Part shown: positions 1 through 64,000 of the stretch, piece by piece
Numbering within the stretch: position 1 is the first letter of the stretch
Layout: every line of letters begins with the position of its first letter
DNA from: Bacteroidota bacterium
GTDB lineage: Bacteria; Bacteroidota; Bacteroidia; Sphingobacteriales; Sphingobacteriaceae
Length of the DNA: 64,000 nt
Assembly (NCBI GenBank): GCA_013286235.1
Contig: JABDGE010000002.1
Span: forward strand, 1 to 64,000
Direction of reading: 5' to 3'
The notes under the pieces: model-generated
Database searches by the model: none
Told to the model about the DNA's origin: nothing
The model's input: the letters and a program-made list of their open reading frames with translations, nothing else
Translations under genes and position numbers: made by a program

Positions 1-165
1 AAAACAGAGGCTGCCGACATTAAGCACAAGGCCGGCGATAAGGTAAAAGCCATGGAGGCCAAAGCCAAATCAACCCCAACTGCCAAAAAAACCACTACTG
101 CCGCTAAGCCTGCCGCGAAAAAAGCGCAGGCACCATCAAAAACAAAAACAGCATCCGCCCGCTAA
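1..165 (+). CDS. C-terminal fragment of a Lys/Ala-rich, histone H1-like basic protein (truncated by window start)
   Basis: Frame 1 reads KTEAADIKHKAGDKVKAMEAKAKSTPTAKKTTTAAKPAAKKAQAPSKTKTASAR* with stop at 163-165, followed by a terminator hairpin. Confidence 0.6.
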   Translation, partial: KTEAADIKHKAGDKVKAMEAKAKSTPTAKKTTTAAKPAAKKAQAPSKTKTASAR

Positions 166-170
166 AAATG

Positions 171-204
171 AAAAAAGGCGCCCGTTAACCGGGCGCCTTT
201 TTTT
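171..204. terminator. Rho-independent (bidirectional) terminator between convergent genes
   Basis: GGCGCCCG-TTAAC-CGGGCGCC stem flanked by A-tract upstream and T-tract downstream. Confidence 0.85.
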
Positions 205-216
205 ATCAATGCTTTA

Positions 217-906
217 TCAGCCTTCAAATTTGTAACCTACGCCTTTGACGGTGGCCACCACGTCATCGCCCAACTTTTCGCGCAGCTTGCGGATGTGCAC
301 GTCGATCGTACGGTTGGTCACCACTACAGAGTCTTCCCAAATATTTTTGAGGATCACCTCGCGGGTGTAAACCTTCCCGGGCTTTGACGCCAGCAGGTAT
401 AAAAGCTCAAATTCTTTTTTCGCCAATACTACCTTAACATCTTTTTGGTAAACGAGATAGGCCTCGCGGTCAATCACCAGGTCGCCAATTTCCAGCTTGT
501 TTTCGGTAAGATCTTCGGCAGGGGCATTGCGGCGTAAAATGGCGTTGATCCGGCTTACCAGGGCGCGGGGCTTTATCGGTTTGGCAATATAATCGTCGGC
601 GCCCACGTTAAATCCCGCAATTTCGCTGTATTCCTCGCTTCTGGCCGTTAAAAATACCATAAAGGTATTCTTAAATTCGGGCATGGTGCGCATAATGCGG
701 CAGGCTTCTATGCCATCCATTTTTGGCATCATAATGTCCAGTACGATCAGGTCGGGGAGGGATTTTTTGGCTTCGGCAACGGCTTCCTGGCCGTTTTTTG
801 CCAAAAAAACCTGGTAGCCTTCTTTCTTTAAGTTATACTCGATCAACTCTAAAATATCCGGTTCATCGTCAACAATAAGGATTTTCTGTTTACTGGTGTT
901 GCTCAT
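217..906 (-). CDS. OmpR/PhoB-family response regulator transcription factor
   Basis: Receiver domain (ILIVDDEPDI, LIVLDIMMPKMDG, ADDYIAKPIKP) plus winged-helix C-terminus (RTIDVHIRKLREKLGDD...VKGVGYKFEG). Confidence 0.93.
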   Translation of the reverse strand: MSNTSKQKILIVDDEPDILELIEYNLKKEGYQVFLAKNGQEAVAEAKKSLPDLIVLDIMMPKMDGIEACRIMRTMPEFKNTFMVFLTARSEEYSEIAGFNVGADDYIAKPIKPRALVSRINAILRRNAPAEDLTENKLEIGDLVIDREAYLVYQKDVKVVLAKKEFELLYLLASKPGKVYTREVILKNIWEDSVVVTNRTIDVHIRKLREKLGDDVVATVKGVGYKFEG

Positions 907-1001
907 GCAGGTTGAATTTTGGCATAAAAGTAGAACAGAAATAGAACGAAATGGTAAATTTAATATTAATAAATTGTTAAATATTACCTTATGTTAACGA
1001 T

Positions 1002-2144
1002 TTATTGAGACTTACTAAATGTTTTGTTTAAAAAATCTTCAAGATCGCTGCCTGTAATGTTTTTGGCAACGATGACGCCTTGCGGATTTAGGATAAAATT
1101 AGAGGGTATTTGTTCGATATGGTAGAGCCGTTCTGTCGGGCCCTCAAAGTTCTTGAGGTCTGACCCATGTGTCCAGGAAAGTTTATCGTGATCTATGGCC
1201 TGCTGCCATGCCCCTTTATCCACATCCAGCGATATACCTAAAATATTAAGCCCCAGTGGCTTGAATTTGGCATATTGCTTAACCACGTTGGGGTTTTCCT
1301 GGCGACACGGACCGCACCAGGACGCCCAAAAATCAAGCATTACGTACTTGCCGCGGTAATCCGACAATTTGATCGGCTTGCCATCCAGGCCGCCAATGGT
1401 AAAGTCAGGAGCTGTTTGCCCTACCGAAGTTGGCTTTGCCGCCATCTTGCTATCGATAAAACGCTGAACGGTTGGGTTGCCTTTAAAGGAGTTTTTAATT
1501 TCTTCGGCGTAAGCGATCAACTCGGATTCGTACGTGATCGAGTCAAGCGAGGAGGCGGCATAAAAGCTGGCCAGCGACGTTTTATTGTCGTTCATAAACT
1601 TCAGCGCGGCTACGCTATAGTCCGCAAAATTCTTTTTCAATAAGGGCCGGAATATTTTTACCAGGGAATCAACTTTCCTGGCCGAATCCGGACCTTTTTT
1701 AATCTCCTGTGCCTTGCTTATATATTCATTGCCGATATGCGTGTTGATGTTGACATAATAATTACTCAGCTTGTTAAATTCCTGGATCTTTCCCGATTCG
1801 TCGGACCCGGTGATCTGGTAGATATGCGCGGTGTCGGTTAAATTAGTGCTGAAAGTGATATCATCGCCGTTTTTGGCGATCAAATCAAACATGTTTCCAC
1901 CGGCCCGGATGCGGTACAGGTTGGTGTAAGGCGCCTTGCGCTTAAACGCAAATTTTCCCTGGTCGCTTAGATTGGTCGAGTCGACAACCGAAATGCCTGC
2001 GGTATCTTCCTCAATCAGGAAAACCTTCTTCAGGCTGCCCTGGTTGGTGATCGTTCCCGAAATGGTGAATGCGGTTTTGTCTTTGCACGAAAACAGGCAA
2101 AACACAAGCCCGATGATGCTGGAATATATTAAGTTTCTTTTCAT
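1002..2144 (-). CDS. TlpA-like thioredoxin-fold lipoprotein with N-terminal DUF4369-like domain
   Basis: Lipoprotein signal (LVFCLFSCKD); DFWASWCGPCRQENPNVV thioredoxin CxxC motif. Confidence 0.88.
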   Translation of the reverse strand: MKRNLIYSSIIGLVFCLFSCKDKTAFTISGTITNQGSLKKVFLIEEDTAGISVVDSTNLSDQGKFAFKRKAPYTNLYRIRAGGNMFDLIAKNGDDITFSTNLTDTAHIYQITGSDESGKIQEFNKLSNYYVNINTHIGNEYISKAQEIKKGPDSARKVDSLVKIFRPLLKKNFADYSVAALKFMNDNKTSLASFYAASSLDSITYESELIAYAEEIKNSFKGNPTVQRFIDSKMAAKPTSVGQTAPDFTIGGLDGKPIKLSDYRGKYVMLDFWASWCGPCRQENPNVVKQYAKFKPLGLNILGISLDVDKGAWQQAIDHDKLSWTHGSDLKNFEGPTERLYHIEQIPSNFILNPQGVIVAKNITGSDLEDFLNKTFSKSQ

Positions 2145-2281
2145 ACAATTAAATAGACACGAATTTCACGAATTAAGTCGAATTTCACGAATTGGCCCTC
2201 GGTCAAACTCCTGAGATCCGGCCCGATAGCTATCGATATCATATCTCAAATCTCTACCGTCTGATCACTAACCTCTGACCA

Positions 2282-3754
2282 CTAATCTCTCCCCTCCAAC
2301 TCCTTAATCAACAACTCATTTGTCTTCTGCGGATCTATCCGGCCTTTTGAGCTTTTCATGATCTCGCCCATAAATAACCCGATCACGCCCTTTTTCCCTT
2401 TTTGGTATTCTATTACCTTGTCCGGGTATTTCGCCAGGGCCGCCCTGATAAACTCATCCAAGCCGTCCCCATCGGCGCTGATCAGTAAATTTAATTGAGC
2501 AGCCAATTCCTCGACGTTTTTGCCCTTATGCCGAATCAGCGCGGGGAAAAGTTTCTGCGTGGCCAATGAATGGTTGATCTTTCCGCAATCGATCAGTTTG
2601 ATCAGGCTCGCTAACGTTGCCGGCTCAATTTCAAATTCACCAATAGATGCTCCCGATTCGTTCAGGTACGATTTTACCGGACCCATCAGCCAGTTAGCTG
2701 CTGCCTTGTAATTATCGGTGTTTTTTATCAATTCCTCAAAATATTGGGCGAGCTCTTTTTCGGCCGTGATCACGCCCGCGTCGTAGTCTGACAGGCCTAA
2801 AACCTCCGTGTATTTTTTATGCAATGCCGCAGGAAGCACCGGAAGTCTGCTCCTTATTTCCTCGAGATATTCTTTAGTCAATACTAATGGAACTAAGTCC
2901 GGCTCGGGGAAATAGCGGTAATCGTTCGCCATTTCTTTTGACCGCAGCACGGATGTTTCGCCTGTTTCGGCATTAAAGTTAAGCGTGTTTTGTTCTATAA
3001 AACCACCACCTTCCATAATTCCCACCTGCCGTTCAAACTCATGCTCAATAGCGCGTTGCAGGTTCCGTATCGAGTTCAGGTTTTTCACCTCGCAACGGTC
3101 ATTGTAAATAGTTTGTCCTTTTAACCGGACAGATATATTAGCATCGCAGCGCATGCTCCCTTCTTCCATGTTTCCGTCGCAGATGCCGAGATAACGTACC
3201 AACTTCCGCAACTCCGTCAAAAACTGCCCGGCTTCCTCGCTGCTGCGCATATCAGGTTCGGTAACAACTTCTATCAGCGGCACCCCCGCCCTGTTCAGGT
3301 CTATCAGCGAATCGGCGTGGTGTTGGTCGTGCATGCTTTTGCCGGCATCCTCCTCCATATGGATGTGATGCAACGTGATATTCTTAGTCAACCCATCGCC
3401 AAGCCTTACCGGGACAAAACCACCCAAACAAACCGGTTCATGATCCTGTGTTATTTGGTAGCCTTTGGGTAAATCCGCGTAAAAATAGTTTTTGCGGGCA
3501 AAGCTGTTTTTGAGGTTGATGGTACAATTACAGGCGAGGCCCATTTTAACCGCATATTCCACCATTTTTTTGTTGATGCGGGGCAGCGTGCCGGGGTGTC
3601 CCAGCGACACCGGGCTCACATGTTGATTAGGTCCGCCGCCAAATGCAGCCGAATCCGACGAAAAAGACTTGCTTAAAGTAGATAGTTGGACGTGTACCTC
3701 TAAGCCTACAATCAACTCATATCGATCACTTATTCCGGCGGCAGTTGTGGTCAT
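2282..3754 (-). CDS. gatB: Asp-tRNA(Asn)/Glu-tRNA(Gln) amidotransferase subunit B
   Basis: YELIVGLEVHVQL, RKNYFYADLPKGYQITQ, DLNRAGVPLIEVVTEPD; start placed at internal Met (MTTTAAGISDRYEL). Confidence 0.95.
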   Translation of the reverse strand: MTTTAAGISDRYELIVGLEVHVQLSTLSKSFSSDSAAFGGGPNQHVSPVSLGHPGTLPRINKKMVEYAVKMGLACNCTINLKNSFARKNYFYADLPKGYQITQDHEPVCLGGFVPVRLGDGLTKNITLHHIHMEEDAGKSMHDQHHADSLIDLNRAGVPLIEVVTEPDMRSSEEAGQFLTELRKLVRYLGICDGNMEEGSMRCDANISVRLKGQTIYNDRCEVKNLNSIRNLQRAIEHEFERQVGIMEGGGFIEQNTLNFNAETGETSVLRSKEMANDYRYFPEPDLVPLVLTKEYLEEIRSRLPVLPAALHKKYTEVLGLSDYDAGVITAEKELAQYFEELIKNTDNYKAAANWLMGPVKSYLNESGASIGEFEIEPATLASLIKLIDCGKINHSLATQKLFPALIRHKGKNVEELAAQLNLLISADGDGLDEFIRAALAKYPDKVIEYQKGKKGVIGLFMGEIMKSSKGRIDPQKTNELLIKELEGRD

Positions 3755-4003
3755 TTTATTATTCCAGCCCCGCAAAAAGGGCTTTTTTGGAGGCCAAATA
3801 TAAGGTTAATTTCGAGTTACGAATGACGATTTACGAATTACGATTTTTCCGACGTTTAATTTTGTCACGATGTTCAAGAGGGCATAGTTTGCAGGCAGGG
3901 CGTATAAGAGCCCGCCCATAGTGAAAGAGGACAAAAAACGGTTGGAAGGATGAAATAATTTGTCATGCCATCTATAATTTTCCGAAAGTTTACCTGAGGT
4001 ACA

Positions 4004-6679
4004 TTATACAAATCCCTTCGCCTTTTCCAATGCCTTATCCAAACCGGATAGGTCACTTCCGCCGGCGGTTGCAAAAAATGGCTGGCCGCCTCCTCCGCCT
4101 TTTATCTCTTTTGCCAGCTCGCGCACGATGGTACCGGCATTCAGGCCTTTTTCTTTTACCAGGTTTTCGGATATCATTACGGTTAAGGACGGTTTATCCC
4201 CTATTTCGGCGCCCAGTACCAGGAACAGGTTGGGAACAATATCCTTCAGCTGGTAGGCCAGGTTTTTAACCGCATCAGCGTTGGGCAGCTGCACTTTTTG
4301 AGCAATGAAGCTAATGCCGTTTATCTCTTCAGCTGTTTTAGCCAACTCTGTTTTCAAGCCAGACGATTTTTCCAGCACCGATTTTTCTATTTCCTTTTTG
4401 AGGCGCGTGTTTTCCCCGATCAGGCTTTCGACGCTTTTCGAGATATCCTTTGGGTTTTTGAGCAATTCGCGCAGCTGGTGCAACTGCCTAGTTTGCGCGT
4501 TGATAAAATTCTCCGCGCCAATGCCCGTAATGGCCTCGATACGGCGTACACCCGCAGCAACCGCACTTTCGGACACGATCTTAAAGAAACCGATCTGCCC
4601 GGTAGCTTTGATGTGCGTACCGCCGCAAAGCTCTTTGGAATAGGCATCGTCGAATGTGATCACCCGCACAAAATCACCGTATTTTTCGCCAAAAAGCGCG
4701 GTTACCCCGCTGCTGATGGCCCGCTGGTAAGGCACATTGCGCTCTTCTTTCAAATATATATTTTCCCGGACTTTCTCATTTACAATCGCCTCAACCTCGG
4801 CCAATTCATCATCCGTTACTTTGGAAAAATGCGAAAAATCGAAGCGCAGGTAATCGGCATTCACCAGCGAACCTTTTTGATTTACGTGGGCGCCTAATAC
4901 CTGTTTCAATGCAGCATGTAGTAAATGGGTAGCGCTGTGATTGTTTTCTGTGCTGTTTCTTAGATCGGCATTCACAATTGCCGTTAGCGCATCCTCCGGC
5001 GTGGTGGGCAGTTCATCGGTAAAATGAACGATCAGGCCGTTTTCCTTTTTGGTGTCCGTAACTTCTATCACTTCACCATTTGGGAATACTAGCTCGCCCT
5101 TATCTCCTACCTGTCCGCCGCTTTCGGCATAAAAAGGTGTTTTATCCAAAACGATTTGATATTGCTCTTTTCCCTTGGCTGTTACCTTGCGGTATTTAAC
5201 AATATGGGCGATCGTTTCCAATTCATCATAGCCGGTAAATTCGACGATGTCATCGTCTTTTAGGACTACCCAGTCGCCGGTATCAATTGCTGTGGCGGCA
5301 CGGGAACGGATTTTTTGTTCTGCAAGAGCTTGGTTAAAGCCTTCCATATCTACTGTCAAGCCATTTTCTCTAGCAATGAGTTCGGTTAAATCTATTGGGA
5401 ATCCATAGGTATCCGAAAGCTCGAATGCTACAGAGCCGAATATTCGATGTGACCCTGGGTCCGTTGCCGACTTTTTAGCAACTTCAATCGTTGCGATTTG
5501 TTCGTTGATTAAATTAAGGCCGTTTTGAAGTGTTCTTAAAAACGATGCCTCCTCCTCAAAAACTACCTTCTGCACAAAATCCTTTTGGTTGTACAACTCA
5601 TCAAATACCCCTCTAAACTGTTCGGCCAACAACGGAACCAATTGATTGATAAAAGGCTCCTTAAATCCCAAATATTGATAAGCATACCTGACACCCCGGC
5701 GCAAAATCCGGCGGATCACATAGCCGGCTTTATTGTTTGATGGCAATTGCCCGTCGGCGATGGTAAAGCTCACGGCGCGCACGTGGTCGGCTAATACGCG
5801 CATGGCAACGGCTTCATTCCAATCGGCATCGCCGGGTTTGGCACTGCTGTTGTATTTTTTACCGCTCTTTTCAGCAATAAATTGGATCAATGGCTGGAAA
5901 ACATCGGTGTCGTAATTGGATTTTTTGCCCTGCAGCGAACGAACCAGCCGCTCAAAACCCATCCCGGTATCCACGTGCCTGGCAGGCAACGGTTGCAGCG
6001 ACCCGTCCTTCAGGCGGTTAAACTGGATAAATACATCGTTCCAAATCTCGATAACCTGGTCATCGTCGTTATTAACAAGCCTTTCACCTTTCACCTTTAA
6101 CCTTTCACCTTCTTCCCGGTTATCATAGTGCACCTCGGAACAAGGCCCGCAGGGACCGGTTTCGCCCATTTCCCAGAAATTGTCTTTCTTGCTGCCGGGT
6201 AAAACATGGCTTTCGGGCAGGAATTGCCGCCACAGGTCATGGGCTTCGGTATCGGCGGGCAGCCCCTCTTTTTCGTCTCCTTCAAAATAGGTTACATAAA
6301 GGCGATCCTTGTCCAACTTATAAACGTCAGTAAGCAGTTCCCAGCTCCAGGCGATGGCTTCTTTTTTAAAGTAGTCGCCAAAGCTCCAGTTGCCCAGCAT
6401 CTCGAACATGGTATGGTGATAGGTATCGATACCCACCTCTTCCAGGTCGTTATGCTTTCCCGAAACGCGCAGCACGCGCTGCGTATCGGCCACACGTGGA
6501 TATTTGGCCACTTCCTCACCTAAAAAAATGGATTTAAACTGATTCATCCCCGCATTGGTGAACATCAGGGTGGGGTCGTTTTTTATTACAATGGGTGCAG
6601 ATGGCACAATCACATGGCCCTTCGATATAAAAAAATCAAAGAAAGCCTGGCGTATTTCGGGAGCGGTCATAGGGTGCAA
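4004..6679 (-). CDS. alaS: Alanyl-tRNA synthetase
   Basis: EIRQAFFDFFISKGH, MFTNAGMNQFKSIFLG, NNHSATHLLHAALKQVLG, ELCGGTHIKATGQIG. Confidence 0.97.
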   Translation of the reverse strand: MHPMTAPEIRQAFFDFFISKGHVIVPSAPIVIKNDPTLMFTNAGMNQFKSIFLGEEVAKYPRVADTQRVLRVSGKHNDLEEVGIDTYHHTMFEMLGNWSFGDYFKKEAIAWSWELLTDVYKLDKDRLYVTYFEGDEKEGLPADTEAHDLWRQFLPESHVLPGSKKDNFWEMGETGPCGPCSEVHYDNREEGERLKVKGERLVNNDDDQVIEIWNDVFIQFNRLKDGSLQPLPARHVDTGMGFERLVRSLQGKKSNYDTDVFQPLIQFIAEKSGKKYNSSAKPGDADWNEAVAMRVLADHVRAVSFTIADGQLPSNNKAGYVIRRILRRGVRYAYQYLGFKEPFINQLVPLLAEQFRGVFDELYNQKDFVQKVVFEEEASFLRTLQNGLNLINEQIATIEVAKKSATDPGSHRIFGSVAFELSDTYGFPIDLTELIARENGLTVDMEGFNQALAEQKIRSRAATAIDTGDWVVLKDDDIVEFTGYDELETIAHIVKYRKVTAKGKEQYQIVLDKTPFYAESGGQVGDKGELVFPNGEVIEVTDTKKENGLIVHFTDELPTTPEDALTAIVNADLRNSTENNHSATHLLHAALKQVLGAHVNQKGSLVNADYLRFDFSHFSKVTDDELAEVEAIVNEKVRENIYLKEERNVPYQRAISSGVTALFGEKYGDFVRVITFDDAYSKELCGGTHIKATGQIGFFKIVSESAVAAGVRRIEAITGIGAENFINAQTRQLHQLRELLKNPKDISKSVESLIGENTRLKKEIEKSVLEKSSGLKTELAKTAEEINGISFIAQKVQLPNADAVKNLAYQLKDIVPNLFLVLGAEIGDKPSLTVMISENLVKEKGLNAGTIVRELAKEIKGGGGGQPFFATAGGSDLSGLDKALEKAKGFV

Positions 6680-6690
6680 AGGTAAGTATT

Positions 6691-6778
6691 AGTCGGAAAG
6701 TCGGAAAGTCCGGAAGTTGGAAAGTCGGAAAGTCCGAAAGTCCGAAAGTCGGAAAGTCCGGAAGTTGGGAAGTTGGAA
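6691..6778. repeat. Degenerate octanucleotide tandem array (consensus AGTCGGAA/AGTCCGAA, 11 units)
   Basis: Read directly: agtcggaa agtcggaa agtccgga agttggaa agtcggaa agtccgaa agtccgaa agtcggaa agtccgga agttggga agttggaa. Confidence 0.9.
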
Positions 6779-6801
6779 GCCAAGAAGCGAAATAATTATA
6801 G

Positions 6802-6934
6802 TTTGTCATTCCGACCGAGGGACGAGAGAGAAACTATCTCTCGAGCGAAGCGAAAAATCTTATACGCCTGATAGTACCGCGAGCATAGTCCGCCTGTATG
6901 GTGTATAAGATCTCTCCTACGTCGAGATGACAAA
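6802..6934. repeat. REP-like imperfect palindromic intergenic element
   Basis: Outer arms tttgtcattccgac / gtcgagatgacaaa (12/14 complementary) and inner arms aatcttatac / gtataagat. Confidence 0.75.
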
Positions 6935-6954
6935 GCAGTTGGAGGGATAAAAAG

Positions 6955-7012
6955 ATGTCATTCTATCTTTAGAGTTCCTGAACTATACCATTCGCAATGA
7001 CAGACGGGCGCC
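6955..7012. repeat. Second, shorter REP-like fragment (tgtcatt ... aatgaca)
   Basis: Inverted terminal words gatgtcatt / caatgacag directly after the first element. Confidence 0.4.
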
Positions 7013-7057
7013 GATCCGCTAGCCAGCGGACGGTATGACTTGAGGAGTAAATTACCG

Positions 7058-7128
7058 ACTTTCCCGACTAAAGAAAAAAACAATCTTTCGGACTTTCCGA
7101 CTTGCGGACTTGCGGACTTCCCGACTAA
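7058..7128. repeat. Octanucleotide array in inverted orientation to the 6691-6778 array
   Basis: Reverse complement reads agtcggga agtccgca agtccgca agtcggaa agtccgaa. Confidence 0.8.
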
Positions 7129-7144
7129 AGTATTACATTTGCGT

Positions 7145-7480
7145 ATGCCATATAAAGAACGGGAAGTCAACAAGATGTATTATACCATGGGCGAGGTTGC
7201 CATCCTATTTGATGTAAACCAATCGCTTATACGGTTCTACGAAAAAGAGTTTGATATTCTGCATCCCAAAAAGAATAAAAAAGGCAATCGTTACTTCACC
7301 CCTGAAGACATTGAAAACCTAAAGCTGATCTTCCACCTCATCAAAGAAAAAGGCTATACGTTAAATGGCGCAAAGGAGTACCTGAAAGCCAATAAAAATA
7401 CCAGCAAGGATACGATGAGGGTTATCAGCGCGCTGGAAAACCTCAAAAAATTTCTCGTTGAGGTGGGCGAGCAATTGTAA
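7145..7480 (+). CDS. MerR-family transcriptional regulator
   Basis: MYYTMGEVAILFDVNQSLIRFYEKEFDILHPKKNKKGNRYFTPEDIENL; start set at ATG 7145 because the upstream 35 codons of the ORF translate the octamer array. Confidence 0.9.
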   Translation: MPYKEREVNKMYYTMGEVAILFDVNQSLIRFYEKEFDILHPKKNKKGNRYFTPEDIENLKLIFHLIKEKGYTLNGAKEYLKANKNTSKDTMRVISALENLKKFLVEVGEQL

Positions 7481-7583
7481 TTGTGAGTCGGAGACGCGGA
7501 GACGCAAAGTATTGCGTCTCTACGTAAAACCATTGAATTGTAATTGGAGGTAAAAAACTTACCTTTAGTGCGGGGCATAACCT

Positions 7584-9701
7584 ATGTCCTTTCACCCGTC
7601 GATGATACCTGCCCATAAAGGCGAAATACCCGCAGTTACCTTATTTGTGCCCTTTGCATTGGGCATAGTTGCCGCGTTGAACCTGTTTCCGGATCGCGAT
7701 ATCAATTTGGTATTGATCGCATTCCTCATCACAAGCCTCGTTTTTATCATCCTCAATATAGCCTACCGGCGTTTGCATTTGTACAAATACCAGTGGGTTG
7801 GTGGCGCACTAATGCATCTGCTGTTATTTTTATTTGGGTGTATATCAGCTATTAATCATAGGGAAGTTAATCAGAAAGATCATTTCTCTAAAGCGAAAGC
7901 ACAATACCTTGGCATACGCATTGGTAATGAGCCGGTTCTTAAAAACGGCTTTCTGAGGTTTACGGCAAATGTTGAAGCCGCCATCGACAGCAGTAAAAAA
8001 TTACCGGTAGGCGGAACGCTGATGGTGATGCTAAAGGACACGTCCGCCAAAAACCTGTATTACGGCGACGAGCTACTGATCCCGGCAAAATATAGCCCGG
8101 TCGATCCGCCGTTTAATCCCGCGGAATTTAATTATAAAGCTTATTTGGCCGGTAAAAATATTTATTACCAGGAGTTCCTCTATCCCAAACAATACGCTGT
8201 AGTTGACCAGGGTAATGGCAATCCCTTGATCTATCATTCGTTGCGCCTGAGGCAGCAACTGATTGCGAAGCTAAAAACGAACGTCCGCGATACAACTGCC
8301 CTCGAAGTCGTTTCTTCCCTCCTGCTTGGCTACAGGGCTGGTTTGAGTGAGGATGTCAGGGATACTTACGCAAGGACAGGGGCCCTGTACGTGCTTTCCG
8401 TTTCCGGCTCGCAAGTCGCCATTATCTACCTGCTACTATCTTTCGCACTGTCGTTTTTAGAAAGGCGCAAATACGGGAAGCTTGTAAGGGCCGTGATTAT
8501 TATCGCCGTGCTTTGGTATTACGCCCTGCTGACAGGCTTTTCCATGTCGGTTTGCCGGGCATCACTGATGGTGAGCCTCGTTGTGATCGGCAAAACGTTC
8601 AGCCGGTATATCAATTCCCTTAATATTTTGGCCATAGCAGCATTTTTGCTGTTGATCTATGACCCATTTTCCATTGCGGAGCCAGGATTCCAGCTTTCCT
8701 TTATCGCGGTTTCGGGCCTTATTTTATTTCAGCCGATGGTTTACCGTTGGTTCCGGTTTAAAAATAAATGGGCGGATAAGCTTTGGGCCTTGTGTTCGCT
8801 GTCTATCGCAGCGCAGCTGATCATCTTGCCGCTTTGCGCGTTTTACTTTCACCAGCTGCCCATTTATTTTTTATTGAGTAACCTGTTGATCATTGTACCG
8901 GCTGCTGTCCTCATGTATACCGGTATTCTTTACCTGTTATTGCCGCAAATACCGGTGATTTCGGTTTCCCTTGCTTTCATCCTCGAAAAAACGGCGTTCG
9001 TGATGACCAATGGGCTTGCTCTTATCAACCGCCTGCCGATAGGGAGCATTAACAAAGTTTGGATCACCATGCCCGAATGTTTATTGTTGTTTATAGGAAT
9101 CTTAGGTCTTTTCTTTTTTTCGCATTACAAAAAAAGCTGGCAGCTCATCCTGTGCTTATCAGCCTGCCTTCTGCTTTGCAGCAGTGTCAGCATAAAACGA
9201 ATAAACCAGGCAAATACCAAAAGTATCGCCTGGCTTAATTTAAAAAAACATACCGGCATCGTATTTAAAAATGGAAATGAAGCGATTGTCCTGTCAGACC
9301 TAAAGCAAACCGACCGGGATTACCTGTATTCCATTCAGCCTTACCTGGATAGCTGCCAGGTAAACCAAACCATGGTTTATAACCCCGGGCAGGGAATAAG
9401 CTCACCCTGGCTTAAAAAGAGATATGGCCTGGTAAGCTTTCTGTGCACTCCGGTTTTTATATTTAATGGAACATTGCAGCAAAATGCGCTGGTTCCAAAA
9501 CCTCAGTTTAGTTATCTTTACCTTACCGGAAACCCGGATGTCGGGCTTGACGTGCTTGCCAGCAATTTTAATTATCAAAACTTGATCATCGATGGCACTA
9601 ACTCCGATAAATCTATTGAAAACTGGCAGAAACAATTGCCAAAAAATATATATTGCAAAATATTAAAACGTAACAAATCATTTGTTTGGGTATCTAATTA
9701 A
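7584..9701 (+). CDS. ComEC/Rec2-family DNA internalization/competence membrane protein
   Basis: GALYVLSVSGSQVAIIY, YYALLTGFSMSVCRASLMVSLVVIGK, LLLIYDPFSIAEPGFQLSFIAVSGLI. Confidence 0.92.
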   Translation: MSFHPSMIPAHKGEIPAVTLFVPFALGIVAALNLFPDRDINLVLIAFLITSLVFIILNIAYRRLHLYKYQWVGGALMHLLLFLFGCISAINHREVNQKDHFSKAKAQYLGIRIGNEPVLKNGFLRFTANVEAAIDSSKKLPVGGTLMVMLKDTSAKNLYYGDELLIPAKYSPVDPPFNPAEFNYKAYLAGKNIYYQEFLYPKQYAVVDQGNGNPLIYHSLRLRQQLIAKLKTNVRDTTALEVVSSLLLGYRAGLSEDVRDTYARTGALYVLSVSGSQVAIIYLLLSFALSFLERRKYGKLVRAVIIIAVLWYYALLTGFSMSVCRASLMVSLVVIGKTFSRYINSLNILAIAAFLLLIYDPFSIAEPGFQLSFIAVSGLILFQPMVYRWFRFKNKWADKLWALCSLSIAAQLIILPLCAFYFHQLPIYFLLSNLLIIVPAAVLMYTGILYLLLPQIPVISVSLAFILEKTAFVMTNGLALINRLPIGSINKVWITMPECLLLFIGILGLFFFSHYKKSWQLILCLSACLLLCSSVSIKRINQANTKSIAWLNLKKHTGIVFKNGNEAIVLSDLKQTDRDYLYSIQPYLDSCQVNQTMVYNPGQGISSPWLKKRYGLVSFLCTPVFIFNGTLQQNALVPKPQFSYLYLTGNPDVGLDVLASNFNYQNLIIDGTNSDKSIENWQKQLPKNIYCKILKRNKSFVWVSN

Positions 9702-9762
9702 AAATGATAAAATTTGTGTACAGCTAACAAAAACCAATTTTTGTATACTATAAACTCAATTT

Positions 9763-10410
9763 ATGAATATTAAATTCTTAAATGTTGCGCTGGGCATAGT
9801 GCTTGCAGCAACCACTTTTAGTGCCAGTGCACAAAAATCCTTCACTTCGGGAACTATCACCATGAGCGGTGAAATGCGGGGTCAGGCAGTTGAAATGAAG
9901 GATTATTTTACACCCGACTCATCGGCCGTTAGTTTTACGGCGGGCCCTGCTACGATCAAGGTTCTGCGGAACAATCAATTCAGCTATATGGTGGTGCTTG
10001 TTGATGTGCCGGTTGCCTCGATGAAAAAAGCCGGCCTTGCCAGCCCCGATGATATAGAACAGGCGAAAAATGAGATACCAAAATTTACCTATGCGCCAGC
10101 TGCAGATACCAAGGTGATATCGGGCTTTAACTGCAAAAAGGTAGTTGCTACTGATACAAAGACCAACAAAAGTTATGATGTGTGGATAACCAGCGATGTT
10201 ACCTTGCCTGCGGGCGTCGCCGATGAATATTACCCCGGCATCGGTGGTATACCTATCCAGTACACCTCGTTCAACCAGGGACAGGAATCAACCATTACCA
10301 TAACGGCAATAACCGATACCAAGGCACCGGCAGGAACATTCGCAGTTTCAGCCGACTATGACAAAATGACGCTGGACGACCTGAAGGCGATGAGCGGCGG
10401 GGGAAATTGA
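9763..10410 (+). CDS. Secreted hypothetical protein (possibly DUF4412-like)
   Basis: Signal peptide MNIKFLNVALGIVLAATTFSASAQ; single uninterrupted ORF. Confidence 0.75.
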   Translation: MNIKFLNVALGIVLAATTFSASAQKSFTSGTITMSGEMRGQAVEMKDYFTPDSSAVSFTAGPATIKVLRNNQFSYMVVLVDVPVASMKKAGLASPDDIEQAKNEIPKFTYAPAADTKVISGFNCKKVVATDTKTNKSYDVWITSDVTLPAGVADEYYPGIGGIPIQYTSFNQGQESTITITAITDTKAPAGTFAVSADYDKMTLDDLKAMSGGGN

Positions 10411-10515
10411 GTTGGCAGTGAGCGGTTTGCAGTGGGCAGTAGGCAGTGAGAATTGCTTACTGCATGCTTTCACATAAAGCACCCGACAGTTTGCAGTAAG
10501 CGGTATGCAGTTTGC

Positions 10516-11121
10516 TTACTGCAAACTTTCATATAAAGCGCCGATCCAATCTGAGAATAAATAGCTTTCAAATTCCACTGCTTTTTTTGCATAGGTTTCC
10601 CAATCGGGCGAAAACGTTTTAAGCTGGTTCAGCATTTCCTCCAGGTGTCCTTCCTCCTCTAAAATAATCGATTTTACATTCACCCTGCTTCCTGCATTTT
10701 CCAATGCTTGCTGGTAAACCGGGTACAGCTCGTCTGCCCGCATTTCAATCGCGTAGGTTACCAGCAGATATGCGGCAAATCTCAGCTCCTTGCCCGTTAA
10801 TCCAAGCTCACGTTTCAAATAACGGCATACGTCAATATCCAGTTGGTTGAGGTAATGCCTGCTTGCCTGTGATGCCAGCAAATAAGACGGCTCATAAGTG
10901 GGACAGTCTTCGCTCGTTTTTTCTATTTGCTTCTTCAGGTAAAAGGCGTGCCGATGTTCCTCGGCGGCGTGCTTCAGGACAATATAAGTAACGGTTAGGG
11001 GATCCTCGCAAGCGGAAATTTTTCTCGCGCCGGTATTTTCCATTAAGCTCAACGTGTTTAAAAACCTGGCATGCAAACGGTTATCTTCTATAAGCAGCGG
11101 TAGTATATCAGTAATGTCCAT
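10516..11121 (-). CDS. Ferritin-like diiron protein of unknown function, downstream of bioA
   Basis: Helical pattern with candidate diiron ligands AAEEHRHAFYLKK, YAIEMRADELYP, LEEEGHLEEML. Confidence 0.7.
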   Translation of the reverse strand: MDITDILPLLIEDNRLHARFLNTLSLMENTGARKISACEDPLTVTYIVLKHAAEEHRHAFYLKKQIEKTSEDCPTYEPSYLLASQASRHYLNQLDIDVCRYLKRELGLTGKELRFAAYLLVTYAIEMRADELYPVYQQALENAGSRVNVKSIILEEEGHLEEMLNQLKTFSPDWETYAKKAVEFESYLFSDWIGALYESLQ

Positions 11122-11173
11122 CAGTCAACAATAAAACAATAGCATACAATACAGCAATCACACAATACAAGCA

Positions 11174-12439
11174 TCAAATAACATTCAACGCTTCTTCAAT
11201 TTTGCCGTAAATGTAGTCCAGCTGTTCGTTGCTAATGCAATATGGGGGTAAAATGTAAATTATGTTTCCCAGCGGCCTCAAAATAATGCCGGCTGCCAAA
11301 AAATATTTGTAAAGGGTGTCGCGTAGCGAATTAAAATAGGAAGTGTCGCTTTCTGTTTCCCATTCCAGTGCGAATATGGTACCGGTCTGGCGGGTTGTTT
11401 TAACTTTGGGATGATGTTTGATCCGCTCGCCAAATGCCCGGTGCTTATTCGCGATCCTGGTGATATTGTTCGCCGTTGAAGGCTCGAGGAAAATATCGAG
11501 GCTGGCGAGCGCCGCCGCGCAGGCAACCGGGTTGGCTGTGAACGAATGCCCGTGGAAAAGCGTCTTCAAACGATCATCGGATAAAAAGGCGTCGTAAATG
11601 GCTTTTGTGCAGGTAGTAAGGCCAAGGGCCATGGTTCCTCCTGTAAGGCCTTTCGAAAAGCACATTACGTCCGGCTGCTCCTGTACATGGTAACAAGCGA
11701 AAGGTTTTCCTGTTCGGCCGAAGCCGGTGAACACTTCGTCAGCGATCATTAAAATACCTTCCCCGCAACAGTGGGCCATCAGCTCGTTTAAATATTCGGC
11801 CTCATACATCAGCATACCGCTTGCGCCCTGGACCAAAGGCTCAAAAATGAAACAAGCAGGCTTAGATTTGAGATTTGAGATTTGAGATTTGAGATTTTGA
11901 ATATTGCTTTCAGTGGGCAGGTCGACAAATTCGACTTCGAACAGCAACTGATCAAATGCCGCGGTGAAGGCACTCCGCCCGCTCACGGCCATTGCCCCGA
12001 AGGTATCGCCGTGGTAGGCATTCTTGAAGGCGATAATTTTTGTGCGGTTTTCGCCCTTATTGTGCCAGTACTGGAGGCACATTTTTATGGCGACCTCAAC
12101 GGCGGTTGAACCATTATCTGAGTAGAATACCTTTCGCTGGTTAGCCGGAAGGATTTCAATCAATCGTTCACCCAACTCAACAGCGCCTTCGTGGGTAAAG
12201 CCGGCAAATATCACATGCTCCAGCTTAAATAATTGTTCTGAAACTTTTTTTGCGATGTATGGATGGGCATGCCCGTGAATGTTCACCCACCATGATGAAA
12301 CGGCGTCGATATACTCCTTGCCGTCTTCGCCAAAAAGTAATGCTCCTTCGCCCCGGACAATGGGTACCGGCGGCAGGGCCGTTTTCATTTGGGTATACGG
12401 ATGCCATATTACCTCCAAATCTCGCTCCGTCAGTCCCAT
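11174..12439 (-). CDS. bioA: Adenosylmethionine-8-amino-7-oxononanoate aminotransferase
   Basis: WHPYTQMK, AVSSWWVNIHGHAHPYIA, FYSDNGSTAVEVAIKM, AYHGDTFGAM, IADEVFTGFGRTG, HGHSFTANPVACA. Confidence 0.95.
   Translation of the reverse strand: MGLTERDLEVIWHPYTQMKTALPPVPIVRGEGALLFGEDGKEYIDAVSSWWVNIHGHAHPYIAKKVSEQLFKLEHVIFAGFTHEGAVELGERLIEILPANQRKVFYSDNGSTAVEVAIKMCLQYWHNKGENRTKIIAFKNAYHGDTFGAMAVSGRSAFTAAFDQLLFEVEFVDLPTESNIQNLKSQISNLKSKPACFIFEPLVQGASGMLMYEAEYLNELMAHCCGEGILMIADEVFTGFGRTGKPFACYHVQEQPDVMCFSKGLTGGTMALGLTTCTKAIYDAFLSDDRLKTLFHGHSFTANPVACAAALASLDIFLEPSTANNITRIANKHRAFGERIKHHPKVKTTRQTGTIFALEWETESDTSYFNSLRDTLYKYFLAAGIILRPLGNIIYILPPYCISNEQLDYIYGKIEEALNVI
11864..11898. repeat. Heptanucleotide tandem repeat (AGATTTG)x4 + AGATTTT inside bioA
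   Basis: agatttg agatttg agatttg agatttg agatttt read directly; encodes NIQNLKSQISNLKSK on the minus strand. Confidence 0.95.
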
Positions 12440-12876
12440 TTATTATTCATTAAAAGTTTGGCAACATGCTGATCCGTCGGGAACAGTAATTCTTCGTGTT
12501 TAAGGTTATCAAGTTTCACCCACCTGAAGGATTGAAGTACATCTCCTTCGCCGTCAAAGTCAAAAACCATGGTTTTAAAATTAAGGTTCAAAGGTTGGAT
12601 ATTTTTTACCAGGTAGTAAACACTGATCACCTGTGAATCGTTAAAGGCCGATTTTACAAAAAAGTCCGTCGTGTAAAAATGGCTGATCACTTCAACAGCC
12701 GCATTGCATTCTTCCATAAATTCCCGCTTCAAGCCGTCGACCAGGCCTTCCCCATATTCGAGGCCGCCGCCGGGGAACTTGGTAAAACGGACGCCGTATT
12801 CCTGCTCATCGCTTATCAGCACTTCCTGGTGATCGTTTATCAGTAAACCGTAAACCCTTACGTTAAATGGATACAT
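12430..12876 (-). CDS. NUDIX hydrolase
   Basis: Nudix-box-like KFPGGGLEYGEGLVDGLKREFMEECNAAVEV. Confidence 0.9.
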   Translation of the reverse strand: MYPFNVRVYGLLINDHQEVLISDEQEYGVRFTKFPGGGLEYGEGLVDGLKREFMEECNAAVEVISHFYTTDFFVKSAFNDSQVISVYYLVKNIQPLNLNFKTMVFDFDGEGDVLQSFRWVKLDNLKHEELLFPTDQHVAKLLMNNKWD

Positions 12877-13847
12877 TATTCATAGTGTTTTTTATTGCGG
12901 ATGATCTTTTCCAGCGTCCAGGCAATGTCTTCCGTTTTGGCTTCCGACCGTATGGGGCAATTGGGCATGCTGCAATAGTGGCAGCATTGCGGAATGCATG
13001 GGTCGGTATGGATAAAAAACTCCGTTTTAGTAACCTTGGCATTTACCAGCTGGTCAACTAACTTTACCTCTTCGTGCACCTTTACCAGGTCAAAGTAGTT
13101 GGGCAGAGTAAGGTGGCAATCGATGTGCAGATCATTCCCGTATTTCTGTGCCCTGAAGTTGTGGATATCGATCCAGGAATCACGCCGTTGTTTGTTCAGA
13201 ATATCGATTACCTCGGTCACCACGTTAAAGTCCGCCTCGTCCATCAGCACTGATACCGACTTACGTATGAGCTTGTAACCGCTGTACAGGATATAAAGGC
13301 CCACAACGATGGATAGTGCACTGTCGAGCCAGACTATATTTGTCAGCACAATCAGCACCAGGCCGGCAACCAGGCCCACGCTGGTTATCATATCGGTTAA
13401 CAGGTGACGGCCGTCTGCATCAATGGTGACCGATGGCAGGCTTTTCCCCTTTCGGATCATGTACCAGCCCATAATGCCGTTTGCAATGCCGGTAGCACCG
13501 ATGATGGCTGCACCCACCAGCAGGTCGTGAATGGGGTTGGGATAAAATAAACTGTAAACCGATTTAACCAGGATGGTGAGTGCAGCAATGCCGATAAGCG
13601 CGCCTTCTATAAAGGCCGACAGGTATTCCACTTTGCCGTGGCCATAGGGGTGATTTTCGTCGCGGGGCATGGCGGCCAGGTAGATGCTAAAGAATGCGAA
13701 TGAGCTTGCCAGCACGTTCACAATGCTTTCGGCGGCATCGGTTAAAACAAAATTGGATGAAGTGAGAAAGTATGCACCGAATTTGGCCAGCATCAGGACA
13801 AAGCCCATGATCAGCGCGAAAAGTATGATCCTTTTTTGTTCCTTCAA
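12876..13847 (-). CDS. Cation diffusion facilitator (CDF) family transporter
   Basis: TM pattern, DAAESIVNVLASSFAFFSIY, HPYGHGKVEYLSAFIEGALI, DADGRHLLTDMITSVG. Confidence 0.93.
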   Translation of the reverse strand: MKEQKRIILFALIMGFVLMLAKFGAYFLTSSNFVLTDAAESIVNVLASSFAFFSIYLAAMPRDENHPYGHGKVEYLSAFIEGALIGIAALTILVKSVYSLFYPNPIHDLLVGAAIIGATGIANGIMGWYMIRKGKSLPSVTIDADGRHLLTDMITSVGLVAGLVLIVLTNIVWLDSALSIVVGLYILYSGYKLIRKSVSVLMDEADFNVVTEVIDILNKQRRDSWIDIHNFRAQKYGNDLHIDCHLTLPNYFDLVKVHEEVKLVDQLVNAKVTKTEFFIHTDPCIPQCCHYCSMPNCPIRSEAKTEDIAWTLEKIIRNKKHYE

Positions 13848-14028
13848 AATGCAGGTATTTGCGCCAAATTTATAAATAGTTGGGGAAATCAGTGCGGGTG
13901 TTGATAGTTATATCGACTTGATGCAAAAGGCTGCCGAAAAACGTATTTTTTGAATTGCGGGTAGTTTTTTTTCCTGATGATCGTATATTTAAATCCGAAC
14001 CAATTCTTCACCCGAATTATACCTTGCT

Positions 14029-15225
14029 ATGAAGAAAAAATATGCCTTTTCGTTGCTACTGGCTGTAACAACCATGTGCGCGTGCCGCAAGCCTTATAAC
14101 CCACCGGCGATGGCAGCGCCGCAAAGCATTCTTGTTGTGGAAGGAGCGATCACGGGCTCCGATTCAACGTTCATCACCCTTAGCCGCGCCGTAAATCTTG
14201 CTGCACTAAATACAAACAACCCCGAATTGCATGCCTCGGTTGCCGTGGAGAGCAATCAAAGCATAAGTTATCCCCTAACCGAGCTTGGAAACGGTATTTA
14301 TGCCTGCGGGCCGCTAAACCTGGATAATACGCATCAATACCGTTTAACAATCACTACCGCCGGCGGCCAGCTCTATGTATCAGATTATGTGAGCACGCTA
14401 AACGCCCCGCCAATTGACAGCGTTACGTGGGATACGAAAGGCACATTGCAGGGCGCCGGCTTAAACGTATATGTAAACACGCATGACCCCACAAATACTG
14501 TTAAATATTTCAGATGGGAGTACCAGGAAACATGGCTTTTTACCGCTCAATTTGGTTCGGACTACTATTCGAACGGTGATACGGTACTTGTCCGCAACCT
14601 GCAGACACAAAACATTACCAATTGCTGGGACAGCGATACATCCAGCACCATCTCGTTAGGCAGCACCGCCAAACTGTCTAAAGCGGTTATCAGCCGGCAA
14701 CTGCTTACCTCGGTGCCTTCAACGTCTGAAAAGGTCTCGACTGAATACAGTGTACTGGTAAAACAATATGCATTGACAGCCGACGCTTACATTTTTTATC
14801 AAAACATGAAAACTAACACCGAGCAGCTTGGTAGTATATTCGATGCCCAGCCCTCTCAAATTAACGGCAATTTGCACTGCGTGACCAATCCTTCCCAAGC
14901 CGTTATTGGCTATGTATCCATAGGCGCTGTTACTACGCAAAGAATATTTGTAAGGAACCTGCCGGGATGGCAAACCACTCCTGACCCACCGGGGTGTGTG
15001 CTGGCATTTGATGGTGAAGCTTGCTGCACTTATATTAGTAAGTATGGAAACCAGGTAAATGAGTACATCAATTACCTTATTGGGGGCGATACGAACCCGC
15101 TAATCCCGATCAATGCAATAGGTCCGGTGAACCTGCCCCCCCTTGGCTACACAGCTACAACGAGAGCATGCGCGGATTGTACTTTGCGAGGAACGAATGT
15201 AGAGCCAGGTTTTTGGCATTACTGA
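14029..15225 (+). CDS. DUF4249-type outer membrane lipoprotein (copy 1 of tandem pair)
   Basis: Lipobox MCACRKPYNPP; QSILVVEGAITGSDSTFITLSR; nearly collinear with 15513-16736. Confidence 0.85.
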   Translation: MKKKYAFSLLLAVTTMCACRKPYNPPAMAAPQSILVVEGAITGSDSTFITLSRAVNLAALNTNNPELHASVAVESNQSISYPLTELGNGIYACGPLNLDNTHQYRLTITTAGGQLYVSDYVSTLNAPPIDSVTWDTKGTLQGAGLNVYVNTHDPTNTVKYFRWEYQETWLFTAQFGSDYYSNGDTVLVRNLQTQNITNCWDSDTSSTISLGSTAKLSKAVISRQLLTSVPSTSEKVSTEYSVLVKQYALTADAYIFYQNMKTNTEQLGSIFDAQPSQINGNLHCVTNPSQAVIGYVSIGAVTTQRIFVRNLPGWQTTPDPPGCVLAFDGEACCTYISKYGNQVNEYINYLIGGDTNPLIPINAIGPVNLPPLGYTATTRACADCTLRGTNVEPGFWHY

Positions 15226-15257
15226 TGAAGCCGGAGCCGATAATTGAAGGTCGGCCG

Positions 15258-15376
15258 GCAGGTCGTGGATAGGGTTGGGATAAATAAGCTATAAGCAGAT
15301 TTAACCGCGATGGTTAGCGCGGCAATGCCTGCGAGCACCCCCCTGTGTAACGGCCGACAAGTATTCCACTTTGCCA
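15258..15376 (-). pseudogene. Decayed fragment of CDF transporter gene (copy of about 13520-13639)
   Basis: ggcaggtcgtggatagggttgggataaataa...ggccgacaagtattccactttgcc matches agcaggtcgtgaatggggttgggataaaataa...ggccgacaggtattccactttgcc in the intact CDF gene. Confidence 0.85.
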
Positions 15377-15377
15377 C

Positions 15378-15530
15378 CGGTGTTGACAGTTACATCGACT
15401 TGAAGCAAAAGGCTCCCGAAAAACGTATTTTTTGTATTACGGGTAGCCTTTTTTATCCTGATGATCGTATATTTAAATCCGAACCAATTCTTCAACCGAA
15501 TTATACCTTGCTATGAAGAAAAAATATGCC
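15378..15530. repeat. Direct-repeat copy of the 13897-14046 promoter/leader region
   Basis: ggtgttgacagttacatcgacttgaagcaaaaggct...gatgatcgtatatttaaatccgaaccaattcttc.acccgaattataccttgctatgaagaaaaaatatgcc near-identical to upstream of copy 1. Confidence 0.92.
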
Positions 15531-16736
15531 TTTTGGTGGCTGCTGGCTGTCATGACAGTGTGTGCATGCCGCAAGCCTTATAATCCACCGGCGATCGCGT
15601 CGCCGCAAAGCATTCTTGTTGTGGAAGGCGTGATCACCGGCTCCGATTCAACGTTCATCACCCTGAGCCGCACCGTAAATCTTGCAGCACTAAATACAAA
15701 CAACCCCGAATTGCATGCCTCGGTTGCCGTGGAGAGCAATCAACAGGTAACCTATCCCCTAACAGAGCATGGAAACGGGGTTTATGCCTGCGGGCCGCTA
15801 AACCTGGATAATACCCATCAATGCCGCTTGACGATTACCACAGCCAACGGTCAGGTCTTTGCGTCCGACTATGTGAGTATACTGAATGCCCCGCCTATTG
15901 ACAGCGTTACCTGGGATACCAAAGGCACGCTGGAAAGCGGCCCCGGCATGAATGTATATGTAAACACGCATGATCCGACAAACACTGTAAAATATTATAG
16001 ATGGGAGTTTGACGAAACCTGGATTTTTGAATCGCAATTTGAGTCTAACTACTACTCTAACGGAGATACTGTGCTTGTACGCAACCAACAGACACAGAAC
16101 ATTTCCAGGTGCTGGGACAGCGATACGTCCAGCACCATCCTGTTAGGAAGCACTGCCAAACTGGCTAAAGCGGTCATCAATAAGCAACTGCTTACCTCGG
16201 TGGTGTCATCGTCAGAAAAAGTTTCTAATGAATACAGTGTACTGGTGAAACAGTATGCATTGACAGCTGATGCCTACACTTTTTATCAAAACATGAAAGA
16301 AAACTCAGAGGATCTGGGCAGTATATTCGATCCCCTGCCCTCTCAAATTAACGGCAACTTGCACTGTGTTACCAATCCATCCCAGGCGGTTATCGGCTAT
16401 GTATCGGTAGGCGCTGTTACCACGCAAAGGATATTTATCAGCAGTCGTGTGTTGCCCGGATGGCAGGTTACTTATGACCCGCCGGGATGTGTGCTGGCAT
16501 TTAACCCCAAACAACCCTGTTGCTATTATAATTTTGTTAATAACAACGGTTCCGTCACAAACCAGGTAAATGCTTATATCAACTACCTGATAGGGCACGA
16601 TCAGGAACCGCTTATCCCGATCGATGCAATAGGTCCGGTGAACCTGCCGCCTCTTGGATATACTGCTACGACCAGGGCCTGCGCGGATTGTACTTTGCGC
16701 GGGACAAATGTGCAGCCAAGCTTTTGGCAGTACTAA
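15513..16736 (+). CDS. DUF4249-type outer membrane lipoprotein (copy 2 of tandem pair)
   Basis: MKKKYAFWWLLAVMTVCACRKPYNPPAIASPQSILVVEG; paralog of 14029-15225. Confidence 0.85.
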   Translation: MKKKYAFWWLLAVMTVCACRKPYNPPAIASPQSILVVEGVITGSDSTFITLSRTVNLAALNTNNPELHASVAVESNQQVTYPLTEHGNGVYACGPLNLDNTHQCRLTITTANGQVFASDYVSILNAPPIDSVTWDTKGTLESGPGMNVYVNTHDPTNTVKYYRWEFDETWIFESQFESNYYSNGDTVLVRNQQTQNISRCWDSDTSSTILLGSTAKLAKAVINKQLLTSVVSSSEKVSNEYSVLVKQYALTADAYTFYQNMKENSEDLGSIFDPLPSQINGNLHCVTNPSQAVIGYVSVGAVTTQRIFISSRVLPGWQVTYDPPGCVLAFNPKQPCCYYNFVNNNGSVTNQVNAYINYLIGHDQEPLIPIDAIGPVNLPPLGYTATTRACADCTLRGTNVQPSFWQY

Positions 16737-17070
16737 TCAGTGCGCACCCGATAATTTAGGGTCGGGGCCAATCCACCGCAAATATGGATGTGGTCCCTGG
16801 CGATTACCTTCAAACGTTGTTTGACATTTGAGAAATCAAAGTTAACTGACGTTGAAAAAATTTGATCGTACACACCTGGCGAAAAACAACTCACAGGCCA
16901 AGTCTTCAAATTATCCTAATTTAACCCCTTAAATACCATCCGTTTTTAGCATTTAATATCAATATAGGCTCCTTGTTAACAAATTCCTAAAAAATTGAAA
17001 ATTCATTATTAATTCAACAACTGCATTTTGAACTTTTCTATATTTGCGCCGCAAATAAATCAAACAAAAA

Positions 17071-18264
17071 ATGACAGTATTAAGCGACAGGATCAATAAC
17101 CTTTCGGAATCGGCAACCATAAAAATGGCCAAACTTGGCCGCGAACTGGCTGCCAAAGGCGTCGACATGATCAGCCTGAGTTTTGGCGAACCCGATTTTC
17201 ATACACCCGATCACATCAAGGAAGCTGCCAAACAGGCGATGGATAAAAATTTCACTTACTATACACCTGTTTCCGGTTATCCTGAACTCCGTAAAGCCGT
17301 TGCTGTCAAATTAAAAACCGAAAACAACCTGGATTATGATTTCAGCCAGGTCGTAGTTTCAACCGGCGCTAAGCAAGCTATCGCGAATGCTGTGCTTTGC
17401 CTGGTAAACCCCGGCGAGGAAGTGATCATTCCTACGCCCTACTGGGTATCCTACTCGGAAGTGGTTAAACTTGCAGAAGGTGTAAGCGTTTTTATCGACG
17501 CGCCTGTTAAGCAGGACTTTAAGATCACACCTCAACAGCTGGAAGCGGCCATTACGCCAAAAACCAAGCTGTTTATGTTCTCCTCGCCATGCAACCCGAC
17601 CGGCAGCGTTTACAGCAAGGCAGAACTGGAGGGTTTGGCTAAAGTGTTCGAAAAACATCCAAATGTTTATATCCTGTCCGACGAAATATATGAGCACATC
17701 AACTTCGTGGACAAGCATGAATCAATTGCCCAGTTCGATAGTATCAAAGACCGCGTGATCATTATCAACGGCTTTTCAAAAGCCTTTGCAATGACCGGCT
17801 GGCGTATCGGATATACCGCGTCGAACAAAGAAATTGCTGCCGCGTGTGACAAAATGCAGGGACAGATCACTTCCGGCACTTGTTCAATTACACAAAAGGC
17901 CGGTGTTGCCGCACTGGAAGGTGGTTTGGATACCGTTTTGCAGATGCGTGCCGAATTTAAGAAACGCCGCGACCTGGTGTATGGTTTATTAAAAGAAATT
18001 CCCGGTGTAAAAGTTAACCTGCCCGAAGGCGCTTTTTACTTTTTCCCGGATGTAACCTCGTTTTTTGGCAAGAGTTATAATGGCGTAACTGTAAACGATG
18101 CTGATGAGTTGGCCATTTATTTGCTGGAGGAGGGCCACGTTGCAACCGTCGGCGGCGATTCGTTCGGCGACAGGAAGTCGATTCGCATTTCTTATGCGGC
18201 CGCTGAGGATAAACTGATTGAAGCCTGCAAGAGGATTGGGGAGGCGTTGGGTAAATTGGTATAG
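17071..18264 (+). CDS. Pyridoxal-phosphate-dependent aspartate aminotransferase (class I/II)
   Basis: MISLSFGEPDFHTPDHIKEAAKQAM, SPCNPTGSVYSK, NGFSKAFAMTGWRIGY. Confidence 0.95.
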   Translation: MTVLSDRINNLSESATIKMAKLGRELAAKGVDMISLSFGEPDFHTPDHIKEAAKQAMDKNFTYYTPVSGYPELRKAVAVKLKTENNLDYDFSQVVVSTGAKQAIANAVLCLVNPGEEVIIPTPYWVSYSEVVKLAEGVSVFIDAPVKQDFKITPQQLEAAITPKTKLFMFSSPCNPTGSVYSKAELEGLAKVFEKHPNVYILSDEIYEHINFVDKHESIAQFDSIKDRVIIINGFSKAFAMTGWRIGYTASNKEIAAACDKMQGQITSGTCSITQKAGVAALEGGLDTVLQMRAEFKKRRDLVYGLLKEIPGVKVNLPEGAFYFFPDVTSFFGKSYNGVTVNDADELAIYLLEEGHVATVGGDSFGDRKSIRISYAAAEDKLIEACKRIGEALGKLV

Positions 18265-18364
18265 AGGGATTGTCCAGCGATTAGAGGTGGGAGATTAGTT
18301 AAGCAATGTAAAAATTGAGTGCATCCTGCCCCGGGTCCGGGCGCGTTATAAAAAACAACTAAAT

Positions 18365-18395
18365 AAAAAATGCCGCATAAAGCGGCATTTTTTAT
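18365..18395. terminator. Rho-independent terminator between convergent genes
   Basis: TGCCGC-ATAAA-GCGGCA stem with A-tract and T-tract on either side. Confidence 0.85.
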
Positions 18396-18414
18396 TTAAA
18401 TTATTCCTTCAAGC

Positions 18415-18804
18415 TTATTTACTTTCATCTGTACTGGTCCAGCCGTCACTCCAGCCATTGCTGGTGCCCCCCTTGTTTTCCTGTACCAGCTTGTCAAATT
18501 GGGTAACCTCAGCAGCGGTCAATATACTTTCAATCTTTTTAATTGTAGCAGTACGAAGTGGTCGCACTGCAACTATCATTTTATTCGTGTTGCCGTTCTC
18601 TTCCTTTTTTATTTTATCGAATTTTTCGGCCGACTCCTGGTAAACAGCAGTGATGTATCCTGTTTGGTAATCGGTGAGTTTCAAGTCTTTTTGTAACAAT
18701 CTTGCTTTTGCAGCCGGATCGGCAGTAGCAGGATTTGAAGTTTGGCTATAGCCTGCTGTTGCAAACGCAGTAAGCAAACAGCATATTAACAGAACTCTTT
18801 TCAT
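18415..18804 (-). CDS. Secreted hypothetical protein
   Basis: Signal peptide MKRVLLICCLLTAFATAGYSQ; helical repeat LLQKDLKLTDYQTGYITAVYQESAEKFDKI. Confidence 0.7.
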   Translation of the reverse strand: MKRVLLICCLLTAFATAGYSQTSNPATADPAAKARLLQKDLKLTDYQTGYITAVYQESAEKFDKIKKEENGNTNKMIVAVRPLRTATIKKIESILTAAEVTQFDKLVQENKGGTSNGWSDGWTSTDESK

Positions 18805-18930
18805 AATATTTTAATTAAATTGATTGTCTGATACAAAGGTAGTTAATTTATGTATTTAACCGAACTGAATAATAAAAACACAAAAAGATATCGGTTTTAT
18901 TGTAAACAACACCGGTCTCTAAACATTGTT

Positions 18931-21177
18931 TTAATTTGTTCCCGTCATCATCGGCATACTCATCGGGGCTTTTGGTTTTTGTTTATAGGTTAATTTGGCC
19001 AGGTGAATAATCTCAGGCTGCTGGTTACCTTCAGTAATATGCAGAAACCGGTTCGGCGCAATGTTTTTGAAGTATTGAACAGTTCCGCTGCCCGCCCACT
19101 TTATTTCGATCTCGTCAATTGATTTTGCCTGGCCGATGCCTATTTCCTGCCGCAAGGGCGAAGACCCGAAACTGCCTCCCGAATTCACATCCTTGTAAAC
19201 ACTCCGTTGTACGCCATTTTCGGTAAACGTAACTTTTATCCGGCTGCCTATCGCAGCTTTGTTCGCTTTTACCCCTTCCAGCTTTAAACCTATCCAATTG
19301 TTATTTCCCTGCCCCGGGTTCACGTACAGCGAACTGGTATAGGAATCCCCCCTATATGCGCCGCCCATTTCAATAAATATGTCCTGGATACCGGTATTCC
19401 TTATGTCGGCAAAGGCCACGCCATGTCCTTTTTGCAAATTACCGGTACGGGAAGAGGTGGTTACATCGGCAAATCGTTTTCCGTCGATGTTCTTAAATAG
19501 TTTGTTGGGCACCAGCGACTTGAAATCGGGATTGCCCGTACCAAAATACATATCAGGCCAGCCATCGTTATCAATGTCCCCAAAATTGGCCCCCATACTA
19601 TAAACTACCTTATCCAGCCCAGCTTCTTTGGTTACGTTGGTAAAAGTTCCATCACGGTTATTGCGGTAAAGGAATATATTTCCTGCGTTCGGCACCGGTC
19701 GTTTCATTCCTTCGGCGCCGGCGTAATACGCCAGTGACCTGCCGAAGTTATAATCCGCTACCATGATATCCGGCCACCCGTCGTTGTTATAATCAAAAAA
19801 CCAGGTAGTGAATGTTCTTTCCCTGTTATTGTCGATTCCCGATTTGGCGGTAACATCTTCAAAATCAGGCGTAGCGCCGGGTTTAGCTTTGTTTTTTAAT
19901 AGGTACTTTTTGCCGCTCATGGTGGATATAAAGATATCCGGCCAGCCGTCGTTATTATAGTCAGCGGAAGCTACCCCCTTTACAAAGTCAGTAATATCAC
20001 AATGCGCCTCCACGGCAACATTGGTGAACGTGCCATCATGATTGTTCATGTACAACATGCAAGTGTGTGTACCGCCGGTATCGTGCCCCCCGGAGTCCTC
20101 TGTTCCGACAAATACATCCAACCATCCGTCGTTATTAAAATCGGCCCAAACCGCTGTTTGGGTAGGTTGAAAAAAAAGCAGGCCGCTTGGGATGGTTACG
20201 TCGGTAAAGGTGCCATCTCCATTGTTGCGTAACAGGGAACTGGGTTGGTTTCCGAAGCCATCCTGGTTCCATGCCCCTCGTAACACGAAGATATCAAGGT
20301 TGCCATCGTTATTATAGTCCACCTGCTGAATGTTTAAACCCCCGGTTATCCCATTCAGGCCACTTTGTTCCGTACGGTCGGTGAAGGTGCCGTCCTTGTT
20401 GTTTTGAAAATAATGCATGGGATCATCAAGGCCCCATCCCGACGTCACAATATCGAGGTAACCGTCATTGTTAAAATCGTCGACAATTACGCCGCCTGCC
20501 CTGCCATTAATGTCGAGGCCCAGGCCTGCAGCCATGTCGGTAAATGGTTTTACCTTATACGCGGTATCGGAATCCAAACCCGGTATCAGGAACTGCTGCG
20601 GGACACCTTTCGGATATTGCCCCAGGGTCATAAATGCGATGTTTAGGAGCCATTTTGACTCCAGGTCTTCAGGATGGGCCGTCAGTATGCCTTCATACAC
20701 TTCGATCGCTTTTTTTGACCCTGTTTGAATTTTATGCACACCCCCATCTTTTATCGGGAATATGCAGGAAGAACCATTGTGATTGAGCATGCAATTGTTT
20801 CGTTCGCCCAAACGCATGTAGGCGATAGCCACGTCGGGCATGGTCCGCTCCATTGACATATAGTCGACCCGCGTGAGTAAATCCTTGTAAGTTGCTACGG
20901 ACTCTTCCTCCTTACCTACTTTAAGGGACAAGGCTGCTTTCGCATTAAGGAGACCCGGATCATGCTCATTGTCTTTTATTTTAAGCAGCGAATCGACATG
21001 TGCCAGCTTCACCTCGGGGTTAAATCCGTTGCCCAGGCTGTTATTTCTTTTATTCATGTCGCTAAGTAACGCTATCATTGCTTCGTGGGATGACTGATGG
21101 TACTCGGCCACTAAGCCACACGTGAGCAGCAAAATAATTGCGCCTCCAATTATTAAGTATTGTCTTTTAAATTTCAT
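18931..21177 (-). CDS. CRTAC1-like protein with FG-GAP/VCBS repeats and C-terminal ASPIC/UnbV domain
   Basis: Repeated DFNNDGYLDIVTSGWG, DYNNDGNLDIFVLRG, DYNNDGWPDIFIS motifs; C-terminal NNWIGLKLEGVKANKAAIGSRIKV; start placed at MKFKRQYL. Confidence 0.88.
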   Translation of the reverse strand: MKFKRQYLIIGGAIILLLTCGLVAEYHQSSHEAMIALLSDMNKRNNSLGNGFNPEVKLAHVDSLLKIKDNEHDPGLLNAKAALSLKVGKEEESVATYKDLLTRVDYMSMERTMPDVAIAYMRLGERNNCMLNHNGSSCIFPIKDGGVHKIQTGSKKAIEVYEGILTAHPEDLESKWLLNIAFMTLGQYPKGVPQQFLIPGLDSDTAYKVKPFTDMAAGLGLDINGRAGGVIVDDFNNDGYLDIVTSGWGLDDPMHYFQNNKDGTFTDRTEQSGLNGITGGLNIQQVDYNNDGNLDIFVLRGAWNQDGFGNQPSSLLRNNGDGTFTDVTIPSGLLFFQPTQTAVWADFNNDGWLDVFVGTEDSGGHDTGGTHTCMLYMNNHDGTFTNVAVEAHCDITDFVKGVASADYNNDGWPDIFISTMSGKKYLLKNKAKPGATPDFEDVTAKSGIDNNRERTFTTWFFDYNNDGWPDIMVADYNFGRSLAYYAGAEGMKRPVPNAGNIFLYRNNRDGTFTNVTKEAGLDKVVYSMGANFGDIDNDGWPDMYFGTGNPDFKSLVPNKLFKNIDGKRFADVTTSSRTGNLQKGHGVAFADIRNTGIQDIFIEMGGAYRGDSYTSSLYVNPGQGNNNWIGLKLEGVKANKAAIGSRIKVTFTENGVQRSVYKDVNSGGSFGSSPLRQEIGIGQAKSIDEIEIKWAGSGTVQYFKNIAPNRFLHITEGNQQPEIIHLAKLTYKQKPKAPMSMPMMTGTN

Positions 21178-21422
21178 TGGTATAAGTTTTAATTGTATTC
21201 CGGCAGTGTCACCACTTAAGTACCAGCCCAAATAGCCGACCTATTCCGGGCGCCACGCAGCGTCGCCGTTAATAAATTAGTCAATTGTAAATTTTCGCCA
21301 TACGCTGCAAAACAACATGCCGGGTAAGCACGGTTAAGTGATTGCGAAACACGATCACCAACAGGATGATCCAACCCGCGTTCAGAAAGGCATTTGTTGA
21401 ACCTCGTCCTCGAAAAATTAAA

Positions 21423-21980
21423 TCAGGAAAGGCTATTTGATGCGTCCGGTGGTTGCGACGGACTGGGGATGGCGTATTTAATAACGCCGGTGACGGAACG
21501 ACTAATGGCCAGTTTGAAAATAGCAGCCGGTGTAACGAACGTGTACTGCAATGCCTGATAATTGTAAATGCCTATATTGTTAGTTTTTGTAAACGGAACG
21601 TGCTCCTTTTTATTAAACGGAACATCTTTAAGACTGCGGGCATCTATAATGTTTTGCTGACACAGCTTCGTCGTCTTGTAATTAGGTATGCACATCAGGA
21701 AAATAGTATCCCGGGTCATTTTCAGTTTTACATAATTGTAGCTGCCGTTTTCCAATTGCAACTCCCCGCTGATAGATAGATAACCTTTCCAATCCTGGAT
21801 GCCCGGCATTTTTTCCGGAAGTTTTACCTCTACCAGGTCGTCCAGTTTATATTTATCCTTGCTGATCTGCGCTTCAAAAAACCGGTCGGACTTGAAAACA
21901 CAATAGGCGTACGCCACAAAGTTTCCGTACAGGCTAAACAAATGGAGCAGCAGCAGCGATATGGCGATTGTTCTTTTCAC
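21423..21980 (-). CDS. Small membrane-anchored hypothetical protein, paralog of 27750-28271
   Basis: N-terminal TM; shares YK(L/A)xDLVE(V/I)K(L/I)P, YNYVKLKxxxDT, DVPxNKK with the other paralog. Confidence 0.75.
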   Translation of the reverse strand: MKRTIAISLLLLHLFSLYGNFVAYAYCVFKSDRFFEAQISKDKYKLDDLVEVKLPEKMPGIQDWKGYLSISGELQLENGSYNYVKLKMTRDTIFLMCIPNYKTTKLCQQNIIDARSLKDVPFNKKEHVPFTKTNNIGIYNYQALQYTFVTPAAIFKLAISRSVTGVIKYAIPSPSQPPDASNSLS

Positions 21981-22014
21981 TATTTGGGACTCGGCATTTA
22001 CTTAATATAATCGG

Positions 22015-22042
22015 TACTGCCCGGTTTCTTTCCCGGGCAGTA
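22015..22042. terminator. 10-bp hairpin immediately 3' of the CMD cluster's last gene
   Basis: TACTGCCCGG-tttctttc-CCGGGCAGTA; no strong U-tract. Confidence 0.5.
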
Positions 22043-22044
22043 TA

Positions 22045-22623
22045 TCACGATGTTTGCAATTCTTTTGTCAGCGTAACATTGATTGATGATGGTTTATACC
22101 CTTCACGGACGCGTTGTGCGCCCATCTTATCATAAAATTCTTCATTATCAGGCTGCCAGGTATCCAATCCATCTACATAGCGGTTGTACATACAGAATGC
22201 AGCGGCAATAAGCACGGTATCGTGGATCTCAATATCTGTCGCGCCTTCCTTGCGTGCATCCTCGACTTCTTCGGCAGTTACATTCTTGCCGCCTAACTGC
22301 ACGCTGGCGGCAATCCTTAGCAGCGCCCTGAGTTTTTCGCTGATCGGGGCTGATTCCGGATCGGCCAATACCTGCTTTACGAGCGAGAGATCGCTATTTA
22401 ACTGATGTTTGGCGATGGCGCTGTGCGAGCGAGTGCAAAAATTACAGGTATTGAGGTTGGATACATAGGAAGCGATTAGCTCGCGGTCACCGGCACTTAA
22501 TGTGGGGTGCGGGTTATGTAATAGCACCTGGGCCAGGTTGCAAAGCGGCGCGGCGGTTTCGGGGCGGAACACAAACAGGCTCCTGATGCCCGGGTATTCG
22601 GTAGGAAGTTCAATATGTGGCAT
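22045..22623 (-). CDS. Carboxymuconolactone decarboxylase/AhpD-like (peroxidase-related) protein 1
   Basis: NTCNFCTRSHSAIAKH active-site motif; EIHDTVLIAAAFCMYNRYVDGL. Confidence 0.88.
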   Translation of the reverse strand: MPHIELPTEYPGIRSLFVFRPETAAPLCNLAQVLLHNPHPTLSAGDRELIASYVSNLNTCNFCTRSHSAIAKHQLNSDLSLVKQVLADPESAPISEKLRALLRIAASVQLGGKNVTAEEVEDARKEGATDIEIHDTVLIAAAFCMYNRYVDGLDTWQPDNEEFYDKMGAQRVREGYKPSSINVTLTKELQTS

Positions 22624-22665
22624 AATCTTGTTATTTAATGTGTTTTTAATGGTCAATAATTATTT

Positions 22666-23214
22666 TTACTTGTAAACGCTTGATTGATAGCCATCCAAGG
22701 CGCGTTGAGGCGCCCGGTCGACATAAAATTGGCGATCGGCAGGCGCCCACGTCGCCAAACCGTCTACATAACGGTTGAACATGCAAAACGCGGCGGCTAT
22801 CAAAACCGTGTCGTGGATCTCGGTATCGGTTGCGCCGTTTGCTCTCGCATGTTCTACCTGTTCGGGTGTAACGTTCTTCCCTCCTTTCTGAACACTGCCG
22901 GCAATGCTCAACAATGCCTTCATCTTTTCGGAAATAGGCGAAGCGGCGAAATTTTCTTTTATGTCGTCAATCTGCCTCACGTTACATTCCAAATAATGGC
23001 CCGCGAGGGCGCCATGTACGTTCTGACAAAAAAAGCAGTCGTTTAAATACGATACATAAGTGGCTATCAACTCCCGCTCTCCCCTGCTTAAGCTATTATC
23101 GTCGCTGCGTAAAAGGACTTCGGCTAAGGCATTTAACGGCGCCTCTGTTTCGGGGCGGTAGGCCATCAGCCCTCTTATTCCTGGTAATTCGTTATTTAGT
23201 TCAATATGTGCCAT
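22666..23214 (-). CDS. Carboxymuconolactone decarboxylase/AhpD-like protein 2
   Basis: NDCFFCQNVHGALAGH; EIHDTVLIAAAFCMFNRYVDGLATW. Confidence 0.88.
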   Translation of the reverse strand: MAHIELNNELPGIRGLMAYRPETEAPLNALAEVLLRSDDNSLSRGERELIATYVSYLNDCFFCQNVHGALAGHYLECNVRQIDDIKENFAASPISEKMKALLSIAGSVQKGGKNVTPEQVEHARANGATDTEIHDTVLIAAAFCMFNRYVDGLATWAPADRQFYVDRAPQRALDGYQSSVYK

Positions 23215-24478
23215 CGGTTTCCATTTGTTTTGTGTGCTGCGTGGCCGGTTGTATGTTTTTTATCAGCACCACGGCCAGCAGCCCTATTATAAATATCAGT
23301 GAGAAAATGAACAGCGCGTTGCTGTATCCGCCCAATGCTGTTACCAGCACACCAACCGTCAATACGGCCAGACCGGTAAACACCCGCCCGATGTTGAAGC
23401 AGAATCCAGTAGCCGAAGCTCGGATGCTTGTGTGAAAAAGCAAGGGGATATACAGTGATAAAACACCCTGGCTCACACCAAAAAATAGCGCAATAACTGC
23501 AATCTCGGGGTAAATGATCACAGAGAATGAACTGTTCGTTTTAAACAGCACGAAGGAGAGGGCGATGCACACGACAAAACTGGCGACAAGTGATCTCCTC
23601 AATCCCACAAGGTTAACCAGCCAGCCCGAAAAAAAACCACCAGTCAGACCACCCATCCCTAAAAACATCATGCTTATGCCCCCTTCTTTATGTGCATCAG
23701 TGGCTAACAGGCTTTGTATCCAGGTAGGCGTCCATGAAAATATGGCCCACATGCCAATAAGCATGGTCCCGAATATGACGGAGCCCGTGGCAAGCGCCGC
23801 AAGGTTTTCGGAGTGAAACAATCGGCTTTCGACCGTGGGCAAACTGGACCTGTCAGACCGGTCATTCAGCCACAGCTCCGATTCAGTTATGACCCAGTAG
23901 CCCGCAACGGCGATTGCTATGGGGATGATCCCTATCATAAATCCCTCACGCCATGAGGATACCAGGTAACTGATCATGCCGGCTGAAAAGATACCAACCG
24001 GGACAGAAATTGACAGTATCCCCGTAACGATGGCCCTGTTTTTTTCGGGCCAAACCTCGCTTATCAGCGTGAACGATACCACCAGCAGGCCACCTGTGCC
24101 GACGCCGCTCAGGAAGCGGCATACTACTACGCACCACCAGCTATTCATAAACCCGGTGAGCAATGTAAATATCCCGAAACAGGCAATAGACAATAAAAGG
24201 GATGCTTTCCGGCCGGTTTTATCGCTGATGACCCCCCAAAGGAAACCACCGGCCGCCCACCCGAAAATAAAGATGGAATTGATGTAGCCACTTATGTCAT
24301 TGAGTTGGGCATCGCTTTGCCCTCCCCGTAATTCCTTCACCACGACCGGCAGGTAAACCGACATGAGCGTGGATACCACCCCACCGAACATGTTGCCTGC
24401 GAAACAGACGATAAATAAGGCCATCAGGTTAGTTGTGGTTGCCTTATCCTGTGTATTGATGCTTAATGTGCTTTTCAT
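23201..24478 (-). CDS. MFS transporter
   Basis: About 12 hydrophobic segments; GGFLWGVISDKTGRKASLLLS motif; 14-nt overlap with the downstream CMD gene. Confidence 0.92.
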   Translation of the reverse strand: MKSTLSINTQDKATTTNLMALFIVCFAGNMFGGVVSTLMSVYLPVVVKELRGGQSDAQLNDISGYINSIFIFGWAAGGFLWGVISDKTGRKASLLLSIACFGIFTLLTGFMNSWWCVVVCRFLSGVGTGGLLVVSFTLISEVWPEKNRAIVTGILSISVPVGIFSAGMISYLVSSWREGFMIGIIPIAIAVAGYWVITESELWLNDRSDRSSLPTVESRLFHSENLAALATGSVIFGTMLIGMWAIFSWTPTWIQSLLATDAHKEGGISMMFLGMGGLTGGFFSGWLVNLVGLRRSLVASFVVCIALSFVLFKTNSSFSVIIYPEIAVIALFFGVSQGVLSLYIPLLFHTSIRASATGFCFNIGRVFTGLAVLTVGVLVTALGGYSNALFIFSLIFIIGLLAVVLIKNIQPATQHTKQMETDGTY

Positions 24479-24491
24479 GTGCTCAGTACCA

Positions 24492-25052
24492 TTATTTTTT
24501 TAGATGATCATAGCCTTGCGGCAGGCGTTGATAGCCATGGCTTACAATTCGTTCGGCCAATACAACATAGTACCCGGGCTCGGCGGGTAAGGCGGTGGCC
24601 AGGCCGTCGACGTACCGGTTGTACAGGCAAAACAGGGCCGCTATCAGCACCGTGTCGTGGATCTCAATGTCGCTGGCGCCTGCGTTTTTTGCACGGGTAA
24701 TAACTTCGGCCGATACGGTTTTGGCATCCTTCCCGGTTAGTTTGGCAATGGTGAGTAAGGCTTTCATCTTTTCACTTACTGGCGCCGTCTCAATATCATG
24801 TTTAACAGCTGCTGCCGTTTCACTATCACCCATCAAAAGGTCCACTGCGGCTGTATGGGCCGTAGTGCAGAATTTGCAGCCGTTACCATGTGACACGACC
24901 GTCGCAAGGAGCTCGCGTTCGCCTTCGGTGAGCGTTGATGGCCCGCGTAACAATACCTGGGTTAAATCCCGTATAGGCTGCGCCGAATCCTTCCGGTATT
25001 CGAGCAAACCGGTTATACCCGGCAAATGGCCTTCAAGTGGAATGTATGGCAT
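24492..25052 (-). CDS. Carboxymuconolactone decarboxylase/AhpD-like protein 3
   Basis: GNGCKFCTTAHTAAVD; EIHDTVLIAALFCLYNRYVDGLAT. Confidence 0.88.
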   Translation of the reverse strand: MPYIPLEGHLPGITGLLEYRKDSAQPIRDLTQVLLRGPSTLTEGERELLATVVSHGNGCKFCTTAHTAAVDLLMGDSETAAAVKHDIETAPVSEKMKALLTIAKLTGKDAKTVSAEVITRAKNAGASDIEIHDTVLIAALFCLYNRYVDGLATALPAEPGYYVVLAERIVSHGYQRLPQGYDHLKK

Positions 25053-25076
25053 ATGTTGTGACTAAATAGTAAAAGC

Positions 25077-26147
25077 TTAAGCTGTTTCTTGCTGTTCGTG
25101 AATAAGTTGTGCCTCGGCCAATTTGGTGCCGTCAACGCGCGCCTTAATTTTGGCAAATGCGGTTTCGCGCGTGGTTGAAACATCGTCGCAAAACGGCGAA
25201 AAGCCGCAGTCGTCCGTTGTGCCCAATTGGTCTACCGGAATGTAATGCGCTGCTTCCAGCACCCGGTCGCGCACTTCTTCTTTGGTTTCCACTTTTGGGT
25301 TAAGTACGTCGATCACGCCGATAAAGGCTTTTTGATTCGGTTTAAGGTATTGCTTTATCGTTTTTAAAACTTTTACGTGATCTGGTTCGCTCGCTAACTG
25401 CAGGTAAAAGCTGCCCACATTTAAATTGAAAAGCTGGGGTAAAAAGTCGGCATAATCAACATCAGCGCTATGGGTTGAGTCGTGGTCGCCGCCAGGGCAT
25501 ACATGCACCCCTAATTTCTCCCGGTCTGCTGCGCCAAAGCGATTAAAAACCTGGTTATTAACATCAATAAAATGTTTCAAAACGCCGCCCGAAGGATCAA
25601 GCTTCAGTGATAACCTGCCTTCGGTAAAATCCATTTGCACCTTGTAAGCGCCCTGTTCCAGGCATTGCCGGATGTCTTTTTCACACTCGTTCAACAAGTC
25701 GGTCATAAATTCAGCCTGGCTGTAGCCTTCTATGCCGCCTTGCGGATAGATCAAACTCAGCGCCGATGCGGAGATCACCGCTTGCTTAACCGGGAGCTTT
25801 GTTTGCTGTTGCGCTGCTTTCAAATACTTCACCGCGAAGTTACCGTACCTGAACGGGCCGCTGGTTATCAGGGGCAATTGCCGGGAATGGCCATCTTCGA
25901 AATTGATCGTCATACCTTCGGGGGACAAGTTGGTCAACCCTTCCAGCGGGTAGGTGGCAAAGCTCGACTTGGTTTGCTCGCCGTCTGTTATCACCGGGGA
26001 TCCTGTTTGTTCAAACGCGCTTATAGTTTCACTGATGGCCTTTTCATAAAGGCTTCTTAAATCGGCTCCGTTGGCCGGTGCCGTAATGGCGGCTATTAGT
26101 TCCGGGGTGCGTGGGATGCTGCCGATGGGTTCTGTAGCTAATTTCAT
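25077..26147 (-). CDS. Stand-alone cobalamin-independent methionine synthase (MetE C-terminal domain)-like protein
   Basis: EPIGSIPRTPELIAA, LGVHVCPGGDHDSTHS (HxC) and DDCGFSPF (Cys) resembling MetE zinc ligands; only 356 aa, no N-terminal MetE half. Confidence 0.85.
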   Translation of the reverse strand: MKLATEPIGSIPRTPELIAAITAPANGADLRSLYEKAISETISAFEQTGSPVITDGEQTKSSFATYPLEGLTNLSPEGMTINFEDGHSRQLPLITSGPFRYGNFAVKYLKAAQQQTKLPVKQAVISASALSLIYPQGGIEGYSQAEFMTDLLNECEKDIRQCLEQGAYKVQMDFTEGRLSLKLDPSGGVLKHFIDVNNQVFNRFGAADREKLGVHVCPGGDHDSTHSADVDYADFLPQLFNLNVGSFYLQLASEPDHVKVLKTIKQYLKPNQKAFIGVIDVLNPKVETKEEVRDRVLEAAHYIPVDQLGTTDDCGFSPFCDDVSTTRETAFAKIKARVDGTKLAEAQLIHEQQETA

Positions 26148-26165
26148 AAGATTTGTACTTTAGTG

Positions 26166-27389
26166 TTAGTTTATAATTTCTGTTAAATATGGTCTTTGGG
26201 TATAGTGTTGCTGATACCTGGCTGTATTTGGGTGGAAAGTGCTCCAGGAATGCCAGAACTCCTGGTACGATTGTATAGTATTCAGCCGCTGCCCCCTCAG
26301 GGTCCCGCCAACACAAAGGCCATCCATGTTCCACGTTGAATGGGTGTTTTCGTCGATGATGGTATCGTTCAGCCCCTCTTCAAAATAGAGCACCATGCCG
26401 TTCAACTGCCTGTTGTACACATGAAAGGATGCACTGTCTTTCTCAAGAGCAAGCACCACCGGCATATCTGCCACTGCATCATCAATTACACCTGCCTTTG
26501 CTATCTCGTTCCAGTCGTATGCTTTTGAGGCACGGTTGCGGATTACGCCGATTACCCAGGATTTACGTTTCCAGGACGCGGAATCTCTTTTTTCGAGGCT
26601 GCTTTTCACGGTCCCGTCGTCATAATCTGCAAGACCGGCATATTGCTTATTGAAGGTGGTATCCGGTTGCATCACAAAGGAGTTGGGATATTCCCGAAGC
26701 CAGGCCTGCAGGGTAAGCTGCTTACTTGGAAATTCTTTCAGGGCCGATCCTTTCAATTTGCCGGCTATTACTTTCCCTGTAGCCTGTTGCCACCAGCTTC
26801 CGGTTGCGGCGTCTTCAAACATGGCGTTGAAGTGATCCATGCCTACCAGGCGGAAAGATTCCTTCCTTCCGTTTACAATAGGGCTGTAAACGCGGCCCGT
26901 TCTGCACACAGTACAATACGTAACCATTACCGGCATGTTGCCGATGGTATCCATTACCTGGTGGTGGTAGCCGATAATCCGGATTGGATAAGCCTTCGCC
27001 TGCCCGTTGATCGCTACGCCGATCACCAGTTCATTTTTATCAGTGGTATCGGTATTCGAAGCCGCAAATCGCTTCTCTTTAGGCTGATGAAACATCTTAT
27101 CCGCCTCAAAACGATAGTTGAAAAAGAAGAAAATAACAGCATATAAGATTAAAGGTAAACTGCAGGATATCTTCATCCATGTTTTCCCGTTTTTAAAAAC
27201 ATGCAGCACGGGGACAATGATCAATGCCAGTCCCAGCACTCTTATCCATACGATATTACCGCTTATCCAGTAAGCGGCTGTGATCGTGTTCCGATACTGG
27301 CTGCCGGGGAACGGCATGATAAAATACACGCGAAGTATTTCAACTGCAAATAAAACTAGCAGGCCCGAGATCAATAGAAGTCTTTTCAT
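26166..27389 (-). CDS. DUF3179 domain-containing membrane protein
   Basis: MVTYCTVCRTGRVYSPIVNGRKESFRLVGMDHFNAMFEDAATGSWWQQATGKVIAG; N-terminal TM helices. Confidence 0.85.
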   Translation of the reverse strand: MKRLLLISGLLVLFAVEILRVYFIMPFPGSQYRNTITAAYWISGNIVWIRVLGLALIIVPVLHVFKNGKTWMKISCSLPLILYAVIFFFFNYRFEADKMFHQPKEKRFAASNTDTTDKNELVIGVAINGQAKAYPIRIIGYHHQVMDTIGNMPVMVTYCTVCRTGRVYSPIVNGRKESFRLVGMDHFNAMFEDAATGSWWQQATGKVIAGKLKGSALKEFPSKQLTLQAWLREYPNSFVMQPDTTFNKQYAGLADYDDGTVKSSLEKRDSASWKRKSWVIGVIRNRASKAYDWNEIAKAGVIDDAVADMPVVLALEKDSASFHVYNRQLNGMVLYFEEGLNDTIIDENTHSTWNMDGLCVGGTLRGQRLNTIQSYQEFWHSWSTFHPNTARYQQHYTQRPYLTEIIN

Positions 27390-27749
27390 AAAGATTAATT
27401 AACGCGTAAATGATTTTTGGTAATTGGCTTAATATTTCAATCTGCCGTAGGCAAATGAAATTTAGTCTGCAGTCTTCCGGGGCGGTTCGTCAGCAATGCT
27501 TACTTATTCATTGTATTAAATCAATCCGCCTGGCTGTAAAACAAGGATTTGGATTTGAAAGGCATACGGTCGATTAAGCCGGATAAGTAATTGCTGGATG
27601 GGTGGGGCTGTTCTGATCGTAATTGCGCTTAACATTTGATTAAAGCTTTAACCCAATAACAGAGTTTGCCTTTAACAAATCGTTGATTCTTCGTTCCTAC
27701 GACTGTAGTAAAGCCCTGGCCTGAACCAGGAAAACATTTAAGAAAGGGT

Positions 27750-28271
27750 TTACGCGATTTCGGGAGGTTGGCCCGGTACGCCGGGCAAAGAATCGGTAGT
27801 AGCTGATACAGCATATCTACCGGCTGGCTTCTTGATAGATGCAGGGATCCTTGCTAATTGATTTAACAAGGTATAATTTAATTCATTGTCGTTGAATTGT
27901 TTTGCAGTTGTATTATGCGATTTCTTATTTACCGGCACATCGGCAATTTGTTTATCAAGCACATTTTTAGATTGCACCAGCCGGGTTTTCTCGTTATTGG
28001 GAATGACATCTACATAGAGGGTGTCATTGGCAATTTTAAGCTTTACATAGTTGTAGCAATTGCCATTCACCTTAACCTGCCCGCTGATGGGCTGATAGTC
28101 GCCCGAACTCTCACTGTAGTAAAGTTGTGCGGGAATTTTTATTTCGACCAGATCGGAAGCTTTATAAAGGTTTTGATCGATATGCTCGGTCATTGCGGCA
28201 TCCGTCTTGTTCATGAAGTATTGAAACAACAAAATGTATCCCCCCTGGTAAAACAGGAGGCATACAAGCAT
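27750..28271 (-). CDS. Small membrane-anchored hypothetical protein, paralog of 21423-21980
   Basis: N-terminal hydrophobic segment; YKASDLVEIKIPAQ, YNYVKLKIANDTLYVDVIPN, ADVPVNKKSH. Confidence 0.75.
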   Translation of the reverse strand: MLVCLLFYQGGYILLFQYFMNKTDAAMTEHIDQNLYKASDLVEIKIPAQLYYSESSGDYQPISGQVKVNGNCYNYVKLKIANDTLYVDVIPNNEKTRLVQSKNVLDKQIADVPVNKKSHNTTAKQFNDNELNYTLLNQLARIPASIKKPAGRYAVSATTDSLPGVPGQPPEIA

Positions 28272-28432
28272 TGCTATTGCGAATAACTTTTTCAGCTTAA
28301 GAGGTTTTATTGGTAACCGGAAATAAAAGTATTTTAAATAAATGAATTTTGCAAATTATGTTTTTTGAAAGAGCCCGGGGCAAGTCGGATTGAAAAACCG
28401 GTGCATTTTAAAAATAGGTTCTTTTTTAGCTA

Positions 28433-28448
28433 TCAAACGATCGTTTGA
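28433..28448. promoter_or_regulatory. Perfect 16-bp palindrome, TetR-type operator candidate
   Basis: TCAAACGATCGTTTGA, self-complementary, about 160 bp upstream of the minus-strand gene start at 28271. Confidence 0.55.
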
Positions 28449-28524
28449 GATAGGGTAATACAACATTGAAAAGACTGATTGGCTGATAATTGTAAGATTT
28501 TCGAACGGCTATCTGAAACTTTTT

Positions 28525-28554
28525 TTTGAGGCGTTGGCTGATTTGCTATATTTG
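28525..28554 (+). promoter_or_regulatory. Bacteroidota-type promoter for tRNA-Ser
   Basis: TTTG - 18 nt - TATATTTG, about 50 nt upstream of the tRNA. Confidence 0.7.
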
Positions 28555-28604
28555 CAGTCCCGAAAAAAAGGGGTTTTATTGGATTACGGCCGCAAGGCAA
28601 AAAT

Positions 28605-28691
28605 GGTGAGGTGCCTGAGAGGCCGAAAGGATCAGTTTGCTAAACTGACGTACGGGAAACTGTACCGAGGGTTCGAATCCCTCCCTCACCG
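28605..28691 (+). tRNA. tRNA-Ser (anticodon GCT)
   Basis: GGTGAGG...CCTCACC acceptor stem, long variable arm, TTTGCTAA anticodon loop, GGTTCGAATCC T-loop. Confidence 0.95.
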
Positions 28692-28706
28692 CAAACCCGG
28701 TTAATG

Positions 28707-28731
28707 TCCCTGCCAAACGGCAGGGCATTTT
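28707..28731 (+). terminator. Terminator downstream of tRNA-Ser
   Basis: CCCTGCC-AAAC-GGCAGGG stem then catttttgttt. Confidence 0.75.
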
Positions 28732-28881
28732 TGTTTAGTGGCGTTTGCCAAACTTTGTTTGAGCAAAAAGCGGCTAAACAAAAACGTGAGTGAACGCAGC
28801 GAACGGCAATGAACGGGTTTAGCACCCCCTTCAAGGGATCAGCGAGCGCAGCGAGCTAATCCGTTAGAATTTGATCCTCTA

Positions 28882-31800
28882 TTACCTGATTAGCGCTACA
28901 AAACCGGATAATGGAGGCGTGCCATTATTAAGGTTTATAATGTAATAGTAGGTGCCCGTAGGACACCGTTTACCCTTTAGGGTTCCGTCCCAGGCGTTAT
29001 AATACCCTTTTGAGCTATATACCTGCCCTCCATACCGATCGAATATAAGCACCACGCAGTTCTGGTACTCTATTAAATTTTTAAGGTCCCACTTGTCATT
29101 AATTCCATCGCCATTTGGCGTAAAAGTATTGGGGATAATTATTCCATTTAACACCGTTACCGTTACTGAATCTGCAGCTATACAACCCGCTGCTGTTTGT
29201 ACAGTTATGGTGTATAGTGTGGTCGATGAAGGGCTGGCATGGGGGTCTAAAATCTTATTATTATCTAAACCTGTTGTCGGGCTCCAAGTTATATCAGCGA
29301 TATTTCCTGATGCTGTTGCTGTTGCTGTCAATGCCACACTACTACCCTGTTCAATGGTTTTATTTACTCCTCCGTTAACAACCGGCAACGGAAAAATATT
29401 CATAGTAATGCTGTTGCTGGCCATGTTTGCGGGTGTGGCGCACGCAACAGTACTCGTCATCACACAACTAACCACATCACCATTGGCAAGCGAACTGCTG
29501 CTGAATGTTGGGCTGTTTGTTCCGGCATCGTTGCCATTCAACAGCCATTGGTAAACTGGCGAGCTGCCGCCATTGGTTGGTGTTGCTGTGAAAGTTACCG
29601 GTGTACTAGCGCAAACGTTATTTACGGAAGCTGATATCACTAATGAAGCTGTGACGATCGGGTCGACCACCCCGGTTACCGATACAGTTTGGCTGGTAGC
29701 ACCCGGCGATGAAAGCGTCACGTTAGCTGTTGTCGTACCATCGGGCAATGTAGGCGCTGACCGCACGTAAACCACGGTATTGCTTACTGTACCCGAGCTC
29801 TGGGAGATGGTAACGCTACTACCGTACCCGCTCCCTGCCGCAAGCGATACCTCAAAACCTGCCGGCGCCGTTGCTGCAATATTACCCGTTAATCCACTGC
29901 CCGAAACCGTAAACTGCTGTACATTCGGGCTTGCTGAGGCCGTACCTGCACAGGCAGAAATAGTGCCGGTTGCGGTTGATGCTGTGATGGTCGGTACCGG
30001 GGTTGGGTTTACGGTGATAGTAAAAATAACCGACATGCCATTGCAATCCGATCCATTTGTAACAAAATTGCCGAATGAATAGGGGTTAGAGCCCACTACA
30101 GTACTTGCGGAAACCGTGTTGGTGGTCGTATTGATCGTTGACATGCTATTTGTACCCCTTGTCACTACGTAAACACTTTTGCCATCCCGGCTTATGCAAA
30201 TCCCGTAGGGCAAATTTGCTACAGGAATAGTGGAAATAATAGTATTTGAGGCAGTATTGATCACGGAAACCGTATTACTATTTAAGTCTGCTACGTATAC
30301 ATATTTTCCATCCGGGGTTGAACAGATACCATAGGGAGATTCGCCAGCGCCAACATTGGCAATAACATTGTTCGTAGCAGTATTTATTACAGCGACACTT
30401 TCAGCATCGTGAATTGCTACATAGGCCTTGCTGCCGTCCGGGCTAAAACATATGCCGAATGGATGAGTGCCAACTGCAATCGTTGCCGATACCGTATTGG
30501 TTGCGGTCTGGATAACAGAAACAGTAGTGGAATAACTATTGGCTACATACACCAAGGCGCCATCAGGGCTAACGGAAATGCCCAATGGTTCTGACCCTAC
30601 AGCGACGGTTGAAATCACTGAATTCGTCAGGGTATTTATAACCGAAATTGTGTTGTCGCCGTAATTTGAAATATATGCGCGGGTGCCATCAGGGCTAACC
30701 GCCGCCCCACTGGGAGTCGACCCAACCGAGACGGTTGCAATCACGGTATTGTCTGCGGTATTGATAACTGAAACGCTTGCGGAAGACTGATTGGTAATGT
30801 ATACCCGGCTCCCATCGGGACTGGCGGCAACGCCGAATGGAGATAAACCAACGTTTATAGTTGACCCGACGGCATTTGTCGCCACATTGACGACTGAAAC
30901 TGTGCCGTCGCCGGAATTTGGAACATAAGCAAATCCGCCCCCTGTTGGTGTAACCGTGATTGTAGCTTCAACCGGGCTGCTCCCCACATTTACAGCCGTA
31001 AACGAAGCAATACTCCCGGTTCCGCTAGCCGCCAAACCAATACCTGGCGTATCATTAACCCAGGTAAATGTGTTGGCCGTACCCGTAAAATTGACGGCTG
31101 CTGTAGCTACCCCGTTATTAACAGTCTGATTAAAAACCGTATTTACTGTTGGCAACGCATTTACCGTTCCGGTTACAGCTACGGTTTGACTACTTGCACC
31201 AGCGGATGTTAGCATTACATTACCGGATATACTGCCGGTAGGTGTGCCTGCCGCCGACCGCACATAAACCACTACATTGCTTACCGTGCCACCTGTTTGG
31301 GAGAGTGTTACAGTGTTGCTATACCCGCTGCCCGCCGCAAGCGATACCTCAAATCCTGCCGGGGCAGTTGCTGTAATACTCCCCGTTAAATTACTCCCCG
31401 AAACCATAAACTGCTGAATTTGTGGGCTTGCCGATGCCGTGCCTGCGCATGCAGAAATACTGCCGGTAACTACTGATGCTGTGATAGTTGGTGACGATAC
31501 ACTGCTTGGATTTACGGTAATGGTATAGGTAACCAGTTCCGTGCAATTCATCCCGCCAGTAAAAAAACTGCCGAATGAATATGGAGTAGAACCAACCGGA
31601 ATAGTGGCAATTATAGCATTTGTTGATGCATTTACTACTGATACATCATTAGAACCGCTGTTTGAAACATATATTTGAGTGCCGTCGGGCCGTACGGATA
31701 CTCCCCAGGGACCCGAGCCAACGGGAATGGTTTTTATCACCGTATTAGTTGCCGTACTAATTACCGAAACACTATTTGAGCCCAGGTTTGCTATATACAC

Positions 31801-32697
31801 GGTACTACCATCAGGGCTCACAGATCCGCCACCCGGGTTTACGCCAACTGGAATAATACCTGCCACCGTGTTTGTGGCGGTGTTGATCACATAAACATTG
31901 TTTGAACCAAAATCCGCCGAATACACTTTACTTCCGTCAGGGGTAATTAATATGGCCTGGGGCGCCGAACCTACGGGAATAGTCGCAACAACAGCCTGGG
32001 TTGTAGTATTGATCACCAACACGCTGTTCGCGCTGTTAACATAAAGAAGGCTTCCATTGGGGCTAACTGCCGAGGCATTGGGATTTGTACCCGCCGGGAT
32101 ATTGGCCACTATGGTGTTTGTAGTGGTATTGATCACCTCAACATTATTGTCGCCGCCATCAGATACAAAGGCCTGGCTGCCATCCTGGCTCACCGTAACC
32201 GACCACGGGGTGGGGCCTACCTGGATTGTGGTTGTTACTGTGTTGGTTAACGTATTAATTACCGACACGGTGTTCGATCCATTATTTACTACGTAAACCT
32301 CGTTGTAGTTAGGGTCAACGCAAATGCCATTGGGGTTTGAGCCCACAGGGATGGTGGCTACCACGGCGTTGGTTGCGGTGTTGATTACTGAAACATTATT
32401 TGAACCGGAGTTTACGATATAAGCAAACCCTGTTGTGCCTACCGGCGTACCAGTAATAGTAGCGGTAACCGGACTGCTCCCCGTATTTACCGCTTTAAAC
32501 GAAGGAATATTGCCAGTTCCGCTGGCGGCTAAACCGATGCTGGTATTATTATTTGTCCAGGTGTACACACATGAGCCGGCAGGAAAGCTTATCGGTGTCG
32601 TATTTGCGCCGTTTGTAACAATATCCTGGGCGCGTCCTTTCTTGAATGGAATGAAAAAAAACAGTATTGACAATAAAATGAGTAAATATTTTTTCAT
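28882..32697 (-). CDS. Secreted double YVTN beta-propeller protein with T9SS type B (gliding-motility-associated) C-terminal sorting domain
   Basis: Many units of xxVxVINTxTNTVxxTIxVGxxPxGxxxSPDGxxVYVxN; C-terminus NTFTPNGDGINDKWDL...VLIFDRYGGQVYSS...WDGTLKGKRCPTGTYYYII. Confidence 0.92.
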   Translation of the reverse strand: MKKYLLILLSILFFFIPFKKGRAQDIVTNGANTTPISFPAGSCVYTWTNNNTSIGLAASGTGNIPSFKAVNTGSSPVTATITGTPVGTTGFAYIVNSGSNNVSVINTATNAVVATIPVGSNPNGICVDPNYNEVYVVNNGSNTVSVINTLTNTVTTTIQVGPTPWSVTVSQDGSQAFVSDGGDNNVEVINTTTNTIVANIPAGTNPNASAVSPNGSLLYVNSANSVLVINTTTQAVVATIPVGSAPQAILITPDGSKVYSADFGSNNVYVINTATNTVAGIIPVGVNPGGGSVSPDGSTVYIANLGSNSVSVISTATNTVIKTIPVGSGPWGVSVRPDGTQIYVSNSGSNDVSVVNASTNAIIATIPVGSTPYSFGSFFTGGMNCTELVTYTITVNPSSVSSPTITASVVTGSISACAGTASASPQIQQFMVSGSNLTGSITATAPAGFEVSLAAGSGYSNTVTLSQTGGTVSNVVVYVRSAAGTPTGSISGNVMLTSAGASSQTVAVTGTVNALPTVNTVFNQTVNNGVATAAVNFTGTANTFTWVNDTPGIGLAASGTGSIASFTAVNVGSSPVEATITVTPTGGGFAYVPNSGDGTVSVVNVATNAVGSTINVGLSPFGVAASPDGSRVYITNQSSASVSVINTADNTVIATVSVGSTPSGAAVSPDGTRAYISNYGDNTISVINTLTNSVISTVAVGSEPLGISVSPDGALVYVANSYSTTVSVIQTATNTVSATIAVGTHPFGICFSPDGSKAYVAIHDAESVAVINTATNNVIANVGAGESPYGICSTPDGKYVYVADLNSNTVSVINTASNTIISTIPVANLPYGICISRDGKSVYVVTRGTNSMSTINTTTNTVSASTVVGSNPYSFGNFVTNGSDCNGMSVIFTITVNPTPVPTITASTATGTISACAGTASASPNVQQFTVSGSGLTGNIAATAPAGFEVSLAAGSGYGSSVTISQSSGTVSNTVVYVRSAPTLPDGTTTANVTLSSPGATSQTVSVTGVVDPIVTASLVISASVNNVCASTPVTFTATPTNGGSSPVYQWLLNGNDAGTNSPTFSSSSLANGDVVSCVMTSTVACATPANMASNSITMNIFPLPVVNGGVNKTIEQGSSVALTATATASGNIADITWSPTTGLDNNKILDPHASPSSTTLYTITVQTAAGCIAADSVTVTVLNGIIIPNTFTPNGDGINDKWDLKNLIEYQNCVVLIFDRYGGQVYSSKGYYNAWDGTLKGKRCPTGTYYYIINLNNGTPPLSGFVALIR
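30090..30930 (-). repeat. YVTN repeat array 2 (coding tandem repeat, about 126-nt period)
   Basis: Recurrent translated unit VSVINTATNxVxATxxVGxxPxGIxxSPDGxxVYVAN. Confidence 0.8.
31590..32430 (-). repeat. YVTN repeat array 1 (coding tandem repeat, about 126-nt period)
   Basis: Same unit recurring in the N-terminal half of the protein. Confidence 0.8.
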
Positions 32698-33105
32698 GTG
32701 ACAGGGTCAACGAACGGCTATTTATTAGTAAAGTACGCAAATATTAATTGAAAAAAGTAAAATGATATGAAAATGTACGCCAATTGGGTGAAGCATTTGG
32801 GACGGAACTTTAACTCGATGTGACATCAGAACACATAGGTAATTTCTTATCTGTTTTTCAGCAGTAATTTATGAAAAAAGGATTTAATAATGATGATTGG
32901 CAAATTTAGGCTTAGATCATTTAACCCGATTTGCTTTGGACCGCCGCCAACTGCCAGCAGAAAAAACTTCCCACCGCTCCGGTTTTATATGGATAACGCC
33001 CCTGCTTCCATCATATTGCGTGCGAAAAAATATAGTTAAAAAACGATGTTTTGATACACCATACTATATATTTTTGGCTTTGCACAGCTAAAAAAAGCCA
33101 TCTAT

Positions 33106-35758
<2,653 letters not shown>

Positions 35759-35788
35759 ATGTGAAACGCTACACACTAATACACAGAT

Positions 35789-36004
35789 TCAATCAGTTTT
35801 AAACGCCAACCCATTTGCCGCCAGCGCTTCCCGCAATTTCGGTAATGAACCTTTTCCCATGCCATGAAATTGCATGATCTCCTTTTCCGAATATTCGGCC
35901 AGCTTTTTCAGAGTCGTAACGCCATAATTTTCCATTGCGCGCATGGCAGGGGCGGAAAGCTTCGGTAAAGACTCAGTCGAAGTTTGGTCTCTCTTTACTG
36001 CCAT
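35789..36004 (-). CDS. Stand-alone helix-hairpin-helix protein resembling RNA polymerase alpha-CTD
   Basis: LPKLSAPAMRAMENYGVTTLKKLAEYSEKEIMQFHGMGKGSLPKLREALAANGLAF; start placed at MAVKRDQ. Confidence 0.8.
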   Translation of the reverse strand: MAVKRDQTSTESLPKLSAPAMRAMENYGVTTLKKLAEYSEKEIMQFHGMGKGSLPKLREALAANGLAFKTD

Positions 36005-36044
36005 ATTTTTTCTCCTTAGTCTGATATCTAAAGAAACATCCTCG

Positions 36045-38108
36045 CTAATAATCAATCCTTACATGATAAATGCTCATCAGCATACGTTTAAAAATGGTTT
36101 TGATCGTCTCGATCTCTTTTAAGGTGATGTTGCTATCCTTTAATTGGTTTTGGTCCAGCTTATATTTTACAATACGATCAACGAGGTCGTTGATTGATTT
36201 TTCATCAGGTTCTTTCAATGACCTTGATGCAGCTTCTACCGAATCGGCGAGCATGAGGACGCCGCCCTCCTTGGAGAACGGTATGGGGCCGGGGTACCGG
36301 AAAATATTTTCGTCGATTATCTTTTCGGGAAAGTTTTTGAGGAAGGAATGATAAAAATAATCCACGCGGGTATCACCATGGTGCGTGCGGATAAAGTCGA
36401 TCACGATTTCGGGGATGTTGGCTTTTCGGGCCAGCTCCACCCCTTTTCGCACATGCCCGATGATGATCTGGGCGCTTTCCTGGTATTGCAGCTTATCATG
36501 CGGGTTAAAGCCAGTTTGGTTCTCGATAAAATACAAAGGGTTTTCCAGCTTGCCAATGTCGTGGTACAAAGCCCCTGCCCTAACCAGTAAGGAATTGCCG
36601 CCGATAGTATAAATGGCATTTTCGGCCAGGTTGGCCACCTGCAGGGAGTGTTGGAAGGTTCCTGGTGCTGAAAATGCCATTTCGCGCAGCAGCGGTGCGT
36701 TGGTATTGGTGAGTTCGATCAAAGTGATGTCAGACGTGATGGCAAACACCTTCTCAAATATATAAATAAGCGGATAGGCCAATAAAGTGAGCAGTACACT
36801 TACGATGAAGGGCACAAAATCCATCCAGTCGATGGTCTTCAGACTGCCATCGCGGATAAACGATATCCCTAAAAAAGCTACGAAATAGGTAAACGTTATT
36901 ATCAAAGCCGATATCAGGAACTGTTCCCTGCGGATGAGGTTTTTGATGCTGTAGATAGAGACCATGCCGGCTGTAAGTTCAAAATAGGCAAATTCAAAGC
37001 TATTTGGCACAAAAAAGCCTGCTATCAATACTACCAGCAAATGAATGTTCAGCGCAAGGCGGGTATCAAACAGGATACGGATAATAATAGGTACTATACA
37101 GTACGGGATATAATACAGGTTGGGCAGCTGCAGTTTGATGGCCATTGATAAGGTGAAAACCATGGCCGTAACCACCAGCAATATCAGGCTTACCAGGCGG
37201 TTATCTTCATAAATATCCTTCCTGAAAAGATACAGGAACACCATGAGCAGTGTTATAGCGATTCCCACCAATAAAAACTGGCCAAGTAACACCAGCAGGG
37301 GGTCGCCGCTGATTCGGGCATTGTCTTCAAATGCTTTTTTGTAGGAAAGCAGCTTTTGATATACCTCGTCGCTGATCACCGAGCCTTTCAACACGATGGC
37401 TTCGCCCTTTTGCACCATCCCGCGGGTAGTCGACAGCCCGTCAACGGCCTCTTTCTCTAGCCTCGAGGTAAGCTTGTTATCGTAATTAAGATTTGGCTGT
37501 ATGCGGCTGCTGATCAGGTCAAGCAAAAAGGCCTTGTCGAGATTTTTTTGCTGATTCAGGGCATTGTCGCAATAACTGATGGCCTTTTCTTTGGTAAACA
37601 GCTCGGCTGTATTTTTATCGGTCGCTACGTTTTTTTCTAAAATAGTTATGGGGTAATTCTCCGACGTTTGCTGGTATTTGGGATTGAGGTTTAAAATACC
37701 TCTGTCGTAAACTTCTTTTAATAATTGATCGCCGGTAGCCATGTATTCGGCTTTTTGCCGGTCCTTCAGCCCGGCGGTATGCCACTTAACATTCAGGTCG
37801 CCCTTGAAACCGTCCCGCTCCCGGTTGCCTATATCTGCGTCAAGCTGGTAAATAGGCGTTATGCTTGCAAGCGCTGTCTTTTCGTCGTTCTCAATTTCCT
37901 GCTGCGTTTTTAATATGGCAAAGTTATAGGGCGAGATGAGGTCCTTCTGGTTCCAGATGCGGCCTTTTTCAATGTCATAGCTAAATTTGGCTTGCTTGGG
38001 AAGGGTAAAAACGATAACGCAAATGCTGGCCAGCGTCATTAAAAATTTAATATTCCGGGAATATTTACGCAGCAATGCCTTTTGGCGTGTCGAAGAAATT
38101 TTTGCCAT
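36045..38108 (-). CDS. 7TM-7TMR-HD family phosphohydrolase (PgpH-like)
   Basis: Multiple TM segments, ALYHDIGKLENPLYFIENQ HD motif, RTHHGDTRVDYFYHSF, MLADSVEAASRSL. Confidence 0.93.
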   Translation of the reverse strand: MAKISSTRQKALLRKYSRNIKFLMTLASICVIVFTLPKQAKFSYDIEKGRIWNQKDLISPYNFAILKTQQEIENDEKTALASITPIYQLDADIGNRERDGFKGDLNVKWHTAGLKDRQKAEYMATGDQLLKEVYDRGILNLNPKYQQTSENYPITILEKNVATDKNTAELFTKEKAISYCDNALNQQKNLDKAFLLDLISSRIQPNLNYDNKLTSRLEKEAVDGLSTTRGMVQKGEAIVLKGSVISDEVYQKLLSYKKAFEDNARISGDPLLVLLGQFLLVGIAITLLMVFLYLFRKDIYEDNRLVSLILLVVTAMVFTLSMAIKLQLPNLYYIPYCIVPIIIRILFDTRLALNIHLLVVLIAGFFVPNSFEFAYFELTAGMVSIYSIKNLIRREQFLISALIITFTYFVAFLGISFIRDGSLKTIDWMDFVPFIVSVLLTLLAYPLIYIFEKVFAITSDITLIELTNTNAPLLREMAFSAPGTFQHSLQVANLAENAIYTIGGNSLLVRAGALYHDIGKLENPLYFIENQTGFNPHDKLQYQESAQIIIGHVRKGVELARKANIPEIVIDFIRTHHGDTRVDYFYHSFLKNFPEKIIDENIFRYPGPIPFSKEGGVLMLADSVEAASRSLKEPDEKSINDLVDRIVKYKLDQNQLKDSNITLKEIETIKTIFKRMLMSIYHVRIDY

Positions 38109-38179
38109 TTGCTTGATTAACGGTCAAAAATAAGACATTTTCCGCCATCTGTATTTTATTTGCTTTTTACAAAGCATTT

Positions 38180-38200
38180 ATGATATCTTTGTGATATCAT
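38180..38200. promoter_or_regulatory. Inverted repeat ATGATATC-N5-GATATCAT just upstream of the SPFH gene
   Basis: atgatatc tttgt gatatcat, 20 bp 5' of the start codon; third partial half-site atatcat overlaps the start. Confidence 0.5.
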
Positions 38201-38219
38201 TTTAAAATCAAACAATATC

Positions 38220-39077
38220 ATGAATACTGAAAAAACCATCAACCCTCCTTCCGGCTATGCCGCATTTGCGTTATTCCTGGTGTTACTCGTTGTAGCTATC
38301 GGAACGCTCGCCGTTGAACAAATTGCAGTGGGCGTTATAGCCGCTGTTGTCGACTTTGTTTTGGTGCTGCCCGGCCTGGTGATCGTAAACCCAAATGAAT
38401 CAAAAGTGCTGACGCTTTTTGGAAAATATGTCGGTACGGTAAAGCAGGATGGCTTTTTTTGGGTGAATCCCTTCACGGTAAAAAAGAAGGTATCGTTAAG
38501 GGCATTTAACTTAAATGGCCAGCAGCTAAAAGTTAATGACAGCGTAGGTAACCCGATTGAAATTGCCGCAGTAATTGTTTGGCAGATAAAAGATACGGCC
38601 AATGCCATTTTTGCCGTTGAAAACTACCTGCAATACGTAAACATACAAAGCGAGGCTGCGGTAAGGCACCTGGCCAACTCCTTTCCATACGACAATATTG
38701 AAGATGAAACCGCTTCGATAACTTTACGCGGGGGCGCCGAACAAGTAAGCGTTCTGCTGGAGAAAGAACTTAATGAGCGACTTGACCGCGCAGGTATTGA
38801 AGTGTTGGAAGCACGCATTTCGCACCTGGCCTACTCGCCCGAAATCGCACATACCATGCTGCAAAGACAGCAGGCCTCGGCCATTATTTCCGCCCGCCGG
38901 CTGATCGTTGAGGGCGCCGTTGGTATGGTTGAAATGGCTTTGGCACGCTTATCCGAAAAGAAAATAGTTGACCTGGACGAGGAACGCAAGGCCGCGATGG
39001 TAAGCAACCTGCTGGTGGTATTATGCGGCGACCGGAGCGTTAACCCGGTTGTTAATACTGGCACTTTATACCATTAA
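38220..39077 (+). CDS. SPFH/band 7 domain protein
   Basis: LPGLVIVNPNESKVLTLFGKYVGTVKQDGFFWVNPF, IEVLEARISHLAYSPEIAHTMLQRQQASAIISARR. Confidence 0.9.
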   Translation: MNTEKTINPPSGYAAFALFLVLLVVAIGTLAVEQIAVGVIAAVVDFVLVLPGLVIVNPNESKVLTLFGKYVGTVKQDGFFWVNPFTVKKKVSLRAFNLNGQQLKVNDSVGNPIEIAAVIVWQIKDTANAIFAVENYLQYVNIQSEAAVRHLANSFPYDNIEDETASITLRGGAEQVSVLLEKELNERLDRAGIEVLEARISHLAYSPEIAHTMLQRQQASAIISARRLIVEGAVGMVEMALARLSEKKIVDLDEERKAAMVSNLLVVLCGDRSVNPVVNTGTLYH

Positions 39078-39083
39078 GAGAAA

Positions 39084-39251
39084 ATGGCCGAGAAAAAAGC
39101 GTTTATATTACGTATTAATCCCGAGGTATTGAAAGAGATAGAAACCTGGGCAGCCGATGAGTTTAGAAGCACGAACGGCCAGGTGGAATATCTGCTGCAA
39201 CAGGCTTTGCTGGCCAGGAAGAAGAGCAAAAGCAAGAAAAAAGGGGAATAA
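39084..39251 (+). CDS. Small Arc-like ribbon-helix-helix protein (55 aa) following the SPFH gene
   Basis: ATG 39084: MAEKKAFILRINPEVLKEIETWAADEFRSTNGQVEYLLQQALLARKKSKSKKKGE*; below the ORF-track length cutoff. Confidence 0.85.
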   Translation: MAEKKAFILRINPEVLKEIETWAADEFRSTNGQVEYLLQQALLARKKSKSKKKGE

Positions 39252-39367
39252 CCGCAGGGCGCTTTATTATGGTTGCGATACGATCTATTGCCAACGGAAA
39301 GTAAAACGTAACACCGGACGCATCACTAAAAAAGCTAACTTTGCCCCACCAATTTAAAGAATATTTC

Positions 39368-40546
39368 ATGAAGGAAGTTGTTATAGTATCGGCGACCCGC
39401 ACTCCGGTCGGAAGTTTTGGTGGCAGTCTGTCGGGATTTTCTGCTACACAGTTAGGCGCACTGGTGATTAAGTCTGCTATAGAAAAGGCCGGGCTAAAGC
39501 CTGAACATATCCAGGAAGTTTATATGGGCAATGTTTTATCGGCCAACCTCGGTCAGGCTCCTGCCACACAAGCGGCCATTTACGCCGGGCTGCCTCCCCT
39601 GCCTGCAACAACGGTTAACAAAGTATGTGCCTCGGGAACTAAAGCGATCATGCTCGGCGCGCAAAGTATTGCATTGGGTCAAAACGATATCGTGGTAGCA
39701 GGGGGTATGGAAAGTATGAGCAATGTACCATATTACCTCGATAAAGCGAGGAATGGCTACCGCCTCGGCAATGGCCAATTGACCGACGGGCTGATAAAAG
39801 ACGGCCTTTGGGATGTTTATAATGATTATCACATGGGTTCGGCGGCAGAACTCTGCGCAACCGAATGTAGCGTAAGCCGTGAGGATCAGGACGCCTATGC
39901 CATTGAATCCTACAAAAGGGCACAGAAAGCACAAACTGAAGGCGGGTTTACTAACGAGATAACACCTGTTGAACTAAAAGATAAAAAAGGAGAGGTGACT
40001 TTTTTTGCGGCAGACGAGGAGCCCAATGCTGTTAAATTTGATAAGATACCCTCGTTAAAACCGGTATTTAAAAAAGATGGCACAGTCACCGCAGCTAATG
40101 CTTCCACACTGAACGACGGCGCCGCTGCGGTTGTATTGATGAGTGCGGAAAAAGCCGTCGTAATGGGCATAAAGCCGCTGGCAAGAATTCTTGCCTATGC
40201 CGATGCGCAGCAGGCGCCCGAATGGTTTACCACCACACCTTCAAAGGCTATTCCACTTGCCTTGCACAGGGCAGGTCTTTCGGCAAAACAGATAGATTAT
40301 TTCGAAATCAACGAGGCTTTTTCGGTGGTTTCCATTGCCAATAACCGTTTGCTGGACCTCGACCCACGTAAGGTGAACGTAAACGGCGGCGCGGTGGCAA
40401 TCGGGCACCCGCTTGGCGCTTCCGGCGCAAGGATCGTAGTGACCTTACTGCATGTGCTTCAGCAAAATAGCGCCCGGTACGGCGCGGCCGGAATTTGCAA
40501 CGGCGGCGGCGGCGCCAGCGCGATAATTATTGAAAATTTGAGATAG
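39368..40546 (+). CDS. Acetyl-CoA C-acetyltransferase (thiolase)
   Basis: [66 protein letters not shown]. Confidence 0.96.
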
Positions 40547-40634
40547 CGTTTTGTCGAACCAGATGGGTTGCGCATGTCAGAAAATTATAAAACGATTGTA
40601 TAGTCGCTGCATTTATAGTTATATTTGAAAAACG

Positions 40635-41069
40635 ATGCTTGCATTATCAGCCAATTTACAATATAACGTCGAAGGAATATTCGAACAGATGATTCATTTT
40701 CAAGATGAGCATTTGGTTAATGACTTTAAAGAATTTCTCGTGCGTTTCTTAGAGGAAATTAAGCATATAGACACTTCCCTAACCAACATTAAAAATTTGG
40801 ATAGAAATGATCTGCATACGTTATATGTGGATTTCAAACAGCTAAGTTCGGTCTTCGATAAGCTTCACCAAAGTTATTATGATAAGCGTTACATGGATGA
40901 CGAAGAACTAAAATCACTTCTCAAGAGCACTGAAAAGCAATTGCATAAATTAGCCAATATATCCCATAAATACTATACAAAACACCTCCCAATCGAAAAG
41001 GCTCCGGATTACCTAAAGTCAGGACTTGTCCAATATTCACAAGAGGTTTTAAATAAAAAACTTTCCTAA
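40635..41069 (+). CDS. Hypothetical helical protein, putative partner/antitoxin of the downstream PemK-like gene
   Basis: Helix-rich 144-aa ORF ending 5 bp before the PemK-like ORF. Confidence 0.65.
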   Translation: MLALSANLQYNVEGIFEQMIHFQDEHLVNDFKEFLVRFLEEIKHIDTSLTNIKNLDRNDLHTLYVDFKQLSSVFDKLHQSYYDKRYMDDEELKSLLKSTEKQLHKLANISHKYYTKHLPIEKAPDYLKSGLVQYSQEVLNKKLS

Positions 41070-41074
41070 ACACA

Positions 41075-41437
41075 ATGTCTTATGACAGAGGAGATGTTAT
41101 CGAAATCTCTTTTAATATTCCGGGTGAAGGGATGAAACATCATCCTGCTATAATAATCTCGAACGAAGAGGTATATAATATAGACGGCATTTACATATGT
41201 GTAATGGTTACCCACTCAGATATGAGTAGCTATTTCGCATTTGATTTGGAAGCGGAAATGTTTGTTAATCCCAATAATATGCCCGAAGGTAAAGCAAAGG
41301 CTCATCTGATTGCTTATGTTGAGGATAGGCATGTCATTAAAAATGCCTATACAAAAAGGTGTAAAATGAAAAAAATATACGTGGATCGTCTTGTGGGCTT
41401 CATCGCATCAACAGCTTTGTCAGAAGATGAAATTTAG
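41075..41437 (+). CDS. PemK/MazF-like toxin-family protein
   Basis: MSYDRGDVIEISFNIPGEGMKHHPAIIISNEEVYNIDGIYICVMVTHS fits the RGDI...K..RPALVIS pattern. Confidence 0.75.
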   Translation: MSYDRGDVIEISFNIPGEGMKHHPAIIISNEEVYNIDGIYICVMVTHSDMSSYFAFDLEAEMFVNPNNMPEGKAKAHLIAYVEDRHVIKNAYTKRCKMKKIYVDRLVGFIASTALSEDEI

Positions 41438-41584
41438 ATACAACAGCTTCCGCATAGTGCATTGGTATTGTTGCTATAAGTCCAATATGACGGGGCGGTC
41501 TGCCGAGCCTCAAGCGATGCAAAGTCTCCAAAATAAAGTACCTTTACGAACGTTAAGGGGATTAGTAATAGATTAACCGTTGAT

Positions 41585-42505
41585 TTGGCCGTGACAAAAA
41601 AAAGCCTTCTTTTTTTAATCTTATTTATTTCAGTATTTCTCAGATCATTTGCCCAGCACTCCGACGAAACTACCGACGAGGGTAAACTGCAGCGGTTTGA
41701 GGATTCGCTGACAACGCTGGGAAAGAATTTCATTAATGATTCGACCGGGACGAAGCGTCTCGATGCAAACTATGCGTTTATAAAAACGCTCGTCAACGCC
41801 TTGAAGATTCCGAACTCGTTTCTTTACCCCTTCGATTCGGTAAAATCCGTCAGCATCATTAACTCACCGGATAACCGTTTTCGCATATTCAGCTGGCCTG
41901 TACAGGCTGACGACGGGAGTTACCGGTTTTATGGCGCCATACAAATAAATACCGGCGGGAGCCTGCAGTTATACCCGCTGAACGACTATACGCCGTTTAT
42001 CAAACATCCCGAAGATACGGTTACCGATAACCGCAAGTGGTACGGCGCCGAGTATTACCGCATTGTGCCTGTTTATTCGCCCGGGCTTTACTACGTTTTA
42101 TTAGGCTGGAAGGGCAACAACATCCACACCAATAAGAAAGTGATTGAAGTGCTGTCCTTCAGGGATAATAAACCGGTGTTTGGCTATCCTGCTTTTATTG
42201 GCAACGGCAAAACGCGTAAGCGGGTGGTTTTTGAATATACAAGGCAGGCATCCATGCTTTTGCACTTTATCCCCGACCAGGATTTGATCGTGTTTGACCA
42301 CCTTTCTCCGCCTGATCCTAAACAACAAGACCATTTCGACATGTACGGACCCGACCTGAGCTACGACGGTTATAAGCTAAAAGACGGAAAATGGATTTAC
42401 GTGAACGATCTTGATATGCGAAATACACCCCAAAACAGGGATAATGATTTCGTCGACCCTAAAAAGCAAGCCCGCACCGACCGGGCGTCTATTGGCAACC
42501 AGTAG
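41585..42505 (+). CDS. Secreted hypothetical protein (TTG 41585 or GTG 41591 start)
   Basis: Signal peptide LLFLILFISVFLRSFAQ; long unbroken ORF. Confidence 0.75.
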   Translation: MAVTKKSLLFLILFISVFLRSFAQHSDETTDEGKLQRFEDSLTTLGKNFINDSTGTKRLDANYAFIKTLVNALKIPNSFLYPFDSVKSVSIINSPDNRFRIFSWPVQADDGSYRFYGAIQINTGGSLQLYPLNDYTPFIKHPEDTVTDNRKWYGAEYYRIVPVYSPGLYYVLLGWKGNNIHTNKKVIEVLSFRDNKPVFGYPAFIGNGKTRKRVVFEYTRQASMLLHFIPDQDLIVFDHLSPPDPKQQDHFDMYGPDLSYDGYKLKDGKWIYVNDLDMRNTPQNRDNDFVDPKKQARTDRASIGNQ

Positions 42506-42730
42506 TCAGGGCAAAAGTCTTGAGTCCTAAATCTAAAGTCGGATTTTCAGTCCTTTTAATTCAAGGCCCCCGAAACTTCCCTTCACAACTCACACCTTTC
42601 ACCTTTCGCCTTTCACCTTAAAATGCCTCATTCACAAAATTTTACTGTTTGGTCGCGAAGTATTACAGTATTTAATTTTGAATTACCGGAATTGTAGTAT
42701 TTTAGTCAAATTATTTAACTGACCTCATTT

Positions 42731-44233
42731 ATGGCGCAAGAAACTTTGGCAGCCGCGGCTGTTCCAACTAAATCCAAATACCCCAAAGCCGTACCTTACA
42801 TTATAGGCAACGAAGCCGCCGAGCGGTTCAGCTATTACGGGCTGCGGTCTATCCTGGTAACCTTCCTGGTAGCTCAATTTTATAACGCGACGAAAAACCC
42901 CGCATTAACCACTACTGCCGAGGCCCATGCTAACGAAGTAACTCACTTGTTTGTCACGCTTTCCTATTTTATGCCGCTGGTTGGCGGTATCCTGGCCGAC
43001 TGGTATCTTGGGAAATATAAGATAATCTTGTGGATATCGATCGTTTACTGCCTGGGTAACCTTTTCACCTCGTCTTTTACTACGAATTTACCCCTGTTTT
43101 CCACTGGTCTTATGCTTATCGCAGTTGGCGCAGGCGGTATTAAATCGTGCGTATCGGCAAATGTTGGCGACCAGTTCGATAAGTCAAACCAGGACTTGCT
43201 CTCAAAGGTCTACGGATGGTTTTACTTCAGCATCAATGCCGGTTCGATGATCTCTACCGTATTGATCCCCTGGGTCTATCAAAACTATGGCCCTCGCCTG
43301 GCCTTCGGCATCCCGGGGGTTTTGATGGCGCTGGCTACGATTATTTTCTTTTCGGGCCGTAAAATGTACGTACGGGTGCCCCCTTCGGGTGTTAACCGGA
43401 ACAATTTTGTGTTTATATCAGTTTATGCGCTCACCCATATCGGCAAAAAACAAAAAGGGCAATCGTGGCTCGATGTCGCCAAAGGCCCCTACGATCCTGA
43501 AAAAGTAGATGGTATAAAAGCCGTTTATCGCGTCATGGCTGTTTTCTTTTTCGCCTTGCCATTTTGGGTTGTATGGGACCAAAACCTTTCGGAATGGGTA
43601 CTGCAAGCTGCTAAAATGAACCGGACAATTGGCTTCGGGTCATGGCATTTCACTATGTTAGCCGGCCAGGTTCAGACCTTCAATCCTGTATTCCTACTCA
43701 TTTTCATCCCGGTGTTCAGTTATTGGGTTTATCCGTTTTTTAATAAGATCGGCCTTAAGGCGACCCCTTTGCGCCGCCTGGGTACGGGCTTGGTCTTAAC
43801 TGCCCTTTCGTTTGTCATCATAGCGATGGCTCAAACCCTGATCGATAATGGTCAAACACCATCCATATGGTGGCAGATACTCGCTTATGTTGTTTTATCG
43901 GCCGCCGAGGTACTTGTATCGATAACTGGCCTGGAATATGCCTACACACATTCTCCCAAATCGATGAAAAGCACGATGACCGCCATCTGGCTGATGGTGG
44001 TATCGATGGGTAACCTTATCACCGCTGGCGTTAACGCTAATATTGCGGGCAAAGGCGTTTTGGCTAAACATTTGGTAGGCGCTGACTATTACTGGAATTT
44101 TGATGTGGCGCTCATCGTTGTCTTTCTCGTCGTGTTTCTTTTTGTGGCGCCACGTCTTAAAGAGCATAACTATATCGAAAACCCTGAGCCAGCCGTAGAA
44201 AATAAGATAATAGCAGACACTAATAACTTATAG
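42731..44233 (+). CDS. POT/PTR family proton-dependent oligopeptide transporter
   Basis: YIIGNEAAERFSYYGLRSILVTFL, GGILADWYLGKYKII, GAGGIKSCVSANVGDQF. Confidence 0.94.
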   Translation: MAQETLAAAAVPTKSKYPKAVPYIIGNEAAERFSYYGLRSILVTFLVAQFYNATKNPALTTTAEAHANEVTHLFVTLSYFMPLVGGILADWYLGKYKIILWISIVYCLGNLFTSSFTTNLPLFSTGLMLIAVGAGGIKSCVSANVGDQFDKSNQDLLSKVYGWFYFSINAGSMISTVLIPWVYQNYGPRLAFGIPGVLMALATIIFFSGRKMYVRVPPSGVNRNNFVFISVYALTHIGKKQKGQSWLDVAKGPYDPEKVDGIKAVYRVMAVFFFALPFWVVWDQNLSEWVLQAAKMNRTIGFGSWHFTMLAGQVQTFNPVFLLIFIPVFSYWVYPFFNKIGLKATPLRRLGTGLVLTALSFVIIAMAQTLIDNGQTPSIWWQILAYVVLSAAEVLVSITGLEYAYTHSPKSMKSTMTAIWLMVVSMGNLITAGVNANIAGKGVLAKHLVGADYYWNFDVALIVVFLVVFLFVAPRLKEHNYIENPEPAVENKIIADTNNL

Positions 44234-44256
44234 GAGCCTCGCAATCGCTCTTTTGT

Positions 44257-44291
44257 AACAGGAAAGTTAGCAAAGCTTTCCTGTTTTTTTG
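44257..44291 (+). terminator. Rho-independent terminator after POT transporter
   Basis: AACAGGAAAG-ttagcaaag-CTTTCCTGTT followed by TTTTTT. Confidence 0.85.
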
Positions 44292-44350
44292 TTTAAATAA
44301 TCTTAAATCGCCTATTTTTGCCCTCTTGATAAATCGACAAGCCTAAAATA

Positions 44351-45082
44351 GTGCCAGATAGCGTAGTTATTATTCCCACTTATAATGAGAAGGAAAATAT
44401 CGAGCGGATGATCCGCAGGGTACTTTCCCTTCCCTATGATTTTCACCTGCTGATCATTGATGACGGATCGCCGGACGGCACGCAGAACATCGTTAAGCAA
44501 CTGCAAAACGAGTATCCCGAACGCCTTTTTATAGAGGAACGGCCAGGCAAACAGGGATTGGGAACGGCCTATATCCATGGATTCCGCTGGGCAATTGCGA
44601 GACATTACGAATATATTTTCGAGATGGATGCCGATTTTTCTCATAATCCCGATGATCTTTTAAAATTGCACCAGGCCTGCATCGAAGGCGCTGATGCTGC
44701 CATTGGATCGCGTTATATCAACGGGGTTAACGTAGTAAACTGGCCCATGAGCCGTGTGTTGATGAGCTATTTTGCGTCAGTCTATGTCCGCTTTATAACC
44801 CGGGTAAAAATAAAGGACTTCACTGCAGGGTTTATGTGCTACAAACGCCATGTATTGGAAACCATTAATTTGGATAAAATAAAATTTGTGGGCTATGCTT
44901 TTCAGATCGAGATGAAATACACCGCCATCCGGCATGGCTTTAAAGTTGTGGAAGTGCCCATCATATTTACCGACCGTACAGCAGGAACTTCGAAAATGTC
45001 GACCCGTATATTTAGAGAGGCATTTTTGGGGGTAATCCAGATGCGCATCAATGCGATTTTTAGAAAGTACCCGGAAGGATGA
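44351..45082 (+). CDS. Polyprenol-phosphate mannosyltransferase-like GT2 glycosyltransferase
   Basis: VVIIPTYNEKENIERMI, LLIIDDGSPDGTQNIV, FEMDADFSHNPDDL, DFTAGFMCYKRHVLE; GTG start. Confidence 0.92.
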   Translation: MPDSVVIIPTYNEKENIERMIRRVLSLPYDFHLLIIDDGSPDGTQNIVKQLQNEYPERLFIEERPGKQGLGTAYIHGFRWAIARHYEYIFEMDADFSHNPDDLLKLHQACIEGADAAIGSRYINGVNVVNWPMSRVLMSYFASVYVRFITRVKIKDFTAGFMCYKRHVLETINLDKIKFVGYAFQIEMKYTAIRHGFKVVEVPIIFTDRTAGTSKMSTRIFREAFLGVIQMRINAIFRKYPEG

Positions 45083-45101
45083 TTTTGATTTCGGATTTCG
45101 G

Positions 45102-45119
45102 TCCCGATAGCTATCGGGA
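45102..45119. repeat. Palindrome TCCCGATAGCTATCGGGA (family member)
   Basis: Perfect 18-bp self-complementary sequence. Confidence 0.9.
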
Positions 45120-45256
45120 TTCAATTTCGGATTTATTTAATAGCGAAAAGGGTCTACCCCCATCCAAAAGCACTGTCATAGTCCGATGCTCTTAAAATCT
45201 TAATTCCGCATTCGACATTTTGCATTGCGACTTCATTACAACATTCCGCAATCGGC

Positions 45257-45274
45257 TCCCGATAGCTATCGGGA
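45257..45274. repeat. Palindrome TCCCGATAGCTATCGGGA (family member)
   Basis: Perfect 18-bp self-complementary sequence. Confidence 0.9.
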
Positions 45275-45348
45275 CCGACTTCACTGCAACATTCCCAAAT
45301 CCGAAATCGAACATTCGAAATCCGAAATTATCCTTAATTTCGTCACTA

Positions 45349-46371
45349 ATGAATGAACATCTTGATCCCGCCTCCGAACGTCTCTCCCCTGCTGAACGCG
45401 ACATTGAAAAAGTGCTGCGTCCGCAGGTATTTGAGGATTTTACGGGTCAGCATAAAATATTAGCCAACTTAAAAATATTTGTATTAGCCGCCCGGCAGCG
45501 TGGCGAAGCGCTGGATCATGTGCTGCTTCATGGCCCGCCGGGATTGGGTAAAACCACGCTTTCCTACATCATCGCCAATGAGATGGGCGTTGGGATAAAG
45601 ATCACATCTGGACCGGTGCTGGACAAACCGGGCGATCTTGCCGGCCTGCTAACCAACCTCGAAACCGGCGATATTTTGTTTATAGATGAGATACACCGAT
45701 TAAGCCCATTGGTCGAAGAGTACCTGTACTCGGCAATGGAGGACTTTAAGATCGACATCATGCTGGAAAGCGGCCCCAACGCCCGTTCGGTTCAAATTTC
45801 TCTTAACCCTTTTACGCTGGTCGGCGCTACTACACGCTCGGGCCTGCTAACAGCCCCGCTTCGTGCCCGCTTCGGTATCAACGCAAGGTTGGAGTACTAT
45901 GATGCAAAATTGCTTACCACCATTTTGCTGCGCTCCGCGTCAATATTAAAAACACCGATAAGCGATGAAGGCGCGTTCGAAATAGCTCGCCGCAGCCGTG
46001 GCACACCGCGTATAGCCAACGCCTTGCTTCGCCGTACACGTGATTTTGCACAAATTAAGGGTGATGGTAATATCGATACCGCTATTGCAAAATATGCCTT
46101 GAACGCATTGAACGTAGATGAACATGGCCTTGATGAAATGGACAACAAGATATTGAGCACCATCATCGACAAGTTTAAAGGCGGTCCTGTCGGACTCAAA
46201 ACGATAGCTACCGCCGTGGGCGAAGACGAAGGCACCATTGAAGAAGTTTATGAGCCCTTTTTGATACAGGAAGGTTTTTTAATGCGCACCGCCCGCGGAC
46301 GCGAGGTAACTGACATGGCCTATAAGCATTTGGGCAAATTTAAAGCCGGGGGAAATCCGAGCTTGTTTTAA
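45349..46371 (+). CDS. ruvB: Holliday junction branch migration helicase RuvB
   Basis: [70 protein letters not shown]; start at [12 protein letters not shown]. Confidence 0.97.
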
Positions 46372-46413
46372 GCGCTCGATTGTTGCGGCGATGGTTGGTA
46401 TTCATTATTATGC

Positions 46414-46496
46414 GAGTCAAGAAAAATACTGATGAGATGGACAATTTATTGAAAAGAGACAGAATTGGTCCGATTGAGTCTTTGTTTAGTTGCAAA
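46414..46496 (+). repeat. Dispersed element copy 1 (translates VKKNTDEMDNLLKRDRIGPIESLFSCK)
   Basis: Aligned by eye with 56063-56145 and the reverse complement of 49231-49310. Confidence 0.8.
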
Positions 46497-46584
46497 ACGA
46501 GCGGTATGTATTTTCCTATCTTGGTTCTTGGCTCTTGGTTCCTGGCTCTTGGCTCTTGCTTCACATTATCAAACGACAAATAAA

Positions 46585-47667
46585 ATGAAAGCTGTTTTTT
46601 CCACTTTATTGCTGGTCCTGGCTGTTTTTGCAGCATCGGCCCAAAAGCCCATCCGGGTTTGCGTAGCGGGTTTGAATCATGATCATGCCCATGGCATTTT
46701 GCGGCGCTACAAGGATGGCACGGTTGATATTGTGGGCATTGCTGAACCGAACAAGGAATTGTGGGCCAAATACGGCAAGCTTTACCATATACCCGACTCA
46801 TTGTTTTTTACTGATCTTAAACAAATGCTGCTGCTGAAAAAGCCTGATGCCGTTTTGGGCTATAATGCCGTAGCCAATCATGTGGATATTGTGGAGATAT
46901 GTGCGCCATTGCATATCCCGGTGATGGTAGAAAAACCCCTGGCCGCTACATTGGCACAGGCCAAACGGATAGAAGCTTTGGCTAATCAGTACCATATCCA
47001 GGTGCTTACCAACTATGAAACAACCTGGTATCCCTCCAATTTGTACATCTATAATACGGTTGCGTCCGGCAAAATCGGTTCCATCAAAAAAATGGTGGCG
47101 CACGATGGCCACCAGGGGCCGAAAGAAATTGGCTGCAGTAAGGAGTTTCTGGCCTGGCTCACCGACCCGGTCTTGAACGGCGCCGGCCCCTTGAATGATT
47201 TTGGCTGCTACGGCGCGGACCTGATGACCTGGCTAATGCACGGTCAAAAACCAATAGCCGTTACCGCCATTACCCGGCACTACAAACCGGATGTGTATCC
47301 CAAAGTTGAGGATGACGCCACCATTCTTGTGGAATACCCCGGCGCTATGGGTCAGATCGAAGCTTCCTGGAACTGGCCTTTCGGTATCAAAGACTTTGAG
47401 GTTTTTGGCGAAACAGGTTACCTGCATGCCCTGGATACGGCCAACATCGTAACCCGGATGCGTGAAAACATAAAGGGAACCCTGAAAACCCCTCCCCTAA
47501 CCGCTCCCATCAATGATGCCATCCTGTACCTCACGGCTGTACTTAACGGTTCCCTTTCCGGAACGGATGACCAATCTTCCTTAAATTACAACATGGTGGT
47601 GATGGAAATACTGGATGCTGCCAAGCGTTCGGCAAAAGAAGGAAAGCGGATTTTGATCACCGATTGA
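46585..47667 (+). CDS. Secreted Gfo/Idh/MocA-family oxidoreductase
   Basis: Signal peptide MKAVFSTLLLVLAVFAASAQ; PVMVEKPLAATLAQAKRIEALA (EKP motif). Confidence 0.9.
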   Translation: MKAVFSTLLLVLAVFAASAQKPIRVCVAGLNHDHAHGILRRYKDGTVDIVGIAEPNKELWAKYGKLYHIPDSLFFTDLKQMLLLKKPDAVLGYNAVANHVDIVEICAPLHIPVMVEKPLAATLAQAKRIEALANQYHIQVLTNYETTWYPSNLYIYNTVASGKIGSIKKMVAHDGHQGPKEIGCSKEFLAWLTDPVLNGAGPLNDFGCYGADLMTWLMHGQKPIAVTAITRHYKPDVYPKVEDDATILVEYPGAMGQIEASWNWPFGIKDFEVFGETGYLHALDTANIVTRMRENIKGTLKTPPLTAPINDAILYLTAVLNGSLSGTDDQSSLNYNMVVMEILDAAKRSAKEGKRILITD

Positions 47668-47921
47668 GCCGATTAATGTGATTAGAGGCAAGGTGCTTAG
47701 CGTATGAAAGTTCAAAAAACACTCCTCCGCTAAATTTAGGGGAGGTAAGGGACAAAACACTTTGCGTTCTCAGCGCCTCCTTTGAGTTCTCTGTGGTTAA
47801 ATGCAACTGTCCCTAAACATGGTTAGCAATACGGGGAACTAATTTTCGTTTTTTGTGTTATTTATTTATCGAAAATAAAATAATACTACATTTGCCGCAC
47901 ATCATACTTTAATTCTCACTC

Positions 47922-48704
47922 ATGTTAAAACGAATCATTCCCACTATTTTCCTGGGATTTTTAGCCACCGCGACATTCGGACAAGGTAACACCGCTGTTA
48001 TTATGGCCCGCAAACAGGTGCCTATTGTTTGTTACCACCAGATACGCGACTGGCGTCCGACTGATAAGAAGGTCGACAAAGATTATATCATTCCAATTGC
48101 CGCTTTCAAAGAGCACATGAAAATGCTTTCCGACAGCGGCTATCATACTATTTTGCCCGATCAGTTGTATAATTATCTAACCAATGGTACGCCGCTGCCG
48201 GCAAAGCCGATCATGCTAACCTTTGACGACACCGATCTTGACCAATGGGAAGTTGCCCGGCCTGAAATGAAAAAATACGGCTTTAAAGGGGTATTTTTTA
48301 TTATGACGGTGTCATTGGGCAGGCAGCATTATATGAGTATTGCACAGGTGAAACAACTTTCGGATGAGGGAAATGTTATTGAAAGCCATACCTGGGATCA
48401 TCATCGTGTTGATAGATATAAGCATGACCCTAATCCTAAAAAAGATGACTGGGTAATACAAATCGACAAACCAACCAAAAAATTGGAAGAAATTACCGGC
48501 AAAAAAATAGATTACTTTGCTTATCCCTTCGGCGTTTGGAAAAGGCCTGTTTTATCGGAATTGAGAAAACATGGTTTTAAAATGGCCTTCCAACTGGCGG
48601 ATAAGCGCGATGAAACCGACCCATTGATGACTGTCCGCCGCATTTTGGATAGCGGCTACTGGACAACCAAAACGTTCAGTAATAGTTTAAGACATAGTTT
48701 TTAG
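47922..48704 (+). CDS. Secreted polysaccharide deacetylase family protein
   Basis: VPIVCYHQI, PIMLTFDDTDLDQWE, VIESHTWDHHRVDRY, FAYPFGVW. Confidence 0.92.
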   Translation: MLKRIIPTIFLGFLATATFGQGNTAVIMARKQVPIVCYHQIRDWRPTDKKVDKDYIIPIAAFKEHMKMLSDSGYHTILPDQLYNYLTNGTPLPAKPIMLTFDDTDLDQWEVARPEMKKYGFKGVFFIMTVSLGRQHYMSIAQVKQLSDEGNVIESHTWDHHRVDRYKHDPNPKKDDWVIQIDKPTKKLEEITGKKIDYFAYPFGVWKRPVLSELRKHGFKMAFQLADKRDETDPLMTVRRILDSGYWTTKTFSNSLRHSF

Positions 48705-48912
48705 CCCCCCGGCCCCCTGAAAGGGGAGTGTCGTTGGGGGACTTAATGTCGAATATCGAACGCCGAATGTCAAATGATGAAGTAAAACTTCGAAATCTAC
48801 ATTCAAAATTCATTATTCGATATTGTCACCTGCATTTCTGTTTTAAATTAGCGTCATTAATTCTGTAATAGGGAACCTCTAACCTTAGTCGAAGTGTCTT
48901 CCGGACTTCCGG

Positions 48913-48930
48913 TCCCGATAGCTATCGGGA
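48913..48930. repeat. Palindrome TCCCGATAGCTATCGGGA (family member)
   Basis: Perfect 18-bp palindrome flanked by AGTCCGAA-type octamers. Confidence 0.9.
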
Positions 48931-48949
48931 TTCCGACTTTCGGACTAAC

Positions 48950-49138
48950 CTACAAATTTTCACCTGCCGGCCCTTGCCCTTTATTGGGCGAGTTTTCCAA
49001 TTCGGGCGCCAATTGATCATTATCGGATTGCGGCTCAATGGCCGTATTTGCCCTAATCTTATCTGAACTATCTTGCCCTGCCTGCCCCTTGCCTTTCTTA
49101 AGACCGTTACCGGGTTTCTTTGCTTCTGCCGTTTTCAT
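48950..49138 (-). CDS. Small hydrophilic hypothetical protein
   Basis: 62-aa ORF MKTAEAKKPGNGLKKGKGQAGQDSSDKIRANTAIEPQSDNDQLAPELENSPNKGQGPAGENL. Confidence 0.5.
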   Translation of the reverse strand: MKTAEAKKPGNGLKKGKGQAGQDSSDKIRANTAIEPQSDNDQLAPELENSPNKGQGPAGENL

Positions 49139-49230
49139 TTTATTATTATATTATTCGTACGAATCAGGAGTCAAAATAAAATCGCCTATGTGCGGGAAGG
49201 ACCTAGGATAAAGGAGTTAAATTCCGGCCA

Positions 49231-49310
49231 CTTTGCAGCTAAACAAAGACCCAAACGGCCTGCTCTCTCTTTTCGACAATTTATCCATCTTATCCGTATT
49301 TATCTTGGCA
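49231..49310 (-). repeat. Dispersed element copy 3 (translates AKINTDKMDKLSKRESRPFGSLFSCK on the minus strand)
   Basis: Reverse complement aligns with copies at 46414 and 56063. Confidence 0.8.
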
Positions 49311-49440
49311 CCGGGTTCGTAACTCCCCTCGGGCTTTCTTCTTTTATCCTAACACTTCATCCTGCCACTGCTACTGCCACCGCCACCGCAACTTTCTCCC
49401 TGGCTCTTGGTTCTTGGCTCTTGATTCTTGTTAGTAGTAT

Positions 49441-49833
49441 TTATTGCCTGGCTACCCAAATAAATGCCTGGTCGATAGCCGAAAGCCGGAAGTTTTTAAA
49501 TTTTCCGGGAATGATGTATTTAAATAGATCGCTGTAGCCGCGTAAAAAACGTTGATCCGACACGATGGCCACTTTGTTCCACTTAAAAAAATGTTTCAGG
49601 CCTAACGCCACATTCCCGCACCACATACCCGACGTGAAGTTTTTTATATCCGTCTCCAGCACCAGGATGAAATTTATTCTTTTCGTCCGTTTGAGCTGGT
49701 CGTCAAGCAGGCTTGTCAATGTTTCAATATACTCCTGTTCGGTAACCTCATGGTGGGCGTGAATACCTGCAACATGAGGGGGTAACTCCGTAATTAGCCT
49801 TAACATGTGCAAATATTTAGTTATATCCTGCAA
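49441..49833 (-). CDS. SpoIIAA/STAS-like hypothetical protein
   Basis: TKRINFILVLETDIKNFTSGMWCGNVALGLKHFFKWNKVAIVSDQRFLRGYSDLFKYIIPGKFKNF resembles SpoIIAA-like proteins. Confidence 0.7.
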   Translation of the reverse strand: MQDITKYLHMLRLITELPPHVAGIHAHHEVTEQEYIETLTSLLDDQLKRTKRINFILVLETDIKNFTSGMWCGNVALGLKHFFKWNKVAIVSDQRFLRGYSDLFKYIIPGKFKNFRLSAIDQAFIWVARQ

Positions 49834-49947
49834 TAATTACACCAAAAGTTTATTTTCGTTCTATTAATTTAAAATTGTGTCACATAAGTTAAATTTAAAC
49901 AAAACTATCTTCCCGATTCACTTTACTGATAATGGTATATTTGCGAT

Positions 49948-50886
49948 GTGACCCGGCACAGGAAAAACTATACCAAACTGATAAAGGACGAGGCGAAAAG
50001 ACTCGGATTTCTATTCTGTGGTATTTCCCAAGCTGGTTTTTTAGCCGAAGAGGCGCCAAAGCTGGAGGCCTGGCTCAAAAACGGCATGCATGGCGAGATG
50101 CAATATATGGAAAATCATTTCGACAAACGCCTTGACCCCCGTTTGCTGGTCGACGGCGCAAAATCTGTTATATCACTGGGCTTAAATTACTATACCAACC
50201 AAATTCAAACCGATCCATTAAGCCCCAAAATATCAAAATATGCTTATGGCACTGACTATCACAGTGTTATTAAGGGAAAGCTAAAGGAGCTCCTGGCTGT
50301 CATCAATGAAAAGATCGGTAAAGTGAACGGCCGTGCATTCGTAGATTCGGCGCCGGTATTGGATAAAGCCTGGGCCAAAAAAGCAGGCCTGGGCTGGATC
50401 GGTAAAAATTCAAACCTGATCAATAAGAACGCCGGCTCTTTCTTTTTTTTGGCGGAGTTGATTATCGACCTGGAACTTGAATACGAAATTGCACCGGCGG
50501 CTGATCATTGCGGCACCTGCACGCGATGCATCGATGCCTGCCCTACTGAAGCGATCGCTGCGCCCTACCTCGTTGACGGCAGTAAATGTATATCCTACCT
50601 CACCATTGAGCTAAAGAACGCGATCCCGGATGAATTTAAGGGCAAAATGGACAACTGGATGTTCGGCTGTGACATTTGCCAGGATGTGTGCCCCTGGAAC
50701 AAGTTTTCCGTTTTGCACAAGGAAGCAGCCTTTGATCCAAACCCTGAATTGCTGGAGATGAACAAAAAAGAATGGGAAGACATCACAGAAGACGTTTTTC
50801 AAAAGGTGTTTAAGAATTCCGCTGTAAAAAGAATCAAATTTAATGGCCTTAAAAGAAATATCGATTTTCTGAAAACGCAGGCGTAG
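49948..50886 (+). CDS. queG: Epoxyqueuosine reductase
   Basis: [40 protein letters not shown] and [11 protein letters not shown] Fe-S motifs; GTG start. Confidence 0.95.
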
Positions 50887-50912
50887 CGCTTGCCATAACT
50901 CGTGATCCGCAA

Positions 50913-52013
50913 TTATCCTTTTTTGAATTTGTCTGCCAGCATCTTCAGCATATCCTCATTTACGGGGACCGCCGGCTTGTCATCCCGCTTTTTAAAAGGC
51001 TCGCGCTGGTGGTTTGTATTTGGACTAACGGGCCTTTGATATTCTTTTGGAGCCTGGATCGTATTAACCGGCTGTTTTTGCGGTACCTGGGGACTTGGCG
51101 CCCCTGGATTCACGTCCTCCTTTGGCTTTGATCCGATAGCTATCGGATGCGTACTCCTGGCTATTTTTTCGGCTGTTTTCTTCGCGTTCCAGCGGTTATA
51201 GATCTCCTCGAGCCGGCGTTTAGTATAAAGTGGAAAATCCCCCTGCATCATCCAGGAGTAATAGCTGGGCTCGATCCGGAAAACTTCCTCAACCGGCTTT
51301 CCTTTATGCTTGCCAAAATTGAAAACCTCCTCTCCCTTTTCATTATAAACCATGCGGGCCGCAAAGTCAACCGGGCTGTTCAGGTTGGTGAACTGGTGTA
51401 AAGCAGCAATGTCGTTCGCTACAGGGAAACTGCGATTGCCTTTTTTGTCCTCCCACTCCTGTTTTTCGTACCTGGCTATTTGCGCTATTAAAACCTCCAT
51501 TGTAGCGCGTGTATCTGCTTCGGCCGAGTGGGCATTCACTATTTCTTTATTGCAATAAAATTGATAGGCTGCTTTCAACGTACGCTGCTCCATCTGGTGG
51601 AAGATATTCTGAACATCCACAAAATGGCGGTTGCTTAAATCGAAGGAAACATCGGCCCGCAAAAACTCTTCCATCAGCATAGGGATGTCAAACTTGTTGG
51701 AATTAAAACCGGCAAGGTCGCTTTCACCGATGAACCCGGCAATAGCCGGGGCCAATTGCTTAAATAGCGGCTCATTTTTAATGTCTTCGTCATAAATTCC
51801 ATGAATAAGCGACGACTCCAACGGTATAGGCACCCCCGGGTTAATACGCCAGGTTTTCACGTCCTCGGCGCCATCTGGAAAGAGTTTGATAACCGAAATT
51901 TCCACAATACGATCCGAGCCAACGTTGGTACCGGTAGCTTCCAGGTCAAAAAAGGCCAGGGGGCGTTTTAAATTCAGTTTTATCATTTGCATTAAAAACA
52001 GGAGTGGCGGCAA
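50913..52013 (-). CDS. DNA polymerase III epsilon-like 3'-5' exonuclease
   Basis: RPLAFFDLEATGTNVGSDRIVEISVIKL, LAGFNSNKFDIPMLMEEF, NAHSAEADTRATMEVL. Confidence 0.9.
   Translation of the reverse strand: MPPLLFLMQMIKLNLKRPLAFFDLEATGTNVGSDRIVEISVIKLFPDGAEDVKTWRINPGVPIPLESSLIHGIYDEDIKNEPLFKQLAPAIAGFIGESDLAGFNSNKFDIPMLMEEFLRADVSFDLSNRHFVDVQNIFHQMEQRTLKAAYQFYCNKEIVNAHSAEADTRATMEVLIAQIARYEKQEWEDKKGNRSFPVANDIAALHQFTNLNSPVDFAARMVYNEKGEEVFNFGKHKGKPVEEVFRIEPSYYSWMMQGDFPLYTKRRLEEIYNRWNAKKTAEKIARSTHPIAIGSKPKEDVNPGAPSPQVPQKQPVNTIQAPKEYQRPVSPNTNHQREPFKKRDDKPAVPVNEDMLKMLADKFKKG
51131..51148. repeat. Palindrome ATCCGATAGCTATCGGAT inside the exonuclease CDS
   Basis: Same core as the intergenic palindrome family; encodes HPIAIGS. 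Confidence 0.85.
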
Positions 52014-52109
52014 AGGTCATAAAAAGAATTTGCACTGGAAATTTTTAATTTCAATATTAATTTACCCGCCAATTGTTATATTTAGAAACCCTAATTAATA
52101 AATTAAATT

Positions 52110-54101
52110 ATGAAGAGAACCTTACTCACAATTGCCTTATTTTTTGTAATCGCCGGTAGCGCCCGTGCCCAGGACTTTGATTACGGGCAGATTTCAGCTG
52201 AAGATTTAAAAATGACCTCGTACGCCAAAGATACGTCGGCGCATGCAGTGGTATTACAGGAATTTGGCAAGTCCAGGATAAACGTGGACAATAATGACGA
52301 CCTTAAATTATTTTTTGAATACCACGTCAGGATAAAAATATTCGACAGCAAGGGCTTTGATGAGGCAACCGCCGAAATAAAACTTAGAAACTCCAGCGAC
52401 AAACAGGAAACCGACGACGTTGATGGCATTACCGGCGCCACCTATTTTTTGGCTGCATCCGGTGAAATTAAACACGTTGATTTCGATCGGTCGAAAGTTT
52501 ATACCACACGTGATTACAAGGAACAAAGCACCTTGAAGTTCACCATGCCCGCTTTAACAAACGGTTGTATTATCGAGTATAAATACACGCTTACGTCGCC
52601 GCTGGGCCTCAGTCTCGACCACTTTCATCCATGGAATTTTCAAAGTGATATTCCGAAAGTATACTCCGAATATGAAGCGCTGATTCCGGGCCATTTTACC
52701 TACAACGCAGCATTGCATGGCTATCTAAAACTTACTAAAACTGATGCACAGATCGACAAAGGCTGTTTTTCAACACATGGCGCCAGCAGCGATTGCTCCG
52801 ACATTAAATATGGCATGAGCGATATACCGGCATTTACCGAGGAGGATTATATGACCTCGAGCAAAAACTACATTTCGTCCATCACTTTCGATATCGTCGA
52901 ATTCACCAATCCTTATACAGGCGTGAAAGTGAAGGAGACAAAAGAATGGGGCGATATTGATAATTCGCTCAAAAGTGACGAGGACTTTGGCGGGCAACTA
53001 AAGCGAACGTCGGTATTCAAAGATCGGATGGTTCCGGTAATTGCGGGAGCGACTACAGACATAGATAAAGCGAAGGCTGTATACGCTTATATACAGCACA
53101 ATTTTAAATGGGATGACTATATTGGCTTTAGCTGCTATTTGGGCGTAAAAAAGGCTTACGAAGGCCATACAGGAAGTATTGGCGATATTAACATCTCGCT
53201 GATAGACGCATTAAACAGCGCCGGGATTAATACGGAAGCCGTTTTGCTGTCAACCCGGGATAATGGGTTTGTAAACCCGCTATACCCGGCCATTAATGAC
53301 TTTAACTATGTGATTGCCAAGGCTAATATTGGCGATAAGAGTTATTTTTTGGACGCCACCGATCCCTTGTTACCCTTTGGAATGCTGCCGTATAAATGTC
53401 TTAATGGCAAAGGCCGTGCTTATATGCCCGGTACTCCATCGTACTGGGTAGACTTAAACGTTCCTGAAAAGGAGATCAGCACCAGGAACCTCGACCTCAC
53501 CTTGCAGGATGACGGGAAACTTAAAGGTACCCTCATAATTTACTCCATTGGATACCAGGCCTATGAAACAAGGGCCGCAATAAAAAAATTCAACTCCCTG
53601 GATGAATACGTCGAAGACTTTGGGTCGAGCCTTCCGAAGCTTAAAATATTGAAGTCGGAAATAACAAATTCAGATAGCCTCGACAGTCCCGTTGTCGAAA
53701 AATACGAGGTGGAGTTTAAAGTGATTGACAAAAGCGGGGCAGGTAAGTATTCGTTCAACCCATTCTTTTTCAGTAAGATCACCACCAATCCCTTGAAGGG
53801 GGCCGAACGTCATTACCCGGTAGATATGGGAATGCCCGGCGATTACCGTACCATTCTAACTATACACCTGCCCGCCGGTTATAAAGTTGATTCGCCGCCG
53901 CAAAATACAAGCCTTTTTTTAACAAATAATGGCGGAAGGTTTATAACAGACTACCAGGCCGATAACAATACATTCACCTTTTCGCATATTATTCAATTTT
54001 CAAAGGCTGTGTATGCCCCGGAAGAATACACTTCCGTCAAAGAATTTTTTAATAAGATCATCCAGTCGGAGAAATCAGAAATGGTAATCGAAAAGAAATG
54101 A
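52110..54101 (+). CDS. DUF3857/transglutaminase-like secreted protein 1
   Basis: Signal peptide; long extracellular ORF; paralog of the downstream gene; transglutaminase-like region YAYIQHNFKWDDYIGFSC. Confidence 0.85.
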   Translation: MKRTLLTIALFFVIAGSARAQDFDYGQISAEDLKMTSYAKDTSAHAVVLQEFGKSRINVDNNDDLKLFFEYHVRIKIFDSKGFDEATAEIKLRNSSDKQETDDVDGITGATYFLAASGEIKHVDFDRSKVYTTRDYKEQSTLKFTMPALTNGCIIEYKYTLTSPLGLSLDHFHPWNFQSDIPKVYSEYEALIPGHFTYNAALHGYLKLTKTDAQIDKGCFSTHGASSDCSDIKYGMSDIPAFTEEDYMTSSKNYISSITFDIVEFTNPYTGVKVKETKEWGDIDNSLKSDEDFGGQLKRTSVFKDRMVPVIAGATTDIDKAKAVYAYIQHNFKWDDYIGFSCYLGVKKAYEGHTGSIGDINISLIDALNSAGINTEAVLLSTRDNGFVNPLYPAINDFNYVIAKANIGDKSYFLDATDPLLPFGMLPYKCLNGKGRAYMPGTPSYWVDLNVPEKEISTRNLDLTLQDDGKLKGTLIIYSIGYQAYETRAAIKKFNSLDEYVEDFGSSLPKLKILKSEITNSDSLDSPVVEKYEVEFKVIDKSGAGKYSFNPFFFSKITTNPLKGAERHYPVDMGMPGDYRTILTIHLPAGYKVDSPPQNTSLFLTNNGGRFITDYQADNNTFTFSHIIQFSKAVYAPEEYTSVKEFFNKIIQSEKSEMVIEKK

Positions 54102-56011
54102 AAAAGCGCTTTTTATTAGCAGCCCTGCTGGTTTCCTCTATTATCCATTTAAAGGCTCAGCAAAACTATGACGCCAGCCTTATCCCGAAGGAGCTTCTTC
54201 CATACGCCAGCTCGGTCGTGAGGAATGACGACGAAAGCATTGAAGTAAAAGACGTGGACAATGCTTTCCTGACGGTAAAAAAGGCGATAACCGTACTGAA
54301 TAAAAACGGTGACGACAATGCCCGTATCATTATTTACTATGATAAAGACGACGTTGTAAAAAACATAAAAGGCGTTGTATATAATGAATTCGGCAAACAG
54401 ATCGGAAAGTTTTCGCAAAGCGATTTTGCCGATGAAAGCGTTGCCGACGGATTCTCGCTGTTCGGGAGCGCCCGGATAAAACACTACCTCCCTGCCGTAA
54501 CCGAATATCCCTACACCATCGCGTATGAATACGAGGTACGGTCAAAACAAACGCTTAATTTCGACCCATGGGAACCCATGGCCAATGAAGGCGAGGCGGT
54601 TGAACAAAGCAGTTTTGCTTTTACATGCAAGCCGGATTTTCCGATACGATTCCATGAGTTTAATTTAAATAGCAAGCCAACAGCAGGTGTTAATACCGGG
54701 AAGGAAAAAACCCTAACCTGGCACGTCAGTAACTTGAAGGCTGTCCGATATGAACCACTTAGCCCTTATTATAAAAAAGTTGCACCAGGTGTTGAACTGG
54801 CGCCGGAAAAGTTTTCCTATTACGGCATCGACGGCTCATTTTCAGATTGGAATACCCTCGGTAAATGGATTTATGATAAGTTGATCGCAAAACGGCAGCA
54901 GCTTTCGCCAGAGACCATTGATCATATAAAAGACCTAACGAAAGACATCAGCGAACCAAAACTTAAGGCGAAGAAAATATATGAATATATGCAAGGTAAA
55001 ACACATTATGTGAGTGTGCAGATCGGGCTAGGGGGCTATCAGCCATTTTTGGCTGATGACGTGGACCACCAGAATTATGGCGACTGTAAAGCCCTTGTGA
55101 ATTACACCCAGGCATTGTTGAAAGCGGTGAATATTGATTCCTGGTATTGCGTTGTAGAGGCCGGGCGGCGTTATAAAGTTGGTTTGCTGGACGATTTTGC
55201 CAGTATGGAGCAGGGAAATCATATTATTTTATGCATTCCTTTTAAAAACGACACAACCTGGGCCGATTGCACCAGCCAAACGATCCCATTCGGTTACCTG
55301 GGAGATTTTACCGACGACCGGAATGTATTAGCCTGCACGCCCGAAGGCGGCAAGCTGTTGCACACGCCGAAATATACGGTTAACGATGACCTTCAAAGCA
55401 GGCAAGCAGATTTTGTAGTAAGCCCGGAAGGCGCTATCTCCGGAACCATGACCACTTTATTTAAGGGCGTGGATTATGATAGCCGCGACGAATTGATTAT
55501 TGAATCGACATCTGAACAAAATAAGATCTTGCAGAAAATATATCCTATTAATAATATGGTTGTTACCCATTACAGCTTAAAGCAGGATAAGAGTTTCAAA
55601 CCTTCCACGACCGAAACGCTTAAGCTGCAGGCAAGGGACTATGCTTCGCTCACTAACGGGAAATACTTCTTTTTGCTGAACCCCGTTAACAGGATTGAGG
55701 AACCACCCCGGCAGGTGCTGCACCGCCAGAATGATGTGTATATCAACCGCGGCTACACCGAAATTGACGAGGTTACCTATACCCTGCCCGCCGGCTACCA
55801 TTTGGAGAAAGATCCCCTTAACGTCTCCATCGATAAACCTTTTGCCAGGTTCTCCGCCACCATGGAACTAAAAGGCAACCAGCTTACCTTCAAAAGAAAA
55901 TTCCAGCTGGTTGACGGAACATACCCGAAGGATACTTACCAGGATGTGGTAGATTTTTTTGAAAGCGTTGTGGATGCGGATGGGTACACCGTTAGCCTGG
56001 TGAAAAATTGA
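54098..56011 (+). CDS. DUF3857/transglutaminase-like secreted protein 2
   Basis: Signal peptide MKKRFLLAALLVSSIIHLKAQ; KAKKIYEYMQGKTHYVSVQIGLGGYQPF...YGDCKALVNYTQALLKAVNI. Confidence 0.88.
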   Translation: MKKRFLLAALLVSSIIHLKAQQNYDASLIPKELLPYASSVVRNDDESIEVKDVDNAFLTVKKAITVLNKNGDDNARIIIYYDKDDVVKNIKGVVYNEFGKQIGKFSQSDFADESVADGFSLFGSARIKHYLPAVTEYPYTIAYEYEVRSKQTLNFDPWEPMANEGEAVEQSSFAFTCKPDFPIRFHEFNLNSKPTAGVNTGKEKTLTWHVSNLKAVRYEPLSPYYKKVAPGVELAPEKFSYYGIDGSFSDWNTLGKWIYDKLIAKRQQLSPETIDHIKDLTKDISEPKLKAKKIYEYMQGKTHYVSVQIGLGGYQPFLADDVDHQNYGDCKALVNYTQALLKAVNIDSWYCVVEAGRRYKVGLLDDFASMEQGNHIILCIPFKNDTTWADCTSQTIPFGYLGDFTDDRNVLACTPEGGKLLHTPKYTVNDDLQSRQADFVVSPEGAISGTMTTLFKGVDYDSRDELIIESTSEQNKILQKIYPINNMVVTHYSLKQDKSFKPSTTETLKLQARDYASLTNGKYFFLLNPVNRIEEPPRQVLHRQNDVYINRGYTEIDEVTYTLPAGYHLEKDPLNVSIDKPFARFSATMELKGNQLTFKRKFQLVDGTYPKDTYQDVVDFFESVVDADGYTVSLVKN

Positions 56012-56062
56012 TCGGCAGCAATTTATTTGTCGAATCAAGAGTCAATCCCGCACGTGCGGGAA

Positions 56063-56145
56063 AGAGTTAAGAAAAACACGGATGAAATAAACAAGTTGTC
56101 GAAAAGAGGCAGAATGGTATCGTCTGGGTCTTTATTTAGCTGCAA
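56063..56145 (+). repeat. Dispersed element copy 2 (translates RVKKNTDEINKLSKRGRMVSSGSLFSCN)
   Basis: Aligned by eye with copies at 46414 and 49231. Confidence 0.8.
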
Positions 56146-56208
56146 TCGGCCGAAATTTACCCCGCTTAGCTTGGTTCTTGGCTCTTGGTTCTTGGCTCTC
56201 GACTCGCA

Positions 56209-56334
56209 TTATTTACTGAAAATAATAATCCCCAGGATGATGCCGATGATCATGATCAGGTAGAGCAATAGTTCATTACCGGCAAAGCGTTTGTATTTGG
56301 TCCAAAAGCTATATTTGTCTTTATCGTTTGCCAT
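56209..56334 (-). CDS. Small single-TM protein (41 aa)
   Basis: MANDKDKYSFWTKYKRFAGNELLLYLIMIIGIILGIIIFSK*; read manually, below the ORF-track cutoff. Confidence 0.65.
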   Translation of the reverse strand: MANDKDKYSFWTKYKRFAGNELLLYLIMIIGIILGIIIFSK

Positions 56335-56374
56335 GTTGGCACAAAGATACGAAACCCCTTGAGTTTATAGCGTT

Positions 56375-57091
56375 ATGAACAGCCACCAGGACAATGAAAT
56401 TAGAAAAGAGTTCCAGTTAGAGCGGATCATCTTTTTTAGCGATGCAGTTTTTGCAATTATCATCACCATCCTCGTGTTGGACATCCGGCTGCCGGAAGTA
56501 GTAAAATATGCTTCTGAAGCTGCAGCTAACACGGCATTTTTTAAGATCCTGCCCAAACTGCTTGGCTATATCATCACCTTTTATATCATCGGGGGCCTTT
56601 GGATGAAGCATTTACGCATGTTTAGCTTTTTGAAGGATTATAACATGCAATTGGTAGTTTTAAACCTGCTGTTTTTGTTGAGCGTATCCCTTTACCCTTT
56701 TGGCCAGTCGCTTTTCTTTAGCTCCGGAGATTTGATGCAATACCATTTGGGAGGCTACATTTATATCCTCATCGTCTATTTCAGCGTGTTTACCCAAACC
56801 CTCCTGGTTGGCTACCTCGTAATGAACAAAGCGGAACTTTGTGTTAAAATCGACAAGATTGAAACCGCCTTAAGATGGAAAACCATGAAAGTAAACTATT
56901 TCGCGATTCCTTTAATGTTCATTCTATTGTTTTGCACGGTGATGTTCAACTTCAGTAGCAGGGTTTTTTGGATAGCTGTGATAGTAAAGTTTGTGGTGAT
57001 GAAAGTGCTGGATTTTATTTACTACCGGCACTATAAAGAAGACAAAGTGAGCATGCTATCGTTTTTCCGCCGCATCAACAAGACGAGGTGA
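56375..57091 (+). CDS. TMEM175-family (DUF1211) membrane protein
   Basis: LERIIFFSDAVFAIIITILVLDIRLPEV motif plus TM segments. Confidence 0.9.
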   Translation: MNSHQDNEIRKEFQLERIIFFSDAVFAIIITILVLDIRLPEVVKYASEAAANTAFFKILPKLLGYIITFYIIGGLWMKHLRMFSFLKDYNMQLVVLNLLFLLSVSLYPFGQSLFFSSGDLMQYHLGGYIYILIVYFSVFTQTLLVGYLVMNKAELCVKIDKIETALRWKTMKVNYFAIPLMFILLFCTVMFNFSSRVFWIAVIVKFVVMKVLDFIYYRHYKEDKVSMLSFFRRINKTR

Positions 57092-57114
57092 GCGGTGGAT
57101 AGTGAGTTGACCGC

Positions 57115-57262
57115 CTACTGCCACTTCCTTCTTCCTTCCTGGTTCTTGATTCTTGGTTCTTCCTCCTGCCACTGCCACTCCCCTATTCACACACTGCCTA
57201 CTCACCACTCACTACTGCCTACTGGAAACTGCCCACTGCCCACTGCCTACTGCCAACTCACT
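57115..57262. repeat. Low-complexity ACTGCC(A/T)ACT-type intergenic array
   Basis: cctactcaccactcactactgcctactggaaactgcccactgcccactgcctactgccaactcac. Confidence 0.8.
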
Positions 57263-57830
57263 ACCTCCCCGTTTCAGCATCCGGCACTTCCACTATTGAA
57301 CCGCAGCGCGAAAAGTATTTGTAAGTATAGGGGTCGTGAAGCTTTGTTATCGTGACGCCTTTGGTGGTACTGGCATGCACATAATACCCGTTTTGCAGGT
57401 AAACACCCACATGACTGAATTTTTTGCCATCATAGTCAAAAAACAACAGGTCGCCTTCAACCAGTTCTTCCTCGTATTTCCGTTTGATCACGTTGATCTG
57501 CTGGCTGGTAGATCTCGGAATATTGATATTAAACACCTGTTGCTCCAGGAGTTGAGCCAGCCCTGAACAATCTATACCATCTTTGTCCTGCCCGCCGAAA
57601 AGGTATGGCGTACCCATCCAATTATCCACAAATTCGTAAAGCCTTCCATTTTGGATATCGCTTTCATTAACACCCAGCATGGCGGAGTACTTTTCGGCAA
57701 TGCTTTGCTGTGGCTTTACAACTTCGCCGGGTTCACCGCGCATGGCCGCTTTCCTGGTGTGACAGGATGACAACGCCACAACACATGCAATTAAAATACA
57801 GTGGGGTAAATGTATCTTTTTCATCTCCAT
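57261..57830 (-). CDS. NlpC/P60 (C40) peptidase lipoprotein
   Basis: YLFGGQDKDGIDCSGLAQLL, GDLLFFDYDGKKFSHVGVYL. Confidence 0.92.
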   Translation of the reverse strand: MEMKKIHLPHCILIACVVALSSCHTRKAAMRGEPGEVVKPQQSIAEKYSAMLGVNESDIQNGRLYEFVDNWMGTPYLFGGQDKDGIDCSGLAQLLEQQVFNINIPRSTSQQINVIKRKYEEELVEGDLLFFDYDGKKFSHVGVYLQNGYYVHASTTKGVTITKLHDPYTYKYFSRCGSIVEVPDAETGR

Positions 57831-58041
57831 AAATGTACATGTAAAGCTAGCTTTGAAGTACAGGTTATTTTGAACATCCTAACATGCCGGTCAGCATATC
57901 CACACATTTGGAGATCCCATATCTCAGCGAACTATGAATTAAACAACAACTACTACTGCCACCGCTATATTCCTCCTCCGGCTATGAACTATGAGCCATG
58001 AATCATGAACCTACTGCTACTGGCACTGCCACTTAACACAC

Positions 58042-58284
58042 CTATCCCCTTTTTTTCACCGCCAGCCTTATTGGTTCAAGTAATTTCGTCAGTCCATTAA
58101 CTTTAATTTCATAAGCCGTCCCCAGCAGCATGCCTATCTTGCCGGGTGGAAAACCTTTGGTTTGCAGCCACTCCAGGTAATAAACCGGCAGATCGCAGAT
58201 GAGTGTGCCTTTGTATTTCCCGTAGGGCATTTTTGTTTGAACCAGCTCCACCAGGATATTGGAGTCGGGCGTAATGTTTTCCAT
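58042..58284 (-). CDS. DUF3820 family protein
   Basis: MPYGKYKGTLICDLPVYYLEWLQTKGFPPGKIGMLL. Confidence 0.85.
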   Translation of the reverse strand: MENITPDSNILVELVQTKMPYGKYKGTLICDLPVYYLEWLQTKGFPPGKIGMLLGTAYEIKVNGLTKLLEPIRLAVKKRG

Positions 58285-58705
58285 TGGATAAAAGTAAGTG
58301 TTTTAAGAACTTGCAGATGTGTTTTTTACTGCGGGAATTCAGAAGAATTTCGTTAGAACCAAGTTCCCTCCCTCGGGAGGGGTGCGGCTGCCCGTGAAGT
58401 GGCGGGGAGGGGTTTCTCCGCCAAACCGGGTGAATGAATTCACTTGGGCGCTCCGAATCAATGAAAAAATTTGTCACAACCAAAGGTCCCTCCCCGGGGA
58501 ACAATCTCGCTAATTCAGGCTGGTTAATAGCGAATGTCGATTCAATGTCGTCTACTTAAGAAAAATCAAAATTTTTACCGTCTTTTTTGCTTGCAAAAGA
58601 GAGGGTGGACGAGTCCCAACCGAAGGTCGGGATCTGGGTGAGTAGTCGGAGCGCGTTCATTACTACCCGCAAATCCGCATTCACCTTCCCACTCCGCAAT
58701 CGGCA

Positions 58706-58723
58706 TTCCGATAGCTATTGGGA
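58706..58723. repeat. Imperfect member of the CCGATAGCTATCGG palindrome family
   Basis: ttccgatagctattggga. Confidence 0.6.
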
Positions 58724-58889
58724 GCGACTTAAGCATTCGCTCCCATTCGTGAAATTCGTTCTAATTCGTGAAATTCGTGTCAATCAAAATCCGAAATCCA
58801 ATTCATTTCCGCCTCTCATTTTTTATATCTGACACTCCACAAACACAATGCTGTAAACATCGTTATAACTTTACCTTTATAAAAAAAAT

Positions 58890-59111
58890 ATGAACCGGCA
58901 ATTTGAAACAAAACTAAAAAGTCCGCAAGGATCGGTAGATGGTGTAGTTACTGAAAAGAACGCAGATGGCACTGCCTGGGAATTTAAATCGATAGACGGC
59001 ACTTTGCACCTCGTTATCGCCAGGGATGAAGAAGGCGAATGGCAGCGCATCGGCGGTACGGAGCCCTATCTGTCGGCCTGGATTGACGAGCTCGCCGCAA
59101 AAGTTGAATAA
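58890..59111 (+). CDS. Small hypothetical protein (73 aa)
   Basis: ORF immediately upstream of the aldo/keto reductase gene: MNRQFETKLKSPQGSVDGVVTEKNADGTAWEFKSIDG... Confidence 0.65.
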   Translation: MNRQFETKLKSPQGSVDGVVTEKNADGTAWEFKSIDGTLHLVIARDEEGEWQRIGGTEPYLSAWIDELAAKVE

Positions 59112-59129
59112 AAAATCCCGCAATACCTT

Positions 59130-60089
59130 ATGGAAAAAAGAGAAATTGGAACTTCCGGCCTGAAGGTTTACCCTTTTGCCCTTGGGGGCAACCCATTTGG
59201 CTGGACAATAGACGAAAAACAATCCTTTACTGTCCTCGACGGCTTTGTGGATGCCGGGCTGGATTTTATCGATACGGCAGATGTGTATTCTTCCTGGGTA
59301 CCCGGCAATAAAGGCGGCGAATCGGAAACAATCATTGGTAACTGGTTAAAGAAGTCAGGTAAACGCGATAAAGTGATCATTGCAACCAAGGTTGGCAAGC
59401 CGATGGGCGAAGGAAAAAAAGGCTTGTCGTGCAAGTACATTACCCGGGCGGTTGAGGCATCCCTTAAAAGACTGCAAACAGATTACATTGATTTGTACCA
59501 ATCGCACGAGGATGATAAGGATACACCGCTCCCCGAAACCATGGAGGCCTTTGATGCCTTGATAAAACAGGGCAAAGTGCGGGTTTTGGGCGCGTCCAAC
59601 TATGACGGACCGCGACTAAGGGAAGCGCTCGAAATTAGTAAAGAACACGGCCTGGCCGCTTACCGGTGCCTGCAGCCGGAATATAACCTGTATGCGCGCG
59701 AACAATATGAAAAAGAACTCGAACCGATTTGCCGTGAGCGGCAGTTGGGTGTGATTAGCTACTATTCGCTGGCGAGCGGCTTTCTGACAGGGAAATACCG
59801 CTCGGAACACGACCTGTCGCAAAGCGCCCGTGGCCAGGGGGTAAAGAAATTTTTAAACCCCAGGGGATATAAAATCTTAGCCGCGCTGGACAAAGTGTCC
59901 GCCGAACATGACGTATCCCAGGCTACGATTGCCCTGGCATGGGTAATCGCCCGGCCGGGCATTACCGCGCCGATTGCAAGCGCTACGAGTATTTCCCAGT
60001 TGAGTGAACTGGTGAAAGCGGTTGATGTTGAGTTGAGCGGAGAAGAGATCGATGTGCTGAATAAAGCAAGTAGTTATTCACATGTCTAA
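59130..60089 (+). CDS. Aldo/keto reductase
   Basis: LDFIDTADVYSSWVPGNKGGESETIIGNWL, LQTDYIDLYQSHEDD, LGVISYYSLASGFLTGKY. Confidence 0.94.
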   Translation: MEKREIGTSGLKVYPFALGGNPFGWTIDEKQSFTVLDGFVDAGLDFIDTADVYSSWVPGNKGGESETIIGNWLKKSGKRDKVIIATKVGKPMGEGKKGLSCKYITRAVEASLKRLQTDYIDLYQSHEDDKDTPLPETMEAFDALIKQGKVRVLGASNYDGPRLREALEISKEHGLAAYRCLQPEYNLYAREQYEKELEPICRERQLGVISYYSLASGFLTGKYRSEHDLSQSARGQGVKKFLNPRGYKILAALDKVSAEHDVSQATIALAWVIARPGITAPIASATSISQLSELVKAVDVELSGEEIDVLNKASSYSHV

Positions 60090-60187
60090 CTAAGATTCGC
60101 AGGATTTGTTGATTGCGGGATTTACTAAAAAGGAGCTGTATAACGCTTTGGATGGTGCCCAATGTCATTAGTCGAAATCTCATAGGT

Positions 60188-60262
60188 CTGAATTTCATGG
60201 TGTCAATAAGAAGTCGATGTAATTCTCGTCCCAAAAATGAAAAGTCTCCCCTAAATTTAGGG
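60188..60262. repeat. Direct repeat, left copy
   Basis: tgaatttcatggtgtcaataagaagtcgatgtaattctcgtcccaaaaatgaaaagtctcccctaaatttaggg. Confidence 0.8.
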
Positions 60263-60319
60263 TCCAAAGGGCTCCTGTGGAGGAGGTCCGGGGGGTAAAC
60301 GGACAAAAGCCCCCTCCTG

Positions 60320-60341
60320 GTGGTTGTGTCCCCACAACCAC
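60320..60341. repeat. Perfect 9-bp stem hairpin in the middle of the 60188-60500 element
   Basis: GTGGTTGTG-TCCC-CACAACCAC. Confidence 0.75.
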
Positions 60342-60414
60342 TGTCCTACGTTTCATTTTTGTTCCTGAAGCCCCTTCCAGGGTTTTGAGCGAAAACAAAT
60401 CATTTAACAAACGA

Positions 60415-60500
60415 AATTTCATGGTTCCTGTAAAGAAACCGATATAATTTTCTTGTCCCAAAAATGAAAAGTCTCCCCTAAATTTAGGGGAGATTTAGAG
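60415..60500. repeat. Direct repeat, right copy
   Basis: gaaatttcatggttcctgtaaagaaaccgatataattttcttgtcccaaaaatgaaaagtctcccctaaatttaggggaga. Confidence 0.8.
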
Positions 60501-60575
60501 GGGTAAAAAGGATAGGCTATTAGTGTTGGAAATCTTGTCTTCCAAAATATTGTCCGCACAAAATATCATCGAACA

Positions 60576-60601
60576 CAAAAAAAGGCCGCCTTACGGCAGC
60601 C
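60576..60601 (-). terminator. Rho-independent terminator of the 60632-61330 gene
   Basis: Minus strand GGCTGCC-GTAA-GGCGGCC-TTTTTTTGTG. Confidence 0.75.
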
Positions 60602-60631
60602 CCTTTCAGCATATATATATTAATCGACAAT

Positions 60632-61330
60632 TTAGAATTTTGACATTCTGCGGCTGGCGCCATTTTGCTGGTTGTTTTGAGCAAAATGCTCGCTTCCGCC
60701 GCGGGTGTCCTGGCTGCGGTTGTCATACCGTTGGCCATTGTTATTTTGTGGTGCAGGCCTGTTGGCATTACCCCGGTTAAACTGAACCGGTTGTGCCGGC
60801 CTTTCGGGACCACGGTTATAAGTATTCTGTGCATTGTCCCTAAAGCCCTGGTTGGCGTAACCAGCGTTCGCATGGTTATTATAGTTATTCCGGGCAAATT
60901 CCGCAACCTGGTGGCCATTATACCTCGACCTGTAAAAGTTGTCGTTCAGGTAGGGGCGTGCGGATCTCACTTCAAACCTGCGGGCGGTCCTCCAGTCAAA
61001 GTTTTGGTATGCACCGGGCAGGTAAGCGGCGGAGATCCAGATGTTGCCGTCAAAATAAAAATAACACTGGTCGGTAACATCGTAGTAGGCGTCAACATCC
61101 GGCAAATAGTAGTAGTCATCGGCTGTAGTATCGTAAGCGGGAGCCTGGTCCTGGTAGTAACTATCGGCAGGCTGTACGTAAGCCACTGGTTGTACCACTA
61201 CCGGGGGAGCGGCTATAATTACCCGGGGAGCGTGAAAACGGAAACCGACATGGAAACCGATCTGCGCATCAGCGGTGTTATAAGCTAACCCGCTTAATGC
61301 TATTGCTGATAATATAAATAACTTTTTCAT
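60632..61330 (-). CDS. Secreted hypothetical protein with Asn/Gln-rich C-terminal tail
   Basis: Signal peptide MKKLFILSAIALSGLAYNTADAQ; tail NNYNNHANAGYANQGFRDNAQNTYNRG...NNQQNGASRRMSKF. Confidence 0.8.
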   Translation of the reverse strand: MKKLFILSAIALSGLAYNTADAQIGFHVGFRFHAPRVIIAAPPVVVQPVAYVQPADSYYQDQAPAYDTTADDYYYLPDVDAYYDVTDQCYFYFDGNIWISAAYLPGAYQNFDWRTARRFEVRSARPYLNDNFYRSRYNGHQVAEFARNNYNNHANAGYANQGFRDNAQNTYNRGPERPAQPVQFNRGNANRPAPQNNNGQRYDNRSQDTRGGSEHFAQNNQQNGASRRMSKF

Positions 61331-61732
61331 TGTCTTAATTTTTAAAGCCTCCTGAAACTTTAACCGGCTTTTTTGTATGTTTTAATCGCCGGTATTTTTT
61401 CGTTTCAGTTATAGTTAAGACGGAAGAAAAAATAAAAAGTTTAACCGATACAGACTATAATTCTTATATATTATATAAATATGAAATTATATACCGAATA
61501 CTATCAATTAAACAGAATTATATTTTAAACAGATATCATCGGTTTGTCACAGACGATATTTTATATGCTTTTGGGGGTAAAGATTTTTCGCAGGTTTTTT
61601 AGTTCTACATCGTTCCGGCTAACCCAGTCTATTCGGAAACAGCATGTTGGCCCAAACTCCCTGCCAACGGGTTTAAGATTATCCATGGAATTAATGCGAT
61701 TAGGGGCACAAATAGGACATCGAACGTTACTC

Positions 61733-61820
61733 CCCATTGCGCCGTTAGGTGCAAAATATCGGTAGAGAATTATCAAAAAAGAGAATAGCGTGCCGTCAGG
61801 TGCGCAACATACCGAAGCGG
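61733..61820. repeat. Two diverged copies of a GCGCCGTTAGGTGCAAAATATCGGTAGA-type intergenic repeat
   Basis: gcgccgttaggtgcaaaatatcggtagag and gcgtgccgtcaggtgcgcaacataccgaag. Confidence 0.55.
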
Positions 61821-62039
61821 CATTTCCTTCGCCTTTGGTGGTGTTATCACCATAGATGTTCGGAAGATTTGCAAACCGCCAGATGCCTTAAAACGACGAA
61901 AGGTTCGGGTAGTGACAACATTCACCTATGACACATCCCTGCGCCTCTCAAGAGAGGAGCCCATCGCAACTATCCTTATGGAGCTTTTTTCCATCTTCCG
62001 AACAGGTGTGGTGTTATCACCAACAAATCAGTCCCTGAC

Positions 62040-62594
62040 TTAGTCTCCCCGAACGTGTACATATTGTCCTTTCGTCATCTTCAATCTATTAAAAAAACAA
62101 TCTATTATATTTGCATCAGGGTATTCGGAGTAGACAAGAATGATTGTGTCTTGTTCTTTTAACAAAACAAAAATCGTTAGCGCTTCCATTAAAAAAGCAC
62201 CGTTCGCCCGAGATTTAATAATGTTTATTGCTCTGCCCATGTTTTTTTTCGATCGGAAACCTATTTCTACCATTACCCAACTAACGCCATTGCTTTTATC
62301 ATCAGAGATTATTTCTGATGAACTCTTCTCTAAAAAACTGTATTTATTAAAAATGCTGGTCTCTAACGCCCGATTTAAATACAAAATCGTGAATTCGTTT
62401 GAGAGGGCAACATTTTTTAAACTATACTGATTTCCTCTATTCAAACAATTTTGTTTGAAGTCATCAATCAATCGCCTTAAATGTCCATGCCCGACAACGC
62501 CAAAGCGCGATGTATCAGTAATGACCTGAGCTTGTGATTTTGCATAAATCAGTAAAATAATAAAAGCCGCAATCAAAATTTTCATAGGCGCCAT
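62040..62594 (-). CDS. Hypothetical secreted protein
   Basis: MKILIAAFIILLIYAKSQAQ signal peptide; 184-aa ORF. Confidence 0.65.
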   Translation of the reverse strand: MAPMKILIAAFIILLIYAKSQAQVITDTSRFGVVGHGHLRRLIDDFKQNCLNRGNQYSLKNVALSNEFTILYLNRALETSIFNKYSFLEKSSSEIISDDKSNGVSWVMVEIGFRSKKNMGRAINIIKSRANGAFLMEALTIFVLLKEQDTIILVYSEYPDANIIDCFFNRLKMTKGQYVHVRGD

Positions 62595-62739
62595 TTTAGG
62601 GTTATCATAGAATTGCTTATAGAGGGGGTAGCTTCGGTTTCTTCTATCCTGGCGCGGGTCTGACGAACATGCTAAAGGCGCGTAGACGACCTCGTGCCCC
62701 GCAGACAGGCAATAAATTATGCCAGTCCAACGCTAACAA

Positions 62740-63396
62740 CTATTGATTTGTCGCGGGTGCAGGTGTTGTCGCTGGAGCTTGTGTAGATGTCGGCGGCGTT
62801 TGTGCAGGAGTTGTAGCTGGTGCCGCAGCGGGCGTTTGCGCAGGACTGGCAGCCGGAACTTGCGCAGTAACAGGACCTTGTGTTGGCGCTGCCGGCGGCG
62901 CTTGCGCACTTGCTGCAGCAGGAGCCTGGGCGGGTGTTGCGGCCGGTGCAGCGTTATTGTTCTTTTTTCCAAAAGGCAGTTTACTCAAAACCGACCCACT
63001 TGATTGCGGCACAACCACGCCATTATTCCAGTTAACCACGCCCGTTAAATCGCCTTTCCGGTTCCAGGTCTTCCAAACGCCATCTTTCAGGCCTTTTTTA
63101 AACGCTCCCTGTACTTTAAGATTTTTGTCGGGATAATACGCCGCGTAATTACCGTTGAGCAGTTGTCCGTTAAAGCCCCCCTGGGTGGAATGGATGCTAT
63201 TAGGGATATACCAATAATAATAGCGGTCATTTAGTATCTTCGGATCGGATTTGGATGGCAATATCTCAGCTTGTACCGTTTGGCCGGTATCTGCGATGGT
63301 GACCTTGGTATCGTCATACGCAAAAGGGCGCTGGGCGTAGGCTTTGCCTAAAACCAGCAAAAAAATAAGGGGTAATAGCTTTTTCATGGCAGACAT
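62740..63396 (-). CDS. Secreted MORN/YwqK-like protein with Pro/Ala/Thr-rich C-terminal tail
   Basis: FNGQLLNGNYAAYYPDKNLKVQGAFKKGLKDGVWKTWNRKGDLTGVVNWNNG; tail APAATPAQAPAAASAQAPPAAPTQG... Confidence 0.8.
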   Translation of the reverse strand: MSAMKKLLPLIFLLVLGKAYAQRPFAYDDTKVTIADTGQTVQAEILPSKSDPKILNDRYYYWYIPNSIHSTQGGFNGQLLNGNYAAYYPDKNLKVQGAFKKGLKDGVWKTWNRKGDLTGVVNWNNGVVVPQSSGSVLSKLPFGKKNNNAAPAATPAQAPAAASAQAPPAAPTQGPVTAQVPAASPAQTPAAAPATTPAQTPPTSTQAPATTPAPATNQ

Positions 63397-63529
63397 TTTC
63401 TTCGTGTAAATTTAGCTATTCCGTAGGTAATGAGCGCATTCCGGCCGCCGCTACTTTTCAACTTATCAACATCCTAATGACTCATACCAGGGGCCGGGCC
63501 TGGACGGCGGATGCAATTCACCCACCAGC

Positions 63530-63645
63530 CACCATTGACCAACTCACCACTGCAAACTGGAAACTGCAAGCTGCCTGCTTACTCCCTCTGCCAACTGCTA
63601 CTGCTACTGCCACTCACAATTCACCACTCACCACAATAACTGTCA
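63530..63645. repeat. Low-complexity ACTGCC/CACTCACC-type array
   Basis: caactcaccactgcaaactggaaactgcaagctgcctgc...ccaactgctactgctactgccactcac. Confidence 0.75.
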
Positions 63646-63744
63646 CTTTTACACTACAAACACCCGTGTAACTATTTTTGTACAAAACATATTCCCGTAT
63701 TTGTTGCAGATTGATTTAACTTTGAATATTAAACGCTTTATACC

Positions 63745-64000
63745 ATGAAAATCAAGAAATTATTCGTCTTATTGCTGCCGGCTTTAGCTGTATTTGGATT
63801 GATTGTCTTTAATGCCTGCAAGGACGCAAACAAACCCGCCAACAGCGACAATGCCGGGCTCACGCTGGAGCCGGGCTTTTCGGCTGTTGCCGTAGCGGAA
63901 AAACTTGGCAGCGCACGCCACCTTGTTATTACCCCCGAAAATGATATTTATGTTCACCTTGCCAACCCCGTGCACGGCAAAGGCATATTGGTTTTGCACA
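63745..64000 (+). CDS. N-terminal part of a PQQ-dependent sugar dehydrogenase-like/beta-propeller lipoprotein (truncated by window end)
   Basis: ATG 63745: MKIKKLFVLLLPALAVFGLIVFNACKDANKPANSDNAGLTLEPGFSAVAVAEKLGSARHLVITPENDIYVHL... Confidence 0.7.
   Translation, partial: MKIKKLFVLLLPALAVFGLIVFNACKDANKPANSDNAGLTLEPGFSAVAVAEKLGSARHLVITPENDIYVHLANPVHGKGILVLH

Follow-up and report, generated by a model that had tools for sequence, protein, structure and literature searches.

An apparently undescribed, conserved set of sulfur-based redox enzyme and transporter genes in Mucilaginibacter and some of its relatives

Introduction

What could a tightly packed bacterial gene block be doing when it combines three different AhpD-like (CMD) proteins, a major facilitator (MFS) transporter, a MetE-like enzyme and a DUF3179 protein between two related membrane proteins, and is this combination conserved? 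The question was raised by a 64,000-nucleotide stretch of a Bacteroidota contig, called the window throughout this text. A preliminary description of it had proposed a pathway for the uptake and catabolism or detoxification of a methylated or reactive (thio)organic compound. Mucilaginibacter is a genus of soil bacteria; together with some relatives it apparently carries a conserved, so far undescribed set of sulfur-based redox enzyme and transporter genes, of which the block in the window is one version.

Results

Organization of the gene block

All genes of the block are on the minus strand. The rightmost, MEM2 (27750..28295), encodes a small protein with one N-terminal helix; a search of the genome to which the window belongs placed it at 27756-28295, and its start is probably a CTG near 28295. 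It is followed by the genes for the DUF3179 protein (26166..27389; PF11376, 7.8e-61), which has N-terminal helices and a CTVC (CxxC) motif, and for the MetE-like protein of the core-MetE type (25077..26147). Next come CMDc (24492..25052; motif CKFCTTAH; PF02627, 6.7e-12), the MFS transporter (23201..24478; PF07690, MFS_1, 1.3e-33), CMDb (22666..23214; CFFCQNVH; PF02627, 6.8e-15) and CMDa (22045..22623; CNFCTRSH; PF02627, 5.3e-14). The CMDa reading frame is open to a TTG at 22656, the ATG at 22623 being the more likely start. The reading frames and coordinates of the run from 27389 to 22045 and the three distinct CMD motifs were all as first described.

The gaps from DUF3179 through the MetE-like gene and CMDc to the MFS gene measure 18, 24 and 13 bp, the MFS and CMDb genes share the 14 nt noticed earlier (23201-23214), and about 40 bp separate CMDb from CMDa. 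Because of this tight spacing, the genes from DUF3179 to CMDa are likely to form a single transcript, as judged from the sequence. The 10-bp RNA hairpin reported past the last gene (22015..22042, minus strand) is real (MFE -22.2 kcal/mol, fold z -4.7). It is not a clean terminator, since it has no T-run and the MEM1 gene (21423..21980, minus strand) comes after it. Further left, a CRTAC1-type FG-GAP/UnbV_ASPIC protein (18931..21231, minus strand; PF13517 and PF07593) and a small secreted protein, recognized from its sequence and the gene order (18415..18804, minus strand), probably extend the unit to 18415. These two genes follow each other in the same order in L078, and a CRTAC1-type gene comes after the cassette in the window, L078, L082 and L035.

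A tRNA-Ser (GCT) gene lies immediately to the right of the cluster (28605-28692, plus strand) and was the sole match in an Rfam search of 18000-29500. A genomic island was considered and set aside: no integrase was seen nearby, only the adjoining tRNA-Ser, and the GC content was unremarkable. The Bacteroidota-type promoter pattern matched 5 times in the window against 3.3 expected, with no match between MEM2 and DUF3179. Elsewhere in the window, lipoprotein-like genes are duplicated in tandem (14029-15225 and 15513-16736, plus strand), their DNA being about 80-90% alike over long stretches.

The flanking and accessory proteins

The two flanking membrane proteins had been called paralogs. They do belong to one family: both could be aligned with 19 relatives, and the family profile, which contains both sequences, matched MEM1 at E 9e-77 and MEM2 at E 1.6e-64. 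The alignment and a low-confidence AF2 model give MEM1 one N-terminal helix, a small beta domain and a conserved PP near the C-terminus; a PDB search with this model returned no match. The genome assembly holds three MEM copies, two of which flank this block.

The DUF3179 family has been listed with a UxxC/T motif among selenoproteins (PMC9312934). For the MFS transporter, the best NCBIfam match was TIGR00895 (aromatic acid/H+ symport), at 151.6 bits far under the cut-off of 418.55. The identification of the CRTAC proteins as true UnbV was rejected as weak, with 22-33 bits to UnbV_L110 and a single exception of 145 bits in L013; the window protein is only distantly similar to UnbV.

A conserved core with variable additions

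Scanning 84,980 species genomes for the MetE-like gene yielded 23 loci, nearly all from Mucilaginibacter or unnamed Bacteroidetes MAGs. The MetE-like, CMDc, MFS, CMDb and CMDa genes are collinear in the window, L014, L029, L030 and L035. Collinearity is partial in L031, where the contig ends inside CMDc, and in L024, where CMDc and MFS are followed by other CMDs. In L016, CMDd adjoins the MetE-like gene, and in L015 a CMDc fragment, probably a remnant, stands immediately downstream of it. As DUF3179 also accompanies the cassette in five cases (window, L035, L079, L081, L096), the linkage of CMD, MetE-like and DUF3179 genes holds, and its recurrence in independent species indicates that the arrangement in the window is not due to chance.

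When the MFS gene was used as the query, it was found in 42 of 150 Mucilaginibacter genomes (E <= 1e-100). The loci examined carry arrays, or portions of arrays, of the form MEM-CMDc-(TonB receptor)-MFS-CMDb-CMDa/d-CMDe-MEM-CRTAC, mostly without the MetE-like gene. The core is thus formed by the CMDs, the MFS transporter and MEM, in the conserved order MEM-CMDc-(TonB receptor)-MFS-CMDb-CMDa/d/e, and the remainder is variable. Beyond Mucilaginibacter, this core was found again in another genus of the same family (L097), in two other families (L095 and L096) and on a plasmid of Spirosoma oryzicola (L106).

The MetE-like gene is joined to the cassette in only about 8 of 24 loci and is solo elsewhere. 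Since most cassettes are without it and most of its copies stand alone, it must be regarded as accessory. The MFS cassette is present in 4 of the 12 Mucilaginibacter genomes with a MetE-like gene, about the same as in the genus overall (42/150), so that an enrichment at genus level was discarded. Other variable additions are SusC/SusD, an esterase, DUF3179 and a PAP2/haloperoxidase-like protein. SusC/SusD genes are absent from the window block and present in L029, L030, L031, L035 and L075; in L029, L030 and L031 the MetE-like gene is immediately preceded by SusC, SusD and the esterase, which in L035 are accompanied by DUF3179. A TonB receptor gene is inserted between CMDc and MFS in L079, L081, L083-L085 and L097, and PAP2/haloperoxidase-like proteins are encoded near the MetE-like gene in L014, L018, L035, L087 and L088. 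The largest version (L035) reads MEM, CMDd, SusC, SusD, DUF3179, esterase, MetE-like, CMDc, MFS, CMDb, CMDa, CRTAC, PAP2 protein, CMDe, MEM, CRTAC.

Two side observations were made among these loci. In L018, L021 and L016, the MetE-like gene is followed by a conserved set encoding RidA-like, D-serine dehydratase-like and M19 dipeptidase proteins. In relatives, a single internal stop is recorded in some of the MFS or MetE-like matches (L011, L044, L050, L069-L071); these copies may be decaying, or the alignments may simply run on beyond the stop codon.

The AhpD-like proteins

The three CMDs of the window all carry the Cys-x-x-Cys-x3-His active-site motif and all pass the curated TIGR01926 cut-off of 81.8 bits, if narrowly (83.1, 83.6 and 84.5 bits). 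Cassettes hold two to five such paralogs, which in a tree of 88 sequences resolve largely as five positional clades, CMDa to CMDe, the Streptomyces proteins forming one clade. The motif is retained in nearly all Bacteroidota copies. In Streptomyces, Thr replaces the first Cys in all 13 copies read, two of which have a Cys one residue earlier; because of this replacement, the Streptomyces proteins may not have the same chemistry as those of the cassette. The subfamily is largely cassette-specific, most copies in the six genomes checked being part of a cassette (4 of 4 in G101). At a second locus of the window genome (L128), another CMDc gene overlaps a DUF3179 gene. The CMD encoded beside the MetE-like gene in L098 and L099 was not counted as an orthologue, since it belongs to a different subfamily (24-30 bits).

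The MetE-like protein

As first reported, the N-terminal MetE half is missing: within the 356 residues, only PF01717 (Meth_synt_2, 1.1e-11) was found. The family is a tight clade with at least 47% identity. Plasmid relatives at 47-61% come from Streptomyces, Trichlorobacter and Pseudoalteromonas, and identity then drops to about 24-25% for MesD-type enzymes and plasmid "methionine synthase" matches. The window protein scores far below every curated core-MetE family, NF006589 (PRK09121, MesD) giving 50.5 bits against a cut-off of 392. Its AF2 model (pLDDT 83.8) is closest in fold to MesD (3rpd, TM 0.75).

Among 38 members, the residues equivalent to the homocysteine-binding S433, E484 and D599 of E. 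coli are invariant or nearly so (S10 and D173 in 38/38; E57 in 36, Asp in two). The zinc-ligand-like motifs noticed earlier, HxC and Cys, are present in the window protein (H215, C217, C314) and well kept in the family (38/38, 36/38 and 36/38). The fourth ligand position had been missed: instead of Glu, the window protein has Gln, as do 32 members in all, with Glu in four and Ala in two. The invariant residues S10, D173, H215, D221, D223, H226, D229 and E254 include a signature private to the clade, DxDxxHSxD...E. This signature is retained in two Streptomyces members (L103, L104) in which both Cys ligands are replaced, by Asp and Ala, a loss that possibly reflects a change of metal or function. 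Members joined to a cassette do not separate from solo ones in the tree.

Related genes on enediyne plasmids

A plasmid search with CMDb returned 47 records, of which 45 were from Streptomyces, one from Nonomuraea and one from Spirosoma; the same search with UnbU returned 49. UnbU was also present on 44 of the 45 Streptomyces CMD records, or 13 of 14 after strains were collapsed. Among Streptomyces plasmids, the CMDs are nearly restricted to those with an enediyne cluster. The overlap was evaluated by a hypergeometric test, uncorrected for relatedness, against at least 261 Streptomyces plasmid records; in Streptomyces, the comparison covered plasmids only. In L108, L110, L111 and L112, the CMD genes are within an enediyne cluster or next to it; elsewhere they are farther from it. 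In L113 (NBC_01237), a MetE-like gene, an MFS gene and a CMD gene adjoin the enediyne chromoprotein gene of a C-1027-like cluster, and UnbU accompanies the MetE-like gene in 11 of the 13 Streptomyces records compared. The Streptomyces MFS is not orthologous to that of the window, and a plasmid shared with an enediyne cluster is no proof of function. In L098, L099 and L110, a FAD/NAD(P)-binding and a PEP-binding protein are repeatedly encoded as a pair beside the CMD genes of enediyne plasmids.

Of 150 Mucilaginibacter genomes, 5 have UnbU/UnbV pairs; in one case (L013), the pair is a neighbour of MEM and the MetE-like gene. UnbU was not found in the window genome (65% complete), and the block has no PKS-sized reading frame. 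Searches of open-access papers for enediyne together with CMD, UnbV or CRTAC1 gave nothing on the cassette. In L123-L126, also from Mucilaginibacter, the UnbU-UnbV pair has a halogenase-like FAD protein, a radical SAM protein and a TPR-CRTAC protein nearby, possibly an undescribed cluster.

Discussion

Our leading reading, offered tentatively, is that cells use the cassette as an accessory means of dealing with a small molecule that is reactive and thiol-active and that is most likely a natural product or peroxide from competitors; the cassette may shield cells from such a compound or aid its uptake. The multiplied AhpD-like proteins, the CxxC protein DUF3179 and the transporters point to thiol-based redox handling of a compound, for which there is a precedent: ahpD by itself makes cells almost fully resistant to allicin, a thiol toxin (PMC7119367). 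The preserved homocysteine site of the MetE-like protein also counts in favour of thiol handling. In such a system, the TonB receptor and MFS transporter would move the compound, in either direction, the two-Cys CMDs would reduce or quench it through their CxxC...H thiols, and DUF3179 would assist at the membrane. Where the MetE-like enzyme is present, a metal-activated thiol, probably homocysteine, could accept an alkyl or methyl group. The related proteins on enediyne-producing Streptomyces plasmids would have a similar protective or tailoring role, and their location there makes reactive natural products a leading, if unproven, candidate. A bolder version, to which we attach little probability, supposes an undescribed thiol-based protection against enediyne-type or similar electrophilic antibiotics common to Actinomycetota producers and their Bacteroidota neighbours, with paralogous AhpD-like proteins and a new clade of MetE-like enzymes of altered metal site quenching the reactive compound.

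Of the pathway first proposed, the detoxification half fits better than the catabolic one, because ring-cleavage, oxygenase and CoA-ligase genes are absent. The TonB receptor, SusC/SusD and esterase of some versions nevertheless suggest nutrient uptake, and for this reason we retain a PUL-like catabolic role as a rather unlikely possibility. In that case, SusC/SusD or the TonB receptor would import an esterified, perhaps methoxylated compound, the esterase would cleave it, and an MFS protein resembling aromatic-acid symporters would carry it inward, leaving demethylation to the MetE-like enzyme and further processing to the CMDs. However, the window block has no adjoining SusC/D, esterase or TonB receptor genes, the CMDs are AhpD-like (TIGR01926), and a single decarboxylase would not be expected in three to five paralogous copies. 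Less probable still is a natural-product tailoring or export cluster, with a secreted metabolite as the target of modification by haloperoxidase-like, CRTAC1/UnbV and CMD proteins. The PAP2/haloperoxidase-like genes, the UnbU and UnbV homologs of L013 and the enediyne plasmids are consistent with it, but scaffold genes such as PKS or NRPS were not seen in the Bacteroidota cassettes examined, UnbU is rare in Mucilaginibacter and the window CRTAC protein resembles UnbV only distantly.

For the MetE-like protein itself, a role as an alternative, MesD-like and folate-independent methionine synthase, whose redox partner would be an AhpD-like CMD in the way that MesX serves MesD, is likewise doubtful. 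The fold, the homocysteine site and the His and Cys ligands argue for it, and CMD-family genes adjoin it in two phyla, with members of more than one CMD subfamily among them. Yet a CMD gene is missing beside most MetE-like genes, Gln takes the place of the Glu ligand, and both Cys ligands are lost in the two Streptomyces members. In addition, MetH and/or MetE was found in every carrier genome tested, which rules out a role as sole methionine synthase. The kept homocysteine residues argue against an epoxyalkane:CoM transferase.

If the thiol-handling reading is right, the cassette represents an unrecognized Bacteroidota defence or uptake system tied to antibiotic producers. For DUF3179, the MEM family and a MetE-like clade whose sole annotation so far is "cobalamin-independent methionine synthase II", it would provide roles that can be tested, and it would draw attention to enediyne-plasmid accessory genes without a described role in the open-access papers searched.

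Comparison with known systems

The MetE-like protein shares with the MesD/MesX folate-independent methionine synthase (Price et al. 2021, PMC7857596) a single-domain core MetE, the same homocysteine-binding residues and the nearest solved fold, but differs by its low identity and NF006589 score, its mostly Gln ligand and its private DxDxxHSxD; in addition, a DUF1852 gene, which would encode MesX, was not noticed in the loci read. The cassette CMDs have the fold and the Cys-x-x-Cys-x3-His of TIGR01926 peroxidase-related enzymes (e.g. PDB 2prr); in contrast to these, they form a subfamily of their own, which has expanded into five positional paralogs. Some versions resemble Bacteroidota PUL loci in having SusC/SusD and an esterase, whereas the cassette block has no glycan-degrading enzymes and the window version no SusC/D. 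With the C-1027-type enediyne clusters of Streptomyces, the cassette has in common the CMD subfamily, CRTAC1/UnbV, an MFS protein and, in L113, a nearby MetE-like gene. Those clusters encode a PKSE, UnbU and tailoring enzymes, while no PKS was seen in the Bacteroidota cassettes, and the Streptomyces CMDs are without the first Cys of CxxC. Finally, as in the allicin-resistance islands of Pseudomonas (PMC7119367), an AhpD-like protein is central to a multi-gene redox-defence locus; the islands combine one ahpD with dsbA, trx, oye and kefFC, whereas the cassette combines its several AhpD-like paralogs with MFS, DUF3179 and a TonB receptor.
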